DNA from: Bacteroidia bacterium
Lineage (GTDB): Bacteria > Bacteroidota > Ignavibacteria > UBA10030
Length of the DNA: 64,000 nt
Assembly: GCA_022180565.1 (NCBI GenBank)
Contig: BQML01000010.1
Span: forward strand, 1 to 64,000
Direction of reading: 5' to 3'
In this document: positions 1 through 64,000 of the stretch, one piece after another
How positions within the stretch are numbered: the first letter of the stretch is position 1
How the letters are laid out: every line of letters begins with the position of its first letter
Notes under the pieces: model-generated
The model's database searches: none
What the model saw: only the letters and a program-made list of their open reading frames with translations
What the model was told of the DNA's origin: nothing
Position numbers and translations under genes: made by a program

Positions 1-139
1 CGGACTTGTAGAGGGCGTTGGCCTCATTGAACATCTTCTTTGCTTCAATATCGTTCGGGTCAGGAGGGGCCGATTGAGCGGAGCCGATGGTGACGGCAAG
101 GAGTGTTCCTGCGAGAAGAGTGAAAAAGATTCGTTGCAT
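1..139 (-). CDS. secreted protein, N-terminal fragment (possibly TPR)
   Basis: This is the first 46 codons of a gene that runs off the left edge of the window. The predicted start MQRIFFTLLAGTLLAVTIG is a clear signal peptide: basic residue, hydrophobic core, then SAQSA as a likely signal peptidase I site. The mature part begins with an acidic/proline linker and DIEAKKMFNEANALYKS, which has the look of the first helix of a tetratricopeptide repeat, so an exported TPR protein is possible. A strong AAGGAGG ribosome binding site precedes the ATG. It lies just downstream of tRNA-Leu and may share its transcript. Function cannot be named from this fragment. Confidence 0.65.
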   Translation of the reverse strand, partial: MQRIFFTLLAGTLLAVTIGSAQSAPPDPNDIEAKKMFNEANALYKS

Positions 140-171
140 CCTCTGAATGCCTCCTTGATTGTTGGACCTTG

Positions 172-255
172 TGCCCGGAGCGAGACTTGAACTCGCATGC
201 CCTTTCGGGCGCCTCCCCCTCAAGACGGTGTGTCTGCCAGTTCCACCATCCGGGC
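172..255 (-). tRNA. tRNA-Leu (anticodon GAG)
   Basis: An 84-base class II tRNA. The acceptor arms GCCCGGA and TCCGGGC pair fully, the T arm reads GTTCAAGTC in context, and there is a long variable arm (GGCGCCCGAAAGGGC region) as expected for Leu. The anticodon loop reads TTGAGGG, giving GAG, which decodes CUC/CUU. The anticodon stem has one G-A mismatch and one G-U pair. The 3' CCA is not encoded (ACAA follows). It follows tRNA-Lys on the same strand. Confidence 0.93.
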
Positions 256-274
256 GAAACTCCCTTGACACAGC

Positions 275-302
275 TTCCTTCTTACTTCTTCCTTCTCACT
301 TC
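275..302. repeat. four degenerate heptads, TTMCTTC type
   Basis: On the plus strand four head-to-tail heptamers are read: TTCCTTC, TTACTTC, TTCCTTC and TCACTTC. They fill most of the spacer between the two tRNA genes and continue as a pyrimidine-rich tract to about 320. On the transcribed minus strand this is a purine-rich stretch. It looks like a short heptameric simple repeat; no function is evident. Confidence 0.6.
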
Positions 303-321
303 TCGAACTTTCTCTTCTTTC

Positions 322-396
322 TGGTGAGCGCGGATGGATTCGAACCATCGACCCTCTGCTTAAAAGGCAGATGCTCTACCCCTGAGCTACGCGCCC
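322..396 (-). tRNA. tRNA-Lys (anticodon TTT)
   Basis: Cloverleaf with acceptor arms GGGCGCG and CGCGCTC (one G-U pair), D arm GCTC/GAGC, anticodon stem TCTGC/GCAGA with loop CTTTTAA (anticodon TTT, reads AAA/AAG) and T arm GATGG/CCATC around TTCGAAT. Discriminator A is followed by an encoded CCA (322-324), unlike tRNA-Leu downstream. A promoter-like pair of boxes lies 32 bases upstream at 428-456. Confidence 0.95.
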
Positions 397-427
397 CCTG
401 TCGGCACGAAACGAACCGGCTTCTTCC

Positions 428-456
428 AATGTACGGCATAATCGCACGTTTTTCAA
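428..456 (-). promoter_or_regulatory. putative promoter of the tRNA-Lys/tRNA-Leu unit
   Basis: On the minus strand TTGAAA (451-456) is followed after 17 bases by TACATT (428-433). The tRNA-Lys 5' end is 31 bases further on, a normal distance for a tRNA leader. The TACATT/TATATT form of the -10 box recurs at several other sites in the window. Confidence 0.45.
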
Positions 457-472
457 TGGCCGAACGATTCGT

Positions 473-769
473 TCATCGCGCGCCGGCATCGGAGGCCATC
501 GGAACCTCTTCGTGAACGTCAACCTGGGATTGTTCCACTTTGTTCCGATACAGGATTCCGAATGGAACAAGGACGCAGTATCCGAGGAACAACAGAATCG
601 GTGCAACGACAAGGGGCAGAGTTCCATCCCACGGTTCCTGCGCAAGGGCAATATAGCCCAGAAGAATACAGAGAAGAGCAACCCCGATGATCTGGTAATT
701 CCGCCTTGTGAGGGGAAGCGCATGCTTGATCGGTTTCTTCTTTGATGTCGAGCGCTGTTCACGTGCCAT
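473..769 (-). CDS. small two-helix membrane protein, DUF3098-like
   Basis: A 98-residue protein with a basic N-terminus (about residues 1-23), two hydrophobic helices (about 28-45 and 50-72) joined by a short turn with EPWDG, and a charged C-terminal tail. The layout, the phrase RRNYQIIGVALLCILLGYIA and the second helix ending in a Leu/Val-rich LAPI-type segment recall the DUF3098 family of Bacteroidota/Chlorobi inner-membrane proteins, whose role is unknown. AAGGAG lies 8 bases before the ATG. A rho-independent terminator ends only about 20 bases upstream of the start, so its expression may depend on read-through (see 791-873). Confidence 0.75.
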   Translation of the reverse strand: MAREQRSTSKKKPIKHALPLTRRNYQIIGVALLCILLGYIALAQEPWDGTLPLVVAPILLFLGYCVLVPFGILYRNKVEQSQVDVHEEVPMASDAGAR

Positions 770-790
770 TTGCCCGCTCCTTCGACCGCT

Positions 791-824
791 TAATAAAAAG
801 CCCAGCGTTGGGGAAACGCCGGGC
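791..824 (-). terminator. rho-independent terminator
   Basis: On the minus strand, GCCCGGCGTT and AACGCTGGGC form a 10-base-pair stem (one G-U pair) around TCCCC, followed by TTTTTATT. It lies after lolD and before the 98-residue membrane protein gene, and is directly abutted by another short hairpin at 825-841. Confidence 0.85.
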
Positions 825-873
825 CCGACCGGTTGTGTCGGCAGTCAGGGGAGAACCTGTCGACTCGGTCGTA
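791..873 (-). ncRNA. candidate small RNA or attenuator leader (about 80 nt)
   Basis: Promoter-like boxes at 880-907 would start a transcript near 873 that ends at the terminator 791-824. In between there is no open reading frame. The RNA can form a hairpin CCGAC/GTCGG (825-841) stacked directly on the terminator stem. The early segment GACCG can instead pair with the CGGTC of that hairpin, so two alternative folds exist. It could be an independent small RNA, or a leader that controls read-through into the membrane protein gene at 769. The call rests on sequence layout only. Confidence 0.35.
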
Positions 874-879
874 TGGTGC

Positions 880-907
880 AATGTACGCGATTTGGCCTGA
901 AAGTCAA
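880..907 (-). promoter_or_regulatory. putative promoter upstream of the 791-873 leader
   Basis: Minus-strand TTGACT (902-907) and TACATT (880-885) are spaced by 16 bases, in the gap after lolD. It matches the TTG...TAYATT pattern found before tRNA-Lys, tRNA-Pro, relA and rrf2 in this window. Confidence 0.4.
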
Positions 908-932
908 GAAGAAATCCGGCGAATACCCGCCG

Positions 933-1631
933 TCAATGTCTTACCGGAACAAGCTTTCCGTCCACCAGCCGCAGGACCCTGTCACCTCTCTTTGTGAGAT
1001 CGGGATTGTGTGTGGCAAAAACAACCGTCAACCCTTTCTTTCTCGCCAGATCCACGAGCAATTTATGAAGCCGGGCCCCATTCTCTTCGTCAAGATTCCC
1101 CGAAGGCTCGTCTGCGAGAATAAGGGCCGGGTCATTGATCAGGGCCCTGGCAACCGCCACTCGTTGTTGTTCCCCCCCGGAAAGCTCCGACGGCTTATGA
1201 TCGGCCCGCTCCTCCAACCCGACCTCCTGCAGGAGCCGTTCGGCCCGGAACCGGACCTCCTTCAAAGACTCTCCTTTGATCAACGCGGGCATCGCGACAT
1301 TCTCAAGAGCGGAAAACTCCAACAGCAAGTGATGGAATTGAAAGATAAAACCGAGTCTCCGGTTTCTGAAGGCCGCGCGCTGTTCCTCTGAAAGGGTGAA
1401 GAGATTCTGTCCACCCACGGAGACCAATCCCCTCGTCGGCTTATCCAGGCCGCCGAGAATATGCAACAACGTGCTTTTCCCCGACCCGGAAGGTCCAATG
1501 ACCACAATAATTTCTCCCTGCCGGATCTCGAGTTCGGCACCCTTCAATACCTGAAGGGGGGTCGAACCCATGACGTATTCTTTCCACAATGTTTCTGCCC
1601 GCACGAAAACAGGTCGTTTCGTCACTCCCAT
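933..1631 (-). CDS. lolD: lipoprotein-releasing ABC transporter ATPase LolD
   Basis: A 232-residue ABC ATPase. It shows a Walker [10 protein letters not shown] (about 47-55), Q-loop, signature [15 protein letters not shown], Walker [14 protein letters not shown] and an H-loop ATHNPDL. The [10 protein letters not shown] form is typical of the MacB/LolD/FtsE subfamily. It follows two LolC/LolE-type permeases and overlaps the second by 10 bases, which supports LolD: it powers extraction of outer-membrane lipoproteins from the inner membrane and hand-over to the carrier LolA. The main alternative is a MacB/FtsE-like exporter ATPase, but the permease architecture argues against that. Confidence 0.88.
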
Positions 1632-2848
1632 CGGATGGCCTCAACAGGGATAAGGGTGGCAGCTCGTCGCGACGGATAGAACGCGGCAACGGAGCAGAGC
1701 AGAATCGCAGTCGCAGGCACAAGGATCACGTCTTCAACGTGGAGATCAACAGGAATCGCAGGAATGATGTACACCGTTGGATCAAGAGGAACAAGATGAA
1801 ACTCCTGCTGAAGGAATACCGTCACGATGCCGATCACGGTTCCGAACAGCGACCCGAGCACCCCCACCGACAGCCCTTGAATCATAAAGATCCTCTGGAT
1901 GGCGGATTTCGGCATCCCCATTGACTGAAGGATCCCGATGTCCCTCGTCTTTTCGATTACGGACATCGTTAAGGAACCGAGGAGGTTGAAGGAAGCGACA
2001 CCGATGATGAGGGAGAGAATGATGTACGCCATCCAACGCTCGATCTCCATCATTGAGTACAGTTCGCGGTGAAGGTCGTACCAGGTGAGGATGCGGAACT
2101 GCGGCGAGAAGGTCTCCCGGAGGCTCCCGGAAAGACGTTCCGTGTTATTCACGTCGCGCATGCGCACTTCGAGCCCGTGTACCGCCTCACCGATTTCAAA
2201 CAGTTCCTGCGCGGCGGTAAGAGAAATAAAACCATGGAGCCCGTCGTATTCTTTGTTTCGGGATTCATAGATTCCATTCACCACAAATCTCCGGATCATC
2301 GGCTGACCGATCTGCAGAAGCGCCGGCTCCGTTCCTGCCGGACTGACGATGGATATGGTATCTCCCACAAGAGCACCGAGCCGGTCAGCCAACGTCAGGC
2401 CCAGGACGATCCCATCCCTTCCCTTCCGGGACACGTCAAACGATCCAAGGACCATTGTATTTCGGATACCGGAAACCGCGTCGACGCTCTCCTGGTCGAC
2501 GCCTTTTAAGGTGATCACCCGATTCATGTTGCGGAACACGACAAGGGCCTTCCCGGAGATGAACGGCGCGAATCCCGACACCTCCGGATCGTTCTTCAGC
2601 GTTTGTATGAGCCCCGTGTATTCCTGCAAGGGCTGGGCTCTGGCTCCTTCGATCCTGATGTGCGGATCGAAGTTCAGCAGGATTGACGTGACGAGTCCGT
2701 TGAATCCGTTGAACACGGACAGGACAATGACGAGGGCCGCGACTCCGACGGTCACCCCTCCGATGGAAATAAGGGAAATCACGGTGACAAAGCCGAAGCG
2801 CCGCTTGGAACGAAGATACCGGAATGCTATGGCGCGGGCGAGATTCAT
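1622..2848 (-). CDS. lolC: LolC/LolE-type lipoprotein-releasing permease
   Basis: A 408-residue permease with the LolC/E layout: one helix after the N-terminal FRYLRSKRR segment (about 23-48), a large periplasmic domain (about 50-270) and three C-terminal helices (about 275-395) with the MacB/FtsX-fold core. The start chosen is ATG at 2848, whose ATGA overlaps the stop of the preceding permease; an upstream in-frame extension of 67 residues lies inside that gene and has no membrane-protein character. It is a tandem paralogue of its neighbour; the pair would form the LolC-LolE heterodimer with LolD. Which of the two is LolC and which LolE is not settled from sequence alone. Confidence 0.82.
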   Translation of the reverse strand: MNLARAIAFRYLRSKRRFGFVTVISLISIGGVTVGVAALVIVLSVFNGFNGLVTSILLNFDPHIRIEGARAQPLQEYTGLIQTLKNDPEVSGFAPFISGKALVVFRNMNRVITLKGVDQESVDAVSGIRNTMVLGSFDVSRKGRDGIVLGLTLADRLGALVGDTISIVSPAGTEPALLQIGQPMIRRFVVNGIYESRNKEYDGLHGFISLTAAQELFEIGEAVHGLEVRMRDVNNTERLSGSLRETFSPQFRILTWYDLHRELYSMMEIERWMAYIILSLIIGVASFNLLGSLTMSVIEKTRDIGILQSMGMPKSAIQRIFMIQGLSVGVLGSLFGTVIGIVTVFLQQEFHLVPLDPTVYIIPAIPVDLHVEDVILVPATAILLCSVAAFYPSRRAATLIPVEAIRWE

Positions 2849-4071
2849 GAGGTGGCAAATCTCAGCAGAGGCACAGGATCGCTCTTGCCCGCAAGCCGCG
2901 ACGGCGCGAGGGAACACAGGTAGCACAGAAGGAGGGCTGCGCCACTGACGACGGCAAAATCGGACCAATGGAGCTCGATCGGCACATGGGTCATGTAGTA
3001 AACTCCTGCCGGCAAGGAGATGAGTTTGGAGGTTTGCTCCACCCAGCAAAGGCCGTAGGCAAGAACATTGCCGAGGAAGGTTCCGATCACCCCGATGAAC
3101 ATTCCCTGCAGGAGAAACACCCGGTTGACCGTTCCGCGTGCCGCGCCGAGGGCCCTCAAGACCGCGATCTCTTTCGTTTTCTCCATGACCATCATCAGCA
3201 AGGCTCCAATGATGTTCACCATGGCAACCGCGATAATCAGGGCGAGGAGGATCGGAATCTGACTCTTTTGAAGATCAATCCAGGAAAAAAGGTTGCGGTA
3301 CTGCTGAAACATGGTCCGTCCATAGTGGGGATACCCCAGAACTTCGGGAATCTCCTGTGCGAGCGGCGTGATCCGGTCAGGATCCGCGACCAAAACATCG
3401 AATCCGCTTACCGCAGTGCCGTATTGGAAAAGGCGCTGTGCATTCCTGAGATCGACATAGACATAGCTGGCATCGTACTCTTCCATGCCGGTCTCATATA
3501 CACCCGCAACGCGAAACTTCATGATGCGGGTTTGCGAGAGCGTGAGGCTGTATCCGCCTAGCGCAAAAACAAGAACAGGGTCTCCTACGGTCACCCGCAG
3601 CCGCTCGGCCAGACGTTTGCCCAGAATGACCGGTTCCAAACCCTCCGACGTCCTGTCGAGCACCGCGCTCCCCTCGACGAGATAACGCTTGCCCGGGTAC
3701 ATCATCCCGTCCGGAACAATGCCCTTCAAGAGAATCCCGTCGATCCCGTGCTCAGAACGAATCATCGCCTCGCGCGAGACGTACGGCGAGATGGATCGGA
3801 TTTCCGGAAAGCGTTCCGTGATCTTTCGTATGGAGACATCGGGATTCAGCAGAGCCTGATTCTGGAACCCGTAGATCTGGAGGTGAGCCGTGAAGCCAAT
3901 GATGTTTTCCCTGATCGTATTCTCGAATCCGCGCAGAATGGAGAGGGTGATAATGAGGGCTGCAACGCCGACCGTGATTCCGACGATCGCAAAAAAAGTA
4001 ATGAAGGAAATGAATCCGCGGTTTCGCCTGGACCTCAGGAAGCGGCCGGCTATGAAGGTGGCAAGATTCAT
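2845..4071 (-). CDS. lolE: LolC/LolE-type lipoprotein-releasing permease
   Basis: A 408-residue membrane protein beginning MNLATFIAGRFLRSRRNRG, the same start block as its downstream paralogue. One N-terminal helix (about 22-48) with VGITVGVAALIITLSI, a periplasmic domain and three C-terminal helices. Expected role: periplasmic engagement of lipoproteins in the LolCDE complex. The ATG at 4071 is preferred to an in-frame TTG at 4080 because MNLA aligns with the start of the paralogue. It begins 12 bases after the prfB stop, with no good ribosome binding site, so it is probably translated by coupling to prfB. Confidence 0.8.
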   Translation of the reverse strand: MNLATFIAGRFLRSRRNRGFISFITFFAIVGITVGVAALIITLSILRGFENTIRENIIGFTAHLQIYGFQNQALLNPDVSIRKITERFPEIRSISPYVSREAMIRSEHGIDGILLKGIVPDGMMYPGKRYLVEGSAVLDRTSEGLEPVILGKRLAERLRVTVGDPVLVFALGGYSLTLSQTRIMKFRVAGVYETGMEEYDASYVYVDLRNAQRLFQYGTAVSGFDVLVADPDRITPLAQEIPEVLGYPHYGRTMFQQYRNLFSWIDLQKSQIPILLALIIAVAMVNIIGALLMMVMEKTKEIAVLRALGAARGTVNRVFLLQGMFIGVIGTFLGNVLAYGLCWVEQTSKLISLPAGVYYMTHVPIELHWSDFAVVSGAALLLCYLCSLAPSRLAGKSDPVPLLRFATS

Positions 4072-4083
4072 AGTACGCAAGGA

Positions 4084-5184
4084 TTATCGCTTGGAGAATT
4101 CCAGGAGGTAACTCTTGATGAAATCATCAATCTCGCCGTCCATCACGGCATGAACATCCCCGTTTTCGTGTCCAGTCCGGTGGTCCTTGACGAGAGTGTA
4201 CGGCTGGAAGGTGTAAGAACGAATCTGGCTTCCCCATTCAATCTTCTTCTTTGCGCTTTCGATTGCGCTCAAGCGCGCCTGCTCTTCTTCCTTCTTGAGT
4301 TGATACAGACGGGATTTCAGCATTTTCATTGCCCGTTCCCTGTTCTGGAACTGCGACCGTTCCTGCTGGCAGGCAACCACCACACCCGTCGGAAGGTGAG
4401 TGATCCGTACAGCGGTCTCCACCTTGTTGACGTTCTGCCCTCCCTTGCCGCCGGAACGGTAGGTGTCGATCTTCAGATCTGCGGGATTGATCTCGATTTC
4501 CACGTCGTCCTCCATCTCCGGATAGACGAACACCGAAGCAAAGGAAGTATGGCGCCGCGCGTTCGCGTCAAAGGGGGAAATGCGGACAAGCCTGTGGACA
4601 CCGCTCTCTGCTTTCAGATAGCCGTAGGCATACTTGCCCACGACCTCCATCGTCGCGCTCTTAATGCCGGCTCCTTCACCTTCGAGGAGATCGACCAAAT
4701 TTACCTTGTACCCTTTTCGCTCGCACCACCGCGTGTACATTCGCATAAGCATTTGAGCCCAATCCTGCGACTCAGTCCCTCCTGCCCCCGAATGGATGGT
4801 CATCAACGCGTTCCGTTCATCGTCCTCGCCGCTGAGCATATTGCGGAATTCCAGCGCGGAGATGCCTTCCTCCAGCTTCTTGAGGTCACGAGTGATCTCC
4901 TCGACGACATCACGCTCGTTGCTTTCTTCCGCAAGATCAATCAGGGTCGCGGAATCCTGCGCCAGCGTCACGAGGCTGTTCCAGTCTTCGATCCACTGCT
5001 TACGGGCATTGATTTCCTGAATGACCTTTTGCGCCGACACATTGTCGTTCCAAAAATCCGGCGACCCCGCCCGCTGTTCCAATTCTTTCAGTTCGGCCTT
5101 CTTCCGGTCGATCTCCAGGTACGACTTCAGGAGGTTCAAACGCGTCTCCTGTTCCTTTAAATGCTCCCTCAGATCCTCAAACAT
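4084..5184 (-). CDS. prfB: peptide chain release factor 2
   Basis: A 366-residue class I release factor that frees the finished peptide at UGA and UAA. The codon-recognition tripeptide SPF (about 203-205) identifies RF2 rather than RF1, and the catalytic GGQ is at about 248-250 in [12 protein letters not shown]. The reading frame is continuous: the segment [11 protein letters not shown] that corresponds to the +1 frameshift site of many bacterial prfB genes has no in-frame UGA, so autoregulation by programmed frameshifting is absent here. Its first codons overlap the end of the upstream 112-residue gene by 8 bases. Confidence 0.97.
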
Positions 5185-5515
5185 GTCCGTCCATCATTCC
5201 TTCCGGTACATCAATTTCCATCCGCAACAATGCCGCCGCCAGGGTTTTCCCCTGGGCGTCGTTCTTCAAAGACTTTGTTCCCCCGCCCCCCAGCGCGTTA
5301 TGGAGCAGAAAGTTCAACGCCCACAGATTGGGAAGCTCGAACCGCTCCACCGGACCGAGAACCATAGCGCCAAAGTATTCCTTTACCCGATCAGCCGTGA
5401 CGACACGTTCAATGAGGGGATAGAATTTTTCCTCACGGGCAATAAGGCCGATGTTCGCGGTGTCTCCTTTGTCCCCCGACCGTCCGTGGCATATTCTCAG
5501 CAGCTGCACCTTCAT
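5177..5515 (-). CDS. AtuA-like C-terminal ferredoxin-fold domain protein
   Basis: A 112-residue protein matching the small domain found at the end of AtuA-type acyclic terpene utilisation proteins; the diagnostic block is the N-terminal [18 protein letters not shown] (about 10-27). Here it is a separate gene that overlaps the DUF1446 gene upstream by 4 bases (ATGA), so the two halves are co-translated and probably form one complex. In Pseudomonas, AtuA is needed for growth on citronellol-type terpenes, but its reaction is not known. Nothing else here suggests terpene catabolism, so the role is open. Confidence 0.8.
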
Positions 5516-6873
5516 AACGTCCTCGTGATCACTTCATGTCTCACGGCATTCTTCGTGATTAAGGCAGGCCAGTACGAAATAACTTCGCTGGGTCTGGGCC
5601 TCCCGCCCGCAAACCCCGTCACCGAGGGCGGCCCGGTGAGAATCAGCGGAGCGAGCTCCATTCCAAACCGTTCCACGGCTTCCCGATCCCTGCCGCGCAC
5701 ACCCACACGCATCACCACCTCATTGTAGTCACTGTTCATGGGGGCCAGATGTCCATGCGAAGAATTCACCCCCAGATACTCCGTACGGACTTCGTCGAAT
5801 TTCACACCAAGGTCCTTCAGTCTGATCCTGAGGATCTCGTCCGCCTTTTGTGCCTTCTGGAGGGCCTCGGGCCACGAGTATGTCAGCGTGCCGAAGGCGG
5901 TGTATCCGTCCAAGTACGACATCGAGACCTTGTAGAATTCTGTTGCCGGTCTGCCCTTCACGCCGGTCATGCGGACACGGTCACGACCTTCCTGGGCAAG
6001 CCTGATGGTTGTAAAATCAGCCACACAGTCCGGCGTGATGTATTCCCTGGGATTTCCAATCTCGTAGAGGAGCTGTTCCTTGACGGTTTGGAGCGTAACC
6101 ATTCCTCCCAATGACTCGTGCTTTGTCAGGACAATATCGCCGTTCGGGTACGCCTCGGCAATGGGAAATCCGAGGTGAGCCAGATCGGGCACCGACCTCC
6201 AGTCGGCCATGAAGTTGCCCCCCGACGCCTGTCCCCCGCATTCGAGAATATGACCCGCAACCGTCCCGGCGGCGAGCTTGTCCCAATCATCATGTTTCCA
6301 TCCGAATTCGTACATCATCGGCGCCAGAGTCAATCCCGTATCGGTCGTACGTCCCGTGATGACAATTTGCGCCCCCTGCCTCAATGCCTCCACGATCGGA
6401 CCCGCTCCGAAATACGCGTTTGCACTCTGGATCCTCCCCCGGATGTTGTCCAGAGGCTCCCCCGTTTCCATGTTCTTCAACGCGTGTCCATCCTTCTGCA
6501 GATCATCGATCCGGTCCAGAATGTCATCGCCGAGGACGACGCCGACCTTGAGCGCACGAACCCCCAGGGACCCGGCCATCTCGCAGATGGCATCACTGCA
6601 CGCAATGGGATTGACCCCGCCTCCGTTCGTGATAATACGAATGTTCTTTTCGATACATGCGGGCAGAAGGTCCCTCATGAGCAGCACAAGATCCCGGGCA
6701 TACCCCATCCGGGGATCCCGGTTCTTCTGTTTCTGCAGGATGGACATCGTCACTTCGGCCAGATAGTCCATCACCAGATAGTCGATGGGTCCGTTGCTCA
6801 CCTGGGCCATGGGCGCCGTGAGCAGATCGCCCCAGAATCCTTGTCCGGAGGCTATGCGAATGAGCGGCTTCAC
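5512..6873 (-). CDS. AtuA-family protein (DUF1446 domain)
   Basis: A 453-residue protein of the AtuA/DUF1446 family. Recognisable blocks are the N-terminal IRIASGQGFWGD (about 5-16), the glycine-rich IITNGGGVNPIACSDA (about 80-95) and ITGRTTDTGLTLAP (about 166-179). The reaction is unknown; the family is reported in acyclic terpene utilisation operons and in many uncharacterised loci. It lies between aspS and prfB, overlapping aspS by 4 bases, which ties it to a housekeeping operon rather than to a catabolic cluster. The matching C-terminal domain is encoded by the next gene. Confidence 0.85.
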   Translation of the reverse strand: MKPLIRIASGQGFWGDLLTAPMAQVSNGPIDYLVMDYLAEVTMSILQKQKNRDPRMGYARDLVLLMRDLLPACIEKNIRIITNGGGVNPIACSDAICEMAGSLGVRALKVGVVLGDDILDRIDDLQKDGHALKNMETGEPLDNIRGRIQSANAYFGAGPIVEALRQGAQIVITGRTTDTGLTLAPMMYEFGWKHDDWDKLAAGTVAGHILECGGQASGGNFMADWRSVPDLAHLGFPIAEAYPNGDIVLTKHESLGGMVTLQTVKEQLLYEIGNPREYITPDCVADFTTIRLAQEGRDRVRMTGVKGRPATEFYKVSMSYLDGYTAFGTLTYSWPEALQKAQKADEILRIRLKDLGVKFDEVRTEYLGVNSSHGHLAPMNSDYNEVVMRVGVRGRDREAVERFGMELAPLILTGPPSVTGFAGGRPRPSEVISYWPALITKNAVRHEVITRTL

Positions 6874-8639
6874 GGCTGTACGATCCGAAGATGGAGTTCC
6901 CGAAGTTGCCGTTCATCCACGGGCGACGGCGCTTCATCCATCAGCGACACAGCACTTGCGGTCTTGGGAAACGCGATCACATCCCGGATCGAGCGCTGGC
7001 CTGCCATCAGCATGAGAATCCGATCAAAGCCGAACGCAATTCCGCCGTGCGGGGGGGCGCCGTACCGAAACGCCTCCAACATGAATCCGAACTTCTCTTT
7101 CGCCTCCCCGGGCCCTATGCCGAGCAACTGAAAAACCTTGCTCTGGAGGGAGGCGTCGTGGATCCGGATACTGCCGCCTGCAATTTCTCTCCCGTTCAAC
7201 ACCAGATCATACGCCCGGGCTCGCGCCTTTTCCGGCGAGCCCTCCAGCAAGGGAATGTCCTCCGGCCGAGGCGAAGTGAACGGATGATGCACGGCCACGA
7301 AGCGCTTCTCTTCCTCGCTGTATTCAAGCAGGGGAAAATCGACGACCCAGAGGAAGTTCCAGTCGGACTGACGGATGAGGTTCAGGCGGTTTCCCATCTC
7401 CAGCCGCAGGGCGCCCAAAACGGTATAGGCTTTCGTCCACGAACCGGAAACCAGGAGGCACAGATCTCCGCTGACGGCATTCAGTCTTTCTGCGACCGCC
7501 TTCTTCTCAGAATCGTTCATGAACTTGTCGACCGAACTCTCGATGCGATCCGGCATCACTTTCATCCAAATGAGGCCGCCTGCCCCCGCGCGTTTCGCAC
7601 TCTCCGTCAAGCCGTCGATTTGATTCCGGGTAAGCCCTGACTGTCCCGGTACCGTGAACCCCGCCACCACACCGCCATCTTTGATCGTGGAACGAAAGAC
7701 ACGAAATTCACTGGCGTCAAGAAGGTCCGAACAGTCGTGCAGTTCAAGCCCAAAACGGGTATCCGGCTTGTCACTGCCGTACCGTTCCATGGCTTCTCGA
7801 TAGGTCAGACGCGGAAAAGGCCTCTGAAGCGTGACGGACAAGAGTTCCTCGTACAGATCGGCCATGAGGCGTTCCGTCATGTCCATCACATCCGCTTCCT
7901 CCACAAACGACATCTCCACGTCGATCTGTGTGAATTCCGGCTGACGATCCGCGCGGAAATCCTCATCCCTGAAGCATTTCACAATCTGGAAATACCGATC
8001 CATCCCAGCAACCATCAGGATCTGCTTGTAGGTTTGGGGGGATTGGGGCAGAGCGTAAAACTTTCCGTGATGAAGCCTGCTCGGCACAAGAAAATCCCGC
8101 GCGCCTTCCGGTGTACTCTTCATGAGAACAGGAGTCTCGACCTCAACAAACCCTTCGCGATCAAAGAACTTGCGGACGGCCTGAGATGCCCTGTGGCGCA
8201 TCACCAGGTTGCGCTGCATGACCGGCCGCCGGAGATCAAGATAGCGGTATTTCAGCCGAAGGTCCTCGCCTGCATCGAGAGAATCCTCGATGGGAAACGG
8301 AGGCGTTTCGGCCTTGTTCATGATGGTGAGTTCGACCGCGGCAACATCAATGCTCCCCGTCGGCATCTCCGGATTTTCGGTTCCCTGTGGGCGCCGTTGC
8401 ACTCTGCCGGTCACGAGGATAACGAATTCCGAGCGAAGGGCCTGCGCTCTGTCAAATGCCTCACGGCTATTCTGCGGGGAAAAAACAACCTGTGTCTTTC
8501 CATAGCGATCGCGGAGGTTGATGAAGATAACGCCGCCGAGGTCACGGCGGACGTCCACCCAGCCCGTAAGGGTCACCGTGCTTCCGATGTCGGTTTCTCG
8601 AAGCTGGCCGCAGGTGTGAGTTCGTTTTTTGATGGTCAT
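6870..8639 (-). CDS. aspS: aspartyl-tRNA synthetase
   Basis: A 589-residue bacterial-type AspRS. It has an N-terminal OB-fold anticodon-binding domain (about 1-105, with WVDVRRDLGGVIFINLRDR), class II motif 2 (FRDEDFRADRQPEFTQID), a bacterial GAD insertion (about 290-410) and motif 3 GIAFGFDRILMLM near the end. The ATG at 8639 (MTIKKRTHTCG) was chosen because a longer in-frame start at 8714 would cross the trxA terminator. It may charge tRNA-Asp only or also tRNA-Asn; this is not decided by the window. The gene starts about 50 bases after the terminator and leads the AtuA-prfB-lol run. Confidence 0.96.
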   Translation of the reverse strand: MTIKKRTHTCGQLRETDIGSTVTLTGWVDVRRDLGGVIFINLRDRYGKTQVVFSPQNSREAFDRAQALRSEFVILVTGRVQRRPQGTENPEMPTGSIDVAAVELTIMNKAETPPFPIEDSLDAGEDLRLKYRYLDLRRPVMQRNLVMRHRASQAVRKFFDREGFVEVETPVLMKSTPEGARDFLVPSRLHHGKFYALPQSPQTYKQILMVAGMDRYFQIVKCFRDEDFRADRQPEFTQIDVEMSFVEEADVMDMTERLMADLYEELLSVTLQRPFPRLTYREAMERYGSDKPDTRFGLELHDCSDLLDASEFRVFRSTIKDGGVVAGFTVPGQSGLTRNQIDGLTESAKRAGAGGLIWMKVMPDRIESSVDKFMNDSEKKAVAERLNAVSGDLCLLVSGSWTKAYTVLGALRLEMGNRLNLIRQSDWNFLWVVDFPLLEYSEEEKRFVAVHHPFTSPRPEDIPLLEGSPEKARARAYDLVLNGREIAGGSIRIHDASLQSKVFQLLGIGPGEAKEKFGFMLEAFRYGAPPHGGIAFGFDRILMLMAGQRSIRDVIAFPKTASAVSLMDEAPSPVDERQLRELHLRIVQP

Positions 8640-8687
8640 GGCAGGAACCGGTTGTTGGAGTGTTCGCCCGGAGCGGGACATTCCGGA

Positions 8688-8730
8688 AATAAAAATGCGA
8701 GAAGCGCTGCACACAGCGGGCGTTCTCGCA
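8688..8730 (-). terminator. rho-independent terminator after trxA
   Basis: On the minus strand TGCGAGAACG and CGCTTCTCGCA form a long stem with an inner CGCTG/CAGCG-type extension, followed by TTTTTATTT (8688-8695). It separates the dnaE-trxA transcript from aspS. Confidence 0.85.
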
Positions 8731-8746
8731 TCTCTACGAACCTTCT

Positions 8747-9070
8747 TCAGTTAAGGTGTTTGGCGACTTTTTCGGTGAGCGCACGTTTGGGAACCGCCCC
8801 GATGACCTGTTCCACAACCTTGCCGCCCTTAAAGATGAGCAGAGTCGGGATGCTTCGAATGCCGAATTGCATAGAGACTTTCTGGTTGGCGTCCACATCG
8901 ACCTTTCCCACTTTCAGCGATCCGTTGTACTCTTGCGCCAGCTCTTCGACGATCGGGGCAACCATTCGACAAGGCCCGCACCATTCCGCCCAAAAATCCA
9001 CAAGGACGGGCTTGTCGGACTTCAAAACTTCTTCCTGAAAATTTTCATCTGTCAGTGTGAGGGGTTTCAT
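8747..9070 (-). CDS. trxA: thioredoxin
   Basis: A 107-residue cytosolic thioredoxin of standard length. The active site is [10 protein letters not shown] (Cys at about 31 and 34), with the conserved cis-proline in SIPTLLIF (about 75) and the GxV ending typical of TrxA. It keeps client disulfides such as ribonucleotide reductase reduced. It lies 12 bases downstream of dnaE and is closed by a terminator, so it is the last gene of that transcript. A cytosolic thioredoxin in a cell that may also make bacillithiol (bshA at 61.7 kb) would give two thiol systems. Confidence 0.97.
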
Positions 9071-9082
9071 GCATACTCCTGT

Positions 9083-12000
9083 TCATTGGCCCTGCAGGCG
9101 TATCGCTGCCGGGCCCAAAAGTTGTTTCACGGATTGTACGAAATCATTGTCGGGCCGCACAACGTGCCGACGGGTCAAATATAGCGAATTCCCTGCTAAT
9201 CCGCCACCGGTGACCGTGAAGTAACAGGAACACGTTCCCCTGTGACGTTCGAGGATGCCGCGTAACTCGACCACCGTCGATTCGTCAACCTGATCGAGGT
9301 CCAGAATCAGGTTCACGCTTCGGGTAAACCGCTCCCGTACCTGGTCCATGGGGATTACTTCGTTGACAAGGATCTTCAACGTGTCGCCGTTCACTTCCCC
9401 CTTTCCCACAACCATCACCATCGCGTCCGGGACAAGAAGGGACGAGAACTTCTTGAACGGGTCCGAAAAAACAATTCCCTCGCCTTTGCCCGTGAAGTCC
9501 TCCAGCGTAATGAACGCCATGGTGTTCCCGCGACGATCGACCTTTTTGCGCACGGCTGTAACGATGCCGCACACGCGAACCGTCGCCGATGTCTTCGCAC
9601 GGTCTGCTTTCCCAAGCCGCGCGCTGCTGAAGGCCTCGATTTCGTCGCGATAGCGGTCGAGCGGATGACCGGAGACATAGAAACCAAGAACCGCCTTTTC
9701 GCGGGAAAGCTTTTCGGTCTCGTTCCAAGGTTCGGCGGCCGGAAGGGCGGGCCTCGTCTGAAATTTCGTCGTGCCGGCCTCGAACAGGCTGGATTGCCCC
9801 TGTCCGGTCGCCTCCTGGACCTGCTGTCCATACACTGCCGCCCGTTCGGCGGCATGGAACAGCTGTGCGCGGTTCTCGTGCAACGAATCAAACGCGCCCG
9901 CCTGGATGAGGCTTTCGATGGTCTTCTTGTTCACCAACCGAAGGTCCACGCGAGCACAAAAATCGAATAGGTCCTGAAAGCGCCCCCCTGCCGACCGGGC
10001 ACGCACAACCTGTTCCACGGCGCTGATCCCCACATTCTTGATTGCGCTGAGCCCAAAGCGAATGCCCGAGGGAGTCACCACGAATCCCACTCCGCTCTCA
10101 TTGACGTCCGGCGGGAGCACGTTGATCCCCATCTTGCGGCATTCATCGATGAAGAGCACAATCTTGTCTGTATCGCCGATCTCGCTCGTGAGGGTTGCGG
10201 CCATATACTCGGCGGGGTAGTGCGCCTTCAGGTAAGCCGTTTGATAGGCGAGAACAGAATACGCCACGCTGTGCGATTTGTTGAATCCGTAGGAGGCAAA
10301 TTTCTCAATCAAGTCGAAGATCTCAGAGGCCGTCTTCCGGTCCACTCCTTGCTCCGTGGCGCCCTGAACAAACTCCTTCTTCTGCTCCGCCATCAGCGCC
10401 TTGTCCTTCTTTCCCATGGCGCGACGCATCATGTCGGCCTTGGCCAGACTGAATCCCGCAATGTCGCTCGCAATCTTGATCACCTGCTCCTGATACACGA
10501 TGACGCCGTACGTTTCCTTGAGCGTCTCCTCAAGCTTGGGGTGCAGGTACTCGATGGTCTTGCGCCCGTGCTTTCGGTCGATGAAGTCCGGGATGTTTTC
10601 CATCGGGCCGGGGCGATAGAGCGCGTTCATGGCCACAAGATCATGAATCGAGGTGGGTTTCAGCTTTCGCAGGTAGTCCTGCATTCCCGAGCTTTCAAAC
10701 TGAAACACGGCGACGGTCTGCCCTCGTGAAAAAAGCGCAAGCGTCTTCGGATCATCGGGCGGAATCCGGTTGAGATCCACCTCAACGCCATAATTCTGTC
10801 TGATAAGATCCAGGGCGTTATCGATGACCGTCAGCGTCCTCAGGCCCAGAAAATCCATCTTCAGAAGGCCCGCAAGCTCAAGGTCCTTCATATTATACTG
10901 GGTCATGAGATCTGTCTGAGGCGTTTTGTACATCGGCACGTAATCGCTGATGTCCCCCGGCGCAATGACAACGCCGGCCGCATGCGTTGAAACATTACGG
11001 TTCATGCCCTCCAGCACCGTGGCCGTCTCAACCAGTAATTTCATTTTCTCGTCAGGGCTCTCCTTCACCCACCGAAGGTCCGGAATCGAATCAAGCGCTT
11101 CGGAGAGGGGTGTCACTTTGCCCTGGAAGACCGGGATTTGCTTGGTGATTGAATCAATCGTGCTCAGGGGAATTCCCAGGACACGGCCAACATCCTTGAG
11201 CACGGCCCTGGCCGAGAGCGTGCCAAACGTGATGATCTGGGATACGGAGTGCTCCCCGTATTTCTTTCGCACGTACTCAATGACCTGATCGCGCTTGTCA
11301 TCTGCAAAATCGATGTCAATGTCCGGCATGCTTACCCGGTCCGGATTCAAAAAGCGCTCAAAGAGAAGGCCAAAGTGGATCGGATCAACATCCGTGATTC
11401 CAAGAACGTAAGATACAAGACTTCCCGCCGCACTCCCCCGACCCGGACCCACCCGTATCCCCATTTGCCTTGCCTGATTAATGAAATCCTGGACGATCAA
11501 GAAGTATCCCGCGTATCCCATGCGCTTGATGACAGACAGCTCGTGTTCGAGCCTTTGTTTGAGATCCGCCGACGGCTCGCCGTAGCGGCGAGTCAGGCCC
11601 TCGAAGGCGAGCTTGTCCAGGTATTCATCGAGCGTTTGCACACCTGCGTCCGGCGGGATCGGAAAGTCGGGCATGGTGTTCCGCTTGAAATCAAGCTCGA
11701 GGTTGCACTGGTCGGCGATTTCGAGCGTGGACGTCACGGCTTCCGGAAAGTCCCGGAAGACGTTGAGCATTTCCCGTGCCGATTTGAAGAACAGCTGGTC
11801 CGTTCCATATCGCAGGGTCCTGTACTCCGGGGTGTTCGTGCTGCTTGCGTCCGGAATGAGGAGCATGATGTTATGCGGAACGGCATGCTCATGCTTGATG
11901 TAATGGCAGTCGTTCGTACCCACAAGTTTCAAACCGAGTTCGCGGGCGATCTTCGGTGCATCACGCAGGATCGGACGTTCCACCTCCATGCCGTGATTTT

Positions 12001-12556
12001 GAATTTCGATATAGAAATCCTTGCCGAAGATATCCCGATAGAAGCCGGCGGACTCCAGCGCGAGATCGTAATCGCCGTTGACGAGATGCGTCCCCACCAC
12101 ACCGCCCGGACATGCGGACGTTGCAATAAGCCCTTCGGCATGTCGGGAGAGAACCTCGCGATCAATCCTCGGCTTGTAGTAAAAGCCCTCGGTGTGACCG
12201 ATGGTGGAGAGCTTCATGAGATTCCGATAGCCGGTTTCATTCTTCGCCAGGAGGAGGATGTGATGATAGGCACCTCGACCTCTGCCCTTTACCGACGGAT
12301 CAACGACCCGCTCCGTCCTGCTTCCCCGCGTCACAATGTACGCTTCACAACCCACGATCGGCTTGATTCCGGCCTTCTTCGCCTTCTTGTAGAACTCAAG
12401 GGACCCGAACATGATCCCGTGGTCCGTCAACGCCACTGCCGGCATCTCCTGCTCAACCGCCGCGTTCACAATCCCCTCGACCGTTGCCGCTCCATCGAGG
12501 AGACTGTAATGGGAATGGTTATGGAGGTGAATGAATTGGGACATCTCTTTTGTCAT
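9083..12556 (-). CDS. dnaE: DNA polymerase III alpha subunit
   Basis: A 1157-residue replicative polymerase of the DnaE1 type. The N-terminal PHP domain starts with HLHNHSHYSLLDG (about 10-22); the palm carries MPDIDIDFADDKRDQVIEYV with the two catalytic Asp; the finger and tandem helix-hairpin-helix parts follow, and a C-terminal OB fold (about 995-1080, VRVCGIVTAVRKKVDRRGNT) ends the protein. The start ATG at 12556 overlaps the proS stop (ATGA); an internal ATG four codons later is an alternative. It performs chromosome synthesis with the beta clamp. Confidence 0.97.
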   Translation of the reverse strand: MTKEMSQFIHLHNHSHYSLLDGAATVEGIVNAAVEQEMPAVALTDHGIMFGSLEFYKKAKKAGIKPIVGCEAYIVTRGSRTERVVDPSVKGRGRGAYHHILLLAKNETGYRNLMKLSTIGHTEGFYYKPRIDREVLSRHAEGLIATSACPGGVVGTHLVNGDYDLALESAGFYRDIFGKDFYIEIQNHGMEVERPILRDAPKIARELGLKLVGTNDCHYIKHEHAVPHNIMLLIPDASSTNTPEYRTLRYGTDQLFFKSAREMLNVFRDFPEAVTSTLEIADQCNLELDFKRNTMPDFPIPPDAGVQTLDEYLDKLAFEGLTRRYGEPSADLKQRLEHELSVIKRMGYAGYFLIVQDFINQARQMGIRVGPGRGSAAGSLVSYVLGITDVDPIHFGLLFERFLNPDRVSMPDIDIDFADDKRDQVIEYVRKKYGEHSVSQIITFGTLSARAVLKDVGRVLGIPLSTIDSITKQIPVFQGKVTPLSEALDSIPDLRWVKESPDEKMKLLVETATVLEGMNRNVSTHAAGVVIAPGDISDYVPMYKTPQTDLMTQYNMKDLELAGLLKMDFLGLRTLTVIDNALDLIRQNYGVEVDLNRIPPDDPKTLALFSRGQTVAVFQFESSGMQDYLRKLKPTSIHDLVAMNALYRPGPMENIPDFIDRKHGRKTIEYLHPKLEETLKETYGVIVYQEQVIKIASDIAGFSLAKADMMRRAMGKKDKALMAEQKKEFVQGATEQGVDRKTASEIFDLIEKFASYGFNKSHSVAYSVLAYQTAYLKAHYPAEYMAATLTSEIGDTDKIVLFIDECRKMGINVLPPDVNESGVGFVVTPSGIRFGLSAIKNVGISAVEQVVRARSAGGRFQDLFDFCARVDLRLVNKKTIESLIQAGAFDSLHENRAQLFHAAERAAVYGQQVQEATGQGQSSLFEAGTTKFQTRPALPAAEPWNETEKLSREKAVLGFYVSGHPLDRYRDEIEAFSSARLGKADRAKTSATVRVCGIVTAVRKKVDRRGNTMAFITLEDFTGKGEGIVFSDPFKKFSSLLVPDAMVMVVGKGEVNGDTLKILVNEVIPMDQVRERFTRSVNLILDLDQVDESTVVELRGILERHRGTCSCYFTVTGGGLAGNSLYLTRRHVVRPDNDFVQSVKQLLGPAAIRLQGQ

Positions 12557-14262
12557 GAAAGGGCCGGCTTTTCCGCCAACAATGACTTGAGGGTCATGAG
12601 AACGTCGTCCACGGGAACCTGGGTTCGTTCTCCGGTGGCCCTGCGCTTCATCTCCACTTTCTTCTCTCTCAGCCCTCGTTCCCCGACGATGATCTGAAAC
12701 GGCATGCCGAGCAAATCGGCATCCTTGAACTTAACCCCTGCTGTCACCGACGACCTGTCGTCGAAAAGAGTCTCTATGCCCGCCTCCGAAAACGCTCGAT
12801 AGAGCTGATTCGCCGTGAGCACCGTCTCCTTGTTATTCATGCTTGCCGCGATGATATGCACAGCAAAGGGGGCCAAAGCCTTGTTCCAGATAATCCCGTG
12901 CTCGTCATGGCTTTGTTCGATATGACAGGCGATGATTCGTTCGATGCCGATCCCGTAGCTCCCCATGATGATCGGCTGTGTCCTTCCGTTTTCGTCGAGA
13001 AAAGTGGCTCCCAGCGCTTCGGAGTATTTTGTGCCAAGCTTGAAGATATGGCCAATTTCAATGGCATTGGTCACGGTGAGCGGGGCCTCGCATTGCGGAC
13101 ACGGTTCCCCGGAAGCCACCGTCCGCAAATCGAAGTATCCGTCAAGCCTGACGTCGCGCGTCAGGTCAATGTTCTTGAGATGACGGTCGTTCCGATTAGC
13201 GCCGCTGATTAGACCGTTCGCTCCCTCAAGGCGCTTGTCAGCAACAATGCGAAATCCCTTCAAGCCGACAGGTCCAATCGATCCCCCATCGGCTCCCGTC
13301 AGATTCCTGAGATCGCCCGCATCCATGGGCCGGACGGGACCCTCGCCCAGAGCGGCCGTCAGCTTGCTTTCATTCAGCTGATCGTTTCCAGCGAGGAGGA
13401 TGAGCACCGGAGTATCCCCATGCCTGTACACGACGGATTTGGCAAGTCGCTCATCCGACGTTTTCAGGAACGCGGCCAACTCATCGATGGTACGAACATT
13501 TGGCGTGGAGAACTCTTCCACAGGCTTGTTCTCCCCAATACGGCCAATCCCTTTGAGGCCGGAGGTGGCGACTTCGAGATTTGCCGCGTAGCCGCACTGT
13601 TTACAGCGGGCGACGGTATCCTCCCCGTTCTCCGAATCCACCATGAACTCCTGCGATCCGCTCCCGCCCATGGCACCGCTCGATGCACCGACCACAAAGA
13701 AATCCAGCCCACAGCGAGTAAAGACTCGCCGGTACGCTTCCGCATGCATCTGGTACCGTTCATCGAGCCCCTCCCACGTGGCATCGAGGCTGTAGGAGTC
13801 CTTCATGATGAACTGCCTTCCGCGCAGAACACCCGAGCGCGGACGAGGCTCGTTCCGAAACTTCGTCTGGATCTGATACCAGATCTGTGGAAGATCCTTG
13901 TACGACTGAATATGCATCGAAGCGATCCAGCCGACAACTTCCTCATGCGTCGGCGCAAGAACGAGGTCGCGTTCCTTGATGCTCAGGATCAGATTGGGAA
14001 TATGCCGACGGTTGGTTTGAATCCACAACGATTCCGGATTGAGTGCCGGAAAATGAAATTCCTGTCCCCCGATGGCATTCATTTCTTCCCGGAGGATCTG
14101 CGCGGCCTTCAGCATGGCCCGATACCCAAGAGGGAGGTAGGCGTACACTCCGGCCGTGAGCTGACGCATCAACCCCGCCCGTAGCATGAGCTGATGGCTT
14201 GGAATGGAAGCATCCGAAGGAATTTCCTTCAGGGTGGGGATAAATGTCTTCGAAAAACGCAT
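12553..14262 (-). CDS. proS: prolyl-tRNA synthetase, bacterial type
   Basis: A 569-residue class II synthetase of bacterial ProRS length. Motif 2 is in FRNEPRPRSGVLRGRQF (about 137-153), an editing (INS) domain that clears Ala-tRNA-Pro lies at about 225-405, and motif 3 GSYGIGIERI is followed by the anticodon-binding domain. The ATG at 14262 (MRFSKTFIPTLKE) is preferred over an in-frame start 300 bases upstream, whose translation is Arg/Pro-rich and unlike the family. It is translationally coupled to dnaE. Its cognate tRNA-Pro(CGG) lies at 46.2 kb. Confidence 0.96.
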   Translation of the reverse strand: MRFSKTFIPTLKEIPSDASIPSHQLMLRAGLMRQLTAGVYAYLPLGYRAMLKAAQILREEMNAIGGQEFHFPALNPESLWIQTNRRHIPNLILSIKERDLVLAPTHEEVVGWIASMHIQSYKDLPQIWYQIQTKFRNEPRPRSGVLRGRQFIMKDSYSLDATWEGLDERYQMHAEAYRRVFTRCGLDFFVVGASSGAMGGSGSQEFMVDSENGEDTVARCKQCGYAANLEVATSGLKGIGRIGENKPVEEFSTPNVRTIDELAAFLKTSDERLAKSVVYRHGDTPVLILLAGNDQLNESKLTAALGEGPVRPMDAGDLRNLTGADGGSIGPVGLKGFRIVADKRLEGANGLISGANRNDRHLKNIDLTRDVRLDGYFDLRTVASGEPCPQCEAPLTVTNAIEIGHIFKLGTKYSEALGATFLDENGRTQPIIMGSYGIGIERIIACHIEQSHDEHGIIWNKALAPFAVHIIAASMNNKETVLTANQLYRAFSEAGIETLFDDRSSVTAGVKFKDADLLGMPFQIIVGERGLREKKVEMKRRATGERTQVPVDDVLMTLKSLLAEKPALS

Positions 14263-14416
14263 GGTTCGCCGTGTCGTTTCTTCGGTAAGGAGAAAAGGGA
14301 CAGAGAAGAATTTAAGAAACTTCCGCCAGTTTACAAAATCGGAGAAAGAGCGGAGATGCACAAAACCGGATGCTTGAGGAATGCGCGCGGATCGCGCGAG
14401 AAGGCCTGCGGAACTC

Positions 14417-16078
14417 CTACCGGGTCTCCACGGTATGGGAAAGGGGAATGTTGATCTCGTCCGTCGGCGCCGATTCCGTTTTGGCGGCAGGGGACATCGC
14501 AACGGATTCCCTGTCGGTACCGGATTTCCTTCGAGGGCGTCCGCGCCTTCCACGCCGCTCCACAATCCCCAATCCGTTCCTGTACAACAACGGTATCTCG
14601 AATTTCAGAGCGGCGTCCGCATTCTTGCCGACGGGCTGAAGAAGACCCACAGCGTGCAGGACCCGAACCGCCTCCTCGCCGGAAGGATCGAGGTGTTCGC
14701 AACTCCTGACCAGGTCCGATTTCAAAATCGTCGCGGTCTCTCGTCCCCGGAAGAGATTCACATGCCGTCGCAAATGAGGAAACTCTGCGTTGAGATATGT
14801 TTCACAGCGGTATTCAGAAACGGCATCGAAGGCAAGTCTCACGGCGCGTGCACTCAGGAGCGCTTCGTCTTCCCCGCTCCCTCCCCTTCGGGCGCGATTC
14901 AATTCCTTTTGCCGTTGTACCGCCACATTGCCCCAATGGATCATTTCCCTCGGGAATCCCATCCCTAATCCGTCCACCACTCTCTTCAAGATCCATACAT
15001 GCGTGAGCGACACGATGCCATCACGCCGAACGGCGCCCATCGATTTTTCGAAAATCGAATAGAAGACTTTGAGAACAAACTCATCCGATCCGTTGATCAC
15101 CGCCGAGACGTCGGCTTTTTCTCCGATGCGCCCCTCACAAAAGGCCTGAACAGCAGGATCGGAGACAGCGCGGGCTGCAAGAAGCTTGACCAGCCAGGGA
15201 CCCCGCCATTGCATTTCGTTTGTGTAACTGACCAGATGAGATTTGTTGACGATTCGGAGCTCGCGGTAGATGTCGCGGCGCAAGAATACCTTGAAATGGA
15301 TATTGCGAAATCGGTCGCTGTATTCGACAAGCAGTTGAACAAGTCCCGTGATCGACTGCCGCAGTCTTTGCACATCATCGAAGAAGAGGAGATCCAGCTT
15401 GTCGAGGAGGACCCAGGAGAGGCAGTGAGTATCCTGCAAGAGGGCATCAATAACGTCGAGGAGGGAAATGATCGCCATCCCTGTCCGGTTGCGGAAATTT
15501 ACCGATAAGGCTTTTGCAACTTCCGTTGGAGTCGGATTGCTTTGGTCTTCCCCTTCCATAAGGCTGTCGATTCGTTGTTTCAATTTCTCCACAGTCGATC
15601 CCTCGACAAGACCCAGGATCTTCACGACACGTGCGAGCATTGCGTAATTTTGCCTCACTCGGGGATTCGTCGAATGCTCAACGAGAGTCTGCATTCTCTG
15701 ATCCTCGACGAGCGTTGTTGCCGTCTTGAGTCCGATGTACAAAAGCCAAAACGCGCGGAAATCGTTGGCGGTGGCGGGGGTCAACTCGTCCAGATCGACC
15801 CCGGAAAGGTAACGCTCGCTCTGCAAACCTGTGGCCGGGATTCGAAAAATCACCTCATATCCCTTGGGAAGTAGGGATTTCCAGGGGCTCAGGTCGTTGC
15901 ACAGAAGGCGGAAGAGCGCGCTTTTCCCTGAGCCTTTCGGACCGATAAAGAGGGAATGTTGAGGGGTTAAGGCATGCCTCAGCATTTCGGTCCCCACAAA
16001 GCATTGGCTCAGGCGATAATCGGATTCGGCATCCACCCGGCCAAAATGAAGCCGTTGCAATACTTGTGACGCATCCAC
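14417..16078 (-). CDS. P-loop ATPase resembling the Sll1717 family, with AT-hook-like tail
   Basis: A 553-residue protein that is not a housekeeping ATPase. The N-terminus HFGRVDAESDYRLSQCF leads to a Walker A GPKGSGKSALFR (about 46-57). A hydrophobic strand VLLDKLDLLF (about 223-232) is the probable Walker B, with DKLD in place of the usual DE. It continues into a STAND/AAA-like helical region, then a winged-helix-like part (about 440-505). The C-terminus has a basic RRGRRGRPRRK block (508-518) with the RGRP core of an AT-hook, then a disordered Ser/Thr/Ala tail. The general plan fits P-loop ATPases of the Sll1717 group, whose role is unknown; some relatives occur near defence genes, but no partner is visible here. 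It stands alone between tRNA-Arg and proS. Confidence 0.7.
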   Translation of the reverse strand: MDASQVLQRLHFGRVDAESDYRLSQCFVGTEMLRHALTPQHSLFIGPKGSGKSALFRLLCNDLSPWKSLLPKGYEVIFRIPATGLQSERYLSGVDLDELTPATANDFRAFWLLYIGLKTATTLVEDQRMQTLVEHSTNPRVRQNYAMLARVVKILGLVEGSTVEKLKQRIDSLMEGEDQSNPTPTEVAKALSVNFRNRTGMAIISLLDVIDALLQDTHCLSWVLLDKLDLLFFDDVQRLRQSITGLVQLLVEYSDRFRNIHFKVFLRRDIYRELRIVNKSHLVSYTNEMQWRGPWLVKLLAARAVSDPAVQAFCEGRIGEKADVSAVINGSDEFVLKVFYSIFEKSMGAVRRDGIVSLTHVWILKRVVDGLGMGFPREMIHWGNVAVQRQKELNRARRGGSGEDEALLSARAVRLAFDAVSEYRCETYLNAEFPHLRRHVNLFRGRETATILKSDLVRSCEHLDPSGEEAVRVLHAVGLLQPVGKNADAALKFEIPLLYRNGLGIVERRGRRGRPRRKSGTDRESVAMSPAAKTESAPTDEINIPLSHTVETR

Positions 16079-16139
16079 GAATCAGTCTCCGAAAACGATC
16101 GGCAGTTTGCCTGCGGCGGGAGGGACCGAAGGATAGAAG

Positions 16140-16169
16140 GAGTTACGCCTTTTTTTTGTGAAAAGTCAA
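16140..16169 (-). promoter_or_regulatory. possible promoter of the P-loop ATPase gene
   Basis: Minus-strand TTGACT (16164-16169) and TAACTC (16140-16145) are 18 bases apart with an A-tract between them. The -35 box is good, the -10 box weak. It lies about 60 bases before the start codon. Confidence 0.25.
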
Positions 16170-16274
16170 TCCCGCTGAAAGGCGGCAATTGAATGCCCAA
16201 GGGAACGAGCGGACGTCCGATCAACGCCTCGTTCCGGTGGCCTTCCCCGCCTATCAGCGGATTGCCGCACGTTG

Positions 16275-16349
16275 TAGCCCCGAGAGGACTCGAACCTCCA
16301 ACCAAAGGTTTAGGAAACCTCTGCTCTATCCATGTTGAGCTACGGGGCC
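16275..16349 (-). tRNA. tRNA-Arg (anticodon CCT)
   Basis: A 75-base cloverleaf with acceptor arms GGCCCCG and CGGGGCT (one G-U pair), D arm GCTC/GAGC, anticodon stem GAGGT/ACCTT (one G-U pair) with loop TTCCTAA (anticodon CCT, reads AGG) and T arm GGAGG/CCTCT around TTCGAGT. CCA is not encoded. It stands alone between the histidine kinase and the P-loop ATPase. Confidence 0.94.
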
Positions 16350-16471
16350 ATTGATTTCACGATTGACCTCCAGGGGCCCGCCTGAACTTGCCTTTCACGG
16401 AGCATTCACGATCTCTCGCCTTCCGCGAGGGGGATCCATCCTGAGGACAGCAAGCGCAATTTCTTGCACGG

Positions 16472-16500
16472 AATGTACGCAACTTTGGTTCAGGCGGCAA
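16472..16500 (-). promoter_or_regulatory. putative promoter upstream of tRNA-Arg
   Basis: Minus-strand TTGCCG (16495-16500) and TACATT (16472-16477) are spaced by 17 bases in the gap between the histidine kinase stop and tRNA-Arg. The distance to the tRNA (about 120 bases) is long, which lowers confidence. No gene is seen in the 163-base gap. Confidence 0.3.
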
Positions 16501-16512
16501 GCGCGAAGGGGG

Positions 16513-18201
16513 TTACCGACGGCCTAGCACAGATCTGACCGTTCTAAAAACTTCAGCCAGCTCATAGGGTTTCGAAATGATGCGCGCCCCTGACCGCTCA
16601 ATCTCGTCGCGCAGACGCGGCTCGATGAACCCGCTTGCCACGACGAATGGGATTCTCGCATTGATCTCTTTCATCGTGACGCATGCCTCCCATCCCCCCA
16701 GCTTGGGAAGGCCCAGATCGGACAACACCAGCGCGATCTCTTTCTGGTGTTTCATGAATATCTCCACGGCCGTGATTCCGTCTCCGGCGGACAGGACATT
16801 GTATCCTCGCCTCGTGAGCGCCGCCGAAATCACATCCCTCAGCATCTCCTCGTCCTCCACAAAGAGAATGGTCTCCGATCCGCTGTCATCACCGCCGAAT
16901 TCGCCCCGCAGCTTCGTTCCTTTTTCCTTCGCGGAGGCAACCGGGAAATAGATCCGAAACGTGGAACCATGTCCCGGGGAGCTCTCGACATCGATGAAGC
17001 CCTTGTGCGCCTGAACAATACCGTATGCCACCGCAAGCCCAAGACCGGAGCCCATCCCGTGTTCTTTCGTCGAGAAGAACGGCTCGAACACTCGGGCTCT
17101 TGTGGGCTCATCCATCCCCACGCCCGTATCACGGACGGCAATGCACACATACGGCACATTGCTGCTTTGCGGAAACTTCTTTTGCATGGAGGACTCGTCG
17201 GCCACCGCCGTGGAGACCTCAAGGGTTCCTCCCTCAGGCATCGCGTCGCGCGCATTAACGAAGAGGTTGAGCAGAATCTGATGAAACTGGTTTTGATCGG
17301 CCAGAATGCCCGGTTGCGACGGATCGAGTACCAGGGAGAAAGCGATCGTCTGCGGGAACGTTCCCATGATCATCTCCGAGAACGTTCGCACGGCCTCGTT
17401 CACCTCCACGTATTCCAGCGTTGCGTCGCTCTTTCGGGCCAGAGTCAACAACTGTTTCACCATACCTTTGGCGCGCTCGACCGCCCGTTTGATGGCATCG
17501 AGGCTGATGCTCACCTTGTCGGGCGGAAGGTTTTTTTCCTCGAGAAGGTTCGAATAGGCCAGAATGATGCCGAGAATGTTGTTGAAGTCGTGGGCGATGC
17601 CTCCGGCGAGTCTGCCGACGGACTCCATCTTCTGAGCGTGAATGAGCTGAAGTTGGAGTTGTTGCCGCTCTTCTTCCGCACGACGCATCTCGGTCAAATC
17701 GCGCGCAACGGACTGGAGCTCGATGATTTCATTTTCGTAGAGGATGATCTGGACGTTCTGGCCCAGCCAGACTTCGCGTCCGTCCTTCGTTATGGCCGGG
17801 AATTCGAAATACGTGCTCGGAAGACGCTCCTTCGTCTGGCGCAGATAGTGTTTCATTGCTTTCTTTCGGAAATCCGGCCGTACGAGATCAATGTAGTTTT
17901 TTCCGATTATTTCCTTGAGATCGTATCCCATGATCCGCACCGCCACGGGATTGGCGTACGTGAAATAACCTTCAGGGCTGATCCGATAGATAATGTCGGT
18001 TGCGGTTTCGACGATCTGCCGATAACGCTCCTCGCCCTCGCGTACCGCGGCAAGGGCCCGTTCGTGCTCGTGCTCTAGAATTTTCAGATTGACGTATTCC
18101 CGGCGAAGATCGGCAAGTTCACGCAGGAGTTCCTCCCTGCTCTTGCCGGCATCGTCGTCACGTGAGGGAGACGTGATCGGCGAATCGGGGAGGTTCACCA
18201 T
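16513..18201 (-). CDS. PAS-domain hybrid histidine kinase with C-terminal receiver
   Basis: A 562-residue cytosolic sensor kinase with no membrane segment. Order: N-terminal coiled coil (about 15-60), PAS domain (about 58-175, TDIIYRISPEGYFTYANPVA), HisKA with GGIAHDFNNIL (phospho-accepting His 204), HATPase with N-box NARDAM (Asn 316), G1 DTGVGMD and G2 GSGLGLA, then a receiver domain (about 444-560) with phosphorylatable Asp 495 in VLSDLGLP. The HDFNN box places it with NtrB/blind-sensor hybrid kinases. It follows the response regulator gene by 3 bases, so the two are co-transcribed. The signal is unknown; the PAS domain suggests a soluble or redox ligand. Confidence 0.93.
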   Translation of the reverse strand: MVNLPDSPITSPSRDDDAGKSREELLRELADLRREYVNLKILEHEHERALAAVREGEERYRQIVETATDIIYRISPEGYFTYANPVAVRIMGYDLKEIIGKNYIDLVRPDFRKKAMKHYLRQTKERLPSTYFEFPAITKDGREVWLGQNVQIILYENEIIELQSVARDLTEMRRAEEERQQLQLQLIHAQKMESVGRLAGGIAHDFNNILGIILAYSNLLEEKNLPPDKVSISLDAIKRAVERAKGMVKQLLTLARKSDATLEYVEVNEAVRTFSEMIMGTFPQTIAFSLVLDPSQPGILADQNQFHQILLNLFVNARDAMPEGGTLEVSTAVADESSMQKKFPQSSNVPYVCIAVRDTGVGMDEPTRARVFEPFFSTKEHGMGSGLGLAVAYGIVQAHKGFIDVESSPGHGSTFRIYFPVASAKEKGTKLRGEFGGDDSGSETILFVEDEEMLRDVISAALTRRGYNVLSAGDGITAVEIFMKHQKEIALVLSDLGLPKLGGWEACVTMKEINARIPFVVASGFIEPRLRDEIERSGARIISKPYELAEVFRTVRSVLGRR

Positions 18202-18204
18202 GCA

Positions 18205-18933
18205 TCATGGGGCGGGCGGATGTTCGTCCGATGGATTTCGAATGCCTTCGAGCTTTTGGGACACGAGGGTGGTCAGGTCAAGCATGGATTTAAGACCCGA
18301 GGACACAACGTCGAATTCCTGTTTCAGTGCGGCAAAGGTCTCCAGAAAGGCCTGACGGCCTTCGTCCTTGACCGAAGGAAGAAGGCGTGCCTCGGCGCTC
18401 GCGAGTTCCTTTGAAAGCTGAGAGAGCCCGTTGTTGACGAATTGGCCGATGGAGTTCACCGTGTGCTGGAACATCTGCAGTGATGCCATGTCCTTCTGTT
18501 GTTCCCGCATTTCCAATTCCTCGCGTTCCCGGCGATTCATTTCCCGCCGGTAGAGGTACCGTTCGAAGACGCTGTTGATCGTGAGGGGAAGGCGGTCGAT
18601 TTCGATATGCTCTTTGGAGAGATAGTCATACGCCCCCAGCTTCATCGCCTCCACCGCTACTTCCTCGGATCCTGCGGCGGTGAGCATGATCACCGGTGTG
18701 TCGATCTTGTTCTCATGCATCCAGGCCAGCACATCCAAACCCGACATGCCCGGCATCTTGTAGTCGAGGAGAATGACGTCGTACGTGTCGGTCTTGAGTT
18801 TTTCGACCGCATCCTCCCCCGAATCGCTCATCGTCACCTCGTGCTTCTCGGAGATGCTCAGGGCAATCTCAAGACTCATCCGGAACGAGTCCTGGTCGTC
18901 AACGACAAGTACGCGAAGCGGTTTTGAAGGCAT
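18205..18933 (-). CDS. response regulator with coiled-coil output, no DNA-binding domain
   Basis: A 242-residue protein: an N-terminal receiver domain (about 5-125) with acidic pocket DDQ (12-13), phospho-acceptor Asp 57 in VILLDYKMPGMSG, Thr in MLTAAGS and Lys in YLSKEH. The rest (about 130-242) is helical and charged, with a predicted coiled coil (REREELEMREQQKD), and has no helix-turn-helix. It therefore probably acts by protein contact, for example in a phosphorelay with the hybrid kinase just downstream. ATG at 18933 is chosen because the upstream extension lacks receiver-like sequence. Confidence 0.88.
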   Translation of the reverse strand: MPSKPLRVLVVDDQDSFRMSLEIALSISEKHEVTMSDSGEDAVEKLKTDTYDVILLDYKMPGMSGLDVLAWMHENKIDTPVIMLTAAGSEEVAVEAMKLGAYDYLSKEHIEIDRLPLTINSVFERYLYRREMNRREREELEMREQQKDMASLQMFQHTVNSIGQFVNNGLSQLSKELASAEARLLPSVKDEGRQAFLETFAALKQEFDVVSSGLKSMLDLTTLVSQKLEGIRNPSDEHPPAP

Positions 18934-19034
18934 AAGATCGATTGATCGTGATGAACGTTTAGAATGGTAGAAAGAAATCAGCGAAATAACAAGATAACTT
19001 CTCACAACAGCTTATCATGGCATCCTTCCTCGCG

Positions 19035-19628
19035 TCAATCCCTGCGATAGAGCCTGTGGAGGCGTATATACCGATCGACCGCGTCCGGAACCAGATAACG
19101 AATGCTTTTGCCCATTGCCACGCGGCGGCGAATCATGCTGGAGGAAACCTCCACGGATGGGCCTTCCATCATTCGCGCATGGCGAAAGAACGGCAAATCC
19201 GGAGATAACGAGAATCCGTTTCGCGGATATACAAGAAGACTGGCCAGTTGAACGATCCTCTCAGGTGACTTCCATGCAGAAAAATCGAGGAAACTGTCAG
19301 CACCAAGGATGAGGACGAATTCGGTTCCGGGAGCTTCTGCCGTCAGCTCCTCCAGAGTCTCCACCGTGTACGATCTTCCCTTGCGCTTTGCCTCAATGTC
19401 CAGGCATTTGAAACCGGGGTTGCCCTTTACGGCAAGCCGCGTCATGGTCACGCGCTGGCGGGCCGAGGCTCCCGGAAGCCCGGTCTTGCTCGGCGACTGA
19501 AACGCCGGAACAAAAAAGACGGCGTCCAATCCCGCCACGTCAAGCGCGGATTCCCCAACGATCAGATGCGCGACATGCGGAGGGTCAAACGTACCGCCCA
19601 GGATTCCGATTTTTCGAAGTGTTCTCAT
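19035..19628 (-). CDS. nadD: nicotinate-nucleotide adenylyltransferase
   Basis: A 197-residue NadD, which joins ATP and nicotinate mononucleotide to give deamido-NAD in NAD synthesis. The nucleotidyltransferase motif GGTFDPPHVAHL (about 10-21) and the C-terminal VSSSMIRRRVAMGKSIRYLVP (ISSTxIR-type motif) are diagnostic. The ATG at 19628 fits the family; it lies 44 bases inside the end of the upstream glycosyltransferase gene, the longest same-strand overlap in the window. The C-terminal DAVDRYIRLHRLY also matches the family ending. Confidence 0.95.
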   Translation of the reverse strand: MRTLRKIGILGGTFDPPHVAHLIVGESALDVAGLDAVFFVPAFQSPSKTGLPGASARQRVTMTRLAVKGNPGFKCLDIEAKRKGRSYTVETLEELTAEAPGTEFVLILGADSFLDFSAWKSPERIVQLASLLVYPRNGFSLSPDLPFFRHARMMEGPSVEVSSSMIRRRVAMGKSIRYLVPDAVDRYIRLHRLYRRD

Positions 19629-20712
19629 TGAGGACGTGCCCATACATATGCTCTGTGCTTTCCACCATCGTCTTAACGCCGAAGTTCCGTTTGACCTTTT
19701 CGAGGGCGCGGGCACCGAGACGATCGGCCAACTCGTCAGACAAGAGAAGACTGAGAATACCTTCTGCAAGACGATCGACATCCCGCGGAGGCACCAGAAT
19801 TGCGTCCACCCCGTCCTCCAGGATCTCCGTGACACCATTGACGCGTGTAGCGACGATGGGCTTCCCTGCGGCCATTGCCTCCAGAATGACCAGAGGAAAT
19901 CCTTCCCAGAGAGACGGCAGGACAAACACGTGCATGGAAGCAAATTGTTCCGCCGTATCCGTCCTGGCGCCTGCAAATTCGATCCGTTCCGCCATTCCCA
20001 GTTCGGCCGCCTGAGCCCGCAGAGGTTCCAGAAGCTCTCCATCGCCGACGATTGTCAATGTTGCCGCGGGCTCACGGTCGAGCACCTTCCGCATCGCCAG
20101 GATCAGATACTTCTGGCCCTTTTGAACATGCAACCTTCCGATCGTTCCCACCCTTTTATTCCTTACTTTTGTTCTCGCATGCGGACGGAATTCTTCCACA
20201 TCGATCCCATTCGTAATGACCGACGCATCACGGCGAACAACACCGGCTTTCAATCCGGCCTCAAAGTCACTTCGGGCCACACAGATGATGCCGGTCGTCC
20301 AGCGCAGGAGCATTCGGTCGACACAGGTATAAACCCATCGCCGGAATCCCCTCTGGAAGTTAAGATAATGAATTCCATGGTAGGTATGCACCGTGCGAAT
20401 ACCCGGCACGAACAATGCCGCCGTTCTCCCGTAGAATCCTGCAGTTCCGCCGTGCGTATGAAGGATATCGGGCCGCAGGCTTCGGAGCAGTGCAAGCGTT
20501 CGAAGAAGGGCCACGGGGCTCGGCCCCGCGGGGAGCGAAATGTCCGCATGCCGGAGGCCTGCCCGACGGACTTCATCGGCAAGATATCCTTTTGCGGGGC
20601 ATCCGACGATGACCTCAAACTTGCTTGGGTTCAGGAGGCGCGCAAGCGAGAGAATATGCCGCTGTCCTCCCCCGATTCCGGCGTCGTCGGTCAACAGCAA
20701 GACTCTCACCAC
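19585..20712 (-). CDS. glycosyltransferase family 4
   Basis: A 375-residue GT-B fold enzyme. The N-terminal GIGGGQRHILSLARLL (about 12-27) is the acceptor-side loop; the C-terminal half has VGTIGRLHVQKGQKYLI and the retaining-GT4 EX7E motif in PSLWEGFPLVILEAMAAGKPIV (about 266-287). It transfers a sugar from a nucleotide-sugar to a growing glycan or lipid-linked precursor on the cytosolic side. Neighbouring GT2 enzymes and a Wzx-type flippase upstream make surface polysaccharide assembly the likely role. The substrate cannot be told. Confidence 0.9.
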   Translation of the reverse strand: MVRVLLLTDDAGIGGGQRHILSLARLLNPSKFEVIVGCPAKGYLADEVRRAGLRHADISLPAGPSPVALLRTLALLRSLRPDILHTHGGTAGFYGRTAALFVPGIRTVHTYHGIHYLNFQRGFRRWVYTCVDRMLLRWTTGIICVARSDFEAGLKAGVVRRDASVITNGIDVEEFRPHARTKVRNKRVGTIGRLHVQKGQKYLILAMRKVLDREPAATLTIVGDGELLEPLRAQAAELGMAERIEFAGARTDTAEQFASMHVFVLPSLWEGFPLVILEAMAAGKPIVATRVNGVTEILEDGVDAILVPPRDVDRLAEGILSLLLSDELADRLGARALEKVKRNFGVKTMVESTEHMYGHVLNENTSKNRNPGRYV

Positions 20713-21521
20713 GTCCAGGGAACCTTTCCGACGGCCGCAAGGTACATCCGGAGCAGAACCTTTTCCATTTTCGGCCTGTGTTTTTCGTAATACAGAAACT
20801 GACTCTCCCGATATATTTGTTCAATCCATTCGCGTCGTTCTCCTGAACTTCCTCCACGCAAATGGATTACGCTCACCTCTGGAACAAAGCGTACCAGGTA
20901 TCCATGCAACCGAGCACGTGCGCACAGATCCTTGTCTTCGAAAAACATGAAAAATCGCTCATCGAATCCGCCAAGCTTTCGAAACAAATCTTTCCGGATG
21001 AACAGAGCTGCACCCGTGACCCACTCTGTCTCGCGCCGTGTTCGCGCCCGGGCGGCGTATCGAAGAGCAGGGCCCCATTTTTTTCCGACAAGTCTGTAGA
21101 GGATCTTGTCCGATATTTCAACCCGAAGGGATGGAAGCGGGCCGTTGGAGAGTTGGAGCGTTCCGTCGGTATTGAGAATTTTCGGTCCTACGATTCCGAT
21201 CCGCGGATCGTTCACAAATTCCTCGAGCACGGGTGAGACGAAATCCATTGTTGTCACTGTATCATTATTCAGGAACAACAACACGTCCCCGCGGGCTTCT
21301 TCCGAAGCCCGATTATTTGCGGCTCCATAGCCGCGGTTTTGGTCATTTCGAAGGAAATGAATCCCCGCGGGCAGCCGGTCGGAATGAGTTGAGCCGTTGT
21401 CCACGACGATGATTTCGCAGGGACCGCGATAATGGGCACGAAACGACTCAATCGCTTCTCGTGTCAATCCCGGCTGATTGTGCTGGACAAGGATGACGGA
21501 GACCAGAGGCGTTATCCTCAC
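20706..21521 (-). CDS. glycosyltransferase family 2, rhamnosyltransferase-like
   Basis: A 271-residue GT-A enzyme. It has the N-terminal SVILVQHNQPGLTREAIESF, IIVVDNGS (about 38-45), the DXD-type NNDTV (about 89-93) and the acceptor-side WVTGAALFIRKDLFRKLGGFDERFF block with an ED pair (FFEDKDLC) typical of WcaA/rhamnosyltransferase-like GT2. It overlaps the GT4 gene by 7 bases. Together with the GT2 at 22653 and the flippase at 23624 it forms a small surface-glycan cluster. Confidence 0.9.
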   Translation of the reverse strand: MRITPLVSVILVQHNQPGLTREAIESFRAHYRGPCEIIVVDNGSTHSDRLPAGIHFLRNDQNRGYGAANNRASEEARGDVLLFLNNDTVTTMDFVSPVLEEFVNDPRIGIVGPKILNTDGTLQLSNGPLPSLRVEISDKILYRLVGKKWGPALRYAARARTRRETEWVTGAALFIRKDLFRKLGGFDERFFMFFEDKDLCARARLHGYLVRFVPEVSVIHLRGGSSGERREWIEQIYRESQFLYYEKHRPKMEKVLLRMYLAAVGKVPWTW

Positions 21522-21640
21522 CGTTTCACCCGTTCCTCGTGTGCTTCATGTCAATGCTCATCAAAGTTCCCACGGATTCTCCTATCGATGCGTTGCCTTC
21601 CACAATCGGAAAAGGCCGGTATGGAGCGTTCACTTGTGAA

Positions 21641-21673
21641 AGAAAAAAAATCCCAGCGTACAGCTCGCTGGGA
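21641..21673 (-). terminator. rho-independent terminator after the lipoprotein gene
   Basis: Minus-strand TCCCAGCG and CGCTGGGA form a perfect 8-base-pair stem with a 7-base loop, followed by ATTTTTTTTCT. It ends the transcript of the 21722-22492 lipoprotein gene. The rest of the 200-base gap holds nothing else that I can name. Confidence 0.9.
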
Positions 21674-21721
21674 AACATAGCTCTCCGTGAATATCGTTGG
21701 TGATCTCAAGTACCTATTCTC

Positions 21722-22492
21722 TCAAAGCGGTTCAAGCGTTCCACTTCGGACCCAATCCCTTTCGTTATTATGGGCATACACAACGACGGGTTTATTTGAT
21801 GTTATTGGCACACCCGCTGAAATCGCCATAAATACAGGATACCCCGGACTTGGATAATACGGTAACCCTCCTATTGTGACTATTGTTCCGGTTTCGAATG
21901 CACAAATTGAGGCATACTGCACGCCAGCCGTAGGCGTAAGCTTCGGCATCCGATAGCTTGTTCCAGATCTGATATAGGGCAAGAGTGTGAAACCACGGGC
22001 ATAATACTGCGTATTCGTCCAGCAGAAAGCTTGTACTGGTTTGTCTGCGGAAAAAATGGTTCCGCCATAGAAGTTATTTATCATTTGAATTGTTTGGCCT
22101 GCAGCAATTGTGAATTGCGCCCCAGGTAAATTGACCACAGTTTGGTCGTACTGTGCTGTTACAGTGAGCCAGGCGTTGTGGGGTTCATTATTCGGAGTCC
22201 AAAATTGCGGGGTAACATACGTATACGGCACGACTACTTCCTCAGCTCCGCTCATTTCACTCTGCGATGTCGACCTACTGAGTTGCCACTCCTGTGGAGC
22301 AGCTGGCTCAAGCCTCTTCTCAAAGACCAGAGTGCCATCGCTTGAAAAAATCTGAACTATGGGATAAGCAGAATACCGCGGAGTTGCGTTGCTCGTGATT
22401 GGCTGTTCCGCGGACAGCGGCCCCAAGTTCCTTTCTTGATTACATGAAAGGAAGGTGGCGCATACTAAGAGGAGCAATACTTTTCTAGTCAT
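21722..22492 (-). CDS. lipoprotein with IgGFc-binding-like repeats
   Basis: A 256-residue exported protein. The N-terminus MTRKVLLLLVCATFLSC is a lipoprotein signal with lipid-acceptor Cys 17 (FLSC, looser than the classic lipobox). The mature part is rich in Thr, Pro and aromatic residues and predicted beta. Two short phrases, FSADKPVQAFCW (about 148-159) and ITSNKPVVVYAHN (about 228-240), match the repeated SDKPV-type strands of IgGFc-binding-protein N-terminal domains, common in surface proteins of gliding and marine bacteria. A strong AGGAGG lies 6 bases before the ATG. The gene is A+T-rich compared with the window. Function: surface or adhesion, inferred. Confidence 0.65.
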   Translation of the reverse strand: MTRKVLLLLVCATFLSCNQERNLGPLSAEQPITSNATPRYSAYPIVQIFSSDGTLVFEKRLEPAAPQEWQLSRSTSQSEMSGAEEVVVPYTYVTPQFWTPNNEPHNAWLTVTAQYDQTVVNLPGAQFTIAAGQTIQMINNFYGGTIFSADKPVQAFCWTNTQYYARGFTLLPYIRSGTSYRMPKLTPTAGVQYASICAFETGTIVTIGGLPYYPSPGYPVFMAISAGVPITSNKPVVVYAHNNERDWVRSGTLEPL

Positions 22493-22652
22493 AGAGATCC
22501 TCCTATAGAGTGATTTTCAAGCCGAACATGGGGAGAGGAATATTCTGCGAATTTTGGATAAATGTCAAGACGCCTAAGTTCTTCCGATTTCCAATCCACT
22601 TTCCTCAGAGATTTAGCCACAACAGTGGGATAACGATAACGAACACGCTTCG

Positions 22653-23585
22653 CTAGTCTTTGCCATGCCCCAGTAAATGACGCAGCGTCCATAGAGTGAA
22701 ATGCTTCTGGACAGTTGCTCTTGAGTCTTTCGTCATGATCGAAGAGAATGTCCAAAACCATAGCCGAGGGAGCATACCAATAAGAAGGATTACTTTATAC
22801 AAGAAAAGAACAATTCTTCCATGGTTCTTCAGATAGTAGTAATAGATGTTGTCCTGCTGTTCGACAAAGTAATCCCATGAGGTTCTTAGCTGGATGGCAG
22901 TTTGACCCCCATGATGCAAGATTTGTGCTTCTGGAATAAATATTGATTTCCAATCTTCCCTCTTTAACCTGAGGGAAAGGTCAAGATCGTTGTAGTAAAT
23001 TGTGAGCTTTTCATCAAAGAAGCCGATCTGACGCAGAGCTTCCATTCTCACCAGAACTGCCGCCGCCGTAAGGTGGTCCACTTCTCGAACCGATTGATGG
23101 TCAAAATACAACATCGTCGTGCTGGAACACATTGACACCCCGGGAAAAACTCTGTCGAGCGCCAGCATGTCGCACATGTGGGTCCACAACGTTGGAAACT
23201 TGTGACAGGAGGGCTGGATGGATCCATCCGGATTGAGTAATTGTGGACCCACCATGGCTGCGTCGGGATTCTCTTCCAGAGCGTTGATAAGCCTCTCGAC
23301 CGCTCCAGGCATTACTTCGGTATCATTGTTGAGGAGAAGCACGTACTCATTCCTCACACGCCGTAACGCCTGGTTGTTTGCGCCGGCAAACCTTAGGTTG
23401 ACTTCGTTCCTGATGAGAATGACCCCGGGGTACTCTCTCTCAACCATCTCGGCCGTGCCATCCACGGAAGCGTTGTCGACAACGATTATTTCACTCCCGG
23501 CGGGAAGAGCTTCCAAAGAATTCAAACACTTCTCGAGAAGTCTTCGTTGGTTATAAGTGACAATAATAACGGAAATTGTGTTCAC
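22653..23585 (-). CDS. glycosyltransferase family 2
   Basis: A 310-residue GT-A enzyme close to its neighbour at 20706 in plan: SVIIVTYNQRRLLEKCLNSL at the start, IIVVDNASVDGT (about 33-44), NNDTEVMPGA (about 85-94) and DHLTAAAVLVRMEALRQIGFFDE with YYNDLDLSLRLK. A hydrophobic helix near residues 255-280 (LFLYKVILLIGMLPRLWFW) suggests membrane attachment. The 3' part is strongly A+T-rich (20 of the 60 bases from 22801 are G or C), unlike the flanking genes, which is a sign of recent transfer. It is probably part of surface polysaccharide assembly. Confidence 0.88.
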   Translation of the reverse strand: MNTISVIIVTYNQRRLLEKCLNSLEALPAGSEIIVVDNASVDGTAEMVEREYPGVILIRNEVNLRFAGANNQALRRVRNEYVLLLNNDTEVMPGAVERLINALEENPDAAMVGPQLLNPDGSIQPSCHKFPTLWTHMCDMLALDRVFPGVSMCSSTTMLYFDHQSVREVDHLTAAAVLVRMEALRQIGFFDEKLTIYYNDLDLSLRLKREDWKSIFIPEAQILHHGGQTAIQLRTSWDYFVEQQDNIYYYYLKNHGRIVLFLYKVILLIGMLPRLWFWTFSSIMTKDSRATVQKHFTLWTLRHLLGHGKD

Positions 23586-23623
23586 GGCACACTGAATAAG
23601 TCATGAGGTCGCGACAGAGGGAC

Positions 23624-25156
23624 CTATTGAGAACCGGTACGGATGAAAGAAAACAGCCCCCAGATACTTCCCCATATCCTCCGAAACGTGTTCCGGTCGA
23701 AGTCGTCAAAGTATCTTAGAAGCAAGAGCGCCAAAACAAAGGAAGTGACGGTGATGCTCACTTCGATCGAAAGGCGCATAAAGGGGTGGTTGGTGGGAAC
23801 CACGAGAAGCGACAGACCATATCCTACGGCCAAAGCGACGAGAGGCCGTACGAGGAGTCTTATGGTCGAACGCCACCGGATCGCAAGGCGGCGATGTATC
23901 ATGAAGAGAAAGAATAATGAGCCCATCAGCAAGCCACCAAAACTCCCCAACACCGCTCCGAAATAGCCCAACCATTGGAGGAGAACCACGCTGAGAACGA
24001 CATTCAGTGAAAGCCCAACCAGAGCGCTCCGCATTGGAATCCGGGCGCTTCCGATGCCGATGGCTATGAAGAATCCCGGCCCCGTAAGTACATTAATGAA
24101 ATTTGAAACAAGGAGAATCTGGAGCGTCGGGACAATAAGCGGATCAGCACTCCCAATCCACACCTCAATGACATCCGGAGCATACAGTCCAAGGCAACCG
24201 AGCATGGGGACGCTCAGAACGACCAGGTATTTGAGCGAGCGGAGATACAATTCTTTCAATCGCTCAGTTTGTCCCTGCGCCTGAAACTCCGAAGCAGCCG
24301 GCAGAAGAGGGGTCAGCATCAGAACGGGAATCTGGCGGACCTGTTGAACCACCCGTGACCCCACTTCGTAAGCCGCTACCGTGCGGAGGTTGAGAAACGA
24401 ACTCAGCAGGAGCTTGTCGAAATGTTGGTGGACAGCACCCGAGAGCGATACGACGAAGACATTCTTGCTGAAGGCAAACAAGGAGCGGAGGTCGCTGAGC
24501 GCGATCTTCGCTTTTACAATCGCCGCGAGCGGAAAATGCCGCAGAAACAGAAATACGTTCATGACCAACCCCACGGCCGCGGCAATCGCGTTGGCCCAGA
24601 CGATCCCCCGAAGTCCCCATCCGCCTGTCACGGCCGTATACATCCCCACTCCATTGATCATCGTGTGGACTGCAATCACGCTGTTCGTCAGGTCCATCCG
24701 TTGCAGGCCGTTCAGCGCATTCGGCACAATCGAAAACATCGTGTTCACGGCAAAAATGATCAACAATCCATAGAGCACGAATGCTATTTCGTCTGACGGC
24801 ACATCCGCGCCGGCAAAGAAGACATTGATAATCGGGCCCTTCAGAAGAAACGCTGTAACAAGGACAACCAACATGATCATCAGATAAAGCACAAACGCCG
24901 ATTTCAACACCTTCCCCGTTTCATCGACACGATTCATGGCTGAAAATTCTGCAACGTACTTTGTGACGGCGCTCGTGAGGCCGAGATCACCGAGCGCAGC
25001 GTAGCCGACGAAGGCCCGAACCAATGCCCATACACCGAATCCTCCCACGCCCAGGTGCTCTAACATCACAGGGATGAGGACGATGTTGACCGTGAGGTTG
25101 AGGAGAAATGCCAGTACGTTGAAGACCGCATTCTTGACAATCACCAGAGAGGACAA
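23624..25156 (-). CDS. Wzx-type polysaccharide flippase (MOP superfamily)
   Basis: A 510-residue integral membrane protein with about 12 to 14 hydrophobic helices spread evenly, and the MOP-type start AVFNVLAFLLNLTVNIVLIPVMLEHLG followed by GVWALVRAFVGYAALGDLGL. The family (Wzx/RfbX/MurJ-like) flips lipid-linked oligosaccharides across the inner membrane. The two GT2 genes and a GT4 downstream supply likely substrate-building enzymes. No polymerase (Wzy) or chain-length regulator is present in the window. Confidence 0.87.
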   Translation of the reverse strand: MSSLVIVKNAVFNVLAFLLNLTVNIVLIPVMLEHLGVGGFGVWALVRAFVGYAALGDLGLTSAVTKYVAEFSAMNRVDETGKVLKSAFVLYLMIMLVVLVTAFLLKGPIINVFFAGADVPSDEIAFVLYGLLIIFAVNTMFSIVPNALNGLQRMDLTNSVIAVHTMINGVGMYTAVTGGWGLRGIVWANAIAAAVGLVMNVFLFLRHFPLAAIVKAKIALSDLRSLFAFSKNVFVVSLSGAVHQHFDKLLLSSFLNLRTVAAYEVGSRVVQQVRQIPVLMLTPLLPAASEFQAQGQTERLKELYLRSLKYLVVLSVPMLGCLGLYAPDVIEVWIGSADPLIVPTLQILLVSNFINVLTGPGFFIAIGIGSARIPMRSALVGLSLNVVLSVVLLQWLGYFGAVLGSFGGLLMGSLFFLFMIHRRLAIRWRSTIRLLVRPLVALAVGYGLSLLVVPTNHPFMRLSIEVSITVTSFVLALLLLRYFDDFDRNTFRRIWGSIWGLFSFIRTGSQ

Positions 25157-25257
25157 ATCAGGAATCCTTCCGTTGAAGGAAGTGGCAAAGCGACAGGCGT
25201 TTCTGTGAGGCCGGCTTGGTCAACAACAAAGGAACACCTTTTCCATTTCTTGCTTCG

Positions 25258-26445
25258 TTACAATTGGACATTTGCAACGATTCCCAGGTCCTTATCCCCC
25301 CGACCAGAGAGGTTCACCACGATCAACTCCGCTTCCGAAGCGGAGTGCTTGAGAAGATAGGCTATGGCGTGGGCCGATTCCAGCGCCGGCAGAATTCCCT
25401 CCAAGGCCGCCAGTGTCCTGAATGCCGACAGTGCCTCTTCATCGGACACTGCGGTGTATTCCACGAGGCCCGCATCTTTCAGGTAAGCATGTTCAGGACC
25501 GACGCCCGGATAATCCAGACCTGCGGAAATGGAGTGCGTCTCGAGGATTTGGCCGTCATCATCCTGGAGGAGGTATTGCAAGGCACCGTGCAGTATCCCC
25601 CGCGATCCCCTTGAGAGCGAGGCGGCATGCCGCCGGTCATCTCGGCCGCTTCCACCTGCCTCTACGCCGACCATGCGAACTCGCTCTTTGCGCTCCAGAA
25701 ACGGCGCAAACATACCGATCGCATTGCTTCCTCCTCCAACACACGCAACGACAAGATCAGGCAACCTGCCTTCCGCATGAGTGATTTGAGCAATGGTTTC
25801 ATCGCCGATCACACGCTGGAAATCCCGAACCATTGCCGGATACGGGTGCATCCCGACGGCGGATCCAAGGAGGTAATAGGTGGATTCTACATTGGTCACC
25901 CAATCACGAATCGCCTCACTCGTCGCTTCCTTCAGCGTGGCGTTTCCTGAGGAAACCGACCTGACTTCTGCCCCAAGAAGTCTCATCCGCTCCACGTTGG
26001 GGGCCTGGCGCTCCATGTCGGTCTTGCCCATATACACAACACAAGGAAGGCCGACCCTGGCGCACACGGTCGCCACGGCCACCCCATGCTGACCGGCACC
26101 GGTTTCCGCGACCACGCGCTTCTTTTTCAGCCGCTTGGCTACCAGAACCTGACCCACGGCGTTATTGATCTTGTGCGCCCCGGTGTGGCAAAGGTCCTCG
26201 CGCTTCAGATAGACGGACGCGCCAACGCGATCGGAAAGCCGCTCTGCATGAAACAGCGGAGTGGGCCTCCCGGCAAATTCCCTGAGCGCAGATGCAAGCT
26301 CGTTCTTGAAGGATTCGTCGCCCTTGAGCGCCTCGTATGCCTGCGCGAGTTCTTCAGATGCCGCGAACAGGGTCTCGGGAATGTACCGCCCTCCGTAGGG
26401 ACCAAAATGCCCGGATGCATCCGGCCGCTCCCTCGTCCCGCTCAT
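25258..26445 (-). CDS. trpB: tryptophan synthase beta chain
   Basis: A 395-residue PLP enzyme that condenses indole with serine. The N-terminal [18 protein letters not shown] Lys 92 in HTGAHKINN, catalytic Glu 114 in AETGAGQHG, the phosphate-binding GGGSNAIG and [16 protein letters not shown] are all present, so it looks like a functional TrpB1-type chain. It overlaps trpF by 4 bases. There is no trpA after it: 101 bases further on the flippase gene starts. TrpA must lie elsewhere or indole must come from another source. Confidence 0.97.
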
Positions 26446-27098
26446 CCGTAATCCTCCCCCGACTTGTTGTAGTAGAGCGGAATGCCCTTTGCCCGGGCTA
26501 TGAAATCCTGTACGCGCTTCGCGTCTTTTTTTCCCGGCTCACGTTCCACGCCGCTGGATACATCAACGCCATAGGGCTGTACGAACCGTACCGCATCCTC
26601 GATATTCTCCGGCGTGAGTCCTCCCGACAGAATGATCCGACCATACTCCTTTGCCCTGACGGCGATATTCCAGTCAAACGTCCTTCCCGTCCCGCCATAT
26701 TTTGATTCCGCATGTGCATCGAGCAGGAAAGCATCGACGATGTAGTTCCTCAGAACCTCCACGTCAAATTCCGGTTTCACTCTGAAGGCTTTGATGACGT
26801 TGGCATCATATCCAATAAGGTCGTCAGGGCCCTCGTTGCCGTACAACTGAACCGCGCTCAGATGAACCTTGCGGACGGTCTCCTCAACATGCCTCTGCGT
26901 AGCATTGACGAACACGCCGACTTTCGAAACGTGATCGGGCAATCGGGCGGTAATGGCCAGGGCTTGATCCGGGGTAATATATCGCTCACTTCTCTCATAG
27001 AAGACAAACCCGATCGCATCCGCTTTGCAGCGAACAGCATGGAGGGCATCATCAAGGTTTGTGATCCCGCAGATCTTGACAAAAAGATCCTGCTGCAT
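26442..27098 (-). CDS. trpF: phosphoribosylanthranilate isomerase
   Basis: A 218-residue TIM-barrel enzyme that converts phosphoribosylanthranilate to CdRP. It has the family start [12 protein letters not shown] with catalytic Cys (about 10), [11 protein letters not shown], catalytic Asp in [20 protein letters not shown] (about 125-144) and the phosphate-binding [11 protein letters not shown] and GVDVSSGVE. It lies 2 bases downstream of trpC and overlaps trpB. Standard length. Confidence 0.97.
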
Positions 27099-27100
27099 CT

Positions 27101-27880
27101 CTATCGTGTCTTCCTGAGATTCTGAAGGGCCAAAGCCCGGTCTTGCGCCCTCATGAGCTCCTCGCCGATGAGCAGAGCATCGAATCCGCTTTCCGCAAGC
27201 CGGCGAACGTCCTCCTGCGACCGAATTCCGCTTTCGCTCACCGCAGTGATGCCGGCGGGAATGCTCGACCGGAGCCGGAGCGAAGTATCGAGGGAAACCG
27301 TGAACGTGGAAAGGTCCCTGTTATTGACGCCGATGATCCTGGCTCCCGCATTCAACGCGGTTTCCACCTCGCGCTCGTCCTGAACCTCGACCATCGCCTC
27401 CATCTCGAGGCCCTGAGTGATCTCGATGAGGTCCCGCAACAGACTGGAGTCCAGTAGTCTTGTAATAAGGAGGATGGCGTCGGCAGAAAGAAGACGGGAC
27501 TCGAGGACCTGATACTCGTCGAGAATGAAATCCTTCCGCAAAACCGGCAAAGAACAGGCTTCTCGGGCCCTGCGAAGATGTGACGGATCTCCGTGAAAAA
27601 AACGTCGATCCGTCAGGACCGAAAGTGCTGCTGCCCCGCCCCGTTCGTACTCCGCGGCGATGGCGGGCGGATCGAACTCGGCACTCAGAACGCCCTTGGA
27701 AGGCGAGGCACGCTTGATTTCTGCAATCAGTGCGGGCGGATTCCGTCGGAGGGCGGCATGGAAATCACGAAGGGGCGGAGCGCCCGAGACCGTGCTTCGG
27801 AGCTCGCTGATCGGTACCGCATGCTTCAGCGAGGCGACCTCGTTACGCTTGTTCAGAATGATTTCCTCGAGAATATTCAC
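27101..27880 (-). CDS. trpC: indole-3-glycerol phosphate synthase
   Basis: A 259-residue TIM-barrel enzyme that closes the indole ring. Diagnostic stretches are ALIAEIKRASPSKGVL with catalytic Lys (about 54), LPVLRKDFILDEYQV (second catalytic Lys) and VSESGIRSQEDVRRL near the end, with IGVNNRDLSTF between. It overlaps the CorC-like gene upstream by 4 bases (ATGA), so it is translated as part of the same message. Confidence 0.97.
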   Translation of the reverse strand: MNILEEIILNKRNEVASLKHAVPISELRSTVSGAPPLRDFHAALRRNPPALIAEIKRASPSKGVLSAEFDPPAIAAEYERGGAAALSVLTDRRFFHGDPSHLRRAREACSLPVLRKDFILDEYQVLESRLLSADAILLITRLLDSSLLRDLIEITQGLEMEAMVEVQDEREVETALNAGARIIGVNNRDLSTFTVSLDTSLRLRSSIPAGITAVSESGIRSQEDVRRLAESGFDALLIGEELMRAQDRALALQNLRKTR

Positions 27881-28722
27881 GATGGGTTTTGGGTTTGGGC
27901 CAATTTGGGGAGCGGCGTCACTTTGACCTGCTTGAGCCGCCTTGCCGTCTTGCTGAGAATCATGAACGAAAAACCGACCTGCTTGATTTCCTCATTCACC
28001 TCAGGAAGGCGGCCGGTCACCTTTTGCAGAAACCCCGCCAGTGTTTCATACTCCGGGGCGTCGGGAATCGAAGCGGAGAACTGCTCGTTGAAATCGTGAA
28101 TACCGATATTGGCTTCGACGATGGCAGAACCATCACTGCTTTGCTCCACCGCTCGTTTGACTTCATCATACTCATCGTGGATCTCACCGACGATTTCTTC
28201 AAGAATATCTTCCATCGTGACGATTCCTTCCGTCCCCCCGAATTCATCGATCACGATAGCAAGATGAACTTTCTTCTGTTGAAATTCCCTCAAAAGCTGG
28301 CTTACCTTTTTCGACTCGTGAACAAAATAGGCCGGCCGTATGATGTCCTGCAGAATAATCAGGTCGCGATGCTCCAGAAGGCTCAGCAGGTCCTTGCTGT
28401 AGATGATGCCAATGATGACATCAATGCTCCCATCATAAACCGGCAACCGCGAATACCCCTCCTCGATCACCTTGCTGATGATGGCATCTCGCGGCGTGTT
28501 TATGTCCAGGGCGACAATATCCGGCCTGGGGACCATGATCTCCTTGGCCGTCGTGTCCGTAAACTCAAGAATGCTCGAGATCAGCTCATGGCCGGTCTTG
28601 TCCAACACCCCGCTCTCCGATCCCGCCTCCAACACCTCACGAAGGTCCTCGTGGGAGAGCTTTGTCTTGAAAAGACGGCTCTTAACCAGCAATGATTTAA
28701 GGAGTTCCTGTATTGATTTCAA
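27877..28722 (-). CDS. CorC/HlyC-type CBS-domain protein without DUF21
   Basis: A 281-residue soluble protein of the CorC/TlyC group: a short helical N-terminus, a pair of CBS domains (about 58-190, with VPRPDIVALDINTPRD and GGTEGIVTMEDILEEIVGEI) and a C-terminal CorC_HlyC domain (about 205-275). It lacks the DUF21 membrane domain of full CorB/YfjD-type transporters. Members bind adenine nucleotides through the CBS pair and have been linked to magnesium and cobalt efflux. Its position inside the trp cluster, overlapping trpC by 4 bases and 3 bases from trpD, is unusual and may be only a regulatory convenience. Confidence 0.85.
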   Translation of the reverse strand: MKSIQELLKSLLVKSRLFKTKLSHEDLREVLEAGSESGVLDKTGHELISSILEFTDTTAKEIMVPRPDIVALDINTPRDAIISKVIEEGYSRLPVYDGSIDVIIGIIYSKDLLSLLEHRDLIILQDIIRPAYFVHESKKVSQLLREFQQKKVHLAIVIDEFGGTEGIVTMEDILEEIVGEIHDEYDEVKRAVEQSSDGSAIVEANIGIHDFNEQFSASIPDAPEYETLAGFLQKVTGRLPEVNEEIKQVGFSFMILSKTARRLKQVKVTPLPKLAQTQNPS

Positions 28723-28725
28723 GTT

Positions 28726-29745
28726 TTATCCAAAGGATTTTGTCGCTTCGATCCAGGTGTCCAATTGCCTCCGTGCGGACCCGGAATCAACGACATCGCG
28801 GGCCATGCTAACGCCCTCTCTGATGGACTGCACTTTGCCGGCCACATAGAGCGCTGCTCCCGAATTCAACAGGGCCATGGCCCTCGGAGCACCGTCCTTT
28901 CCTCGAAGAATGCTCCGAATGATTTCGGCGTTACTTTCGGAGTCTCCACCCCGAATCTCTTCTGACGACCCTCCCCTTATGCCCGCGTCCGCCGCATGAA
29001 ACCTATACGTCCGCACTCTTCCCCCTTTGGCCTCGCTGACCCTGGTTTCACCAAGTATCGAGAACTCATCCATCCCTCCAGATCCGTGAACGACCAACGA
29101 ATGGTCTGCACCCAGTTGCGAGAGGACAGATGCGATCGGCTCTGTCCACTCATCTGAAAACACGCCAATGACTTGCCGCTTCACGCCGGCCGGATTTGTC
29201 AACGGGCCTAGCACATTAAAGACGGTTCTGATTCCCAGGGATTTTCGGACTTTTGCCGCATATTTCATTGCCTTATGGAATTTTGGGGCATAGAGAAATG
29301 AGATTCCGACCTCATCCAGCACTCTCCCGGCCTGTTCAGGCTCCAATTCGATGTTCACCCCAAGCGCACTCAGCACATCTGCACTCCCGCACGAGCTTGA
29401 AACCGCCCTATTTCCGTGCTTCGCCACCGGAACTCCCGCAGCGCTTACGATGATGGCGGCCGTCGTGGATACATTGAAGGTGCCCGACCCGTCTCCGCCG
29501 GTACCGCATGTATCGATGAGGTCCTTTTTCTTCGTCGTGATCGTTTCACAATTGCGGCGCATGGAGAGAGCACATCCCGCTATTTCCTCCACGGTTTCCC
29601 CTTTCATCCTGAGCCCCATGAGAAACGCTGCAATTACGCTCTCTTCCGTGGAACCGGACATGATGTCATCCATCGATGCCCGAGCTTCTTCAAGGCTCAG
29701 GTTCTCCTTCCGGCTCAGCTTCTGTATCGCCTCCTTGATTGCCAT
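28726..29745 (-). CDS. trpD: anthranilate phosphoribosyltransferase
   Basis: A 339-residue enzyme that joins anthranilate to PRPP. It carries DTCGTGGDGSGTFNVST (about 79-95), the PRPP site VAKHGNRAVSSSCGSADVLSALG and FNVLGPLTNPA, all diagnostic. The ATG at 29745 was chosen because the longer in-frame extension lies within the M48 peptidase gene and has no TrpD character. trpE and trpG are not adjacent: upstream are an M48 peptidase and truA. Confidence 0.96.
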   Translation of the reverse strand: MAIKEAIQKLSRKENLSLEEARASMDDIMSGSTEESVIAAFLMGLRMKGETVEEIAGCALSMRRNCETITTKKKDLIDTCGTGGDGSGTFNVSTTAAIIVSAAGVPVAKHGNRAVSSSCGSADVLSALGVNIELEPEQAGRVLDEVGISFLYAPKFHKAMKYAAKVRKSLGIRTVFNVLGPLTNPAGVKRQVIGVFSDEWTEPIASVLSQLGADHSLVVHGSGGMDEFSILGETRVSEAKGGRVRTYRFHAADAGIRGGSSEEIRGGDSESNAEIIRSILRGKDGAPRAMALLNSGAALYVAGKVQSIREGVSMARDVVDSGSARRQLDTWIEATKSFG

Positions 29746-29749
29746 ATCA

Positions 29750-30571
29750 CTAGGGAAGTGTTTGTTTGAAACGTTGATACCGGTCTTCAAAGATCGTATG
29801 GGGTCCCGGCGGGGGCACGCCGCTTTCCCGAAGAATCTTGTCGGCGTTCTGAATACGGTCCTCCGGTAAGGGGTGCGTCGAAAGCAGTCTGGTGAACGCT
29901 CCGCCTGACCTTCCTGCACCCACTTTTTCGAAAAAATACCGAATGCCGCCCGGATAATATTCCGTGGACTGGAGATAGCGAATCGAATACGTGTCAGCTT
30001 CGATCTCGTCGGACCGGCTGTTGACGAGGAGCCCCAACCCCGCAAAGAGATTCCCCGCAATTTCGCTGAGTTCCGACGGGTTTTCGCCCAACGCGATCGC
30101 AAGCACCACCTGGACGCCAAATGCGCTGGTCATCCTGCGCGTTGCGTGACGCCGTTCTGCGTGTGCAATCTCGTGGCCAATAACTCCAGCCAAAGCCGCT
30201 TCATTATCAAGAAATTTCAAGAGGCCCGTATACACGTAAATGTACCCGCCCGGGGTACAGAAAGCGTTGACCGTGCTGTCGTCCCTGATAATCTCAAATA
30301 CGTAGGCAAAGCGGTCCCGCTTTTCAATGAGAGGAGAACGCAGGATTTTTTGTCCGATCTCAGCAACATATGCTTTCACATCGGGCCTTCCCTGAAGGAT
30401 TGGATACTCTTCCGGGGATTTCCGGATTTCCTCGTCGATCTGCTGACCCAATTCGATATCCTTTGAATCAGGAAACAGATTTACTCCCAAAGCACCCAGG
30501 CACCCCAGACCGCACACGCTCACAGTACCTAAGAATACCAGGAGTACGGTAGACTGGCGTATCTTACTCAT
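29750..30571 (-). CDS. M48-family metallopeptidase (BepA/LoiP-like)
   Basis: A 273-residue secreted zinc peptidase. The N-terminal hydrophobic segment (about 8-30, ending VCGLGC) is a signal peptide or lipoprotein signal. The active site is HEIAH (133-137) with the third zinc ligand Glu 191 in SRSDEIEADTYSIRYL, and STHPLPEDRI near the end is typical of periplasmic M48 enzymes that act in outer-membrane protein quality control. Start ATG at 30571 overlaps the truA stop by 8 bases. No TPR domain follows, unlike BepA. Confidence 0.9.
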   Translation of the reverse strand: MSKIRQSTVLLVFLGTVSVCGLGCLGALGVNLFPDSKDIELGQQIDEEIRKSPEEYPILQGRPDVKAYVAEIGQKILRSPLIEKRDRFAYVFEIIRDDSTVNAFCTPGGYIYVYTGLLKFLDNEAALAGVIGHEIAHAERRHATRRMTSAFGVQVVLAIALGENPSELSEIAGNLFAGLGLLVNSRSDEIEADTYSIRYLQSTEYYPGGIRYFFEKVGAGRSGGAFTRLLSTHPLPEDRIQNADKILRESGVPPPGPHTIFEDRYQRFKQTLP

Positions 30572-31295
30572 AGCGCACCATCTCCAGAAAGAGACCCGTA
30601 GGCGGTGCCGACGACGACGCCCGGCTCCGTTGTCTGGATTGGAGGATTTCGATAAACTGTTCCACACTGATCTTCCCCCGTCCGACATCCACCATCGTCG
30701 AAACAAGCGCTCGCACCATTCCATACAGAAAGCGGTTCGCGACGATCTCGAACACCACGTCATTGTCCCGTCGTTGCCAGAAAGCCTTTCTCACAGAACA
30801 GCGAAAATGCTTCGCTGAAGAATCGACCTTGCAGAATGCTCCGAAGTCATGTTCACCGATGATAGCATCGGCGCACCTCTGCATGACCTCCATGTCAAGC
30901 GGATGACCGACGTACCAGCGTTGTTTTCGCTGGAGCGCGGTGGGCACTTGTGAAACGTAGTAACGATAGGTTCGTTCAATGGCCCCGTAGCGAGCATGAA
31001 ATTCCTTCGGCACTTCCTCGATCGCTCTGATGACGATATCTTGTGGCAAGAGCGCATTGATTCCCCTCATCATCATTCCGCAGGACATCGGATTTGCGGT
31101 GTCAAAATGACAAACTTGTCCCCGCGCATGCACTCCCGCATCCGTGCGGCCCGAACCCGTCACGGCGATTTCCTCTTGAAGTAATTCTCTCAGAGCCTTC
31201 TCGATCTCCTGCTGAACCGTGCGCCCCTTCGACTGTGATTGCCATCCCGAGAAGCCGGTTCCATCATATTCCACAATCGCTTTGATCCGTCGCAT
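30564..31295 (-). CDS. truA: tRNA pseudouridine(38-40) synthase
   Basis: A 243-residue TruA that makes pseudouridine in the anticodon arm. The start MRRIKAIVEYDGTGFSGWQ is canonical and the catalytic Asp 52 lies in GSGRTDAGVHARGQV. The ATG at 31295 is separated from the T-run of a terminator by only four bases, and the only Shine-Dalgarno-like bases (GAGG, GGGA) sit in the hairpin. A longer frame from a GTG at 31328 runs through the hairpin and has no ribosome binding site of its own, so I keep the canonical start. It heads the M48-trpD operon. Confidence 0.95.
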   Translation of the reverse strand: MRRIKAIVEYDGTGFSGWQSQSKGRTVQQEIEKALRELLQEEIAVTGSGRTDAGVHARGQVCHFDTANPMSCGMMMRGINALLPQDIVIRAIEEVPKEFHARYGAIERTYRYYVSQVPTALQRKQRWYVGHPLDMEVMQRCADAIIGEHDFGAFCKVDSSAKHFRCSVRKAFWQRRDNDVVFEIVANRFLYGMVRALVSTMVDVGRGKISVEQFIEILQSRQRSRASSSAPPTGLFLEMVRYE

Positions 31296-31299
31296 AAAC

Positions 31300-31322
31300 A
31301 AAAAAATCCCGCCTCTGCGGGA
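31300..31322 (-). terminator. terminator hairpin abutting the truA start
   Basis: Minus-strand TCCCGC and GCGGGA form a stem around AGAG, followed by seven T. It follows the DUF5683-like gene by about 25 bases and its T-run ends four bases before the truA ATG. Any message that reaches truA from upstream must carry this hairpin. Confidence 0.85.
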
Positions 31323-31346
31323 CTCCACTGATGTGAACCGTGTGTG

Positions 31347-32042
31347 TTAGAATGTTCGCGTCAGTCGAAGTCCCACTCCTACTGCATGCGGCATATTCTC
31401 CTGGAGTCCGGCATCGATGTGCCAGCCGTCCGAGGATGGATTGACGGATTTCGCCGACTGCCAGGCCGAGAATGCCGAGATAATCCTGTTGACCACAAGG
31501 GCGCCAACGGCAAAGCCCGCGGCCTGACTCAACTCATCACTGCGTATTCTCATCGAACGATAGCGCAACCGGTCCCCCACTGCCATCCATTGCCACTCGT
31601 ACTCCGTGCCTTCGTACACGTCGTCATATCGACGCTCGCGCAATTTGGTTTCATTGTACTCCTGCAGCGACATGTAATTTCCGACCTGGGCTTCGAACCG
31701 ATCATCTTTTCCGGCAAAATCGACGCCCGCATGCAGTCTGGCAAACGATCGTGCATCGTCCATCACCCAACTGCTTTGCAGAGAGAAACCTGCGAACGTG
31801 AGCCACAGGACGCCGTCAGCCGCCATGAACAATCTTGCCGTACTCGTGTTCCCGGCATACAACTCCCCCGCTCCGGGCAGAACGATCGACAAGAGCGTTG
31901 CAAGCAGGGGCGATTTTCGCCCGTCGTCAGGAGCATTCTGCAGATACTTGGATTGATGCATGCCCCCAAGCTCCGAGAGGCGGAGCGTTTGCCCCGCGAC
32001 CGGCTCGAACACAATCAGCAATGCCAGGCATGCCGTCTTCAC
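31347..32042 (-). CDS. exported protein, DUF5683-like
   Basis: A 231-residue protein with a signal peptide (MKTACLALLIVFEPVAGQ). A core SPLLATLLSIVLPGAGELYAGN (about 44-65) is the hydrophobic, glycine-rich block typical of DUF5683 proteins of Bacteroidota and relatives, followed by a second hydrophobic segment (about 66-88) and a third near 180. The protein probably sits in the envelope with short membrane segments; its function is unknown. It overlaps mtaB by 4 bases and ends before the terminator at 31300. Confidence 0.7.
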   Translation of the reverse strand: MKTACLALLIVFEPVAGQTLRLSELGGMHQSKYLQNAPDDGRKSPLLATLLSIVLPGAGELYAGNTSTARLFMAADGVLWLTFAGFSLQSSWVMDDARSFARLHAGVDFAGKDDRFEAQVGNYMSLQEYNETKLRERRYDDVYEGTEYEWQWMAVGDRLRYRSMRIRSDELSQAAGFAVGALVVNRIISAFSAWQSAKSVNPSSDGWHIDAGLQENMPHAVGVGLRLTRTF

Positions 32043-33346
32043 GCCGCCTCCTCTCTTGCTCTTTCATCGGCAATGACTCGCCCTCGGCATCCCGTTTCAT
32101 CGGCGTCCTCGACAGCCACCGGGAGAATCTTTCCTTCCAGGCTGTGATCCGATTTCACGTTGACTCGAACGTACTCTTCGGTGAGTCCGGAGCGGCCTTC
32201 GCCTTCGAAGAGGACGTTGCGGACGGATCCGACCATCGACTCATGGAACAGCCGTCGCTTCCGCGCTGAAAGGATCCGCAAGCGTTCGCTCCTGACGGCC
32301 CGGTCCGCCGGGGGCACTGAACCGGGGAAACCCGCAGCAGGAGTATTCGGACGCTCTGAGTAGGAAAAGACATGAAGATACGTCACCGGAAGGTCGACCA
32401 GAAGCGAATAGGTTTCCTCGAAGTCCGTCTCGGTCTCACCGGGAAAACCGACAATCACATCGGCGCCGATGGCTGCTCCGGGCACCAAAGCGCTGATTTT
32501 CTCAATCCGGTCTGCATAGCGTGCGCGCCGATATCGTCTCTGCATTGCCTTCAGCACTTGGTCTGAGCCGGATTGGAGAGGAATGTGAAAGTGATTGCAG
32601 AGTCGGTCTGTGGACGCCCAGAAATCAATCAGTGCATCGCTGAGGAGATTCGGCTCAATGGAACTGATGCGGATTCTTTCAATTCCGTCGACGCGGACAA
32701 GATCCTTCAGCAGAGTCAGGAGCGATGTTCCGATCTTCCTTCCATAGTCTCCCACATTCACGCCGGTCAGAACGATTTCTTTGCACCCCTGCTCCGCCGC
32801 GCTCCGCGCCTCGGCAACGATCTCATGCACGGGGATGCTTCTGCTCGTTCCGCGCGCCAGAGGAATGGTGCAGAACGAGCACGTGTAATCGCAACCGTCC
32901 TGGATCTTGAGAAACGTTCTTGTACGATCTGAAAAACCGACGGAAGAAGCATGGGGAACATCGACCGCAGAACTGATCGGTGACACCTTGACGCGGGCAG
33001 GCCTTGTCGTCAGCCAGTCGGCGTGCTCGAAAATGCGGAACTTCTCCGCTGTCCCGAGAACGAGATTGACCCCGTCGATTGCTGCAACGTCTTTGGGTTG
33101 GAGCTGGGCATAGCAGCCGATGACAATCACATAGGCGTCCGGCGATCTCCGCCGCGCTCTCCGAATAATCTGCCTGCATTCCCGGTCGGCACGCGCGGTG
33201 ACACTGCACGTGTTCAGGACCACGACGTCGGCCTGCTGATCAAGATCCACCTCACGAAAGCCGTGCTCCGTAAACTGGCGTGCAATTGCCGCCGTCTCGG
33301 AGAAGTTCAGTTTGCAGCCCAGGGTATGGAATGCGACGTGCCGCAT
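32039..33346 (-). CDS. mtaB: tRNA t6A37 methylthiotransferase MtaB
   Basis: A 435-residue radical-SAM enzyme that adds a methylthio group to t6A at tRNA position 37. The N-terminal UPF0004 domain has the three cluster cysteines (about 11, 47 and 78) in TLGCKLN, NTCSVT and IGCYAQ. The radical-SAM CxxxCxxC is at 152-159 in DGCDYTCSFC, and a TRAM domain lies at about 360-430. TLGCKLNFSE is the MtaB signature and separates it from MiaB and RimO. Its partner for the i6A pathway, miaA, is at 46.3 kb. Confidence 0.94.
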   Translation of the reverse strand: MRHVAFHTLGCKLNFSETAAIARQFTEHGFREVDLDQQADVVVLNTCSVTARADRECRQIIRRARRRSPDAYVIVIGCYAQLQPKDVAAIDGVNLVLGTAEKFRIFEHADWLTTRPARVKVSPISSAVDVPHASSVGFSDRTRTFLKIQDGCDYTCSFCTIPLARGTSRSIPVHEIVAEARSAAEQGCKEIVLTGVNVGDYGRKIGTSLLTLLKDLVRVDGIERIRISSIEPNLLSDALIDFWASTDRLCNHFHIPLQSGSDQVLKAMQRRYRRARYADRIEKISALVPGAAIGADVIVGFPGETETDFEETYSLLVDLPVTYLHVFSYSERPNTPAAGFPGSVPPADRAVRSERLRILSARKRRLFHESMVGSVRNVLFEGEGRSGLTEEYVRVNVKSDHSLEGKILPVAVEDADETGCRGRVIADERAREEAA

Positions 33347-33411
33347 GAAGGAAAAGAGAGAACCGTGCCCGAGCGGGTTGCAGGAACAGCCCTCCGAAGG
33401 CTTCGTGTCGT

Positions 33412-35157
33412 CTAGTTCGATCCGGCCTCGTCCGAGAATCCGCCTTCGCTTCCAAACGATGACTCGACAACATCCTTCAGGGTCATCGGTGAAAGCCGGT
33501 GCGTGTTTACGTATTCATCCACCAGCGCTTGCTCCTTTCCGCGCAAATACTCCAGCACCGAGAGGACGATCTTCTTGCTGTCCTTATCGAACTCGATGAC
33601 CTTGAGGGGCAGGGTATCTCCCACCTTGAAGGATTCTGCAATATTTTTCACCGGTGTCTGGGAAATTTGCGACAAGGGCACGAATCCGTCGACCCCGAGC
33701 GGGAGCTCCACGATCACTCCCTTTTCAATGATCCGCACAACCTTGGCGCCTTCGACCTCGGTCCCGACTTTATACGCTTCTTCAAAGGCGTCCCACGGAT
33801 TGCCGTGAATCTGCTTATGGCCAAGCGAAATCCGGCGCTGATCAATGTCGATGTTCAGAATAACGACCTCGATCTTGTCACCCTTCTTCACCACTTCGCC
33901 CGGATGCCGAACCTTCTTTGTCCACGAAAGGTCGGAGATATGGACCAGCCCGTCGACGCCTTCTTCCAGTTCCACAAAGACGCCGAAGTTCGTGAGATTC
34001 CTTACGGTTCCCGTATGCCTTGAACCGACAGGGTATTTTTCCAGGAGGGTATTCCAGGGATCCGGTTCAAGCTGTTTCATCCCCAGGGAAATCTTCTTCC
34101 CGTCTTTATCCAGCGACAGGATCACCGCATCCACCACCTGGCCCATCGAAACAACCTGCGATGGATGTTTCACATGCTGTGTCCAGCTCATTTCGGAGAT
34201 GTGGATGAGGCCTTCAATGCCTTTTTCGATCTCGACAAAGGCTCCGTAATCCGTCAGCGACACCACCTTGCCCTTGACCTTCGTTCCCACCGGGTACTTC
34301 AGATCGATGTTCTCCCATGGATGCGGCAGGAGTTGTTTCATGCCGAGAGAAATCCGCTTCTTCTCTTTGTCGAAGTCGAGCACGACAACGTTGATGGTTT
34401 GATCCAGCTTGACGGCTTCCGAAGGATGGTTCACCCGACCCCACGAGAGATCGGTAATATGCACGAGCCCGTCCACGCCTCCCAGATCTACAAACACGCC
34501 GAAGTCCGTAATGGCCTTGACGTGACCTTCGAGAATCTGCCCCTTTTCGAGGCTTTCCAGAATCGCTTTCCGCTGTTCTGCCAGCTCCTCCTCCACCAGT
34601 ACTTTGTGGCTTACGACAACGTTTTCGGACGGATGATTCACCTTCACGACCCGAAATTCCATTTCCCGGCCGATGAAAGCGTCAAAATCCCTCACAGGAC
34701 GAACGTCGATTTGCGATCCGGGAAGGAATGCATCGATTCCCAAGAGGTCCACAACAATACCGCCCTTTGTCCGGCGAACGCAGCGTCCCTTCAGGACTTC
34801 CCCGCTCTCATGGGCCTTCACGACGCGTTCCCACACACGCATGAAATCCGCGCGTTTGCGCGACAGCATCAGCTGGCCGTCCTTGTTCTCGACCGATTCC
34901 AGAAACACTTCCACCTCGTCGCCGATCTTCAACTCCTGGAGGTTCGGGAACTCCGCGACAGGTATCGTCCCCTCCGATTTGAATCCGATATCCACGGTGA
35001 CATGATTGTCACCGATATGAACAATCCGTCCCTTCACAATCTCCCCTTCGCTGATGGAACTCAGCGTTCCTTCATACAGCTTCTTCAGTTCCTCATATTC
35101 GGATTCAGAATACTCTCGTTCACCGAATTGTTTCGTCATATGCGTAGCCTCAACCAT
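33412..35157 (-). CDS. rpsA: 30S ribosomal protein S1
   Basis: A 581-residue protein with six S1 (OB-fold) repeats, starting near residues 38, 125, 210, 295, 382 and 470. Repeats 3 to 5 are nearly alike, with [20 protein letters not shown]-type cores. S1 brings mRNA to the 30S subunit. The start is ambiguous: ATG at 35157 has GGAGG 4 bases upstream; an internal ATG at 35139 has GAGG 8 bases upstream. A 15-base hairpin CCGCAC-GGA-GTGCGG (35181-35195) lies in the leader and could matter for S1 autoregulation. ispH and cmk lie upstream, an arrangement also seen in Clostridia. Confidence 0.96.
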
Positions 35158-35276
35158 TCAACCTCCAGGTACTGCAAACACCGCACGGAGTGCGGAATGA
35201 ATATGCGCCGTTCTCCATGCCGGCCATCATCGGCACGTGTCACGGCTTGAAAGAAAACAGGAATTAGAGATGGCTG

Positions 35277-36191
35277 TCACATTTTTCCCTGTGCCGCGGC
35301 CATGGATACTGCCGGGGCATACTCTCGCTCGATGGTCTCGCGCACATGCTCCATGAGCCACTGCGGCGTGGACGTCGCACCACTGATGCCGACGGACGAC
35401 GCGCCCTCAAACCACGACGCATTCAGTTCACCGGCATGTTCGATGAAGTGCGTTCGAGGGTTCTCTTCGCGCGCAATCTCGTAGAGGACCCTTCCATTGG
35501 AACTGTGTCGTCCGGCCACAAAGATCACCACGTCGTTTGATCGTGCGAACTCACGCAATTTCTTGTCACGTCCCGACACCTGTCCGCAGATCGTATCCTT
35601 CGCGTGGAACTCGATCGCTTCGTCTTCAAACGTGCCTACCACCAGGTCGCTGATACGCTTCCGCAATTCATCCCGAATTTCGTAGAACGTGGCTTTGTCC
35701 ATCGTCGTCTGCGAAAAAAGGACGGTCTTCCGTCCGAGATTCACCTGATCGAGATCTTCCAGTGTCCGCACCACCACCGCCTCACCATTTGTCTGCCCGA
35801 TCAAGCCGATCACTTCGGCATGGTCCTTCTTTCCGAAAATCACGACTTGGTATCCGTCAAGATAGAACCGCCTGATCCTCTCCTGCACCTTCGTGACCAC
35901 GGGACACGTGGCGTCCACGAGTGTGATGCCGAGTTCCTTAGCCTTCCGGTAAGTGGATGGCGGCTCCCCATGGGCCCGTATCAGAATCGTCGATCCCTGT
36001 AAATTCTTCAAGTCTTCGTGGGAAACCGTCGTCAGGCCTTTTCTCTTCATCCGCTCGATTTCCATCGGATTATGGATGATCTCACCCAAAGAGTACAACG
36101 GCTCGCCCCGCTCAAGCTCCTGCTCCGCTATTTCGATAGTGCGGACAACGCCCCAGCAAAATCCCGAATATTTGTCAACCGTAACCGTCAT
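35277..36191 (-). CDS. ispH: 4-hydroxy-3-methylbut-2-enyl diphosphate reductase
   Basis: A 304-residue Fe-S enzyme, the last step of the MEP isoprenoid pathway, giving IPP and DMAPP. The three cluster cysteines are present at 12 (GFCWGV), 96 (DATCPVV) and 202 (DTICGQVSGRD); the substrate-site Glu/His blocks HNP, RAHGEPP and the final SVGISGATSTPQWL are intact. It overlaps cmk by 4 bases and lies 119 bases before rpsA. The presence of ispH means the MEP route, not mevalonate, feeds isoprenoids in this organism. Confidence 0.97.
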   Translation of the reverse strand: MTVTVDKYSGFCWGVVRTIEIAEQELERGEPLYSLGEIIHNPMEIERMKRKGLTTVSHEDLKNLQGSTILIRAHGEPPSTYRKAKELGITLVDATCPVVTKVQERIRRFYLDGYQVVIFGKKDHAEVIGLIGQTNGEAVVVRTLEDLDQVNLGRKTVLFSQTTMDKATFYEIRDELRKRISDLVVGTFEDEAIEFHAKDTICGQVSGRDKKLREFARSNDVVIFVAGRHSSNGRVLYEIAREENPRTHFIEHAGELNASWFEGASSVGISGATSTPQWLMEHVRETIEREYAPAVSMAAAQGKM

Positions 36192-36910
36192 GATTTCTTC
36201 CTGAGAATATCCCTGGCCGCCTGCACGATGAACTCCACCTGTTCCTCGATCGAAAGGTTTGACGTGTCAAGTTCCAAAGCGTCTTCGGCGCGTCGCAACG
36301 GACTTGTTTGACGACTGGAATCCTTGCGGTCCCGTTCCATGATCTCCCTCACGACTTCCTCTTCCCCCATTTCCACGCCACTGCGCCTCAGGTCCTCCTT
36401 CCGCCGACGCGCCCTCTCCGCAACATCGGCCACCATAAAGATCTTGAGGTCCGCCTTCGGAAGCACGACTGTTCCGATATCGCGTCCTTCCAGAACAACC
36501 CCTCCGTTTTCAGCAAGTTTGCGCTGCTGCTCAACAAGCACCGCTCGAACGGCCGGATAACTGCTCACCGTGCTGACATGCTGGGTCACCTCCGGCGATC
36601 TGATCTCTTCGGTGACGTCCTTCCCCTGGAGGAAAACGCGGTTCTCGTCATTGCCGCGGACAAGCGCAATGTCTGTCTCCCTCGCAACGCGGGCAACTTC
36701 ATCCTCGCGATCGAGTCGTATCCCCTCCCATAACATTCTCAGGGTCATCGCGCGATACATCGCCCCCGTATCGAGATGCAAATAGCCCAATTTCCGGGCC
36801 ACGAGCCTCGCGGTCGTGCTCTTGCCCGAAGCGGCGGGCCCGTCTATTGCGATGACAATGTTCCTCGATTTCGTAGTTTTTTGAGCCTTTAATATAGCAA
36901 ATTTCTGCAT
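36188..36910 (-). CDS. cmk: cytidylate kinase
   Basis: A kinase of about 240 residues that phosphorylates CMP and dCMP. P-loop IDGPAASGKSTTARLVA starts about 22 residues in; LDTGAMYRAMTLRML and the GRDIGTVVLPKADLKIFM block are diagnostic. The start is unsure: the ATG at 36910 gives a 16-residue extension before IVIAIDGPAASG, where the family usually begins. A promoter-like TTGCCC-N17-TATATT overlaps that ATG; if used, translation would have to begin later, perhaps at a non-ATG codon. It overlaps ispH by 4 bases. Confidence 0.95.
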   Translation of the reverse strand: MQKFAILKAQKTTKSRNIVIAIDGPAASGKSTTARLVARKLGYLHLDTGAMYRAMTLRMLWEGIRLDREDEVARVARETDIALVRGNDENRVFLQGKDVTEEIRSPEVTQHVSTVSSYPAVRAVLVEQQRKLAENGGVVLEGRDIGTVVLPKADLKIFMVADVAERARRRKEDLRRSGVEMGEEEVVREIMERDRKDSSRQTSPLRRAEDALELDTSNLSIEEQVEFIVQAARDILRKKS

Positions 36911-36919
36911 GGGGGGCAA
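36891..36919 (-). promoter_or_regulatory. possible promoter inside the 5' end of cmk
   Basis: Minus-strand TTGCCC (36914-36919) and TATATT (36891-36896) are 17 bases apart. The -10 box is downstream of the assumed ATG at 36910, so either the promoter is not used or the true cmk start is downstream. It matches the TTG...TAYATT pattern of other sites here. Confidence 0.3.
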
Positions 36920-36987
36920 ACCAGAATGGCTCTTCGTACGACGAAATTGCCTTTTTCTTCCCATGAAAAACCACGTATCTTGCGGCC

Positions 36988-37530
36988 ATGCGAAAGCTCA
37001 CGCATGACGAGATTTCCAGAACCAGATCTCAGACATCCCCGCTGGCGCCCGTACCCCTTCTCTCCCTGCTGGAGAACATCCGCAGTCACTACAACGTCGG
37101 GTCGATCTTTCGGACTGCCGATGGCGCAGGGATTCAGAAGCTCATCCTCACCGGCTACACACCGGTCCCGCCACGGCGCGAAATCGAAAAAACAGCCCTT
37201 GGTGCAACAGCGACGGTTCCCTGGGAGCATATCAAAGACCCCCTCGAAGCCATCATAGCGCTGAAATCCTCCGGAACAACCATCCTTGCCCTCGAACATA
37301 CCGACGCGAGCAGGCCGTACACAAACGTTGCGCCCACCGAGTTTCCAATCTGCCTCATCCTGGGCAATGAATTGACCGGAGTCTCGAACCGTGTTCTTGC
37401 AGCATGCGACGGGGCCCTCGAAATCCCTATGGTCGGGGTCAAACATTCCCTTAACGTTGCCGTGGCATACGGTATCGCGGTCTATGAGCTTGTTCGGTGT
37501 TGGCGTTCCGCCCGATCACCCGTCAAATGA
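36988..37530 (+). CDS. TrmH/SpoU-family RNA 2'-O-methyltransferase
   Basis: A 180-residue SPOUT methyltransferase. It has motif 1 (NIRSHYNVGSIFRTADGAGI, about 30-49), motif 2 ICLILGNELTGVSNRVLAACD (about 120-140) and motif 3 IPMVGVKHSLNVAVAYGIAVYE (about 145-166), the knot-forming set of the family that 2'-O-methylates tRNA or rRNA. It has no N-terminal extension, so the substrate cannot be told. It is one of the few plus-strand genes and is divergent from cmk; its last 15 bases overlap the 3' end of the convergent gene at 37516. Confidence 0.92.
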   Translation: MRKLTHDEISRTRSQTSPLAPVPLLSLLENIRSHYNVGSIFRTADGAGIQKLILTGYTPVPPRREIEKTALGATATVPWEHIKDPLEAIIALKSSGTTILALEHTDASRPYTNVAPTEFPICLILGNELTGVSNRVLAACDGALEIPMVGVKHSLNVAVAYGIAVYELVRCWRSARSPVK

Positions 37531-38172
37531 CCGCGTGTAGAACTCCTCCCGTTCCGTTGCATGAAGCCGAAGAAGCCCGGCCCGCACGAGCCTCACGAGA
37601 ATGCGGGATGCCTGCCGAAGGGGAATTTCCACGAGATCACTGAATTCCTTGACGGTGACGCGCTCATGTTTCAGCAGGTATTCAAACAGCCTTCTCTCCC
37701 AGTCGCCGATAGCGATCCGAAGCGGAGGAGCGTTCGGGTTGCCCGCTTCGAGAATCTGAATCATCTCACGGCTCGCAATCACGGTTTTGTCATTGATCCG
37801 AATCAACGCCCTGGGCTCTCCATCAGGGCCATCCTCATCACGGACAAGATAATGCGGCTTCTCGCCGCTTTCCGGAACCGTCACAACAATGACATCCCGT
37901 CCGTTGTAGGCCACGATATCCACGACAGGGTCGATCGACGGATCGCAGTACAAATTCCCTGCCGTTTTGATCATCTCGACCTCGGCTTTTTCACTGTCCA
38001 CACCGACAACGGACTTGTCGTCGTCCACTCCAAAGAGAATCGCTCCCCCTTTGGTATTGGCGAAAGCGACGAGGGTCCGGGCTATTTTTTCGGGCGACGA
38101 GACTTTCCGTTTGAACTCGAGGCGGGCACCTTCGCCCTCTGCAAGAAACGCGTCGATATCTTTCCGGTTCAT
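37516..38172 (-). CDS. AlbA_2 (Schlafen-like) domain protein with winged helix
   Basis: A 218-residue protein. The N-terminal 130 residues match the AlbA_2/divergent AAA_4 domain of Schlafen-type regulators: EGARLEFKRKVSSPEKIARTLVAFANTKGG (described here only in part) with a GGAILFGVDDD strand. A winged-helix-like region follows (about 155-210, VTVKEFSDLVEIPLRQASRIL). Related proteins act as putative transcription regulators or nucleic-acid-binding factors. Its role is not known; it lies 14 bases after mtgA and converges on the methyltransferase gene. Confidence 0.8.
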   Translation of the reverse strand: MNRKDIDAFLAEGEGARLEFKRKVSSPEKIARTLVAFANTKGGAILFGVDDDKSVVGVDSEKAEVEMIKTAGNLYCDPSIDPVVDIVAYNGRDVIVVTVPESGEKPHYLVRDEDGPDGEPRALIRINDKTVIASREMIQILEAGNPNAPPLRIAIGDWERRLFEYLLKHERVTVKEFSDLVEIPLRQASRILVRLVRAGLLRLHATEREEFYTRSFDG

Positions 38173-38186
38173 GCTTGTTCTCGTTC

Positions 38187-38969
38187 CTACATGCCGCGGG
38201 CGGCCATCCGTTGGAGGATCAACTCGGCCCGCCGTGACACGTATCGTGACGCGAAGTCATTTGGGCGGAAATGACGCGGGCGGGGTATGATGGCAGCAAG
38301 CCGGACGGCCTCTTCTCGGGACAGTTCGGAGACCGGTTTCCCGAAATAGATGCGTGATGCCGCACCCACCCCATAGACACCATCCCCCAATTCCACGACG
38401 TTGAGATACAGTTCCAGAATTCTCGCCTTCACCAGATTCCGCTCCAGCCACCACGTCAGCACCCATTCGCGGATCTTCCTCACGGGATTCTTGGACGGCG
38501 AGAGATAGAGGTTCTTCACCAGCTGTTGCGAGATCGTGCTTGCACCTCGCACAGCCCGTCCACTGGAAAGGTTCCGAACGATAGATTCTTTCAGCTCATA
38601 CCAGTCGAATCCGCCGTGCCGCCAAAAGGTCCCATCCTCCGCGACAACAACGGCATTGATCAGATCGGGAGGGATCTCCTTCAGCGGAACCCATTCGTGG
38701 TGTTTCCGGAATGGCCTGTTGTTGTCCCGGGCAGTCTCTGCGTGCAATTTCATGAAAGCCGTTTCCGAAGGATTGCGATGACGAAGTGCCGTCACATCGC
38801 CAAAGGGCAGCGAGGCAATTTCGTATGTAAACCAGCATGCAGCAATCGCGGCCAGGGTGCGAAGAGGATGCCGTTTGAGGGCTTGAAAGATTCTTGCACT
38901 GCCCGGCACCCGACCTGCGGAGTTGTCCGGCGATGGATCGGATGGAGTATCCATAGAGATGTTCAGCAA
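38187..38969 (-). CDS. mtgA: monofunctional peptidoglycan glycosyltransferase
   Basis: A 260-residue GT51 enzyme that polymerises lipid II into glycan strands. A transmembrane helix (about 36-53) precedes the catalytic domain, with catalytic Glu 111 in VAEDGTFWRHGGFDW, the second Glu in RGASTISQQLVKNLYLS context, RKIREWVLTWWLERNL and ILELYLNVVELGDGVYGV. No transpeptidase domain follows, which marks MtgA. ATG at 38954 (MDTPSD) is an alternative start. It overlaps ruvX by 7 bases. Confidence 0.95.
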   Translation of the reverse strand: MLNISMDTPSDPSPDNSAGRVPGSARIFQALKRHPLRTLAAIAACWFTYEIASLPFGDVTALRHRNPSETAFMKLHAETARDNNRPFRKHHEWVPLKEIPPDLINAVVVAEDGTFWRHGGFDWYELKESIVRNLSSGRAVRGASTISQQLVKNLYLSPSKNPVRKIREWVLTWWLERNLVKARILELYLNVVELGDGVYGVGAASRIYFGKPVSELSREEAVRLAAIIPRPRHFRPNDFASRYVSRRAELILQRMAARGM

Positions 38970-39406
38970 CTCATCGAGTTCTTTGTGCGATCCAGAAATC
39001 CTTGAAGGAGGATTGCTGCAGAAGCAGCATCAAGCCGCGAGGTGCGCCGGGCCTTTCGTCCGATTCCACTCGCCAGACGAAACCGGCCGGCCATCGCGGT
39101 CGTGAAGCGCTCATCCCAGTAAACAACCTCAATGTTCAGTCGGCGTTTGAATTCCTCCACAAAGCGATGAACCTCCCTTGCCTTCTCTCCCTGCTTCCCC
39201 GTCAGCGTCAGGGGCATTCCCACAACAGCAAGGTCGACATGTTCTTTTCTGATGACGTCAGCCAGGACCTCCCACACCTTCATGTCGTTGTTCACAACAG
39301 AATACGCGCTCGCAAGGATCCTGAGCGGATCGCTGAGAGCAAGGCCGATCCTCTTCGACCCGAAGTCGATCCCCAAGATGCGTGTTTGTTCTGCTCTGTC
39401 ACCCAA
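38963..39406 (-). CDS. ruvX: Holliday-junction resolvase-like RuvX (YqgF)
   Basis: A protein of about 147 residues of the RNase H-fold YqgF family: ILGIDFGSKRIGLALSDPLR at the start, VVGMPLTLTGKQG (about 63-75) and YWDERFTT plus a final DAASAAILLQGFLD. The family has been linked to pre-16S rRNA processing and was first proposed as a resolvase. I take the TTG at 39406 as start: it overlaps the relA stop by 8 bases and has GGAG 7 bases upstream; the longer frame has no YqgF character. Non-ATG start is an inference. Confidence 0.9.
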   Translation of the reverse strand: MGDRAEQTRILGIDFGSKRIGLALSDPLRILASAYSVVNNDMKVWEVLADVIRKEHVDLAVVGMPLTLTGKQGEKAREVHRFVEEFKRRLNIEVVYWDERFTTAMAGRFRLASGIGRKARRTSRLDAASAAILLQGFLDRTKNSMSC

Positions 39407-41594
39407 GGAAACGCTCCACCTCCATGATGCCGGGTACCTTTTTGATGCGATCGATAATGTGAAGCAGATGATCCGTGTTTTTGACGTACAGGATGATCTG
39501 TCCGTCAAACAGCGGACCCTTCGAATCCATGTTCACACTACGGATGTTGGTGTTCTGATAGCTTGAGATGGCATGGGTTACGTCCGTCAGAAGCCCGGCA
39601 CGGTCCTTCCCCGACACGCGGATCGCTGCAAGGAAGTCGGCTCCATTCGCTTTCGGCCATTCCACCTCAACGACGCGTTCACTTTCCGCCAGCCGCAAGG
39701 AGACAATGTTTCTGCAGTCCTTCCGGTGGATCTTGATCCCTTCACCGATCGTCACAAATCCGACGATCTCATCGCCCGGAATCGGATTGCAGCACTTCGC
39801 ATACTGGTGCATGAAGCTGTCGCTCGTGCCGAGAATTGAGATCCCCGATGCGAAGTCCCGCGCCGTGGTCACGAATTTCGCAAAAAGGGTCTCGGGCTCT
39901 TCTTTTCGCCCCTTCTCCGCCTGCTCGCCCAGGCGACTCCGCACGGCGATCTGCTCAATCAATGCATCGGCATCAAATTTCTGATTTAAAATCGCGAGAT
40001 AGAAATCCTGGAGGTTATCGAGCCGCAGCGTGTGCACGAGCTTCTGAAGCTCATCGTCGCTGGCGCGCACCTTGTGCTTCTTCAGTTTCTTCTCCCACAG
40101 ACTCCGCCCTTCCTCCGCTCGCTTGCGTTTCTCCTCCCTGATCCATTTGCGGATCTGCGTTTTTGCCTTGTGGGTGACGACGAACTTCTCCCAGTCGGCA
40201 TTCGGCGTCTGGTTCTTCGAAGTGATGATCTCCACCTGGTCTCCACTGCGCAGGAGGGAATTCAGCGGCACGATCCGCCCGTTCACCTTCGCCCCGATGC
40301 AATGATAGCCGACGTTGGAGTGGATTTCAAAGGCAAAATCCAGCGGAGTGGCGTTGCGCGGGAGAATTTTCAGGTCGCCTTTGGGCGTAAACACGTAAAT
40401 CTCATCCTGGTAGAGATTCAGCTTGAAGCTCTCCATCAACTCCCGCGGGGTTTCTTCGGTCTTCTGCTCAAAGATCTCCCGGACCCAATTGATCCAGCCC
40501 TCGAGTTCCTTGTCCAGGGTGGATTTGTTCTCCTTGTAAATCCAGTGCGCCGCCACTCCCTTCTCCGCTACCTCGTGCATGGCTTTGGTCCTGATCTGAA
40601 TCTCCACCAGCTTGCCTTCCGGCCCAACAACGGTTGTATGGAGCGACTGATACCCGTTCTTTTTCGGGAGCGAGATGTAATCCTTGAATCGTTCCGGAAT
40701 CGGCTTGTACAGTTCCGACACGACGCCGTAGACCAGGAAGCAATCATTATTGTCCTGCGTGTCAAGAATGAAGCGAACAGCAAACAAATCGTAGATTTCG
40801 TCGAGCGGCTTGTTGCGCTTCACCATCTTCTGGTAGATCGAGTAAAGGTGCTTCGGCCTTCCCTCGACCTCGTAGACGATTTCTTCATTCTTGAGCCGCT
40901 TCTCAATCGGCGCAAGGAATTTTCGGATATAATGCTCACGTTCCCGCCGGCGTGATTTGAGCTGCCGCGCGATCTCTTCGTACTCCGCACGATGGAGGTA
41001 CTTAAAGCTGAGGTCTTCAAGCTCCCATTTGATCTTTGCGAGTCCGAATCGGTGTGCGAACGGGGCATAGATGTCGAGCGTCTCACGGGCCAGCCGCTCT
41101 TGCTTGTCCTTCGGAAGGTATTCGAGCGTCCGCATATTGTGCAGACGATCGGCGAACTTGATCAGGATGACCCTGATGTCGTTGACCATCGAAAGGAGCA
41201 GCTTGCGATAGTTCTCCGCCTGGGTGACCTCGTGACTGCGAAAAATGTCGCTGATCTTTGTCGCTCCGTCAACGATGTCCGCCACCGCTTCCCCAAATTC
41301 ATCCCGGATGTCGTCCAGATCGATCCTCGTGTCCTCCACAACATCATGGAGCAATGCCGCCGCGACCGAAACATCATCGAGAGGAACCTCTCGGGCGACA
41401 ACGAGGGCAACCTCATAGGGGTGATGAAAATAGGGCTCACCGGAAGCACGGAGATCATGTTTATGCGCCTCCATGCTCATCATAAACGCCTTCCGGATCA
41501 ACTCCTCGTTCACGGTACGCAGATTGGCACGGCACGCAGCGAGAAGCTCGTCGAGCTTGCGTTTGTACTGGGTCTCGGTTATTCGTTCAAACAT
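39399..41594 (-). CDS. relA: bifunctional (p)ppGpp synthetase/hydrolase
   Basis: A 731-residue Rel/SpoT enzyme of the stringent response. The HD hydrolase domain is intact (FHHPYEVA at about 56-63; LLHDVVEDT with His 83 and Asp 84), so it should both make and break (p)ppGpp. The synthetase (about 240-350), TGS (about 395-460) and C-terminal ACT (about 655-730) domains follow. RelA/SpoT numbering is not settled by sequence; it is probably the single long Rel of this organism. A promoter-like sequence lies 63-92 bases upstream of its start codon. Confidence 0.96.
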   Translation of the reverse strand: MFERITETQYKRKLDELLAACRANLRTVNEELIRKAFMMSMEAHKHDLRASGEPYFHHPYEVALVVAREVPLDDVSVAAALLHDVVEDTRIDLDDIRDEFGEAVADIVDGATKISDIFRSHEVTQAENYRKLLLSMVNDIRVILIKFADRLHNMRTLEYLPKDKQERLARETLDIYAPFAHRFGLAKIKWELEDLSFKYLHRAEYEEIARQLKSRRREREHYIRKFLAPIEKRLKNEEIVYEVEGRPKHLYSIYQKMVKRNKPLDEIYDLFAVRFILDTQDNNDCFLVYGVVSELYKPIPERFKDYISLPKKNGYQSLHTTVVGPEGKLVEIQIRTKAMHEVAEKGVAAHWIYKENKSTLDKELEGWINWVREIFEQKTEETPRELMESFKLNLYQDEIYVFTPKGDLKILPRNATPLDFAFEIHSNVGYHCIGAKVNGRIVPLNSLLRSGDQVEIITSKNQTPNADWEKFVVTHKAKTQIRKWIREEKRKRAEEGRSLWEKKLKKHKVRASDDELQKLVHTLRLDNLQDFYLAILNQKFDADALIEQIAVRSRLGEQAEKGRKEEPETLFAKFVTTARDFASGISILGTSDSFMHQYAKCCNPIPGDEIVGFVTIGEGIKIHRKDCRNIVSLRLAESERVVEVEWPKANGADFLAAIRVSGKDRAGLLTDVTHAISSYQNTNIRSVNMDSKGPLFDGQIILYVKNTDHLLHIIDRIKKVPGIMEVERFLG

Positions 41595-41656
41595 CGCCTG
41601 TTGTCTCTCTTCCTTTCAACACCGTCCTCCCCGGCAACGTTCGTGCTGGACATAAT

Positions 41657-41686
41657 AATATAGACTCAAACGAGTGCGATTGTCAA
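41657..41686 (-). promoter_or_regulatory. putative promoter of the relA operon
   Basis: Minus-strand TTGACA (41681-41686) and TATATT (41657-41662) are 18 bases apart, in the gap between the TPR gene and relA. A perfect -35 and a 5-of-6 -10 box make this one of the best promoter candidates here. Confidence 0.5.
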
Positions 41687-41702
41687 TAAAGACTGCCCTC
41701 GC

Positions 41703-42737
41703 TCAATCGGTCCGCGCCCCCTGACTGCGCTCCAGAACCGACAGGCGTTCACGCTTCTCCTTCACCCTCTCGGCCAAGTGACCGGGGAACCTCTCCTGAA
41801 GCAAGTGACGGATCCGGGCGAGTTCCTCCGGTGACTCTTCGTTTCCCGCATCCTTTCGCAACTGATAGAGATTCATCCGACAAACCAATTCATTATACGG
41901 ATTGGGCCGAGAATCCTTCTGGATGGCTTCCAACAGCTGACGGTAGGCATCGATCGCCTCCGACGCTTTTCCCATCTTCTCCAAGGCCGTGGCCAAGCCC
42001 CACAGAAAGAGTCTGTTCCCCGGATACCGTGCGAGTGCCGCTTCCGCGTGCTCCTTAGCCCGTTGATAATCCTCCTTGTCCAGGTAAACGGAAATGAGGG
42101 AGCTTGCGGCCACAGAGCGGTTATAGATCCCACTCCTCGCGCAACGTTCCAGAAGCTCAATCCCTTCGGCACGCCGGTCGGCAATGAAGGGGAGCCATGT
42201 CAAAAACTCGATGCGTCTCGTTTTCCAGTAGTAATACGTACCAAGCCCAGCGTAGGCATCGATCAACAGCGAATCCCGAGCCAACGCTTCTTCAAACCGC
42301 GATGCCGAAGCCATCGCCGTGATTGCGGCTCCAAGCCAGTCCCCTCGCTGGGCTTTTGCAAACGCCTCATTCCCCAGCGCGGTCCCGAGAAAATAATACC
42401 CCCAGGGGGAATCCGGCCGGGCCTCGATCATGTTGTCTGCTCTCTTCTTCGACACCCGAATGAGCGAATCACATTCTTCCTCATTTACCAGTTCTTCATA
42501 ATCCATCGCCATGGTCTGCAGGACCGAAGCATCAAGAATCGCACCGGCCGGGTGATCGGGAAACGACTCGTTGAGCATGCGAAAGACCTCGCGCGCACGT
42601 CCGTACTCCTGACGCAAGGTCAAATCGATTCCCCGAAGCATGAGTGAATCGATTGTTTGATCGGGATAGCGTGACGGCGCATGTCCGCTGTTGCGGGCCG
42701 GGAGAACGAAAGCCGCTATGATGAACAGAATCATCAC
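41703..42737 (-). CDS. exported TPR-repeat protein
   Basis: A 344-residue protein with an N-terminal hydrophobic segment (MMILFIIAAFVLPA) that is probably a signal peptide, then helical repeats (about 28-330) of TPR type: GIDLTLRQEYGRAREVFRML, SLISVYLDKEDYQRAKEHAEAALARYPGNRLFLWGLATALEK (quoted in short) and ASEAIDAYRQLLEAI. TPR proteins of this kind hold envelope complexes together. The substrate is unknown. It overlaps upp by 4 bases and ends 17 bases before the relA promoter region. Confidence 0.82.
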   Translation of the reverse strand: MMILFIIAAFVLPARNSGHAPSRYPDQTIDSLMLRGIDLTLRQEYGRAREVFRMLNESFPDHPAGAILDASVLQTMAMDYEELVNEEECDSLIRVSKKRADNMIEARPDSPWGYYFLGTALGNEAFAKAQRGDWLGAAITAMASASRFEEALARDSLLIDAYAGLGTYYYWKTRRIEFLTWLPFIADRRAEGIELLERCARSGIYNRSVAASSLISVYLDKEDYQRAKEHAEAALARYPGNRLFLWGLATALEKMGKASEAIDAYRQLLEAIQKDSRPNPYNELVCRMNLYQLRKDAGNEESPEELARIRHLLQERFPGHLAERVKEKRERLSVLERSQGARTD

Positions 42738-43363
42738 TCAGTCGTTCCAAACATTCTGTCGCCGGCATCTCCCAGGCCCGGAAGAATATATCCGTTGCGG
42801 TTCAGCGTTCTGTCCAGTGCACAGGTATAGATCTGAATCTCGGGATGGTTTCGGTGCAGGAAACGCACTCCCTGCGGCGCAGCAACGACACTCACGAATC
42901 GGATGACACGCGCACCGCGCTCCTTGAGGTACTGCACTGCTGCACTTCCGCTTCCGCCCGTGGCAAGCATGGGATCAAGGACAAAGACGATGGATCGACC
43001 GAGATGCTTCGGAACCTTGAAATAGTAATCCACCGGCTGAAGGGTTTCTTCGTTTCTGTAAAGTCCTATATGACCCACTCGCGCATCCGGAATGACCTCA
43101 ACAAATCCTCCGACCATCCCCAAGCCGGCCCTCAGAATGGGGACGAGCACAATGGGACTGGCAAGGGCATATCCCGTTGTCGCCTCGAGGGGGGTTCGGA
43201 TCTTCGTGCGGCGCAGAAGAAGATCGCGCGTCACCTCATAGGCCATCAGGCTTGAGGTTCTTCGGAGAACCGCGCGAAAGATGTTTCCACGCGTCTTCTT
43301 GTCTCTCAAAATGGAGAGGTCCCGCTTCACCAGCGGATGGTTAATCTGGATCAGGTTTTTCAT
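42734..43363 (-). CDS. upp: uracil phosphoribosyltransferase
   Basis: A 209-residue salvage enzyme that makes UMP from uracil and PRPP. It has the PRPP motif VLDPMLATGGSGSAAVQYL (about 128-146), the uracil-binding NGYILPGLGDAGDRMFGT at the end, and PILRAGLGMV. The length is standard. It overlaps the flavoprotein gene upstream by 23 bases and the TPR gene downstream by 4 bases. Confidence 0.97.
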   Translation of the reverse strand: MKNLIQINHPLVKRDLSILRDKKTRGNIFRAVLRRTSSLMAYEVTRDLLLRRTKIRTPLEATTGYALASPIVLVPILRAGLGMVGGFVEVIPDARVGHIGLYRNEETLQPVDYYFKVPKHLGRSIVFVLDPMLATGGSGSAAVQYLKERGARVIRFVSVVAAPQGVRFLHRNHPEIQIYTCALDRTLNRNGYILPGLGDAGDRMFGTTE

Positions 43364-44723
43364 TGCTCCTCAGCGAATGGTGAAGTCTGTTTCCCGCGAT
43401 CAGCAGGGGATCCCACAGCGGACTGAACGGCGGGCTATAGATCAGGTCTGTCTCGGTCAACTCTCTGGCAGTCAACCCGCATTGAATCGCCAGGGCAAGT
43501 GTATTTGCGCGAAGCACCGCCCCGTCGCCGCCATAAACGTTTCCTCCCAGAAGACGTCCGCTCTTTCGATCGGCGATGAGGATGACCGATACCCTGGCAT
43601 TACCTGGAAAAAACGGTATTCGTGAGTCCGACTCAATGCGAGTCTCAGCCGGTTCGAAGCCTTGCTCCAGAGCCTCTTGGGAACTCAGCCCCACTCTGGC
43701 GACTTCCAGAGAGAACACTCGAACGGCAACCGAGCGGAGGGCTCCTTTGAACACGGCCGATCCCCCCGCCGCATTTTCCCCCGCAACCCTTCCCTGCCGG
43801 GCGGCAATTGTTGCAAGGGGGGCGTACATCCACTTGTTTGTAATCAGGTTTCGAACTTCACAGCAATCCCCTGCCGCGTAGATGCCATCCACGCTTGTGA
43901 CCTGTCGCTGATCTGTGAGAATACCTTTTCGTGCACCAATCTCGATTCCTGCTTCAGAGGCAAGAGCTGATTGCGGCTCCACACCGATGCACATAATGAC
44001 CAGATCGGTTTCAAAGGATGCCGTGTCTGTTCGAACCCGCGTGACGGTATTGAAGCGCGAGACATCAAAACCCCTCACCGCAGTGTTTCCCACGAACTTC
44101 ACACCATGCTTTTCAAGCTCGAGGGCAACGGCTTCCCGGGGAGCATCCTCCAATCCCCACATTGGGAGGGAGTGCCGGTGAAGAACCGTGCATTCGAGTC
44201 CCCTGAGCGTCAGGGCCTCCGCCATTTCCATTCCAATATACCCGCCCCCGACGATCACGGCGCGACGCGGAGACTCGCGAATGATATAGTGTTCGAGCGC
44301 GGCCGCTCCGGAGAATGACTTAACGGTGAACACATTGCGTGCCTCTTCACCGGGCATTCCAAGCGGCTTTGGTTGTGACCCCATTGCCAGGATCAGGCGG
44401 TCATATCCCAGTTCCGACGTCGCTCCCTTCTCGAATGAGCGGACTTCGAGGATGCGGCGGGTCGGATGGATTCTCTCAACACGATGAAGCGTCCTCACCA
44501 CGACGCCTTTCTCCGCTTCAAACCGTTCCGGGGTAAAGAGGACCAAATCCGACAGCGCCCTTATCGTTCCTCCGACCGCAAACGGAATCTCGCATATCCC
44601 ATACGAGATGGTCTCGCCTGCCTCAAGAAGAACCACGGAGGCCGACGGATCGACCCGTTTTGCTTTTGCCGCCGCGGCCGGCCCGGCCGCCAGGCCACCA
44701 ATCACCACGATGGTTCTCTTCAT
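43341..44723 (-). CDS. CoA-disulfide reductase / NADH oxidase-type flavoprotein
   Basis: A 460-residue pyridine-nucleotide-disulfide oxidoreductase. It has an N-terminal FAD motif VVIGGLAAGPAAAAKAKR (about 6-23), the single redox Cys 44 in SYGICEIPF (SYxxC-type of CoA-disulfide reductases and Nox), an NAD motif VIVGGGYIGMEMAEALTLRG, and the second FAD site YAAGDCCEV. The dimerisation domain (about 330-455) ends it. It may reduce a CoA or bacillithiol disulfide, or be an NADH oxidase; the Cys motif favours the CoADR/Nox branch. It overlaps der by 4 bases. Confidence 0.85.
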   Translation of the reverse strand: MKRTIVVIGGLAAGPAAAAKAKRVDPSASVVLLEAGETISYGICEIPFAVGGTIRALSDLVLFTPERFEAEKGVVVRTLHRVERIHPTRRILEVRSFEKGATSELGYDRLILAMGSQPKPLGMPGEEARNVFTVKSFSGAAALEHYIIRESPRRAVIVGGGYIGMEMAEALTLRGLECTVLHRHSLPMWGLEDAPREAVALELEKHGVKFVGNTAVRGFDVSRFNTVTRVRTDTASFETDLVIMCIGVEPQSALASEAGIEIGARKGILTDQRQVTSVDGIYAAGDCCEVRNLITNKWMYAPLATIAARQGRVAGENAAGGSAVFKGALRSVAVRVFSLEVARVGLSSQEALEQGFEPAETRIESDSRIPFFPGNARVSVILIADRKSGRLLGGNVYGGDGAVLRANTLALAIQCGLTARELTETDLIYSPPFSPLWDPLLIAGNRLHHSLRSNEKPDPD

Positions 44724-46033
44724 TTTCTCTTGAAGACAAGAGTCAGGGGAACGCCACGAAAGCCGAAATGATCGCGCAATGCGTTGGCAAGAAATCTCCG
44801 GTACGATTCCGGGACAAGCGACGGTTCATTACAGAAGAACGCCACTACCGGGGGATCGGTCTTCAGCTGGGTGATGTATTTGATTTTGATCTCCTTCGGC
44901 GTCGGCGCCAGCGGCGGCGTCTTTCGGATCACCGGCAAGAGGACATCGTTCAGATCGCTGGTACTGACGCGTTTCGATCGTTCCGACTGCACTTCCAGAG
45001 CAGATTCCACGATCTGAACAATGCGCTGCTTCGTCAGTGCGGAAACGAAGAGGATCGGCAAGTAATCATGCATGCCGAGCCTTCTCCGGATCGCCTCCTC
45101 ATACGTCCGGGCCGTCCTTGAGTCTTTTTCCACCAGATCCCATTTGTTCACAACGATGAACGCTCCGCGCTTCCGCTCCAGAGCCGCCTCGACGATGTGA
45201 AGATCCTGATGGTCCACGCCACGGACGGCATCGAAAACAATCGCCGCAACATCGGCCCTGTCAAGGGCTTTGAGAGTCCTCAGGGTGCTGAAGAATTCGA
45301 GGCTCTCTTTTGTGCGTTTCTTCTTTTTCAGACCCGCCGTGTCAATCAGCACGACCTCCTCACCATGGAACTTCAGCACCGAATCGATAGGATCCCTCGT
45401 CGTTCCGGGAATATCGGTCACAACCTGCCGGGGCTTTCCCAACAGGGCATTCACCAGAGAGGATTTCCCAACGTTCGGCTTCCCCACGATGGCCAGTTGT
45501 AAACGGGGCTCACGGACTTCGGGCGATCCGTTTGTCCGCATGCCTGCCGTGATAGAATCGAGAAAGTCTCCGATTTGCCGCCCTGCGAGAGCGGAAACCG
45601 CGATCGGATCACCAAGTCCAAGCTCATGGAATTCTGCCGCCAGAGGCTCCCTCCGGCCAGAATCGATCTTGTTCACAACGAGATGGATCGGCTTTCTTGA
45701 TTTTCGGAGGATGGAAGCGATAGTACGATCGAGCGGAAGGATACCCTGTGTCCCATCAACCACGAAGACAATGCGGTCTGCTTCATCAATCGCAATCTCG
45801 GCCTGTTCACGAATCGCTTTTTCGAAGATATCCTCCGAGTCGGGGACATAGCCACCCGTATCGATCATCGTAAAGCTCTTTCCCGACCACTCTGCCTGAC
45901 CGTACTTACGGTCTCTGGTAACGCCGGGAAGATCATGAACAATGGCTTCCCGCATACCGAGGATCCTGTTGAACAGAGTCGATTTCCCGACGTTGGGACG
46001 CCCGATGATGGCGATGACGGTGGAAGAGACCAT
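44720..46033 (-). CDS. der: ribosome-assembly GTPase Der
   Basis: A 437-residue protein with two tandem Era-type GTPase domains (G1 GRPNVGKST at about 11-19 and GKPNVGKSS at about 180-188) and a C-terminal KH-like domain. Both G4 motifs are read (NKID, NKWD). It is needed for 50S subunit maturation. ATG at 46033 (MVSSTVIAII) is chosen; an extension to 46108 is hydrophobic and not part of the family. It overlaps the flavoprotein gene by 4 bases. tRNA-Pro and a terminator lie upstream. Confidence 0.97.
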   Translation of the reverse strand: MVSSTVIAIIGRPNVGKSTLFNRILGMREAIVHDLPGVTRDRKYGQAEWSGKSFTMIDTGGYVPDSEDIFEKAIREQAEIAIDEADRIVFVVDGTQGILPLDRTIASILRKSRKPIHLVVNKIDSGRREPLAAEFHELGLGDPIAVSALAGRQIGDFLDSITAGMRTNGSPEVREPRLQLAIVGKPNVGKSSLVNALLGKPRQVVTDIPGTTRDPIDSVLKFHGEEVVLIDTAGLKKKKRTKESLEFFSTLRTLKALDRADVAAIVFDAVRGVDHQDLHIVEAALERKRGAFIVVNKWDLVEKDSRTARTYEEAIRRRLGMHDYLPILFVSALTKQRIVQIVESALEVQSERSKRVSTSDLNDVLLPVIRKTPPLAPTPKEIKIKYITQLKTDPPVVAFFCNEPSLVPESYRRFLANALRDHFGFRGVPLTLVFKRK

Positions 46034-46100
46034 GGTACTGTCAAAAATACCCAAAAAAAGGAAGAAAGGGAATGACAGGATGTGCGGGAAGGGGGGGAAC

Positions 46101-46156
46101 ACAAACAAAAACTTCCGTCCTCATGGGAAGGAAATCGTGCCTGGCCTGGACGGAAG
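46101..46156 (-). terminator. rho-independent terminator after tRNA-Pro
   Basis: Minus-strand arms CTTCCGTCC (46148-46156) and GGACGGAAG (46112-46120) form a perfect 9-base-pair stem around a 27-base loop, followed by TTTTTGTTTGT. It ends the tRNA-Pro transcript. Confidence 0.7.
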
Positions 46157-46172
46157 CCGGGCATTCGATTTG

Positions 46173-46247
46173 TCGGGGCGGGGGGATTCGAACCCCCGGC
46201 CTCTTGGTCCCGAACCAAGCGCGCTAGCCGGACTGCGCCACGCCCCG
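46173..46247 (-). tRNA. tRNA-Pro (anticodon CGG)
   Basis: A cloverleaf with acceptor arms CGGGGCG/CGCCCCG, D arm GCGC/GCGC, anticodon stem CTTGG/CCAAG with loop TTCGGGA (anticodon CGG, reads CCG), and T arm GGGGG/CCCCC around TTCGAAT. CCA is not encoded. Confidence 0.95.
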
Positions 46248-46297
46248 TTCGTACATCGAAATCAATCCACTCGAGGACGGCTGTTACAGCCTTGCAA

Positions 46298-46326
46298 AAT
46301 ATACCGAAGAATCATTCCAAACGCAA
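46298..46326 (-). promoter_or_regulatory. putative promoter of tRNA-Pro
   Basis: Minus-strand TTGCGT (46321-46326) and TATATT (46298-46303) are 17 bases apart, about 50 bases before the tRNA. The -10 box continues as TATATTTTG, near the TAnnTTTG form of Bacteroidota. Confidence 0.45.
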
Positions 46327-46344
46327 AGAGCGGGACATCATTGT

Positions 46345-47265
46345 TCAGGACTCTTGTTCATACAGGGAGAGTACTTGCTCCGCGAGGAGATCCATTCGCT
46401 CTTTTGCCGGAATCCAATGGATCCTCCGGTCTTTCCGGAACCAGGTCAATTGTCGCTTTGCGAATCGCCGCGTATTCTTCTGAATCAATGCAATGGTTGT
46501 GGGAAGATCCCGACGGTGGTCAAGGAAATCGATCATTTCCCTGTAGCCGACCGTATTGAGCGCATTCGTTCGCCTGTCGTAGCGATCGAGCAGTCCGCGT
46601 ACCTCCTCCGCCAATCCTTGTTCGACCATTTCATGCACCCGTTCATCGATCCGGCCGTACAACGCTGAACGATCCCATTCCAGGGCGACCTGAACCGCTT
46701 CGAGCCGGTTTGACCGATCCTGAAGTTCGTGGTGACGCGACAACGGCACGCCCGTCTCGTAGTACACTTCAAGGGCCCGAATGATGCGTCTCGCCTTCGG
46801 CTCTGCCACCATCCTTCTTGCCGAGGCCGGATCGACCCTCTTCAGGTCCTGCAGAAGCGAATCCATCCCTTTGGATTCCAGTTGTGTGTTCAAAGCGCGG
46901 CGAATTTCCTCGTTTGAGCCCGGACCCTCAAACAGTCCATCCAGGAGTGCTCGGAGGTAGAGACCTGATCCGCCGACCACAACAACTGCCTTCCCTCTCT
47001 TACGGATTTCACGCACGATGCGGCGTGCGTCTCGCCCGTAAAGCCCCGCACTGTAGAGGTCAGACGGGTCAAGGATGTCGATACAATGGTGGGGAATCCG
47101 GCGGCGGTCCTCTTCGGACGGCTTGGCAGTACCGACCGTCATGGAGCGGTAGATCTGGCGTGAATCCGCCGAGACAATCTCTGCATCGAGGCGTTCAGCG
47201 ACGGCGAGGGACAGGCGGGTTTTGCCCGATGCCGTCGGACCGACAATGGCGAGAATCTTCTTCAC
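46345..47265 (-). CDS. miaA: tRNA dimethylallyltransferase
   Basis: A 306-residue enzyme that puts the isopentenyl group on A37 of UNN-decoding tRNAs. P-loop GPTASGKTRL (9-18), SADSRQIYRSMTVGTAKP, PHHCIDILDP and the later KNTRRFAKRQLTWFR are diagnostic. Standard length. It lies 18 bases after pcm and ends about 20 bases before the promoter region of tRNA-Pro. Confidence 0.97.
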   Translation of the reverse strand: MKKILAIVGPTASGKTRLSLAVAERLDAEIVSADSRQIYRSMTVGTAKPSEEDRRRIPHHCIDILDPSDLYSAGLYGRDARRIVREIRKRGKAVVVVGGSGLYLRALLDGLFEGPGSNEEIRRALNTQLESKGMDSLLQDLKRVDPASARRMVAEPKARRIIRALEVYYETGVPLSRHHELQDRSNRLEAVQVALEWDRSALYGRIDERVHEMVEQGLAEEVRGLLDRYDRRTNALNTVGYREMIDFLDHRRDLPTTIALIQKNTRRFAKRQLTWFRKDRRIHWIPAKERMDLLAEQVLSLYEQES

Positions 47266-47283
47266 GGGAGGATCTTCGTTCCG

Positions 47284-47925
47284 CTACTTCCCGTTCCATC
47301 CCTTCTTGCCGATCAGGGGGACGAACTTGAAGCCGTAGACTTCCTTTCGATCGAATCCATCGGCAGTCTTCGTGATGCTGAAAAGCTTCTGCATGTCGAG
47401 TCCGCCCACGGGAATAACGAGTTTCCCACCTTCAGCAAGCTGGTTCAACAGCGGCTCCGGAACCTCCGGCGCCGCCGCCGTGACGACAATCCGGTCATAG
47501 GGTGCAAATTCGGACCATCCAACACTTCCATCCCCGCACAATGTCGCGATTCGGTACCCCAGCCGCTCAAACAATTTTCTGGCCTGAAGGAAAAGGTCCA
47601 TGTGGCGCTCAATGGTGAAGACACGGGCGCCGAGTTCGGCAAGAATGACCGCCTGGTAGCCGGAGCCGGTTCCGATTTCAAGAACCTTTTGTCCGGGTTG
47701 GGGATCGAGTTCCTGCGTCATAAACGCCACGGTATACGGCTGGGAGATCGTTTGTTGCTTTGCGATGGGGAGGGCGGTATCGTCATATGCCCGATTGATG
47801 AACGGTTCTTTGACAAAGAGGTGCCGTTCCACTCTGCTCATGGCTGCGATGATCCGTTCGTCGGTGATTCCGCGCTGCCTTAGCAACGCAACCATCTCCT
47901 TACGTTCTTCGTCAAATCGGGGCAT
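47284..47925 (-). CDS. pcm: protein-L-isoaspartate O-methyltransferase
   Basis: A 213-residue AdoMet enzyme that repairs isoaspartyl residues. It has the substrate loop TALPIAKQQTISQPYTVAFM (about 51-70) and the AdoMet motif VLEIGTGSGYQAVILAEL. A C-terminal GFKFVPLIGKKGW matches the family ending. Its start codon shares one base with the stop of the upstream glycosyltransferase gene. Confidence 0.95.
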   Translation of the reverse strand: MPRFDEERKEMVALLRQRGITDERIIAAMSRVERHLFVKEPFINRAYDDTALPIAKQQTISQPYTVAFMTQELDPQPGQKVLEIGTGSGYQAVILAELGARVFTIERHMDLFLQARKLFERLGYRIATLCGDGSVGWSEFAPYDRIVVTAAAPEVPEPLLNQLAEGGKLVIPVGGLDMQKLFSITKTADGFDRKEVYGFKFVPLIGKKGWNGK

Positions 47926-48596
47926 CAGTATTCTCTCAGCAGGGTTCGAACGAACAGCTTCGTGGTTTTCCAGTATGTCATGGAACTAGGTTCACCGGCA
48001 TACACGGTCTGCACGGGGATCCACCCGACGCGGAATCCCAGCTTTGCCGCGCGGATCAGCATTTCCGTTTCGGCTTCGAATCCGTCGGATTCCGGCACTA
48101 CGCGCTCCAGAACCTCCCGGTGAATCAGTCTGTATCCGCACTGACTGTCCGGCATATCGTATCCCGTCCTCGCCGACACCAGGAACGACGTGATCGCGTT
48201 GGACAGTATGCGCGCGAGGGGCATACCGGAGCCAAGTTTCTTTCGCCGCCCCACGATGATCTGCGCACCGTCCGGCCGACAGGCTTCAAGAAACGTGCGC
48301 ACATCGGCGGGATCATGCTGAAGATCGGCGTCCATCGTCAGCACGGCCAGCGTATATTGGTCGCTCAACGCGGCAGCAAAACCGGTTCTGAGCGCCGCGC
48401 CCTTTCCTTTGTTCGTCCCGTGGCGTATCACGTGCGCACCGTGATCGGCCGCGACCACTGCCGTGTTATCCGCGGATCCATCGTCAACCACGATGGTTCT
48501 GCGTATTCCCGGGATGTGTTTCAAACGCTGAAGCAGTGTCGGTAAGGTCGCCTCCGCATTCAAAGCGGGAATCAAGACGGTACAGTGCTCAGCCAT
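47925..48596 (-). CDS. glycosyltransferase family 2, dolichyl-phosphate-mannose synthase-like
   Basis: A 223-residue GT2 of the DPM1/DPG-synthase type: VLIPALNAEATLPTLLQRL, IVVDDGSADNT (about 37-47), TMDADLQHDP (DXD-like, about 86-95) and GYRLIHREVL. There is no transmembrane region, which is common in bacterial polyprenyl-phosphate sugar synthases that rely on a partner. It probably makes a polyprenyl-phosphate-linked sugar. Start ATG at 48596 overlaps folP by 8 bases. Confidence 0.88.
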   Translation of the reverse strand: MAEHCTVLIPALNAEATLPTLLQRLKHIPGIRRTIVVDDGSADNTAVVAADHGAHVIRHGTNKGKGAALRTGFAAALSDQYTLAVLTMDADLQHDPADVRTFLEACRPDGAQIIVGRRKKLGSGMPLARILSNAITSFLVSARTGYDMPDSQCGYRLIHREVLERVVPESDGFEAETEMLIRAAKLGFRVGWIPVQTVYAGEPSSMTYWKTTKLFVRTLLREY

Positions 48597-49446
48597 GGTG
48601 TCTGATGGCGTCCACAATCCTGGCCACGCGCACCATCGCGCGAACGTCATGTACGCGGACCACAGCCGCTCCGTTCATGATGGAGACAGCAACAGCTCCT
48701 GCCGTCCCTTCGAGGCGATCTTCGGGCGGAAGGTTAAGCACCGCGCCGATGAATGATTTGCGTGATGGTCCGACCAAAACCGGATAGCCAATATCGCACA
48801 AGTCCTTCAACCGTCGCAGAAGTTCCAAATTGTGTTTTGCGCTCTTTCCGAAACCGATCCCCGGATCCACGAAGATTTGCCGTATGCCTGCACGCTTCGC
48901 CTCAGCAGCTCTCCGGGCAAGAAAATCCTTCACCTCGGTCACAACGTCATTGTACCGCGGGTCTTTCTGCATCGTCTGAGGAGTTCCCTTCATATGCATG
49001 AGGACAATGCCTTCGGCATACTCAGCGGCGACCTGGATCATTTCCGGATCGCCGGTCATTGCCGTGATGTCATTGATGATCGAGGCTCCCGCCTCAAGCG
49101 CTCTCCTCGCCACTTCCGCCTTCCAGGTATCCACCGAGATCGGGATGGCAACCTTCCCTGCGAGCCCTTCGATGACAGGAAGGATCCTCCGAAGCTCCTC
49201 GGCGGCCGGAACGGGATCAGATCCCGGTCGGCTCGATTCCCCGCCGACATCAAGAAAATCCGCTCCTTCCTCGGCCATCGCCAGGCCACGGGCAACGGCA
49301 TTCTCCACACTGAGGTATCGGCCGCCGTCCGAAAAAGAGTCCGGCGTGACATTGAGAATCCCCATAATGGAGGAACGGGCCGAAAAGTCGTACACCCTCC
49401 GACTGAACTCATACTTCCATCCAGTGATGGTTTCTTCGGGAGACAT
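48589..49446 (-). CDS. folP: dihydropteroate synthase
   Basis: A 285-residue TIM-barrel enzyme that joins 6-hydroxymethyl-dihydropterin diphosphate and p-aminobenzoate in folate synthesis. It has GILNVTPDSFSDGG (about 29-42), DVGGESSRPGSDPV (about 66-79), ISVDTWKAEVARRAL, and DPGIGFGKSAKHN. Standard DHPS; sulfonamide-site residues are typical. A short zinc-ribbon gene lies 60 bases upstream. Confidence 0.97.
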   Translation of the reverse strand: MSPEETITGWKYEFSRRVYDFSARSSIMGILNVTPDSFSDGGRYLSVENAVARGLAMAEEGADFLDVGGESSRPGSDPVPAAEELRRILPVIEGLAGKVAIPISVDTWKAEVARRALEAGASIINDITAMTGDPEMIQVAAEYAEGIVLMHMKGTPQTMQKDPRYNDVVTEVKDFLARRAAEAKRAGIRQIFVDPGIGFGKSAKHNLELLRRLKDLCDIGYPVLVGPSRKSFIGAVLNLPPEDRLEGTAGAVAVSIMNGAAVVRVHDVRAMVRVARIVDAIRHHG

Positions 49447-49506
49447 TCGGCGGTACGGGAAGGCAAGAATTGTGAGGGAGAGTCGACAGGATACCCGACG
49501 ACCGGC

Positions 49507-49671
49507 TTACGGCTCGCTGCACGAGTGATAGAACCCGCATCGAGGGCACACCAGTTTACACCGCCATCCCTCGAGCATGGTGCCGCAGTTCACGCAGTAC
49601 TGCCAGTAGTGGGGTTGCGGCTTGTCGGGGGCAGCTGACGGTTGGCTCTCTGAGGAATCCGTGTTCGGCAT
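49507..49671 (-). CDS. 54-residue zinc-ribbon protein
   Basis: A small protein, shorter than usual ORF cut-offs, read from ATG 49671 to TAA at 49507. The N-terminal 20 residues are Ser/Pro/Gln-rich. The rest holds two knuckles, CVNC (26-29) and CPRC (42-45), and further Cys at 38 and 51 within [14 protein letters not shown]. The layout C-x2-C ... CK-x2-CPxCG...CSE is that of small orphan zinc-ribbon proteins found in many bacteria and archaea. It lies between folP and the M28 peptidase gene. Its role is unknown, perhaps nucleic-acid or protein binding. Confidence 0.75.
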
Positions 49672-49725
49672 CGTTCGTATCGGCAATTATGGTACGGAAA
49701 ATCGCACGCGTTGTCAAGGAACGGA

Positions 49726-51150
49726 TCATTTCCACGCCATTCTGAGGAGCGCGATACCGACCGCTTTGGTCGCCCATACCATGTTGAAGGGTTCTCGTTC
49801 GGTTGTTACAGACGGTATGTCGAGAGACGAATGATAGAACCGGGAATAGTCTATCAGGATTGTGTCGCGTGGCCCCTTCCACGCTTTAGAATTCCACCCC
49901 TCTGTTTGTGGGATGCGGCGAAGTCTGTTCCAGGCCGCGGTATAGATTGTCACCGACGGAATGAGGACCTCCGGAACATCGAGGCGGGCGAGGTAATCCG
50001 GGAGAAAGACGTACGAATCGGTTCCGCCCTGCGAAGGATTCGTGGTTGCTTCGTGCCAAAATCCTTGTTTGCCGGCATAGTCTTCCCCCACCCTGTTGAG
50101 GACGGCAAGCATCGGCTCGTTATGCGGGATGTCATTGGATTCGAAGTAGAGGCAGTTTCTGGTTTCGCCCGTTCCAATCTGATCGTAGTTCAAAACTCCC
50201 TTGATGGATGCCAAACGATCGCTCTCCGTCTTCACGAAATGTTCGGCCGAGGAGTATTCGCTGCCCCAAATCACGAACTCGATGGTTTTCGTCGGGCGGG
50301 GAACAACGCCCGTTCTGATCAGGCGTGACAGTCCGCGAGCCACCTCGAGCACCCCCGCGACTCCCGAGGCGTTATCGTCCGCTCCCGGCCCTCCGGAATC
50401 CGAATCACCGTGTGCGCAGACGATATACCGCCCTTCTCCCGATCCGCGCAACCTCCCGATGACCGTCTTTGGCGAGCCCAGTGTTGTCCGGATCGAAGCG
50501 CTGAGCAAAAGCCGTATCTCAGTTCCGCGGGCCATCTCTTTTCGAAGAGTCGAGCCCGTTCGGAAGGAAACGTTATACAACGGGATTTCGTTTTGATTGG
50601 ACGCGGGGAGAGGGGTGATCATGGCCCAGTTCGGATACATTGTCGAGTCCCCCGGGGCGTAGGAGAGGATCGCAATGGCCCCTCGCCGCACAAATTCCTT
50701 ATACAAGTCCTCGGAGACCATTCGGTCCGTCAGCAGGACCTTTCCCTCCACTTCACCCTCCTCCCGGTCTCCATCTGCAAGGATCGCCGTCGTGCGAGCG
50801 AGTGACGCGGAGAATCCCGCCAGCCAGTCGTTTCGGATCAGATGGCGCAGGCGAGGCGGATTCACGACCCGGAGGGTCCATCGTTGATGAGCGGAGACAA
50901 GTTTTTCCGGGTCGGAGCGCACCTCCACCTCCAATCCGTACCGTTTCATCACCGCCGCAACCCAACGAGCCGATTGATCCCCCGATGGGGTTCCTCCCCA
51001 TCGGTTCCCCATGGCCGAGAGCGTTTGGACATGCCGTCGCAAGGTGTCCACCGACACCAGCGTGGCAAACCGCCGTTCCGCAGTCGATTGCGAGAAAGAC
51101 GACAAGAGTGGAGCAAAGAGAAGGAGAACAGGAACAACCGTCTTGGGCAT
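49726..51150 (-). CDS. secreted M28-family metallopeptidase, altered metal site
   Basis: A 474-residue exported protein. Signal peptide MPKTVVPVLLLFAPLLSSFS; a PA-like insert (about 120-215); then the M28 catalytic fold with metal ligands His 248 (CAHGDS) and Asp 258 (GADDNASG), Asp 323 (NYDQIG) and a likely late His in FYHSSLDIP near the end, as in carboxypeptidase Q. The general base is Glu 298 in WGSEYSS, but the next residue, normally an acidic metal ligand (the GEE motif), is Tyr. It may have a modified or single-metal site. It probably acts on peptides in the periplasm. Confidence 0.82.
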   Translation of the reverse strand: MPKTVVPVLLLFAPLLSSFSQSTAERRFATLVSVDTLRRHVQTLSAMGNRWGGTPSGDQSARWVAAVMKRYGLEVEVRSDPEKLVSAHQRWTLRVVNPPRLRHLIRNDWLAGFSASLARTTAILADGDREEGEVEGKVLLTDRMVSEDLYKEFVRRGAIAILSYAPGDSTMYPNWAMITPLPASNQNEIPLYNVSFRTGSTLRKEMARGTEIRLLLSASIRTTLGSPKTVIGRLRGSGEGRYIVCAHGDSDSGGPGADDNASGVAGVLEVARGLSRLIRTGVVPRPTKTIEFVIWGSEYSSAEHFVKTESDRLASIKGVLNYDQIGTGETRNCLYFESNDIPHNEPMLAVLNRVGEDYAGKQGFWHEATTNPSQGGTDSYVFLPDYLARLDVPEVLIPSVTIYTAAWNRLRRIPQTEGWNSKAWKGPRDTILIDYSRFYHSSLDIPSVTTEREPFNMVWATKAVGIALLRMAWK

Positions 51151-51211
51151 CAAATGCGTTCGGGAGGATGAAGAAACCGGGGGAATAGTACAGAAAAGGT
51201 GTGAGAGAATC

Positions 51212-51241
51212 AAAACGCATCGGGCCGGCTTGCGCCGGCCC
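51212..51241 (-). terminator. rho-independent terminator after the superoxide dismutase gene
   Basis: Minus-strand GGGCCGGC and GCCGGCCC form a perfect 8-base-pair stem closed by the GNRA-type loop GCAA, followed by GATGCGTTTTG. The T-run is displaced, so termination may be partial. Confidence 0.65.
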
Positions 51242-51250
51242 GTCTGCTGG

Positions 51251-51883
51251 CTACTTATTGAGAACGTATTTTTTATAGCGGTCGTTAATCCTTCCCCAAT
51301 GGAGATTGGCGAGGAAGTTGTCGATGTATTTCCCGCGTTCCGGGCCATCCTTGTGATAATAGGCATGTTCAAACACATCGCAGGAGATCAAGGGAACGCC
51401 GCCCCAGATTGCCCCATATTGGTGCTCGTCGACAAGCACGTTGAGCAGGCGACCAGAGTAGAGCCTGTCGAAGACGAGCAGGCCCCATCCGCTCAGTTTC
51501 GCCGAAAGCGCTGTGGCCTTGAAATCCGCCTTCCACGCATCGATGGATCCGAATTCCTTCTCCAGAGCCGCCTTGACTTCCGTCCCTTTTGACGGGTCGC
51601 CATTTCCTCCGAGAACCTCCCAGTACACATCATGAAGCAGAGCACCGGAGTGGTTCCAGGTCAGGCGACGCTTCAGTTCTCCGATGACGCTAAAATTGCC
51701 GTTGGCTGTCGATCGGTCTTCTTTTTCCAGTCCCTTTTCGATCGTATTAAGTGCCGTAACGTATCCTTTGTGATGCTTGTTGTAGTGCCAATCGGATGTT
51801 TCCGGGCTCATCACGCCCGAAAGGTTTTTCTTCGCATCATCATCCGAATAGGGTCGGGGATTGAACTTCCACTCATAGGCCAT
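51251..51883 (-). CDS. sod: superoxide dismutase, Fe/Mn type
   Basis: A 210-residue enzyme that dismutates superoxide. The metal ligands are read as His in TSDWHYNKHHKGYV, His in LTWNHSGALLHDVYW and Asp/His in DVFEHAYY. The C-terminal WGRINDRYKKYV is typical. There is no signal peptide, so it is cytosolic. Iron versus manganese cannot be told from these motifs. An AAAGGAA sequence precedes the start. Confidence 0.95.
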   Translation of the reverse strand: MAYEWKFNPRPYSDDDAKKNLSGVMSPETSDWHYNKHHKGYVTALNTIEKGLEKEDRSTANGNFSVIGELKRRLTWNHSGALLHDVYWEVLGGNGDPSKGTEVKAALEKEFGSIDAWKADFKATALSAKLSGWGLLVFDRLYSGRLLNVLVDEHQYGAIWGGVPLISCDVFEHAYYHKDGPERGKYIDNFLANLHWGRINDRYKKYVLNK

Positions 51884-51932
51884 GGTATTTCCTTTCCAGT
51901 ACGTGAAACAGAAGATTCAACGCGGGCTGTGG

Positions 51933-52691
51933 TCAACGGATTCCGAGTTTTGATGCCTTCTGATACAGGAGCCACACCGCAACCCAGCCCACAACAACAA
52001 CACCCACGAGGTAGAGCCAGTGATTTGCCGCCGGGACCGTTGTGTGGGCATTGAGCATGGTCCAGACGAGCGGGACAGACAGAAACGTATTGTGGCGCGA
52101 TCTGAGGGCCGCCGCCGGCGCCAAAGCGGCATCGGGCGGTGATCCTTCCTTCAGGGCCGCCATAATCTTCCTCTGTGCGGGCCAGATCCGCATCCAGACA
52201 TTGGCCGCCATAATTGTTCCGAACAAAGCTCCCATATGGATGTTATACGCCCTAAAGGAGAAGTGCGCCCACTCCACCATCAAGTAAGTAATCAGCACGA
52301 TGAAGGCCACGCCAATTCCTCCAAACAGAAGGCCGTTCTTTGCCAGTCCTGTCTTTGCGAGAACATCGTAAACGGAGAAGAACAGAAACGTCACGACGAT
52401 CATGACGATCGCTCCGGTCGACCACGCCTCCGTCCCCGCGTCAAACAGAAGGCCGCCATGATAATACACGAGCCCAAGCAGGAGGAATCCGGTGATCCAG
52501 GTGTATGCTGCCCCCCATCGGAACCAATAGAGTGCGCGCGGCTGTAAACCCAGCATGACGGTTTTCCTGACATCCGTTTCGAGGGACGCGAGAAATTGTG
52601 CATTGGCGAAATTAAAAAAATAGAGATGACCGATCCACAGAATTCCTGCCGCGACGTGCAGCCATCTCATCAGTGCTTCGGTGAGTTCCAT
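51933..52691 (-). CDS. membrane protein with urate-oxidase (PuuD) N-terminal-like domain
   Basis: A 252-residue integral membrane protein with seven or eight hydrophobic helices. The start WLHVAAGILWIGHLYFFNFANAQF and later NIHMGALFGTIMAANVWMRIWP match the membrane domain of PuuD-type urate hydroxylases and the wider DUF989 family. The cytochrome c domain that ends PuuD is absent: the protein stops after the last helix. A role in purine metabolism is therefore not shown; it may be a quinone- or haem-linked membrane oxidoreductase subunit. It stands between the SUF operon and the superoxide dismutase gene. Confidence 0.75.
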   Translation of the reverse strand: MELTEALMRWLHVAAGILWIGHLYFFNFANAQFLASLETDVRKTVMLGLQPRALYWFRWGAAYTWITGFLLLGLVYYHGGLLFDAGTEAWSTGAIVMIVVTFLFFSVYDVLAKTGLAKNGLLFGGIGVAFIVLITYLMVEWAHFSFRAYNIHMGALFGTIMAANVWMRIWPAQRKIMAALKEGSPPDAALAPAAALRSRHNTFLSVPLVWTMLNAHTTVPAANHWLYLVGVVVVGWVAVWLLYQKASKLGIR

Positions 52692-52728
52692 AAAGCCTCC
52701 TTCGACTGATTTTGGCGGGAAGGAATCA

Positions 52729-53109
52729 TCAAAACATGTTCAACTGGAGTTTGGCCGCTTCGCTCATCATCCCCGGATTCCAGGCCGGATCGAAAACCAG
52801 GTCGACGCGGACATTTTTGACCCCTTCAATCAGTTGGACGCGACGCTTCACATCGTTCGCAATCATAGGTCCCATTCCGCACCCCGGCGCGGTGAGAGTC
52901 ATCCGGACGTAGACGTTCGCCTCACCCGGGAGGGAATCGTCAATAGCAACTTCGTAGACAAGTCCGAGGTCCACAATGTTGACGGGAATCTCCGGATCGT
53001 AACATTCCCTCAGGGCATCCCACACGCGTTGTTCCAGCGGCCGGTGGACAGGTTCTTGTTCACCGCCCCGCAGGTTCTTGTCCGTTGTTTCCATTCGATG
53101 TTCCATCAT
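52729..53109 (-). CDS. sufT: SufT/MIP18-family Fe-S assembly factor (DUF59)
   Basis: A 126-residue protein of the DUF59/MIP18 family: a domain (about 30-115) with ALRECYDPEIPVNIVDLGLVY and MTLTAPGCGMGPMI, the conserved Cys lying in the latter. It helps late maturation of Fe-S proteins. ATG at 53109 (ATGA overlap with the A-type carrier) is my start; the next ATG codon at 53106 is an alternative. It closes the SUF operon. Confidence 0.9.
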   Translation of the reverse strand: MMEHRMETTDKNLRGGEQEPVHRPLEQRVWDALRECYDPEIPVNIVDLGLVYEVAIDDSLPGEANVYVRMTLTAPGCGMGPMIANDVKRRVQLIEGVKNVRVDLVFDPAWNPGMMSEAAKLQLNMF

Positions 53110-53471
53110 ACTCCAAACGAGTGGCCGCAGCCGCATGTTCTGGCCGCTTGAGGGTTATTAAACACAAATCCGCGACCGCTCAGGCCGTCTGAGAAATCCA
53201 GAGTTGTGCCTGAGAGATAGAAAAGACTTTTCGGGTCGATATAGACCGTCAGCCCTCCGATTTCAAAGATTTCATCCCCCTGCCTCGGTTTCTCATCGAA
53301 GGCAAGAACGTACGTCATCCCCGAACAGCCGCCGCCTTTGATTCCCAACCGGAGGCCGTGCGTTTCGGGAATCTTGTTGTCAACCTTGATTTTCCTGATC
53401 TCCGCGACCGCCCTCTCCGTAATAACTACCTTTTCCGGCGTTCCGGTTTTGACCATTGTGTCCTGAGTCAT
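53106..53471 (-). CDS. sufA: A-type Fe-S cluster carrier
   Basis: A 121-residue HesB/IscA-type carrier with the three conserved cysteines: one in KGGGCSGMTY (about 49) and two in CGCGHSF near the end. The fold begins at VITERAVAEIRKI. It delivers 2Fe-2S or 4Fe-4S clusters made on SufBCD to apoproteins. It lies 12 bases downstream of sufU and overlaps sufT by 4 bases. Confidence 0.95.
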   Translation of the reverse strand: MTQDTMVKTGTPEKVVITERAVAEIRKIKVDNKIPETHGLRLGIKGGGCSGMTYVLAFDEKPRQGDEIFEIGGLTVYIDPKSLFYLSGTTLDFSDGLSGRGFVFNNPQAARTCGCGHSFGV

Positions 53472-53483
53472 GGTTTCCTCCTC

Positions 53484-53933
53484 CTATTCCGTCGATACTG
53501 CCGTAGTCTGTCTTTCCAGCACGGCCTTCAGCGTGTGCCAGGCAAGGCTTGCGCATTTGACCCTTGCCGGAAACTCCGACACTCCCGCGAAGACCGCCAT
53601 CTTCCCCAGCCCTTCTTCGTTGCCGCCCACCCCATGCCCTGTCACAAGGTCATGAAATTGGCTGAACAGGCGAAGGGCCTCCTCCTTCGTTTTTTTCTTC
53701 ACAAGAGCGCTCATAACGGACGCGGATGCCTTCGAGATCGCGCATCCGGATCCGGTGAAGCTCACGTCCTCAATGGTATCTCCATCCATTCTCACATAGA
53801 TCACATACCGGTCACCGCACAGCGGATTGTAGCCTTCGAGCGAACGATCGGCATCTTCCATCACCCGGAAATTCCTCGGATTCTTGTTGTGATCGAGAAT
53901 CACTTCCTGATAGAGAGAGCGCAGATCGGACAC
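53484..53933 (-). CDS. sufU: SufU sulfur transfer/scaffold protein
   Basis: A 149-residue SufU with the three conserved cysteines of the zinc site (LCGDRYVI, GSGCAISKAS, KCASLAWHTLK). The insert between the second and third Cys marks SufU rather than IscU. It takes sulfur from SufS and passes it to SufB. It immediately precedes sufA, with sufS ending one base before its start. Confidence 0.95.
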   Translation of the reverse strand: MSDLRSLYQEVILDHNKNPRNFRVMEDADRSLEGYNPLCGDRYVIYVRMDGDTIEDVSFTGSGCAISKASASVMSALVKKKTKEEALRLFSQFHDLVTGHGVGGNEEGLGKMAVFAGVSEFPARVKCASLAWHTLKAVLERQTTAVSTE

Positions 53934-55184
53934 TTATCCGAACACCTCCTTTACCTTCCGCAGTCCTTTTCCAAGCCGATCCACTTCCTCCCGTGTATTG
54001 TAGACGGCGAAGGAGGCGCGAACTGTTGCCGGAATGCCGAACCGCTCCATCACGGGTTGTGCGCAGTGATGACCGGTCCTCACGGCAATTCCCTCTTGAT
54101 CGAGGATCGTTCCGATATCATGCGGGTGGATTCCTTCCACGACGAACGATACAACGCCTGCTTTCTCACGCGCCGTGCCGATGATTCGAACGCCGGGCAT
54201 CGCCGAAAGCATCGTGGTGCAATAGGCGACGAGATCCGCCTCGTGCTCCTCCACCGCTCGCCAGTCGAGGCTCGACAGGTAACGAATCGCCTCACCAAGC
54301 CCGATCACGCCCCCGATATTCGGCGTACCTGCCTCGAACCGATGGGGCAGGTCATTGTACACGGTCTTTTCAAAGGAAACGGATTTGATCATATCGCCCC
54401 CGCCCTGGTACGGCGTCATCGTCGAGAGCAATTCCTCCCTGCCGTACAACACTCCCACCCCTGTGGGCCCATACATTTTGTGTCCTGAGAACGCATAGAA
54501 ATCCGCTCCGAGCTCTCGCACGTTCACCGGCAGGTGAGGGACTGCCTGGGCTCCGTCCACAAGCACGGGGATTCCCCGCTCGCGGGCAAGGGTGACCATT
54601 GCTTGAATCGGATTGACCGTACCCAGTGCGTTTGACACATGGGCAACGGCAACGAATTTTGTCTTCGGCGTCAGACGTGAGGCAAACTCCTCAAGCAGAA
54701 CTTCTCCTTCGTCGGTGATGGGTACAACGCGGAGCACCGCCCCTGTTCTTCCGCACACGAGCTGCCAGGGCACGATGTTCGAATGGTGTTCAAGCCCCGT
54801 AATCAGGATTTCATCGCCGGCTTTGACCGACGGCTGAACAAAGGACGAGGCCACCAGGTTGATGGCTTCTGTGGTACCACGGACGAAAATGATCTCCCGT
54901 GTGCTTTCGGCACCAATGAACCGACGGACAAGATCGCGGCTCTTCTCATACGCGCCTGTCGCCTCTTCGCTCAAACTGTGAACACCCCGATGAATATTGG
55001 AATTCATCGTTGTGTAGAACGTTTCGATTGCGCTGATCACCGACGAAGGTTTTTGCGATGTCGCAGCATTATCCAAGTAGGCCAACGTCTTTCCGTGCAC
55101 GGTCCGAGCCAGGATGGGAAAATCCGCCCTGATCTTGTTCACATGCAAGCCCTCCCGGGCCGCCGCGGCCATCGGGTGTTTCAT
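53934..55184 (-). CDS. sufS: cysteine desulfurase SufS
   Basis: A 416-residue PLP enzyme that releases sulfur from cysteine. PLP Lys lies in FSGHKMYGPTGVGVLYG (about 230-246), the active-site Cys in GIAVRTGHHCAQPVMERF (about 370-387) and AYLDNAATSQKP opens the fold. The short loop around the catalytic Cys is that of group II (SufS) desulfurases that need SufU. It overlaps sufD by 4 bases. Confidence 0.96.
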   Translation of the reverse strand: MKHPMAAAAREGLHVNKIRADFPILARTVHGKTLAYLDNAATSQKPSSVISAIETFYTTMNSNIHRGVHSLSEEATGAYEKSRDLVRRFIGAESTREIIFVRGTTEAINLVASSFVQPSVKAGDEILITGLEHHSNIVPWQLVCGRTGAVLRVVPITDEGEVLLEEFASRLTPKTKFVAVAHVSNALGTVNPIQAMVTLARERGIPVLVDGAQAVPHLPVNVRELGADFYAFSGHKMYGPTGVGVLYGREELLSTMTPYQGGGDMIKSVSFEKTVYNDLPHRFEAGTPNIGGVIGLGEAIRYLSSLDWRAVEEHEADLVAYCTTMLSAMPGVRIIGTAREKAGVVSFVVEGIHPHDIGTILDQEGIAVRTGHHCAQPVMERFGIPATVRASFAVYNTREEVDRLGKGLRKVKEVFG

Positions 55185-56509
55185 GAGGAAATCCGTCCTT
55201 CATGCAATTTGTCGTGAATGAGCGAGACCAAACGCTCCCGCAGGCTTTCTACGTGGATGCGATGGACAACATCCGCGGCGAAGGCAAATGTCAGCATGTC
55301 CTTCGCCTGCAGGAGATTCAAACCGCGCGACCGCAGATAAAAAATCTGGTCCGCATCGAGCTGGCCCACCGTGGCACCGTGCGTGCACTTCACGTCATCC
55401 GCAAAAATCTCCAGCTGGGGCTTCGTATCAATGACGGCATCATCAGACAACAGCAGGGTCTGATTCGTCTGCTTTGCGTCCGTTTTCTGCGCATCCTTCC
55501 GGACGAAGATTTTGCCGTTGAACACCCCATGCGCTTTTCCATCCAGCACGGCTTTGTAGAGCTCGTGGCTCTCGCAGTGCGGACTTGCATGGTCGATTGT
55601 CGTATGATTGTCAATCAACTGCGTGCCCGCGGCGAGCGTCAGGCCGTTCAATGTGCACAGACCCTTCTCGCCTTCGAAGACGGTCGTGATATTGCTTCGC
55701 GCGATGGAGCCCCCCATGGCAACAAGGTTCGACGTGACGGTGCTTCTCGCCTGCTGAACAATGTGCGTCCATGAAATATGGTATGACGACCGGCTTTCGT
55801 TCTGCAGCTTGTCATGCTCGATGAGCGCTCCTTCCCCCGCCAGCAGTTCCGACACCACATTCGTAAAGTAGACACCATCGTTCAGGGCGGCATACGTTTC
55901 CACAAGCGACACCTGTCCCTCGGCACCTACAAGGAACAGATTCCTCGGCGGAATCAACGCCTGCGGTTTTCCTGTGGAGAGGAACAGCATGTGAACCGGT
56001 TCGGTGAGCCGGACGCCGTCGGGGATAGAGACAAACGCTCCGTCGAGCGAAAATGCGGTGTTGAGGGCAACAAAGGAGTTCTCCTCCCCCGGCGCATGGC
56101 GCGCGAGTTCGCGCTCCAGGAGCGCCGCATGCCGCCTCGATGCCTCCGCCAGACTGCACACAATCACACCATCGGGCATCTCGCCAATAGTCGACAGGTC
56201 TCGCGAAAAATGCCCGTCAACGAACACGAGACTATGCGCCTCCGGGATCAGATAGTGCTTCACTGCTGAGGGTGCGATGCGAGCCACTGTCCCAGCAGGA
56301 ACCGGCGTAAAAGGCGTTGTTGCCAGCGGAGTTATATTTGTGAACTTCCATTCTTCGTTCCTGGTGGTCGGGAAGCCCATCTCCTTGAATCTGTTCAACG
56401 CCTTCTTGCGGAGGACGTGGAATCCGGACTGTGCCTCGCCATTGAGACTCTTTTCCAGAGCATCAAACACCGACTGATACCAGGCCGCTTGTTCCGTAAT
56501 CGACTTCAT
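55181..56509 (-). CDS. sufD: SufD Fe-S scaffold component
   Basis: A 442-residue beta-helix protein of the SufBCD scaffold. It has the N-terminal helical part (about 1-60) with [12 protein letters not shown], the beta-helix core (about 160-400) with [18 protein letters not shown], and the C-terminal helical domain with [23 protein letters not shown]. It pairs with SufB and is driven by the SufC ATPase. It overlaps sufC by 4 bases. Confidence 0.95.
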
Positions 56510-57282
56510 CGTGCTTCCTCGACCTCCGCTTTCTCCTTCACCCAGTCGTATCCCTTCTCTTCCAACTCAAGAGCCAGCTCCTTGGAACCGGATTTGACAA
56601 TCCGCCCGTCCACCAGAACATGAACATAATCGGGAATAATGTAATTCAACAGGCGCTGATAGTGGGTGACAACGATGATCGCGTTGTCTTTTCGCTTCAA
56701 CTTGTTCACTCCGTCCGCCACGATCCTCAACGCGTCGATATCAAGCCCGGAGTCGGTTTCATCGAGGATTGCCAGACGCGGCTCCAGAACGGCCATATGG
56801 AAGATCTCGTTGCGCTTCTTCTCACCACCCGAAAAGCCTTCGTTCACCGGCCGGTTCAGCAGGCTTTCATCCATCTCCACCAACTTCATGCGCTCCTTCA
56901 CGAGCTGGAGAAACTCGATCGCGTCAAGCTCATCTTGTCCTCGGTGTTTTCTGATCGCATTCAGTGCGGACTTCAAAAAATACGTATTGCTCACACCCGG
57001 AATCTCGACGGGATATTGAAATGCCATGAACAACCCCTCCCGTGCCCGCTCTTCCGGGTCCATTTCCAAAAGGTTTTTCCCGTCAAACAGGACTTCTCCT
57101 TTTGTCACGTCATATGTTTCCCGTCCCGCCAGTACCTGAGCGAGCGTGCTTTTCCCGGACCCATTCGGGCCCATGATGGCATGGACCTCGCCGGCGTTCA
57201 CCCGAAGTGTGACGCCGTTGAGAATTTCGCTTCCATTCACTTGAGCGTGCAAATCTTTGATTTCAAGCATGCGGTTCTTCAT
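56506..57282 (-). CDS. sufC: SufC ATPase
   Basis: A 258-residue ABC-type ATPase. Walker [17 protein letters not shown] (about 39-54), signature [12 protein letters not shown], Walker [17 protein letters not shown] and H-loop [11 protein letters not shown]. The [10 protein letters not shown] signature and length are specific to SufC. It energises the SufB-SufD scaffold and is soluble, with no transport role. It lies 41 bases after sufB. Confidence 0.97.
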
Positions 57283-57323
57283 CTCCTTGGTTTCTTTCCG
57301 TTCCGTCCTGTGACGGCAGTGTC

Positions 57324-58772
57324 TTACCCGACGCTTCCTTCCAGACTGATTCCCAGGAGCTTCTGGGCCTCGACGGCAAATTCCATCGGCAGCTCCCGGA
57401 ATACCTCTTTACAGAATCCGTTCACGATCATGTTTACTGCATCTTCGGTGGACAGGCCTCGTTGTTTGCAGTAGAAGATCTGATCCTCGCCGATCTTGGA
57501 GGTGGACGCCTCATGCTCGACCCTCGCAGTGTTGTTCCGCACTTCAATGTACGGAAACGTATGAGCACCGCACTTATCGCCGAGGAGGAGCGAGTCGCAT
57601 TGGGAAAAATTCCGCGCGTTCGCAGCCCCCTTCTTGATGTCCACCAATCCCCGATAGGAATTTTGGCCGAACCCGGCGGAGATTCCCTTCGATACGATCG
57701 TGCTCCTGGTGTTCTTTCCCAAGTGAATCATCTTCGTTCCCGTATCGGCCTGCTGGTGATTGTTCGTCACCGCCACGGAGTAGAACTCACCCACAGAGTT
57801 CTCCCCCTGGAGAATGACACTTGGATATTTCCAGGTAATGGCAGAGCCTGTTTCAACCTGGGTCCAGGAGATCCTGGAATTCCTCCCGATGCATTTTCCC
57901 CGTTTCGTCACGAAGTTGTAAATACCTCCTCTTCCCTCGGCATCGCCGGGGTACCAGTTCTGCACGGTGGAATACTTGATGTGTGCGTTCTCCCCCACGG
58001 CAATCAGCTCCACCACTGCGGCATGAAGTTGGTTTTCATCCCGCATCGGCGCGGTACAGCCCTCAAGGTAGCTGACGTACGAACCTTCCTCCGCGACAAT
58101 GAGCGTGCGCTCAAACTGGCCGGTGTTGGCGGCATTGATTCGAAAGTACGTCGACAGCTCCATGGGACACCGCACACCCTTTGGGATGTAGCAGAACGAC
58201 CCGTCGGTGAAGACAGCCGAATTCAGGGACGCAAAAAAGTTATCCGTGTACGGAACAACCGAGCCCAGATACTTGCGGACGAGGTCCGGATGGTCCTGGA
58301 CGGCTTCGGAGAAAGAGCAGAAGATAATTCCCAATTCGGCGAGCTTTTCCTTGAACGTCGTGGCGACGGACACGCTGTCGAACACGGCGTCCACGGCAAC
58401 ACCTGCAAGCCGCTCCTGCTCTTGGAGAGAAATGCCCAGTTTCTCGTAGGTCTTGAGGAGCTCCGGATCCACCTCTGCAAGGCTCTTCGGCCTCGCTTTC
58501 CGTTTGGGAGCCGAGTAATAAATGATGTCCTGGTAATCGATGGTATGATACTTCACGTTCGCCCAGCGGGGTTCCTTCATCGTCAGCCAATGACGGTAGG
58601 CCCGAAGCCGCCACTCGAGGAGCCAGTCAGGCTCGTTCTTCTTGAGGGAAATGAAGCGAATAATTTCTTCATTCAGTCCTTTCGGCGCCGAATCGGCATC
58701 GATGTCCGTGATAAAACCCCACTTGTATTCGCGATTCGCAAGTTGTTCGATAGTGTTCGTTGCAGTGCTCAT
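57324..58772 (-). CDS. sufB: SufB Fe-S scaffold protein
   Basis: A 482-residue scaffold for cluster assembly. It has [18 protein letters not shown] (about 51-68), [23 protein letters not shown], and the diagnostic CNSLLLG-like [22 protein letters not shown], with the Cys proposed as cluster ligand. [21 protein letters not shown] ends the fold. It is the first scaffold gene in the operon after rrf2 and the 132-residue gene. Confidence 0.97.
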
Positions 58773-58850
58773 GAGAGTCTTGACTGTTTTCTTTCAGCGT
58801 CTCTCCGGCTTCGAGGCGAGGAGAGTCAGTTGTGTTTGCGATCCCTGCGG

Positions 58851-59249
58851 TCAGGTGCCGGCCATTGCCGGGGCATCCTGCCCAGCCGGTTTTTGTGCCG
58901 GCGCAGCGGTTTTGGCGGATTGCGAGGCGGCTGGAGCCGGTTTTGCCGGGACAGCAGGCTTCGTCGAAGGTTTCTTGAATTCCGGGTATTTCAGAACAAA
59001 GGCCTGAGTACTGATCATTTCCAGGATTCCCTCCGCGACCCAATCGGCAACGAGACGTTGTGCAAGGGCCTCTGCCTCCGAATACCTCGGCTTTCGCGAT
59101 TTCCACTCAAGAAAGGCCGACACACCGTACTGAATATCCCGGAAGAAAACATTCGAAAGATGATACAAGGAATATCGTGCCTTGAGAAAGTTCAGCAATT
59201 CCTTTTTGGATTCCCTGAGCAAAGCATACGTCCCGTTTGTTGCATCCAT
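58851..59249 (-). CDS. hypothetical protein in the SUF operon, Pro/Ala-rich tail
   Basis: A 132-residue protein that I do not recognise. The N-terminal part (about 1-90) is mixed alpha with FLKARYSLYHLSNVFFRDIQ and a helix around EAEALAQRLVADWV. The C-terminal 45 residues (about 88-132) are low in complexity and rich in Ala, Pro and Lys, so probably disordered. There is no Cys. It lies 3 bases after rrf2 and 78 bases before sufB, so it is co-transcribed with the Fe-S operon and may serve it. Confidence 0.75.
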   Translation of the reverse strand: MDATNGTYALLRESKKELLNFLKARYSLYHLSNVFFRDIQYGVSAFLEWKSRKPRYSEAEALAQRLVADWVAEGILEMISTQAFVLKYPEFKKPSTKPAVPAKPAPAASQSAKTAAPAQKPAGQDAPAMAGT

Positions 59250-59252
59250 TGA

Positions 59253-59657
59253 TCAGATAATCTCCTGGATCGTCATTTGGTCAAAGAGAACATTCAACGA
59301 CCGCTGGATTTTTCCCAGAGGACGTCTGATGGTGCAGTTCTCGAAGAGATAGCAGCTGTCCGGCCCTTCGACATAACACTCCGCGATCATGGGCTTTTCC
59401 TCTTCGATCACCCGGATAATGTGCGAGACCGGCATATCTTTTGGAGACTTTGCAAGCGAATAGCCGCCGCGTATTCCCTGCAGGGAACTCACGATGCCGG
59501 CACGGGCCAACTTCTGCAGAACTTTTGCCAGAAGCTCGTACGGAATGTCATACTCCTGAGCCAACTCCTTGGCCGTGAAAACCTGTCCGATAGGCTTCAT
59601 GGCCATGTGCCGGAGGGCTATAAGCCCGTATTCCACTTTTTTTGACAGCTGCAGCAT
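59253..59657 (-). CDS. Rrf2-family Fe-S regulator
   Basis: A 134-residue regulator of the IscR/SufR-like Rrf2 family. The winged helix (about 1-75) has QLSKKVEYGLIALRHMA and GIRGGYSLAKSP. Three cysteines at 94, 102 and 108 (spacing 8 and 6) match the cluster-ligand pattern of IscR-type sensors, so it probably senses Fe-S status. It leads the SUF operon and likely represses it and itself when clusters are plentiful. Its upstream region has a good promoter and CCTATT-type repeats. Confidence 0.93.
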   Translation of the reverse strand: MLQLSKKVEYGLIALRHMAMKPIGQVFTAKELAQEYDIPYELLAKVLQKLARAGIVSSLQGIRGGYSLAKSPKDMPVSHIIRVIEEEKPMIAECYVEGPDSCYLFENCTIRRPLGKIQRSLNVLFDQMTIQEII

Positions 59658-59680
59658 AAATCCGACTTTATCAGTCGTAG

Positions 59681-59782
59681 ATTAGGATAAAAATAATAGG
59701 CGCCTTTTCGCTCCTATTGAATTCCATTAAATATAATCATTTCCATTGGAAGATGTCAAGGAAGAATTAGGAATAATTCCTA
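59681..59782. promoter_or_regulatory. repeat-rich operator region between rrf2 and the ABC exporter
   Basis: In about 100 bases the motif ATTAGG/AATAGG or its complement is read five times: 59681-59686, 59695-59700, 59713-59718, 59766-59771 and CCTA at 59779-59782. The last two are part of a perfect 15-base palindrome TAGGAATAATTCCTA (59768-59782). The region is strongly A+T-rich. An Rrf2-type regulator is encoded next to it, which is consistent with operator sites, though sequence alone cannot prove binding. Confidence 0.45.
59730..59759 (-). promoter_or_regulatory. putative promoter of the rrf2-suf operon
   Basis: Minus-strand TTGACA (59754-59759) and TATATT (59730-59735) are 18 bases apart, about 70 bases before the rrf2 start and overlapping the repeat cluster. 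On the other strand a perfect TATAAT lies at 59732-59737, with no matching -35. Confidence 0.5.
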
Positions 59783-59832
59783 CTATGATCCTTTTGACAT
59801 CCATCCCCGATTTCCTTAATTTCTCACCGCCC

Positions 59833-60768
59833 ATGGCAATTGTCAGCACCACCAACCTTTCTAAGACGTACGAAACCGGGATTTTTCGCAAGACCCAGAT
59901 TGCAGCGTTGAGCGGCGTTTCCTTGTCTGTGGAAGATGGCCAGATCTTCGGACTCCTTGGACCCAACGGTGCGGGCAAAACCACGCTTATCAAGCTCCTG
60001 CTTGGCATAGCCCATCCCACCTCGGGCGAGGCCGCAGTTCTTGGGCATCCGCTCGGGTCCGTGGCAATTCGGCAGAACATTGGCTACCTGCCCGAAAACC
60101 ACCGCTATCCCCCGTTCTTGAGCGCCTTGCAGACCCTCATGTACTTCGGCCGTCTCCATGGAATTCCGCGTTCTCACTTGGTTGGCCGTGCCCGATCGCT
60201 CCTGGCTCTCACGGGCCTCTCTGACTGGGCCACGATGAAGATCAAAAAGTTTTCCAAAGGCATGCTTCAACGACTTGGACTTGCACAGGCCCTCCTGGCG
60301 GATCCCCCGGTTCTTTTCCTCGACGAACCCACCGACGGCGTTGACCCGATCGGCAGAAAAGAGATCCGGGACATCCTTACCACCCTGCGCCGGGGGGGCA
60401 AGACGATCTTCCTTAATTCGCACATGTTGTCAGAGGTCGAGGAGATTTCCGATCGCGTCGCGATTCTGAACAAGGGCCGATTAGTGCACGTTGGCAGCGT
60501 CAAGGACATTACTGCTCACCGTCTCGAGTACGAAATCCAATTGACCGCCCCCCCTTCGCCCGAGGTCCTGTCAGGTCTCCGCGCTCTTTGCAAACATGTC
60601 GAGGTTTCCGGGAATCGCCTCACGGTCCATTTCTTCGACCAGACACAGACACAAGCCGTTCTTGATCACCTTCGGACATCCGGCCTCGCTCTTGAGTCGT
60701 TTTCACCAAAGAAGTCGAAGTTGGAGGACTATTTCATTCAACTTCTCAAGCCTCGAGAGGAAGCATGA
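59833..60768 (+). CDS. ABC transporter ATPase
   Basis: A 311-residue ATPase of the CcmA/NodI/DrrA type: Walker A GLLGPNGAGKTTLIKLLLG (about 44-62), signature KKFSKGMLQRLGLAQALL and Walker B PVLFLDEPTDGVDP. It has the C-terminal extension (about 230-305) typical of exporters and of ABC-2 transporters. The start is ATG at 59833. A six-helix-like permease follows with a 4-base overlap. The substrate is unknown. Confidence 0.92.
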   Translation: MAIVSTTNLSKTYETGIFRKTQIAALSGVSLSVEDGQIFGLLGPNGAGKTTLIKLLLGIAHPTSGEAAVLGHPLGSVAIRQNIGYLPENHRYPPFLSALQTLMYFGRLHGIPRSHLVGRARSLLALTGLSDWATMKIKKFSKGMLQRLGLAQALLADPPVLFLDEPTDGVDPIGRKEIRDILTTLRRGGKTIFLNSHMLSEVEEISDRVAILNKGRLVHVGSVKDITAHRLEYEIQLTAPPSPEVLSGLRALCKHVEVSGNRLTVHFFDQTQTQAVLDHLRTSGLALESFSPKKSKLEDYFIQLLKPREEA

Positions 60769-61619
60769 AGGCGCTCTGGCTCTCCGTTCTGACACTTCGT
60801 GAGTCCGTCCTCAAAGGAACCCTCCTTTTCTTCTTCATTGTTTCCAACCTGATCCTCCTCTTTTTCGTGATTGCCCTCGGTGTGACGGAAGAGGGGGGAA
60901 CGACTTCTCTCACCCTCTTTGGGAGTATCATATCCCCCCGGGGTATTGAGGGATTCAACGCCGTCCAATTCATTCTCCGCCAACTCTTCGCAGGATCGAC
61001 GTTCTGGGTGCTCCTCTTCGGCCTTTTCGCCACGGCCGGACTCATTCCTTCGATGCTCGAGAAGGGAACCGTGGAGCTGTACCTCAGTAAGCCGTTGAGC
61101 CGTACCTCGCTACTTTTTTCCCGCGCCGCCGGAGCCTGTGCCGGGATTATCTTCAATCTTCTCTATTTCGCGATCGCCATCTGGCTTATTTTTGGCATCA
61201 AGGCAGGGGCCTGGGAGGGCGGCTTTCTCCTCGCGGCAATCAGTACGGTCCCGATGTTTTTCTTTTACTACTCGGTTGTGGCAGTCACGGCGTTAATGAC
61301 GAACAGCACCGGCTTCTCCATTATGTTTGCTCTCATCTACTACTTCTTTTCCGGTGCGCTCGCCGCAAGGGAACAGGTTCTCTATATCTGGTGGGACAAT
61401 CCGGTGTTTCATCGGCTCCTTGACGTTCTCTATTATGCAACGCCCCAGATTTCCCCCATGATCGAATCGGCAACTGAACTCATCGGTCCGGACTTCATGC
61501 GGTCGCGTGGCATGGAATCGGCCGGCGGCTTTGATCCCTTGCCGTTCGTCTGGTCTCTCCTCTCCTCATCGCTCCTGTACGCTTTTGCCGCATGGTACTT
61601 TTCTCGAAAGGACTACTAG
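60765..61619 (+). CDS. ABC-2-type permease
   Basis: A 284-residue membrane protein with about six hydrophobic helices (near 18-40, 75-97, 119-141, 150-174, 180-200, 255-278). The linker after helix 2 contains EKGTVELYLSKPLSRTSLL, the coupling-helix region typical of ABC-2 permeases of the NatB/GldF type. It pairs with the ATPase at 59833. The substrate is unknown; the GldF-like plan is a possible reading only. Confidence 0.88.
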   Translation: MKALWLSVLTLRESVLKGTLLFFFIVSNLILLFFVIALGVTEEGGTTSLTLFGSIISPRGIEGFNAVQFILRQLFAGSTFWVLLFGLFATAGLIPSMLEKGTVELYLSKPLSRTSLLFSRAAGACAGIIFNLLYFAIAIWLIFGIKAGAWEGGFLLAAISTVPMFFFYYSVVAVTALMTNSTGFSIMFALIYYFFSGALAAREQVLYIWWDNPVFHRLLDVLYYATPQISPMIESATELIGPDFMRSRGMESAGGFDPLPFVWSLLSSSLLYAFAAWYFSRKDY

Positions 61620-61719
61620 ACCATTTGCGGCCTTCCTCCTTTTGAGGAACCATTGCTGTCACGAGCTTGTTTCTTCATCAAAATCTCGCTAGGTTCTTTC
61701 CAGCCAGAGAGGAACTTCC

Positions 61720-62862
61720 GTGAACATCGGCATTACATGCTATCCAACGTACGGGGGGAGCGGCGTTGTGGCGACCGAACTGGGGACCGCCCTTGCCGAG
61801 CGCGGCCACTCGATCCACTTCATCAGTTACGCCCTGCCCATGCGACTCGGGGATCGATTCCACGAGAACGTCACATTCCATGAAGTCGAGATCTCGAACT
61901 ACCCGCTTTTCGATTTCCCCCTCTACACGCTTTCCCTTGCCAGCAAGATGGTTGAGGTTGCCAAGTATGAGAAACTGGACATTTTTCACTGCCATTATGC
62001 CATTCCTCATGCGGCGAGCGCATACCTCGCCCGTCAGATCCTCGGTGACCAGCGTGTCCGGGTGATTACGACACTTCACGGAACGGACATTACCCTGGTG
62101 GGCCTTGAGCCGGGCTTCTTGCCCGTTGTGAAGTTCAGCATCGAGCAGAGTGATGGTGTCACAGCGGTATCCCGATTCCTTCGCGAAAAAACGATCACAA
62201 ACTACGGCATCAACAAGGACATCGAGGTTATTCCGAATTTCATCAATACCGAGAAGTATCGCAGACGATCGGATCCTGCTCTCCGCTCAACATGTGCTCC
62301 TACCGGTGAAAAGATCCTTGTCCATACCTCGAACTTTCGCGCGGTGAAGCGCGTACAAGATGTGATCCTCATCTATGATCAGGTTCGCCGGAAAGTGCCC
62401 TCACGATTGTTCCTCATCGGTGACGGTCCGGAACGTTCGCAGTGCGAATTGCTCGCCCGCGAGCTCGGACTCCAGGACGGCGTCCGTTTCTTCGGCAAAC
62501 AGATCGATTTCGTCAACATCCTTTCCATCGCCGACTTATTCCTCATGCCGAGTCAGTCTGAGAGCTTCGGTTTGTCGGCTCTCGAAGCCATGGCGTGTGA
62601 GGTACCTGTCATTTCTTCGAGTGTCGGCGGGCTTCCGGAGCTTCAGGTCCACGGAGAAACCGGCTTTATTGCGGAATTCGGCGACATCGATCGGATGGCC
62701 CGGTATGCCATCGACCTCCTGACGAATCCCGTCAAGCACAAATCCTTTGCTCTCGCGGCCCGCAAGCGCGCAATGGATTTCGAGGCCGACAAGGTCGTCT
62801 CCCTCTACGAACAGTACTACCAGCGGATTCTCTCCGCCTCCGAGGTTTCCGTGACTCCCTAG
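61720..62862 (+). CDS. bshA: N-acetyl-alpha-D-glucosaminyl-L-malate synthase BshA
   Basis: A 380-residue GT4-family enzyme that adds GlcNAc to L-malate in bacillithiol synthesis. It begins with GTG at 61720 with GAGAGGAA 7 bases upstream. The start YPTYGGSGVVATELGTALA is BshA-specific, as are HCHYAIPHAASAYLA and TTLHGTDITLVG; SQSESFGLSALEAMACEVPV holds the EX7E motif. BshB and BshC are not in the window. The organism therefore may use bacillithiol as its low-molecular-weight thiol. Confidence 0.95.
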   Translation: MNIGITCYPTYGGSGVVATELGTALAERGHSIHFISYALPMRLGDRFHENVTFHEVEISNYPLFDFPLYTLSLASKMVEVAKYEKLDIFHCHYAIPHAASAYLARQILGDQRVRVITTLHGTDITLVGLEPGFLPVVKFSIEQSDGVTAVSRFLREKTITNYGINKDIEVIPNFINTEKYRRRSDPALRSTCAPTGEKILVHTSNFRAVKRVQDVILIYDQVRRKVPSRLFLIGDGPERSQCELLARELGLQDGVRFFGKQIDFVNILSIADLFLMPSQSESFGLSALEAMACEVPVISSSVGGLPELQVHGETGFIAEFGDIDRMARYAIDLLTNPVKHKSFALAARKRAMDFEADKVVSLYEQYYQRILSASEVSVTP

Positions 62863-62884
62863 TCACGGATGATGACACCAGACC

Positions 62885-63304
62885 ATGCCGCGTGGCGACA
62901 AACACCAGGCCCTCGTTGCCGAATTGCTCGCGGTGTTTGTTGCACGCGGGTTTACGATTCTCGCCGCGGACGGCATTCCGGGGTATCCCGTGCCTCGTCG
63001 ATTCCGCAATGACGGCTACGGCGATCAGGAACCGAAGGCTCCCGATTTGTACGGTTTTGATGAACGGCAGAAGAGGTTTGTGATAGGAGAAGCAAAAACC
63101 GGGGAGGGAGATTTCGAAACAGAGCACGCTCTCACGCAGTACAACGTCTTCCTCGATCAGTTTGATCCGGCAACCGGCCTTCAGGCGCAACTGTTCGTGA
63201 TTGTACCCGCGGGCAAGGTTGCCGAATTCAACACCATGATCACCCACTACATTCACCGCGACTACTGGCCGAGCATCGTCGTCGTCAGCGGATCGTCCGC
63301 GTGA
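62885..63304 (+). CDS. small protein with PD-(D/E)XK nuclease-like motif
   Basis: A 139-residue protein with no family that I can name. A likely nuclease core is Asp 54 (PDLYGF), then Glu 69-Ala-Lys 71 in FVIGEAKTG, followed by Gln 85 in LTQYNVFLDQF: the D...ExK...Q order of PD-(D/E)XK enzymes such as VRR-NUC and restriction-type nucleases. The first 40 residues have an amphipathic helix with a conserved-looking Glu 13. It lies 22 bases after bshA and converges on a helicase gene, 3 bases apart. The nuclease call is a motif-based guess. Confidence 0.55.
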   Translation: MPRGDKHQALVAELLAVFVARGFTILAADGIPGYPVPRRFRNDGYGDQEPKAPDLYGFDERQKRFVIGEAKTGEGDFETEHALTQYNVFLDQFDPATGLQAQLFVIVPAGKVAEFNTMITHYIHRDYWPSIVVVSGSSA

Positions 63305-63307
63305 CAG

Positions 63308-64000
63308 CTACCCCGGGCGAAGGCGGGCGAACTTCAAAATCAGATTCTTCACTCCCCCCTCCTCAAACTTCACGACCGCTTTCCGTGCATCGCCGGAACC
63401 ATGAACCTCGATTACGGTCCCGCGCCCGAAGGTCTCATGGCGAACCATCGCCCCACGCCTGATCTCGAGAACTTCCTGGGATTCTGACTCATAGTCCGGC
63501 AAGGGGTCTATGGACTCCCTTTGAACGCGCGTCGACGTCTTCTGCCGGCGTCCATTGCCGCCCGCGTACGCCCTCCCTACATACCCACCCTCCCGAACCT
63601 CCACATTTTCTGTGCCAATTTCGCTTAAGAAACGGGAAGGTCCCGGCGTGGCCGGCTCGCCGAACCGGTACCGCATGCGTGCATGGCTCAGGTACAGTTT
63701 CTCTTTCGCCCGCGTCATACCTACGTAGGTCAACCTCCGCTCTTCCTCCAAAGCAGGCCGATCGATGGTTGCCGAATAGAATGGCAGAAGACCTTCCTCG
63801 AGACCGGTGATCATCACCACGGGAAATTCGAGGCCCTTTGACGAATGAAGGGTCATCAGCGTCACCGCGTTTGACGTTCCTTCCCATGCGTCGACATCCG
63901 ACACCAACGTTACTTCCTCCAGAAACTGTTCCAGCGTCGCACCCTCCCGCTGTTCCTGGAATTCCGTTATTGCGGAGAGAAGTTCCTGGACGTTTTCCCA
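63308..64000 (-). CDS. pcrA: UvrD/PcrA-type DNA helicase, C-terminal part
   Basis: The 3' end of a superfamily 1A helicase that continues beyond the right edge. The last 231 residues include [43 protein letters not shown] (motif V), [23 protein letters not shown] (motif VI with its Arg) and a C-terminal Tudor-like segment [17 protein letters not shown], which together mark UvrD/PcrA. It acts in repair and removal of stalled transcription or replication complexes. The N-terminal ATPase domains are outside the window. Confidence 0.94.

Follow-up and report, generated by a model that had tools for sequence, protein, structure and literature searches.

We report a structured small RNA that is best read as a new RNA family outside the tested models of Rfam 15, one that would work in the manner of small RNAs (sRNAs) with C-rich loops and that has an unusual, probable read-through link to the gene of a membrane protein. 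On balance, we consider it likely that the locus is the gene of a trans-acting, Hfq-independent sRNA of this kind, whose promoter also feeds the DUF3098 gene by partial read-through. To judge from the sequences of relatives, in which the covariation is strong, the structured RNA is real, and conservation together with covariation rules out a chance origin. As far as seen, the RNA is a feature of the class Ignavibacteria, present also in other families beyond the order, and on this evidence the window presumably belongs to that class.

In the window, that is, the whole stretch of 64,000 nucleotides that was analysed, the RNA is encoded on the minus strand, with lolD, whose stop is near 933, on its upstream side and a DUF3098-like gene (769-473; Table 1) on its downstream side. 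The original prediction had described a promoter, an ORF-less stretch, a hairpin and a stacked terminator here; this observation is confirmed and proved larger than first described, as the parts are all present on the minus strand and are conserved in relatives. The promoter TTGACT-16-TACATT lies at 907-902 and 885-880, in a position conserved in 66 of 73 copies, the stretch behind it holds no ORF of the expected kind, and the strong terminator is a GC-rich hairpin (826-798) followed by TTTTT. We placed the 5' end of the RNA from the promoter, at about 871-873, and the 3' end at the T run. The P2 stem of the window copy has two mismatches (A-C and G-A). Over 83 nt the RNA folds at -35.5 kcal/mol versus -23.0 kcal/mol in shuffles (z -4.2; 0 of 200 shuffles as good), and the fold of a longer piece of 201 nt is unremarkable against shuffles (z -1.27). 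Scans of window positions 1-4000 found promoters (2 versus 1.7 expected) and terminators (5 versus 4.3 expected) at chance frequency. The window DUF3098 protein matches PF11297 with E 1.4e-4 and 21.7 bits, under the curated 25. Two tRNA genes (172-255 and 325-396) lie on the same strand downstream of the DUF3098 gene and might form part of read-through transcripts. The lolD stop codon is immediately followed by a small hairpin and a T-rich stretch (917-932), possibly lolD's own weak terminator.

Table 1. Features of the RNA locus in the window, with their conservation among copies of the RNA
Feature	Position	Strand	Remarks
-35 hexamer TTGACT	902..907	(-)	best-scoring -35 begins TTGA in 68/73 model-selected copies
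-10 hexamer TACATT	880..885	(-)	sigma-70 score at least 9/12 in 66/73 copies versus 8/282 control pieces
Structured small RNA	791..873	(-)	R1 match 792-871, 82.2 bits
P1, 5' strand GACC	867..870	(-)	pairs with 827-830; both-side changes at all 4 pairs in some family members
P2, 5' strand	856..864	(-)	pairs with 837-845; both-side changes at all 9 pairs in some family members
P2 apical loop TTCTCCCCTG	846..855	(-)	includes the highly conserved CTCCCC (853-848), found in 57/74 model-selected copies
P2, 3' strand	837..845	(-)	
P1, 3' strand GGTC	827..830	(-)	
Intrinsic terminator hairpin, GC-rich	798..826	(-)	C-rich loop TCCCC 814-810; T run 799-795
DUF3098-like small membrane protein gene	473..769	(-)	start codon 769-767; GGAG 780-777; hardly any space behind the terminator for a separate promoter

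The consensus structure consists of P1 (four pairs) around the 9-bp P2 with its loop (U)UCUCCCCUG, with the terminator and its second C-rich loop directly after. In alignment A2, whose 86 distinct rows include one weak spurious row, both-side changes occur in 21 of the 22 pairs and 98.4% of cells pair; its 363 both-side cells compare with 82 (sd 16) in shuffles, and pairing falls to 28-45% when the partners are slid. The model-selected set gives both-side changes in 19 of 22 pairs, 98.1% of cells paired and 164 both-side cells versus 34. Both alignments were fitted to the covariance model R1 and hence lean towards the R1 structure. The structure-free alignment A1 shows the same picture with fewer changes: three of its pairs have both-side changes, a count equalled by 33 of 500 shuffles, and its 14 both-side cells were equalled by no shuffle of 500. 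The stems themselves range from GGCGACGGU/ACUGUCGUC to UCAAAGGG/CCCUUUGA and GUCUUUAGGU/ACCUAAGGAC, with an unchanged loop. Among the 74 model-selected copies, CCCC is present in the P2 loop region of 67, in the terminator loop region of 68 and in both regions of 65, and exact CTCCCC in 57; that of L227 was not counted, as this match is just 57 nt long and the motif may be the terminator loop.

The two pairings proposed originally fared differently. The letters of the CCGAC/GTCGG hairpin are there, but its conservation is not: of 18 distinct sequences, 2 have a standard pair at its A-T position, and 72.2% of cells pair, versus 71.5% in shuffled sequences and 72.2% after a slide of one position. 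The GACCG close to the 5' end does pair with CGGTC before the terminator, in that GACC/GGTC is a conserved outer stem with zero mismatch and two gaps in 18 distinct sequences. Inside this stem lies the main hairpin (864-856 / 845-837), which the original prediction lacked; the alternative fold that these letters were thought to offer found no support. Pairing of an antiterminator with the terminator arm, evaluated in 90 of 94 rows against mononucleotide shuffles, gave a mean z of +0.70 and none below -2. An antiterminator switch is thus unsupported, and GACCG/CGGTC is a constant part of a single conserved structure.

A DNA search with a 221-base query matched the RNA stretch (E < 1e-4) in 25 of 61 genomes, namely the window's own, which is counted, and 60 relatives; three of the 25 match the terminator part only, and the flanks are mostly unaligned. 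Twenty of the 25 were aligned without structure (A1) and gave R1. Within the order, R1 then matched 64 of 98 genomes (53 of the 75 good genomes), with filters strict enough that weak copies may be missed; tallied by family, they occur in 24/32 genomes of f1, 2/3 of f4, 19/22 of f5, 19/21 of f6, 0/5 of f2 and 0/15 of f3. The matches in three genomes (G024, G008 and G002) are weak, and these copies have lost one C-rich loop or both. Of 395 genomes sampled evenly across the phylum, 45 match R1 at E <= 0.01; 41 of these, many with weak matches, are in the window's class and four outside it (G105, G174, G229 and G450). Three of these four loci (L230, L232 and L233) are without the CTCCCC loop, the promoter and DUF3098, and we treat them as chance terminators; G174 is the match whose locus was not among the three. 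Within the class, the match in G176 (L234) also resembles a chance hit. When a collection covering 84,980 species was scanned with a pattern, 69 stretches came up, titled as of Ignavibacteria type or loosely as Bacteroidetes/Chlorobi or "bacterium".

The model-selected set (A4) comprises 74 of the 79 R1 matches listed in the scan of the order. The five not included are G085:C74 (equated with L147, whose score and position are equal), G040:C15, G036:C45, G000:C29 and G097:C313. The loci found by pattern, in the species-collection and viral scans, contain CTCCCCTG by construction, and loop conservation is therefore quoted from the model-selected set. A 19-bit match (L129:2581) was excluded from the neighbour and promoter counts and included in the covariation counts of A2.

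A promoter that agrees with the consensus at 9 or more of 12 bases stands before 66 of 73 model-selected and 70 of 72 pattern-selected copies, versus 8 of 282 control pieces further upstream, and the RNA start is mostly 5-6 nt past the -10 box (8 nt in the window copy). On the other side, DUF3098 lies downstream of 64 of the 74 model-selected copies. The distance from the RNA end to its start codon, taken as the first start of a frame of 75-130 aa with the typical motif, has a median of 26 nt (10th-90th percentile 14-67; 63 of 74 measured), and in the pattern-selected set one of 27 nt (17-44; 68 of 74 measured); gaps are typically 15-45 nt, and a few are as long as 155-284 nt. Because the usual gap is too short for a second promoter, DUF3098 is probably transcribed through the terminator, either from the RNA promoter or from further upstream. 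The dprA gene comes after DUF3098 in L095 (by Pfam) and, by look, also in L100, L122 and L080. Between DUF3098 and a DprA-like ORF, L080 and L136 have an ORF of 111 aa, which by eye we presume to resemble a protein of the EutN/CcmL type.

Copies without DUF3098 behind them number 10 of the 74, one of them cut by the contig end, and the genomes of all ten also carry a linked copy (for G085, equated with L147 by score and position). CTCCCC is kept in six of these ten; the four without it are all in genome G007. This genome has five extra copies (L148-L152), one with CTCCCC and four without, of which three have CTTT in its place; in the copies that lack CTCCCC, the C-rich terminator loop is still present. 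CTCCCC is likewise kept, with both loops C-rich, in copies from outside the order (L062, two in L067, and L160), which have no DUF3098 within the 3-4 kb examined. Tandem arrays occur at L106 (three copies), L129 (three) and L067 (two), the first two found by the CTCCCCTG pattern. A phage-like contig, IMGVR_UViG_3300048050_000114, carries a pattern-found copy of 59 bits (L238:4352-4432). This copy and a Mu-type portal gene are convergent, a terminase gene is close by, and the 6.4 kb examined contain no DUF3098. Further phage copies were sought in two scans of viral contigs, which returned the same single contig, and in a phage collection, which returned none.

In other relatives it is the loops that are lost. 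The P2 loop is not C-rich and the terminator loop is C-rich in four f7 genomes (L228, L229, L231 and L235) and in L219, neither loop is C-rich in L167 and L218, and in all seven the terminator and DUF3098 persist. Two remote copies (L072:1501-1583 and L074:1501-1584) have a C-rich P2 loop and a terminator loop that is not C-rich; both start directly after a tRNA gene, which suggests that these RNAs are co-transcribed with the upstream tRNA. By eye, only promoter and terminator remain before DUF3098 in G005 (L166), and in G032 and G033 (L163 and L164) the RNA is absent and a promoter-like stretch stands directly before DUF3098.

The stems free in sequence, the fixed C-rich loops, the RNA's own promoter and terminator, and its extra, tandem and mobile copies together point to a trans-acting sRNA with the loops as its working part. 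An independent RNA of about 80 nt, one of the two readings offered originally, is strongly supported by the conserved promoter, structure and terminator and by the copies without the downstream gene. We propose that a sigma-70-type promoter would make such an RNA, whose fold, as covariation shows, is P1 enclosing P2 with its CUCCCC loop, stacked on a terminator with a C-rich loop. The C-rich loops would then pair with G-rich ribosome-binding sites and block translation in trans without Hfq, one loop being enough; this trans action is suggested by the conservation of the loops and by the 6C/B11, sX13 and cuckoo RNAs. The spacing further suggests that the same promoter may supply DUF3098 through partial read-through of the terminator, giving much sRNA and little mRNA. 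Hfq was found in none of 31 genomes, and the control was found in 5 of 14.

We searched for targets with a single long loop complement. Placed directly before ATG, the full complement matched 50 times in 61 genomes, compared with 13 for the reversed pattern; a control pattern of the same composition gave 35 (its own reverse 20), so that 50 is not clearly more. The two families that lack the RNA, 12 genomes in all, account for 12 of the 50. Nor did any target gene recur, as the nine ORFs of at least 40 aa at the 30 loci examined included no two alike. The target search is thus negative in effect, and targets of the RNA are putative.

It could instead be argued that the RNA is a cis-acting leader alone, its terminator being an attenuator for DUF3098, which in some families is apparently in an operon with dprA. 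Some factor would open the attenuator; a protein or G-rich RNA binding to the C-rich loops might play this part. We judge this unlikely, although several observations speak for it: DUF3098 follows 64 of the 74 copies, genomes with an unlinked copy also have a linked one, the usual gap leaves no promoter between RNA and gene, the order promoter-terminator-DUF3098 survives the loss of the loops (L167, L218) and, by eye, the reduction of the RNA (L166), and the RNA-less L163 and L164 show, again by eye, promoter-like sequence directly before DUF3098. However, no antiterminator complementarity is seen, unlinked copies and tandem arrays have intact loops, one copy is phage-borne, and the C-rich terminator loop is conserved though termination does not need one. 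Tandem arrays are hard to explain as a leader alone, because every copy ends in a terminator. Measured against what defines an attenuator or riboswitch leader, the locus has a terminator between promoter and gene and lacks the antiterminator pairing. The original suggestion of a leader that gates the downstream gene is therefore sustained in its anatomy, with the terminator between the sole evident promoter and the gene, and not in its switch by alternative fold.

The trans-acting reading does not account for everything either, since a purely trans role does not require DUF3098 behind 64 of 74 copies. That this link is kept despite the loss of C-rich loops makes it likely that promoter and terminator have a cis role in addition to the trans RNA. 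One might go further and see RNA and DUF3098 as a two-output module, a convergent cousin of CcsR-CcaF1, in which the terminator sets the ratio of sRNA to protein and the basic-tailed protein tethers or stabilises the sRNA or exerts feedback on it; this seems to us decidedly improbable, and the basic tail found on the DUF3098 protein of all four RNA-less relatives examined counts against it. The same observation led us to reject the tail as a trait linked to the RNA.

A further idea, that the RNA binds a protein or acts as a sponge, its C-rich loops titrating a protein or a G-rich RNA with no repression of mRNAs, would be in keeping with the two like loops, either of them dispensable, and with the complementarity search that gave no target. 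We regard it as very doubtful, for no candidate partner was seen, and the studied RNAs of like anatomy pair with mRNAs (PMC3771888, PMC10470900). Finally, that the terminator merely ends the lolD message, with promoter and hairpin arising by chance, is next to impossible. In its favour, lolD precedes the RNA in the same orientation in the window and in many relatives: of 97 copies with 600 nt or more of preceding sequence, some places being counted twice, 41 have a lolD-like gene there. Against it, the search showed no such gene before the remaining 56, the first preceding ORF of 90 aa or longer runs in the opposite direction at four loci (L100, L080, L136 and L135), the whole RNA covaries strongly, the promoter is conserved directly before it, and a separate hairpin follows lolD at 932-917.

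We suggest that a trans-acting sRNA whose promoter also feeds DUF3098 is what this locus encodes. If so, it would represent a family of regulatory RNAs that spans a class, in a lineage on which the literature searches listed no sRNA work and in which Hfq was not found in the 31 genomes searched. Searches for small RNAs in Ignavibacteria, in a collection without preprints and most subscription papers, showed nothing on such an RNA among the papers listed. A further lineage with a C-rich-loop sRNA of such shape would make convergence on the Shine-Dalgarno sequence testable, and the order sRNA-terminator-DUF3098 would neatly show how one promoter can serve two outputs split by a terminator.

Among known families, the Rfam scan of the whole window gave four tRNAs and no family at threshold for the RNA stretch. 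At E <= 10, cmscan of window positions 600-1000 returned ar14 (19.9 of the 58.8 bits needed), anti-hemB (17.6 of 49.5) and one other on the opposite strand. Across 14 loci, alpha-r14/cuckoo (RF02344, NfeR1) and anti-hemB (RF02837) matched repeatedly below threshold, at best with 35.0 of 58.8 bits (E 0.0065, L070) and 32.9 of 49.5 bits (E 6e-4, L129), respectively; as the closest models by score, one or the other may have a remote link to the RNA. The 6C RNA, whose accession we take to be RF01066, appears neither in the cmscan of window 600-1000 (E <= 10) nor in that of the 14 loci (E <= 1). B11 is presumably the 6C RNA, which would fit the citing of Mai et al. as the B11 reference, and it is reportedly chaperone-independent, going by the title of Mai et al. 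2019. The two C-run loops of B11 pair with G-rich 5' UTRs and either loop suffices (PMC10470900); 6C RNA is described as specific to Actinobacteria, with extra copies on chromosomes and plasmids (PMC9569102). Like 6C/B11, our RNA has two hairpins, each with a C run in its loop (CCCC in both, 65/74). Unlike 6C/B11, it belongs to a different phylum, its P1 encloses P2, and its gene is linked to that of DUF3098, a link that probably works by read-through. The Xanthomonas sX13 carries C-rich apical loops on stable stems, is Hfq-independent and acts on G-rich motifs near translation starts (PMC3771888); like B11, it represses the mRNAs that carry such motifs. The RNA shares the C-rich apical loops on stems, whereas sX13 has three stem-loops and an unstructured 5' region, and our RNA has two C-rich loops, no long unpaired 5' end and no Rfam match. 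The alpha-r14 RNAs carry conserved, mutually redundant anti-Shine-Dalgarno loops, and their stems vary freely in sequence (PMC10746234); fixed, redundant loops on free stems are what the RNA has in common with them; in contrast to their CCUCCUCCC motif and three hairpins, its loops read CUCCCC/UUCCCC and two are C-rich. Copies of the sRNA CcsR are co-transcribed with a small RNA-binding DUF1127 protein (PMC10253847); the RNA differs in the order of sRNA then protein with a terminator between, and in that DUF3098 is a membrane protein, not DUF1127. We read the likeness to 6C/B11, sX13, cuckoo and CcsR as one of similar working and not of membership.
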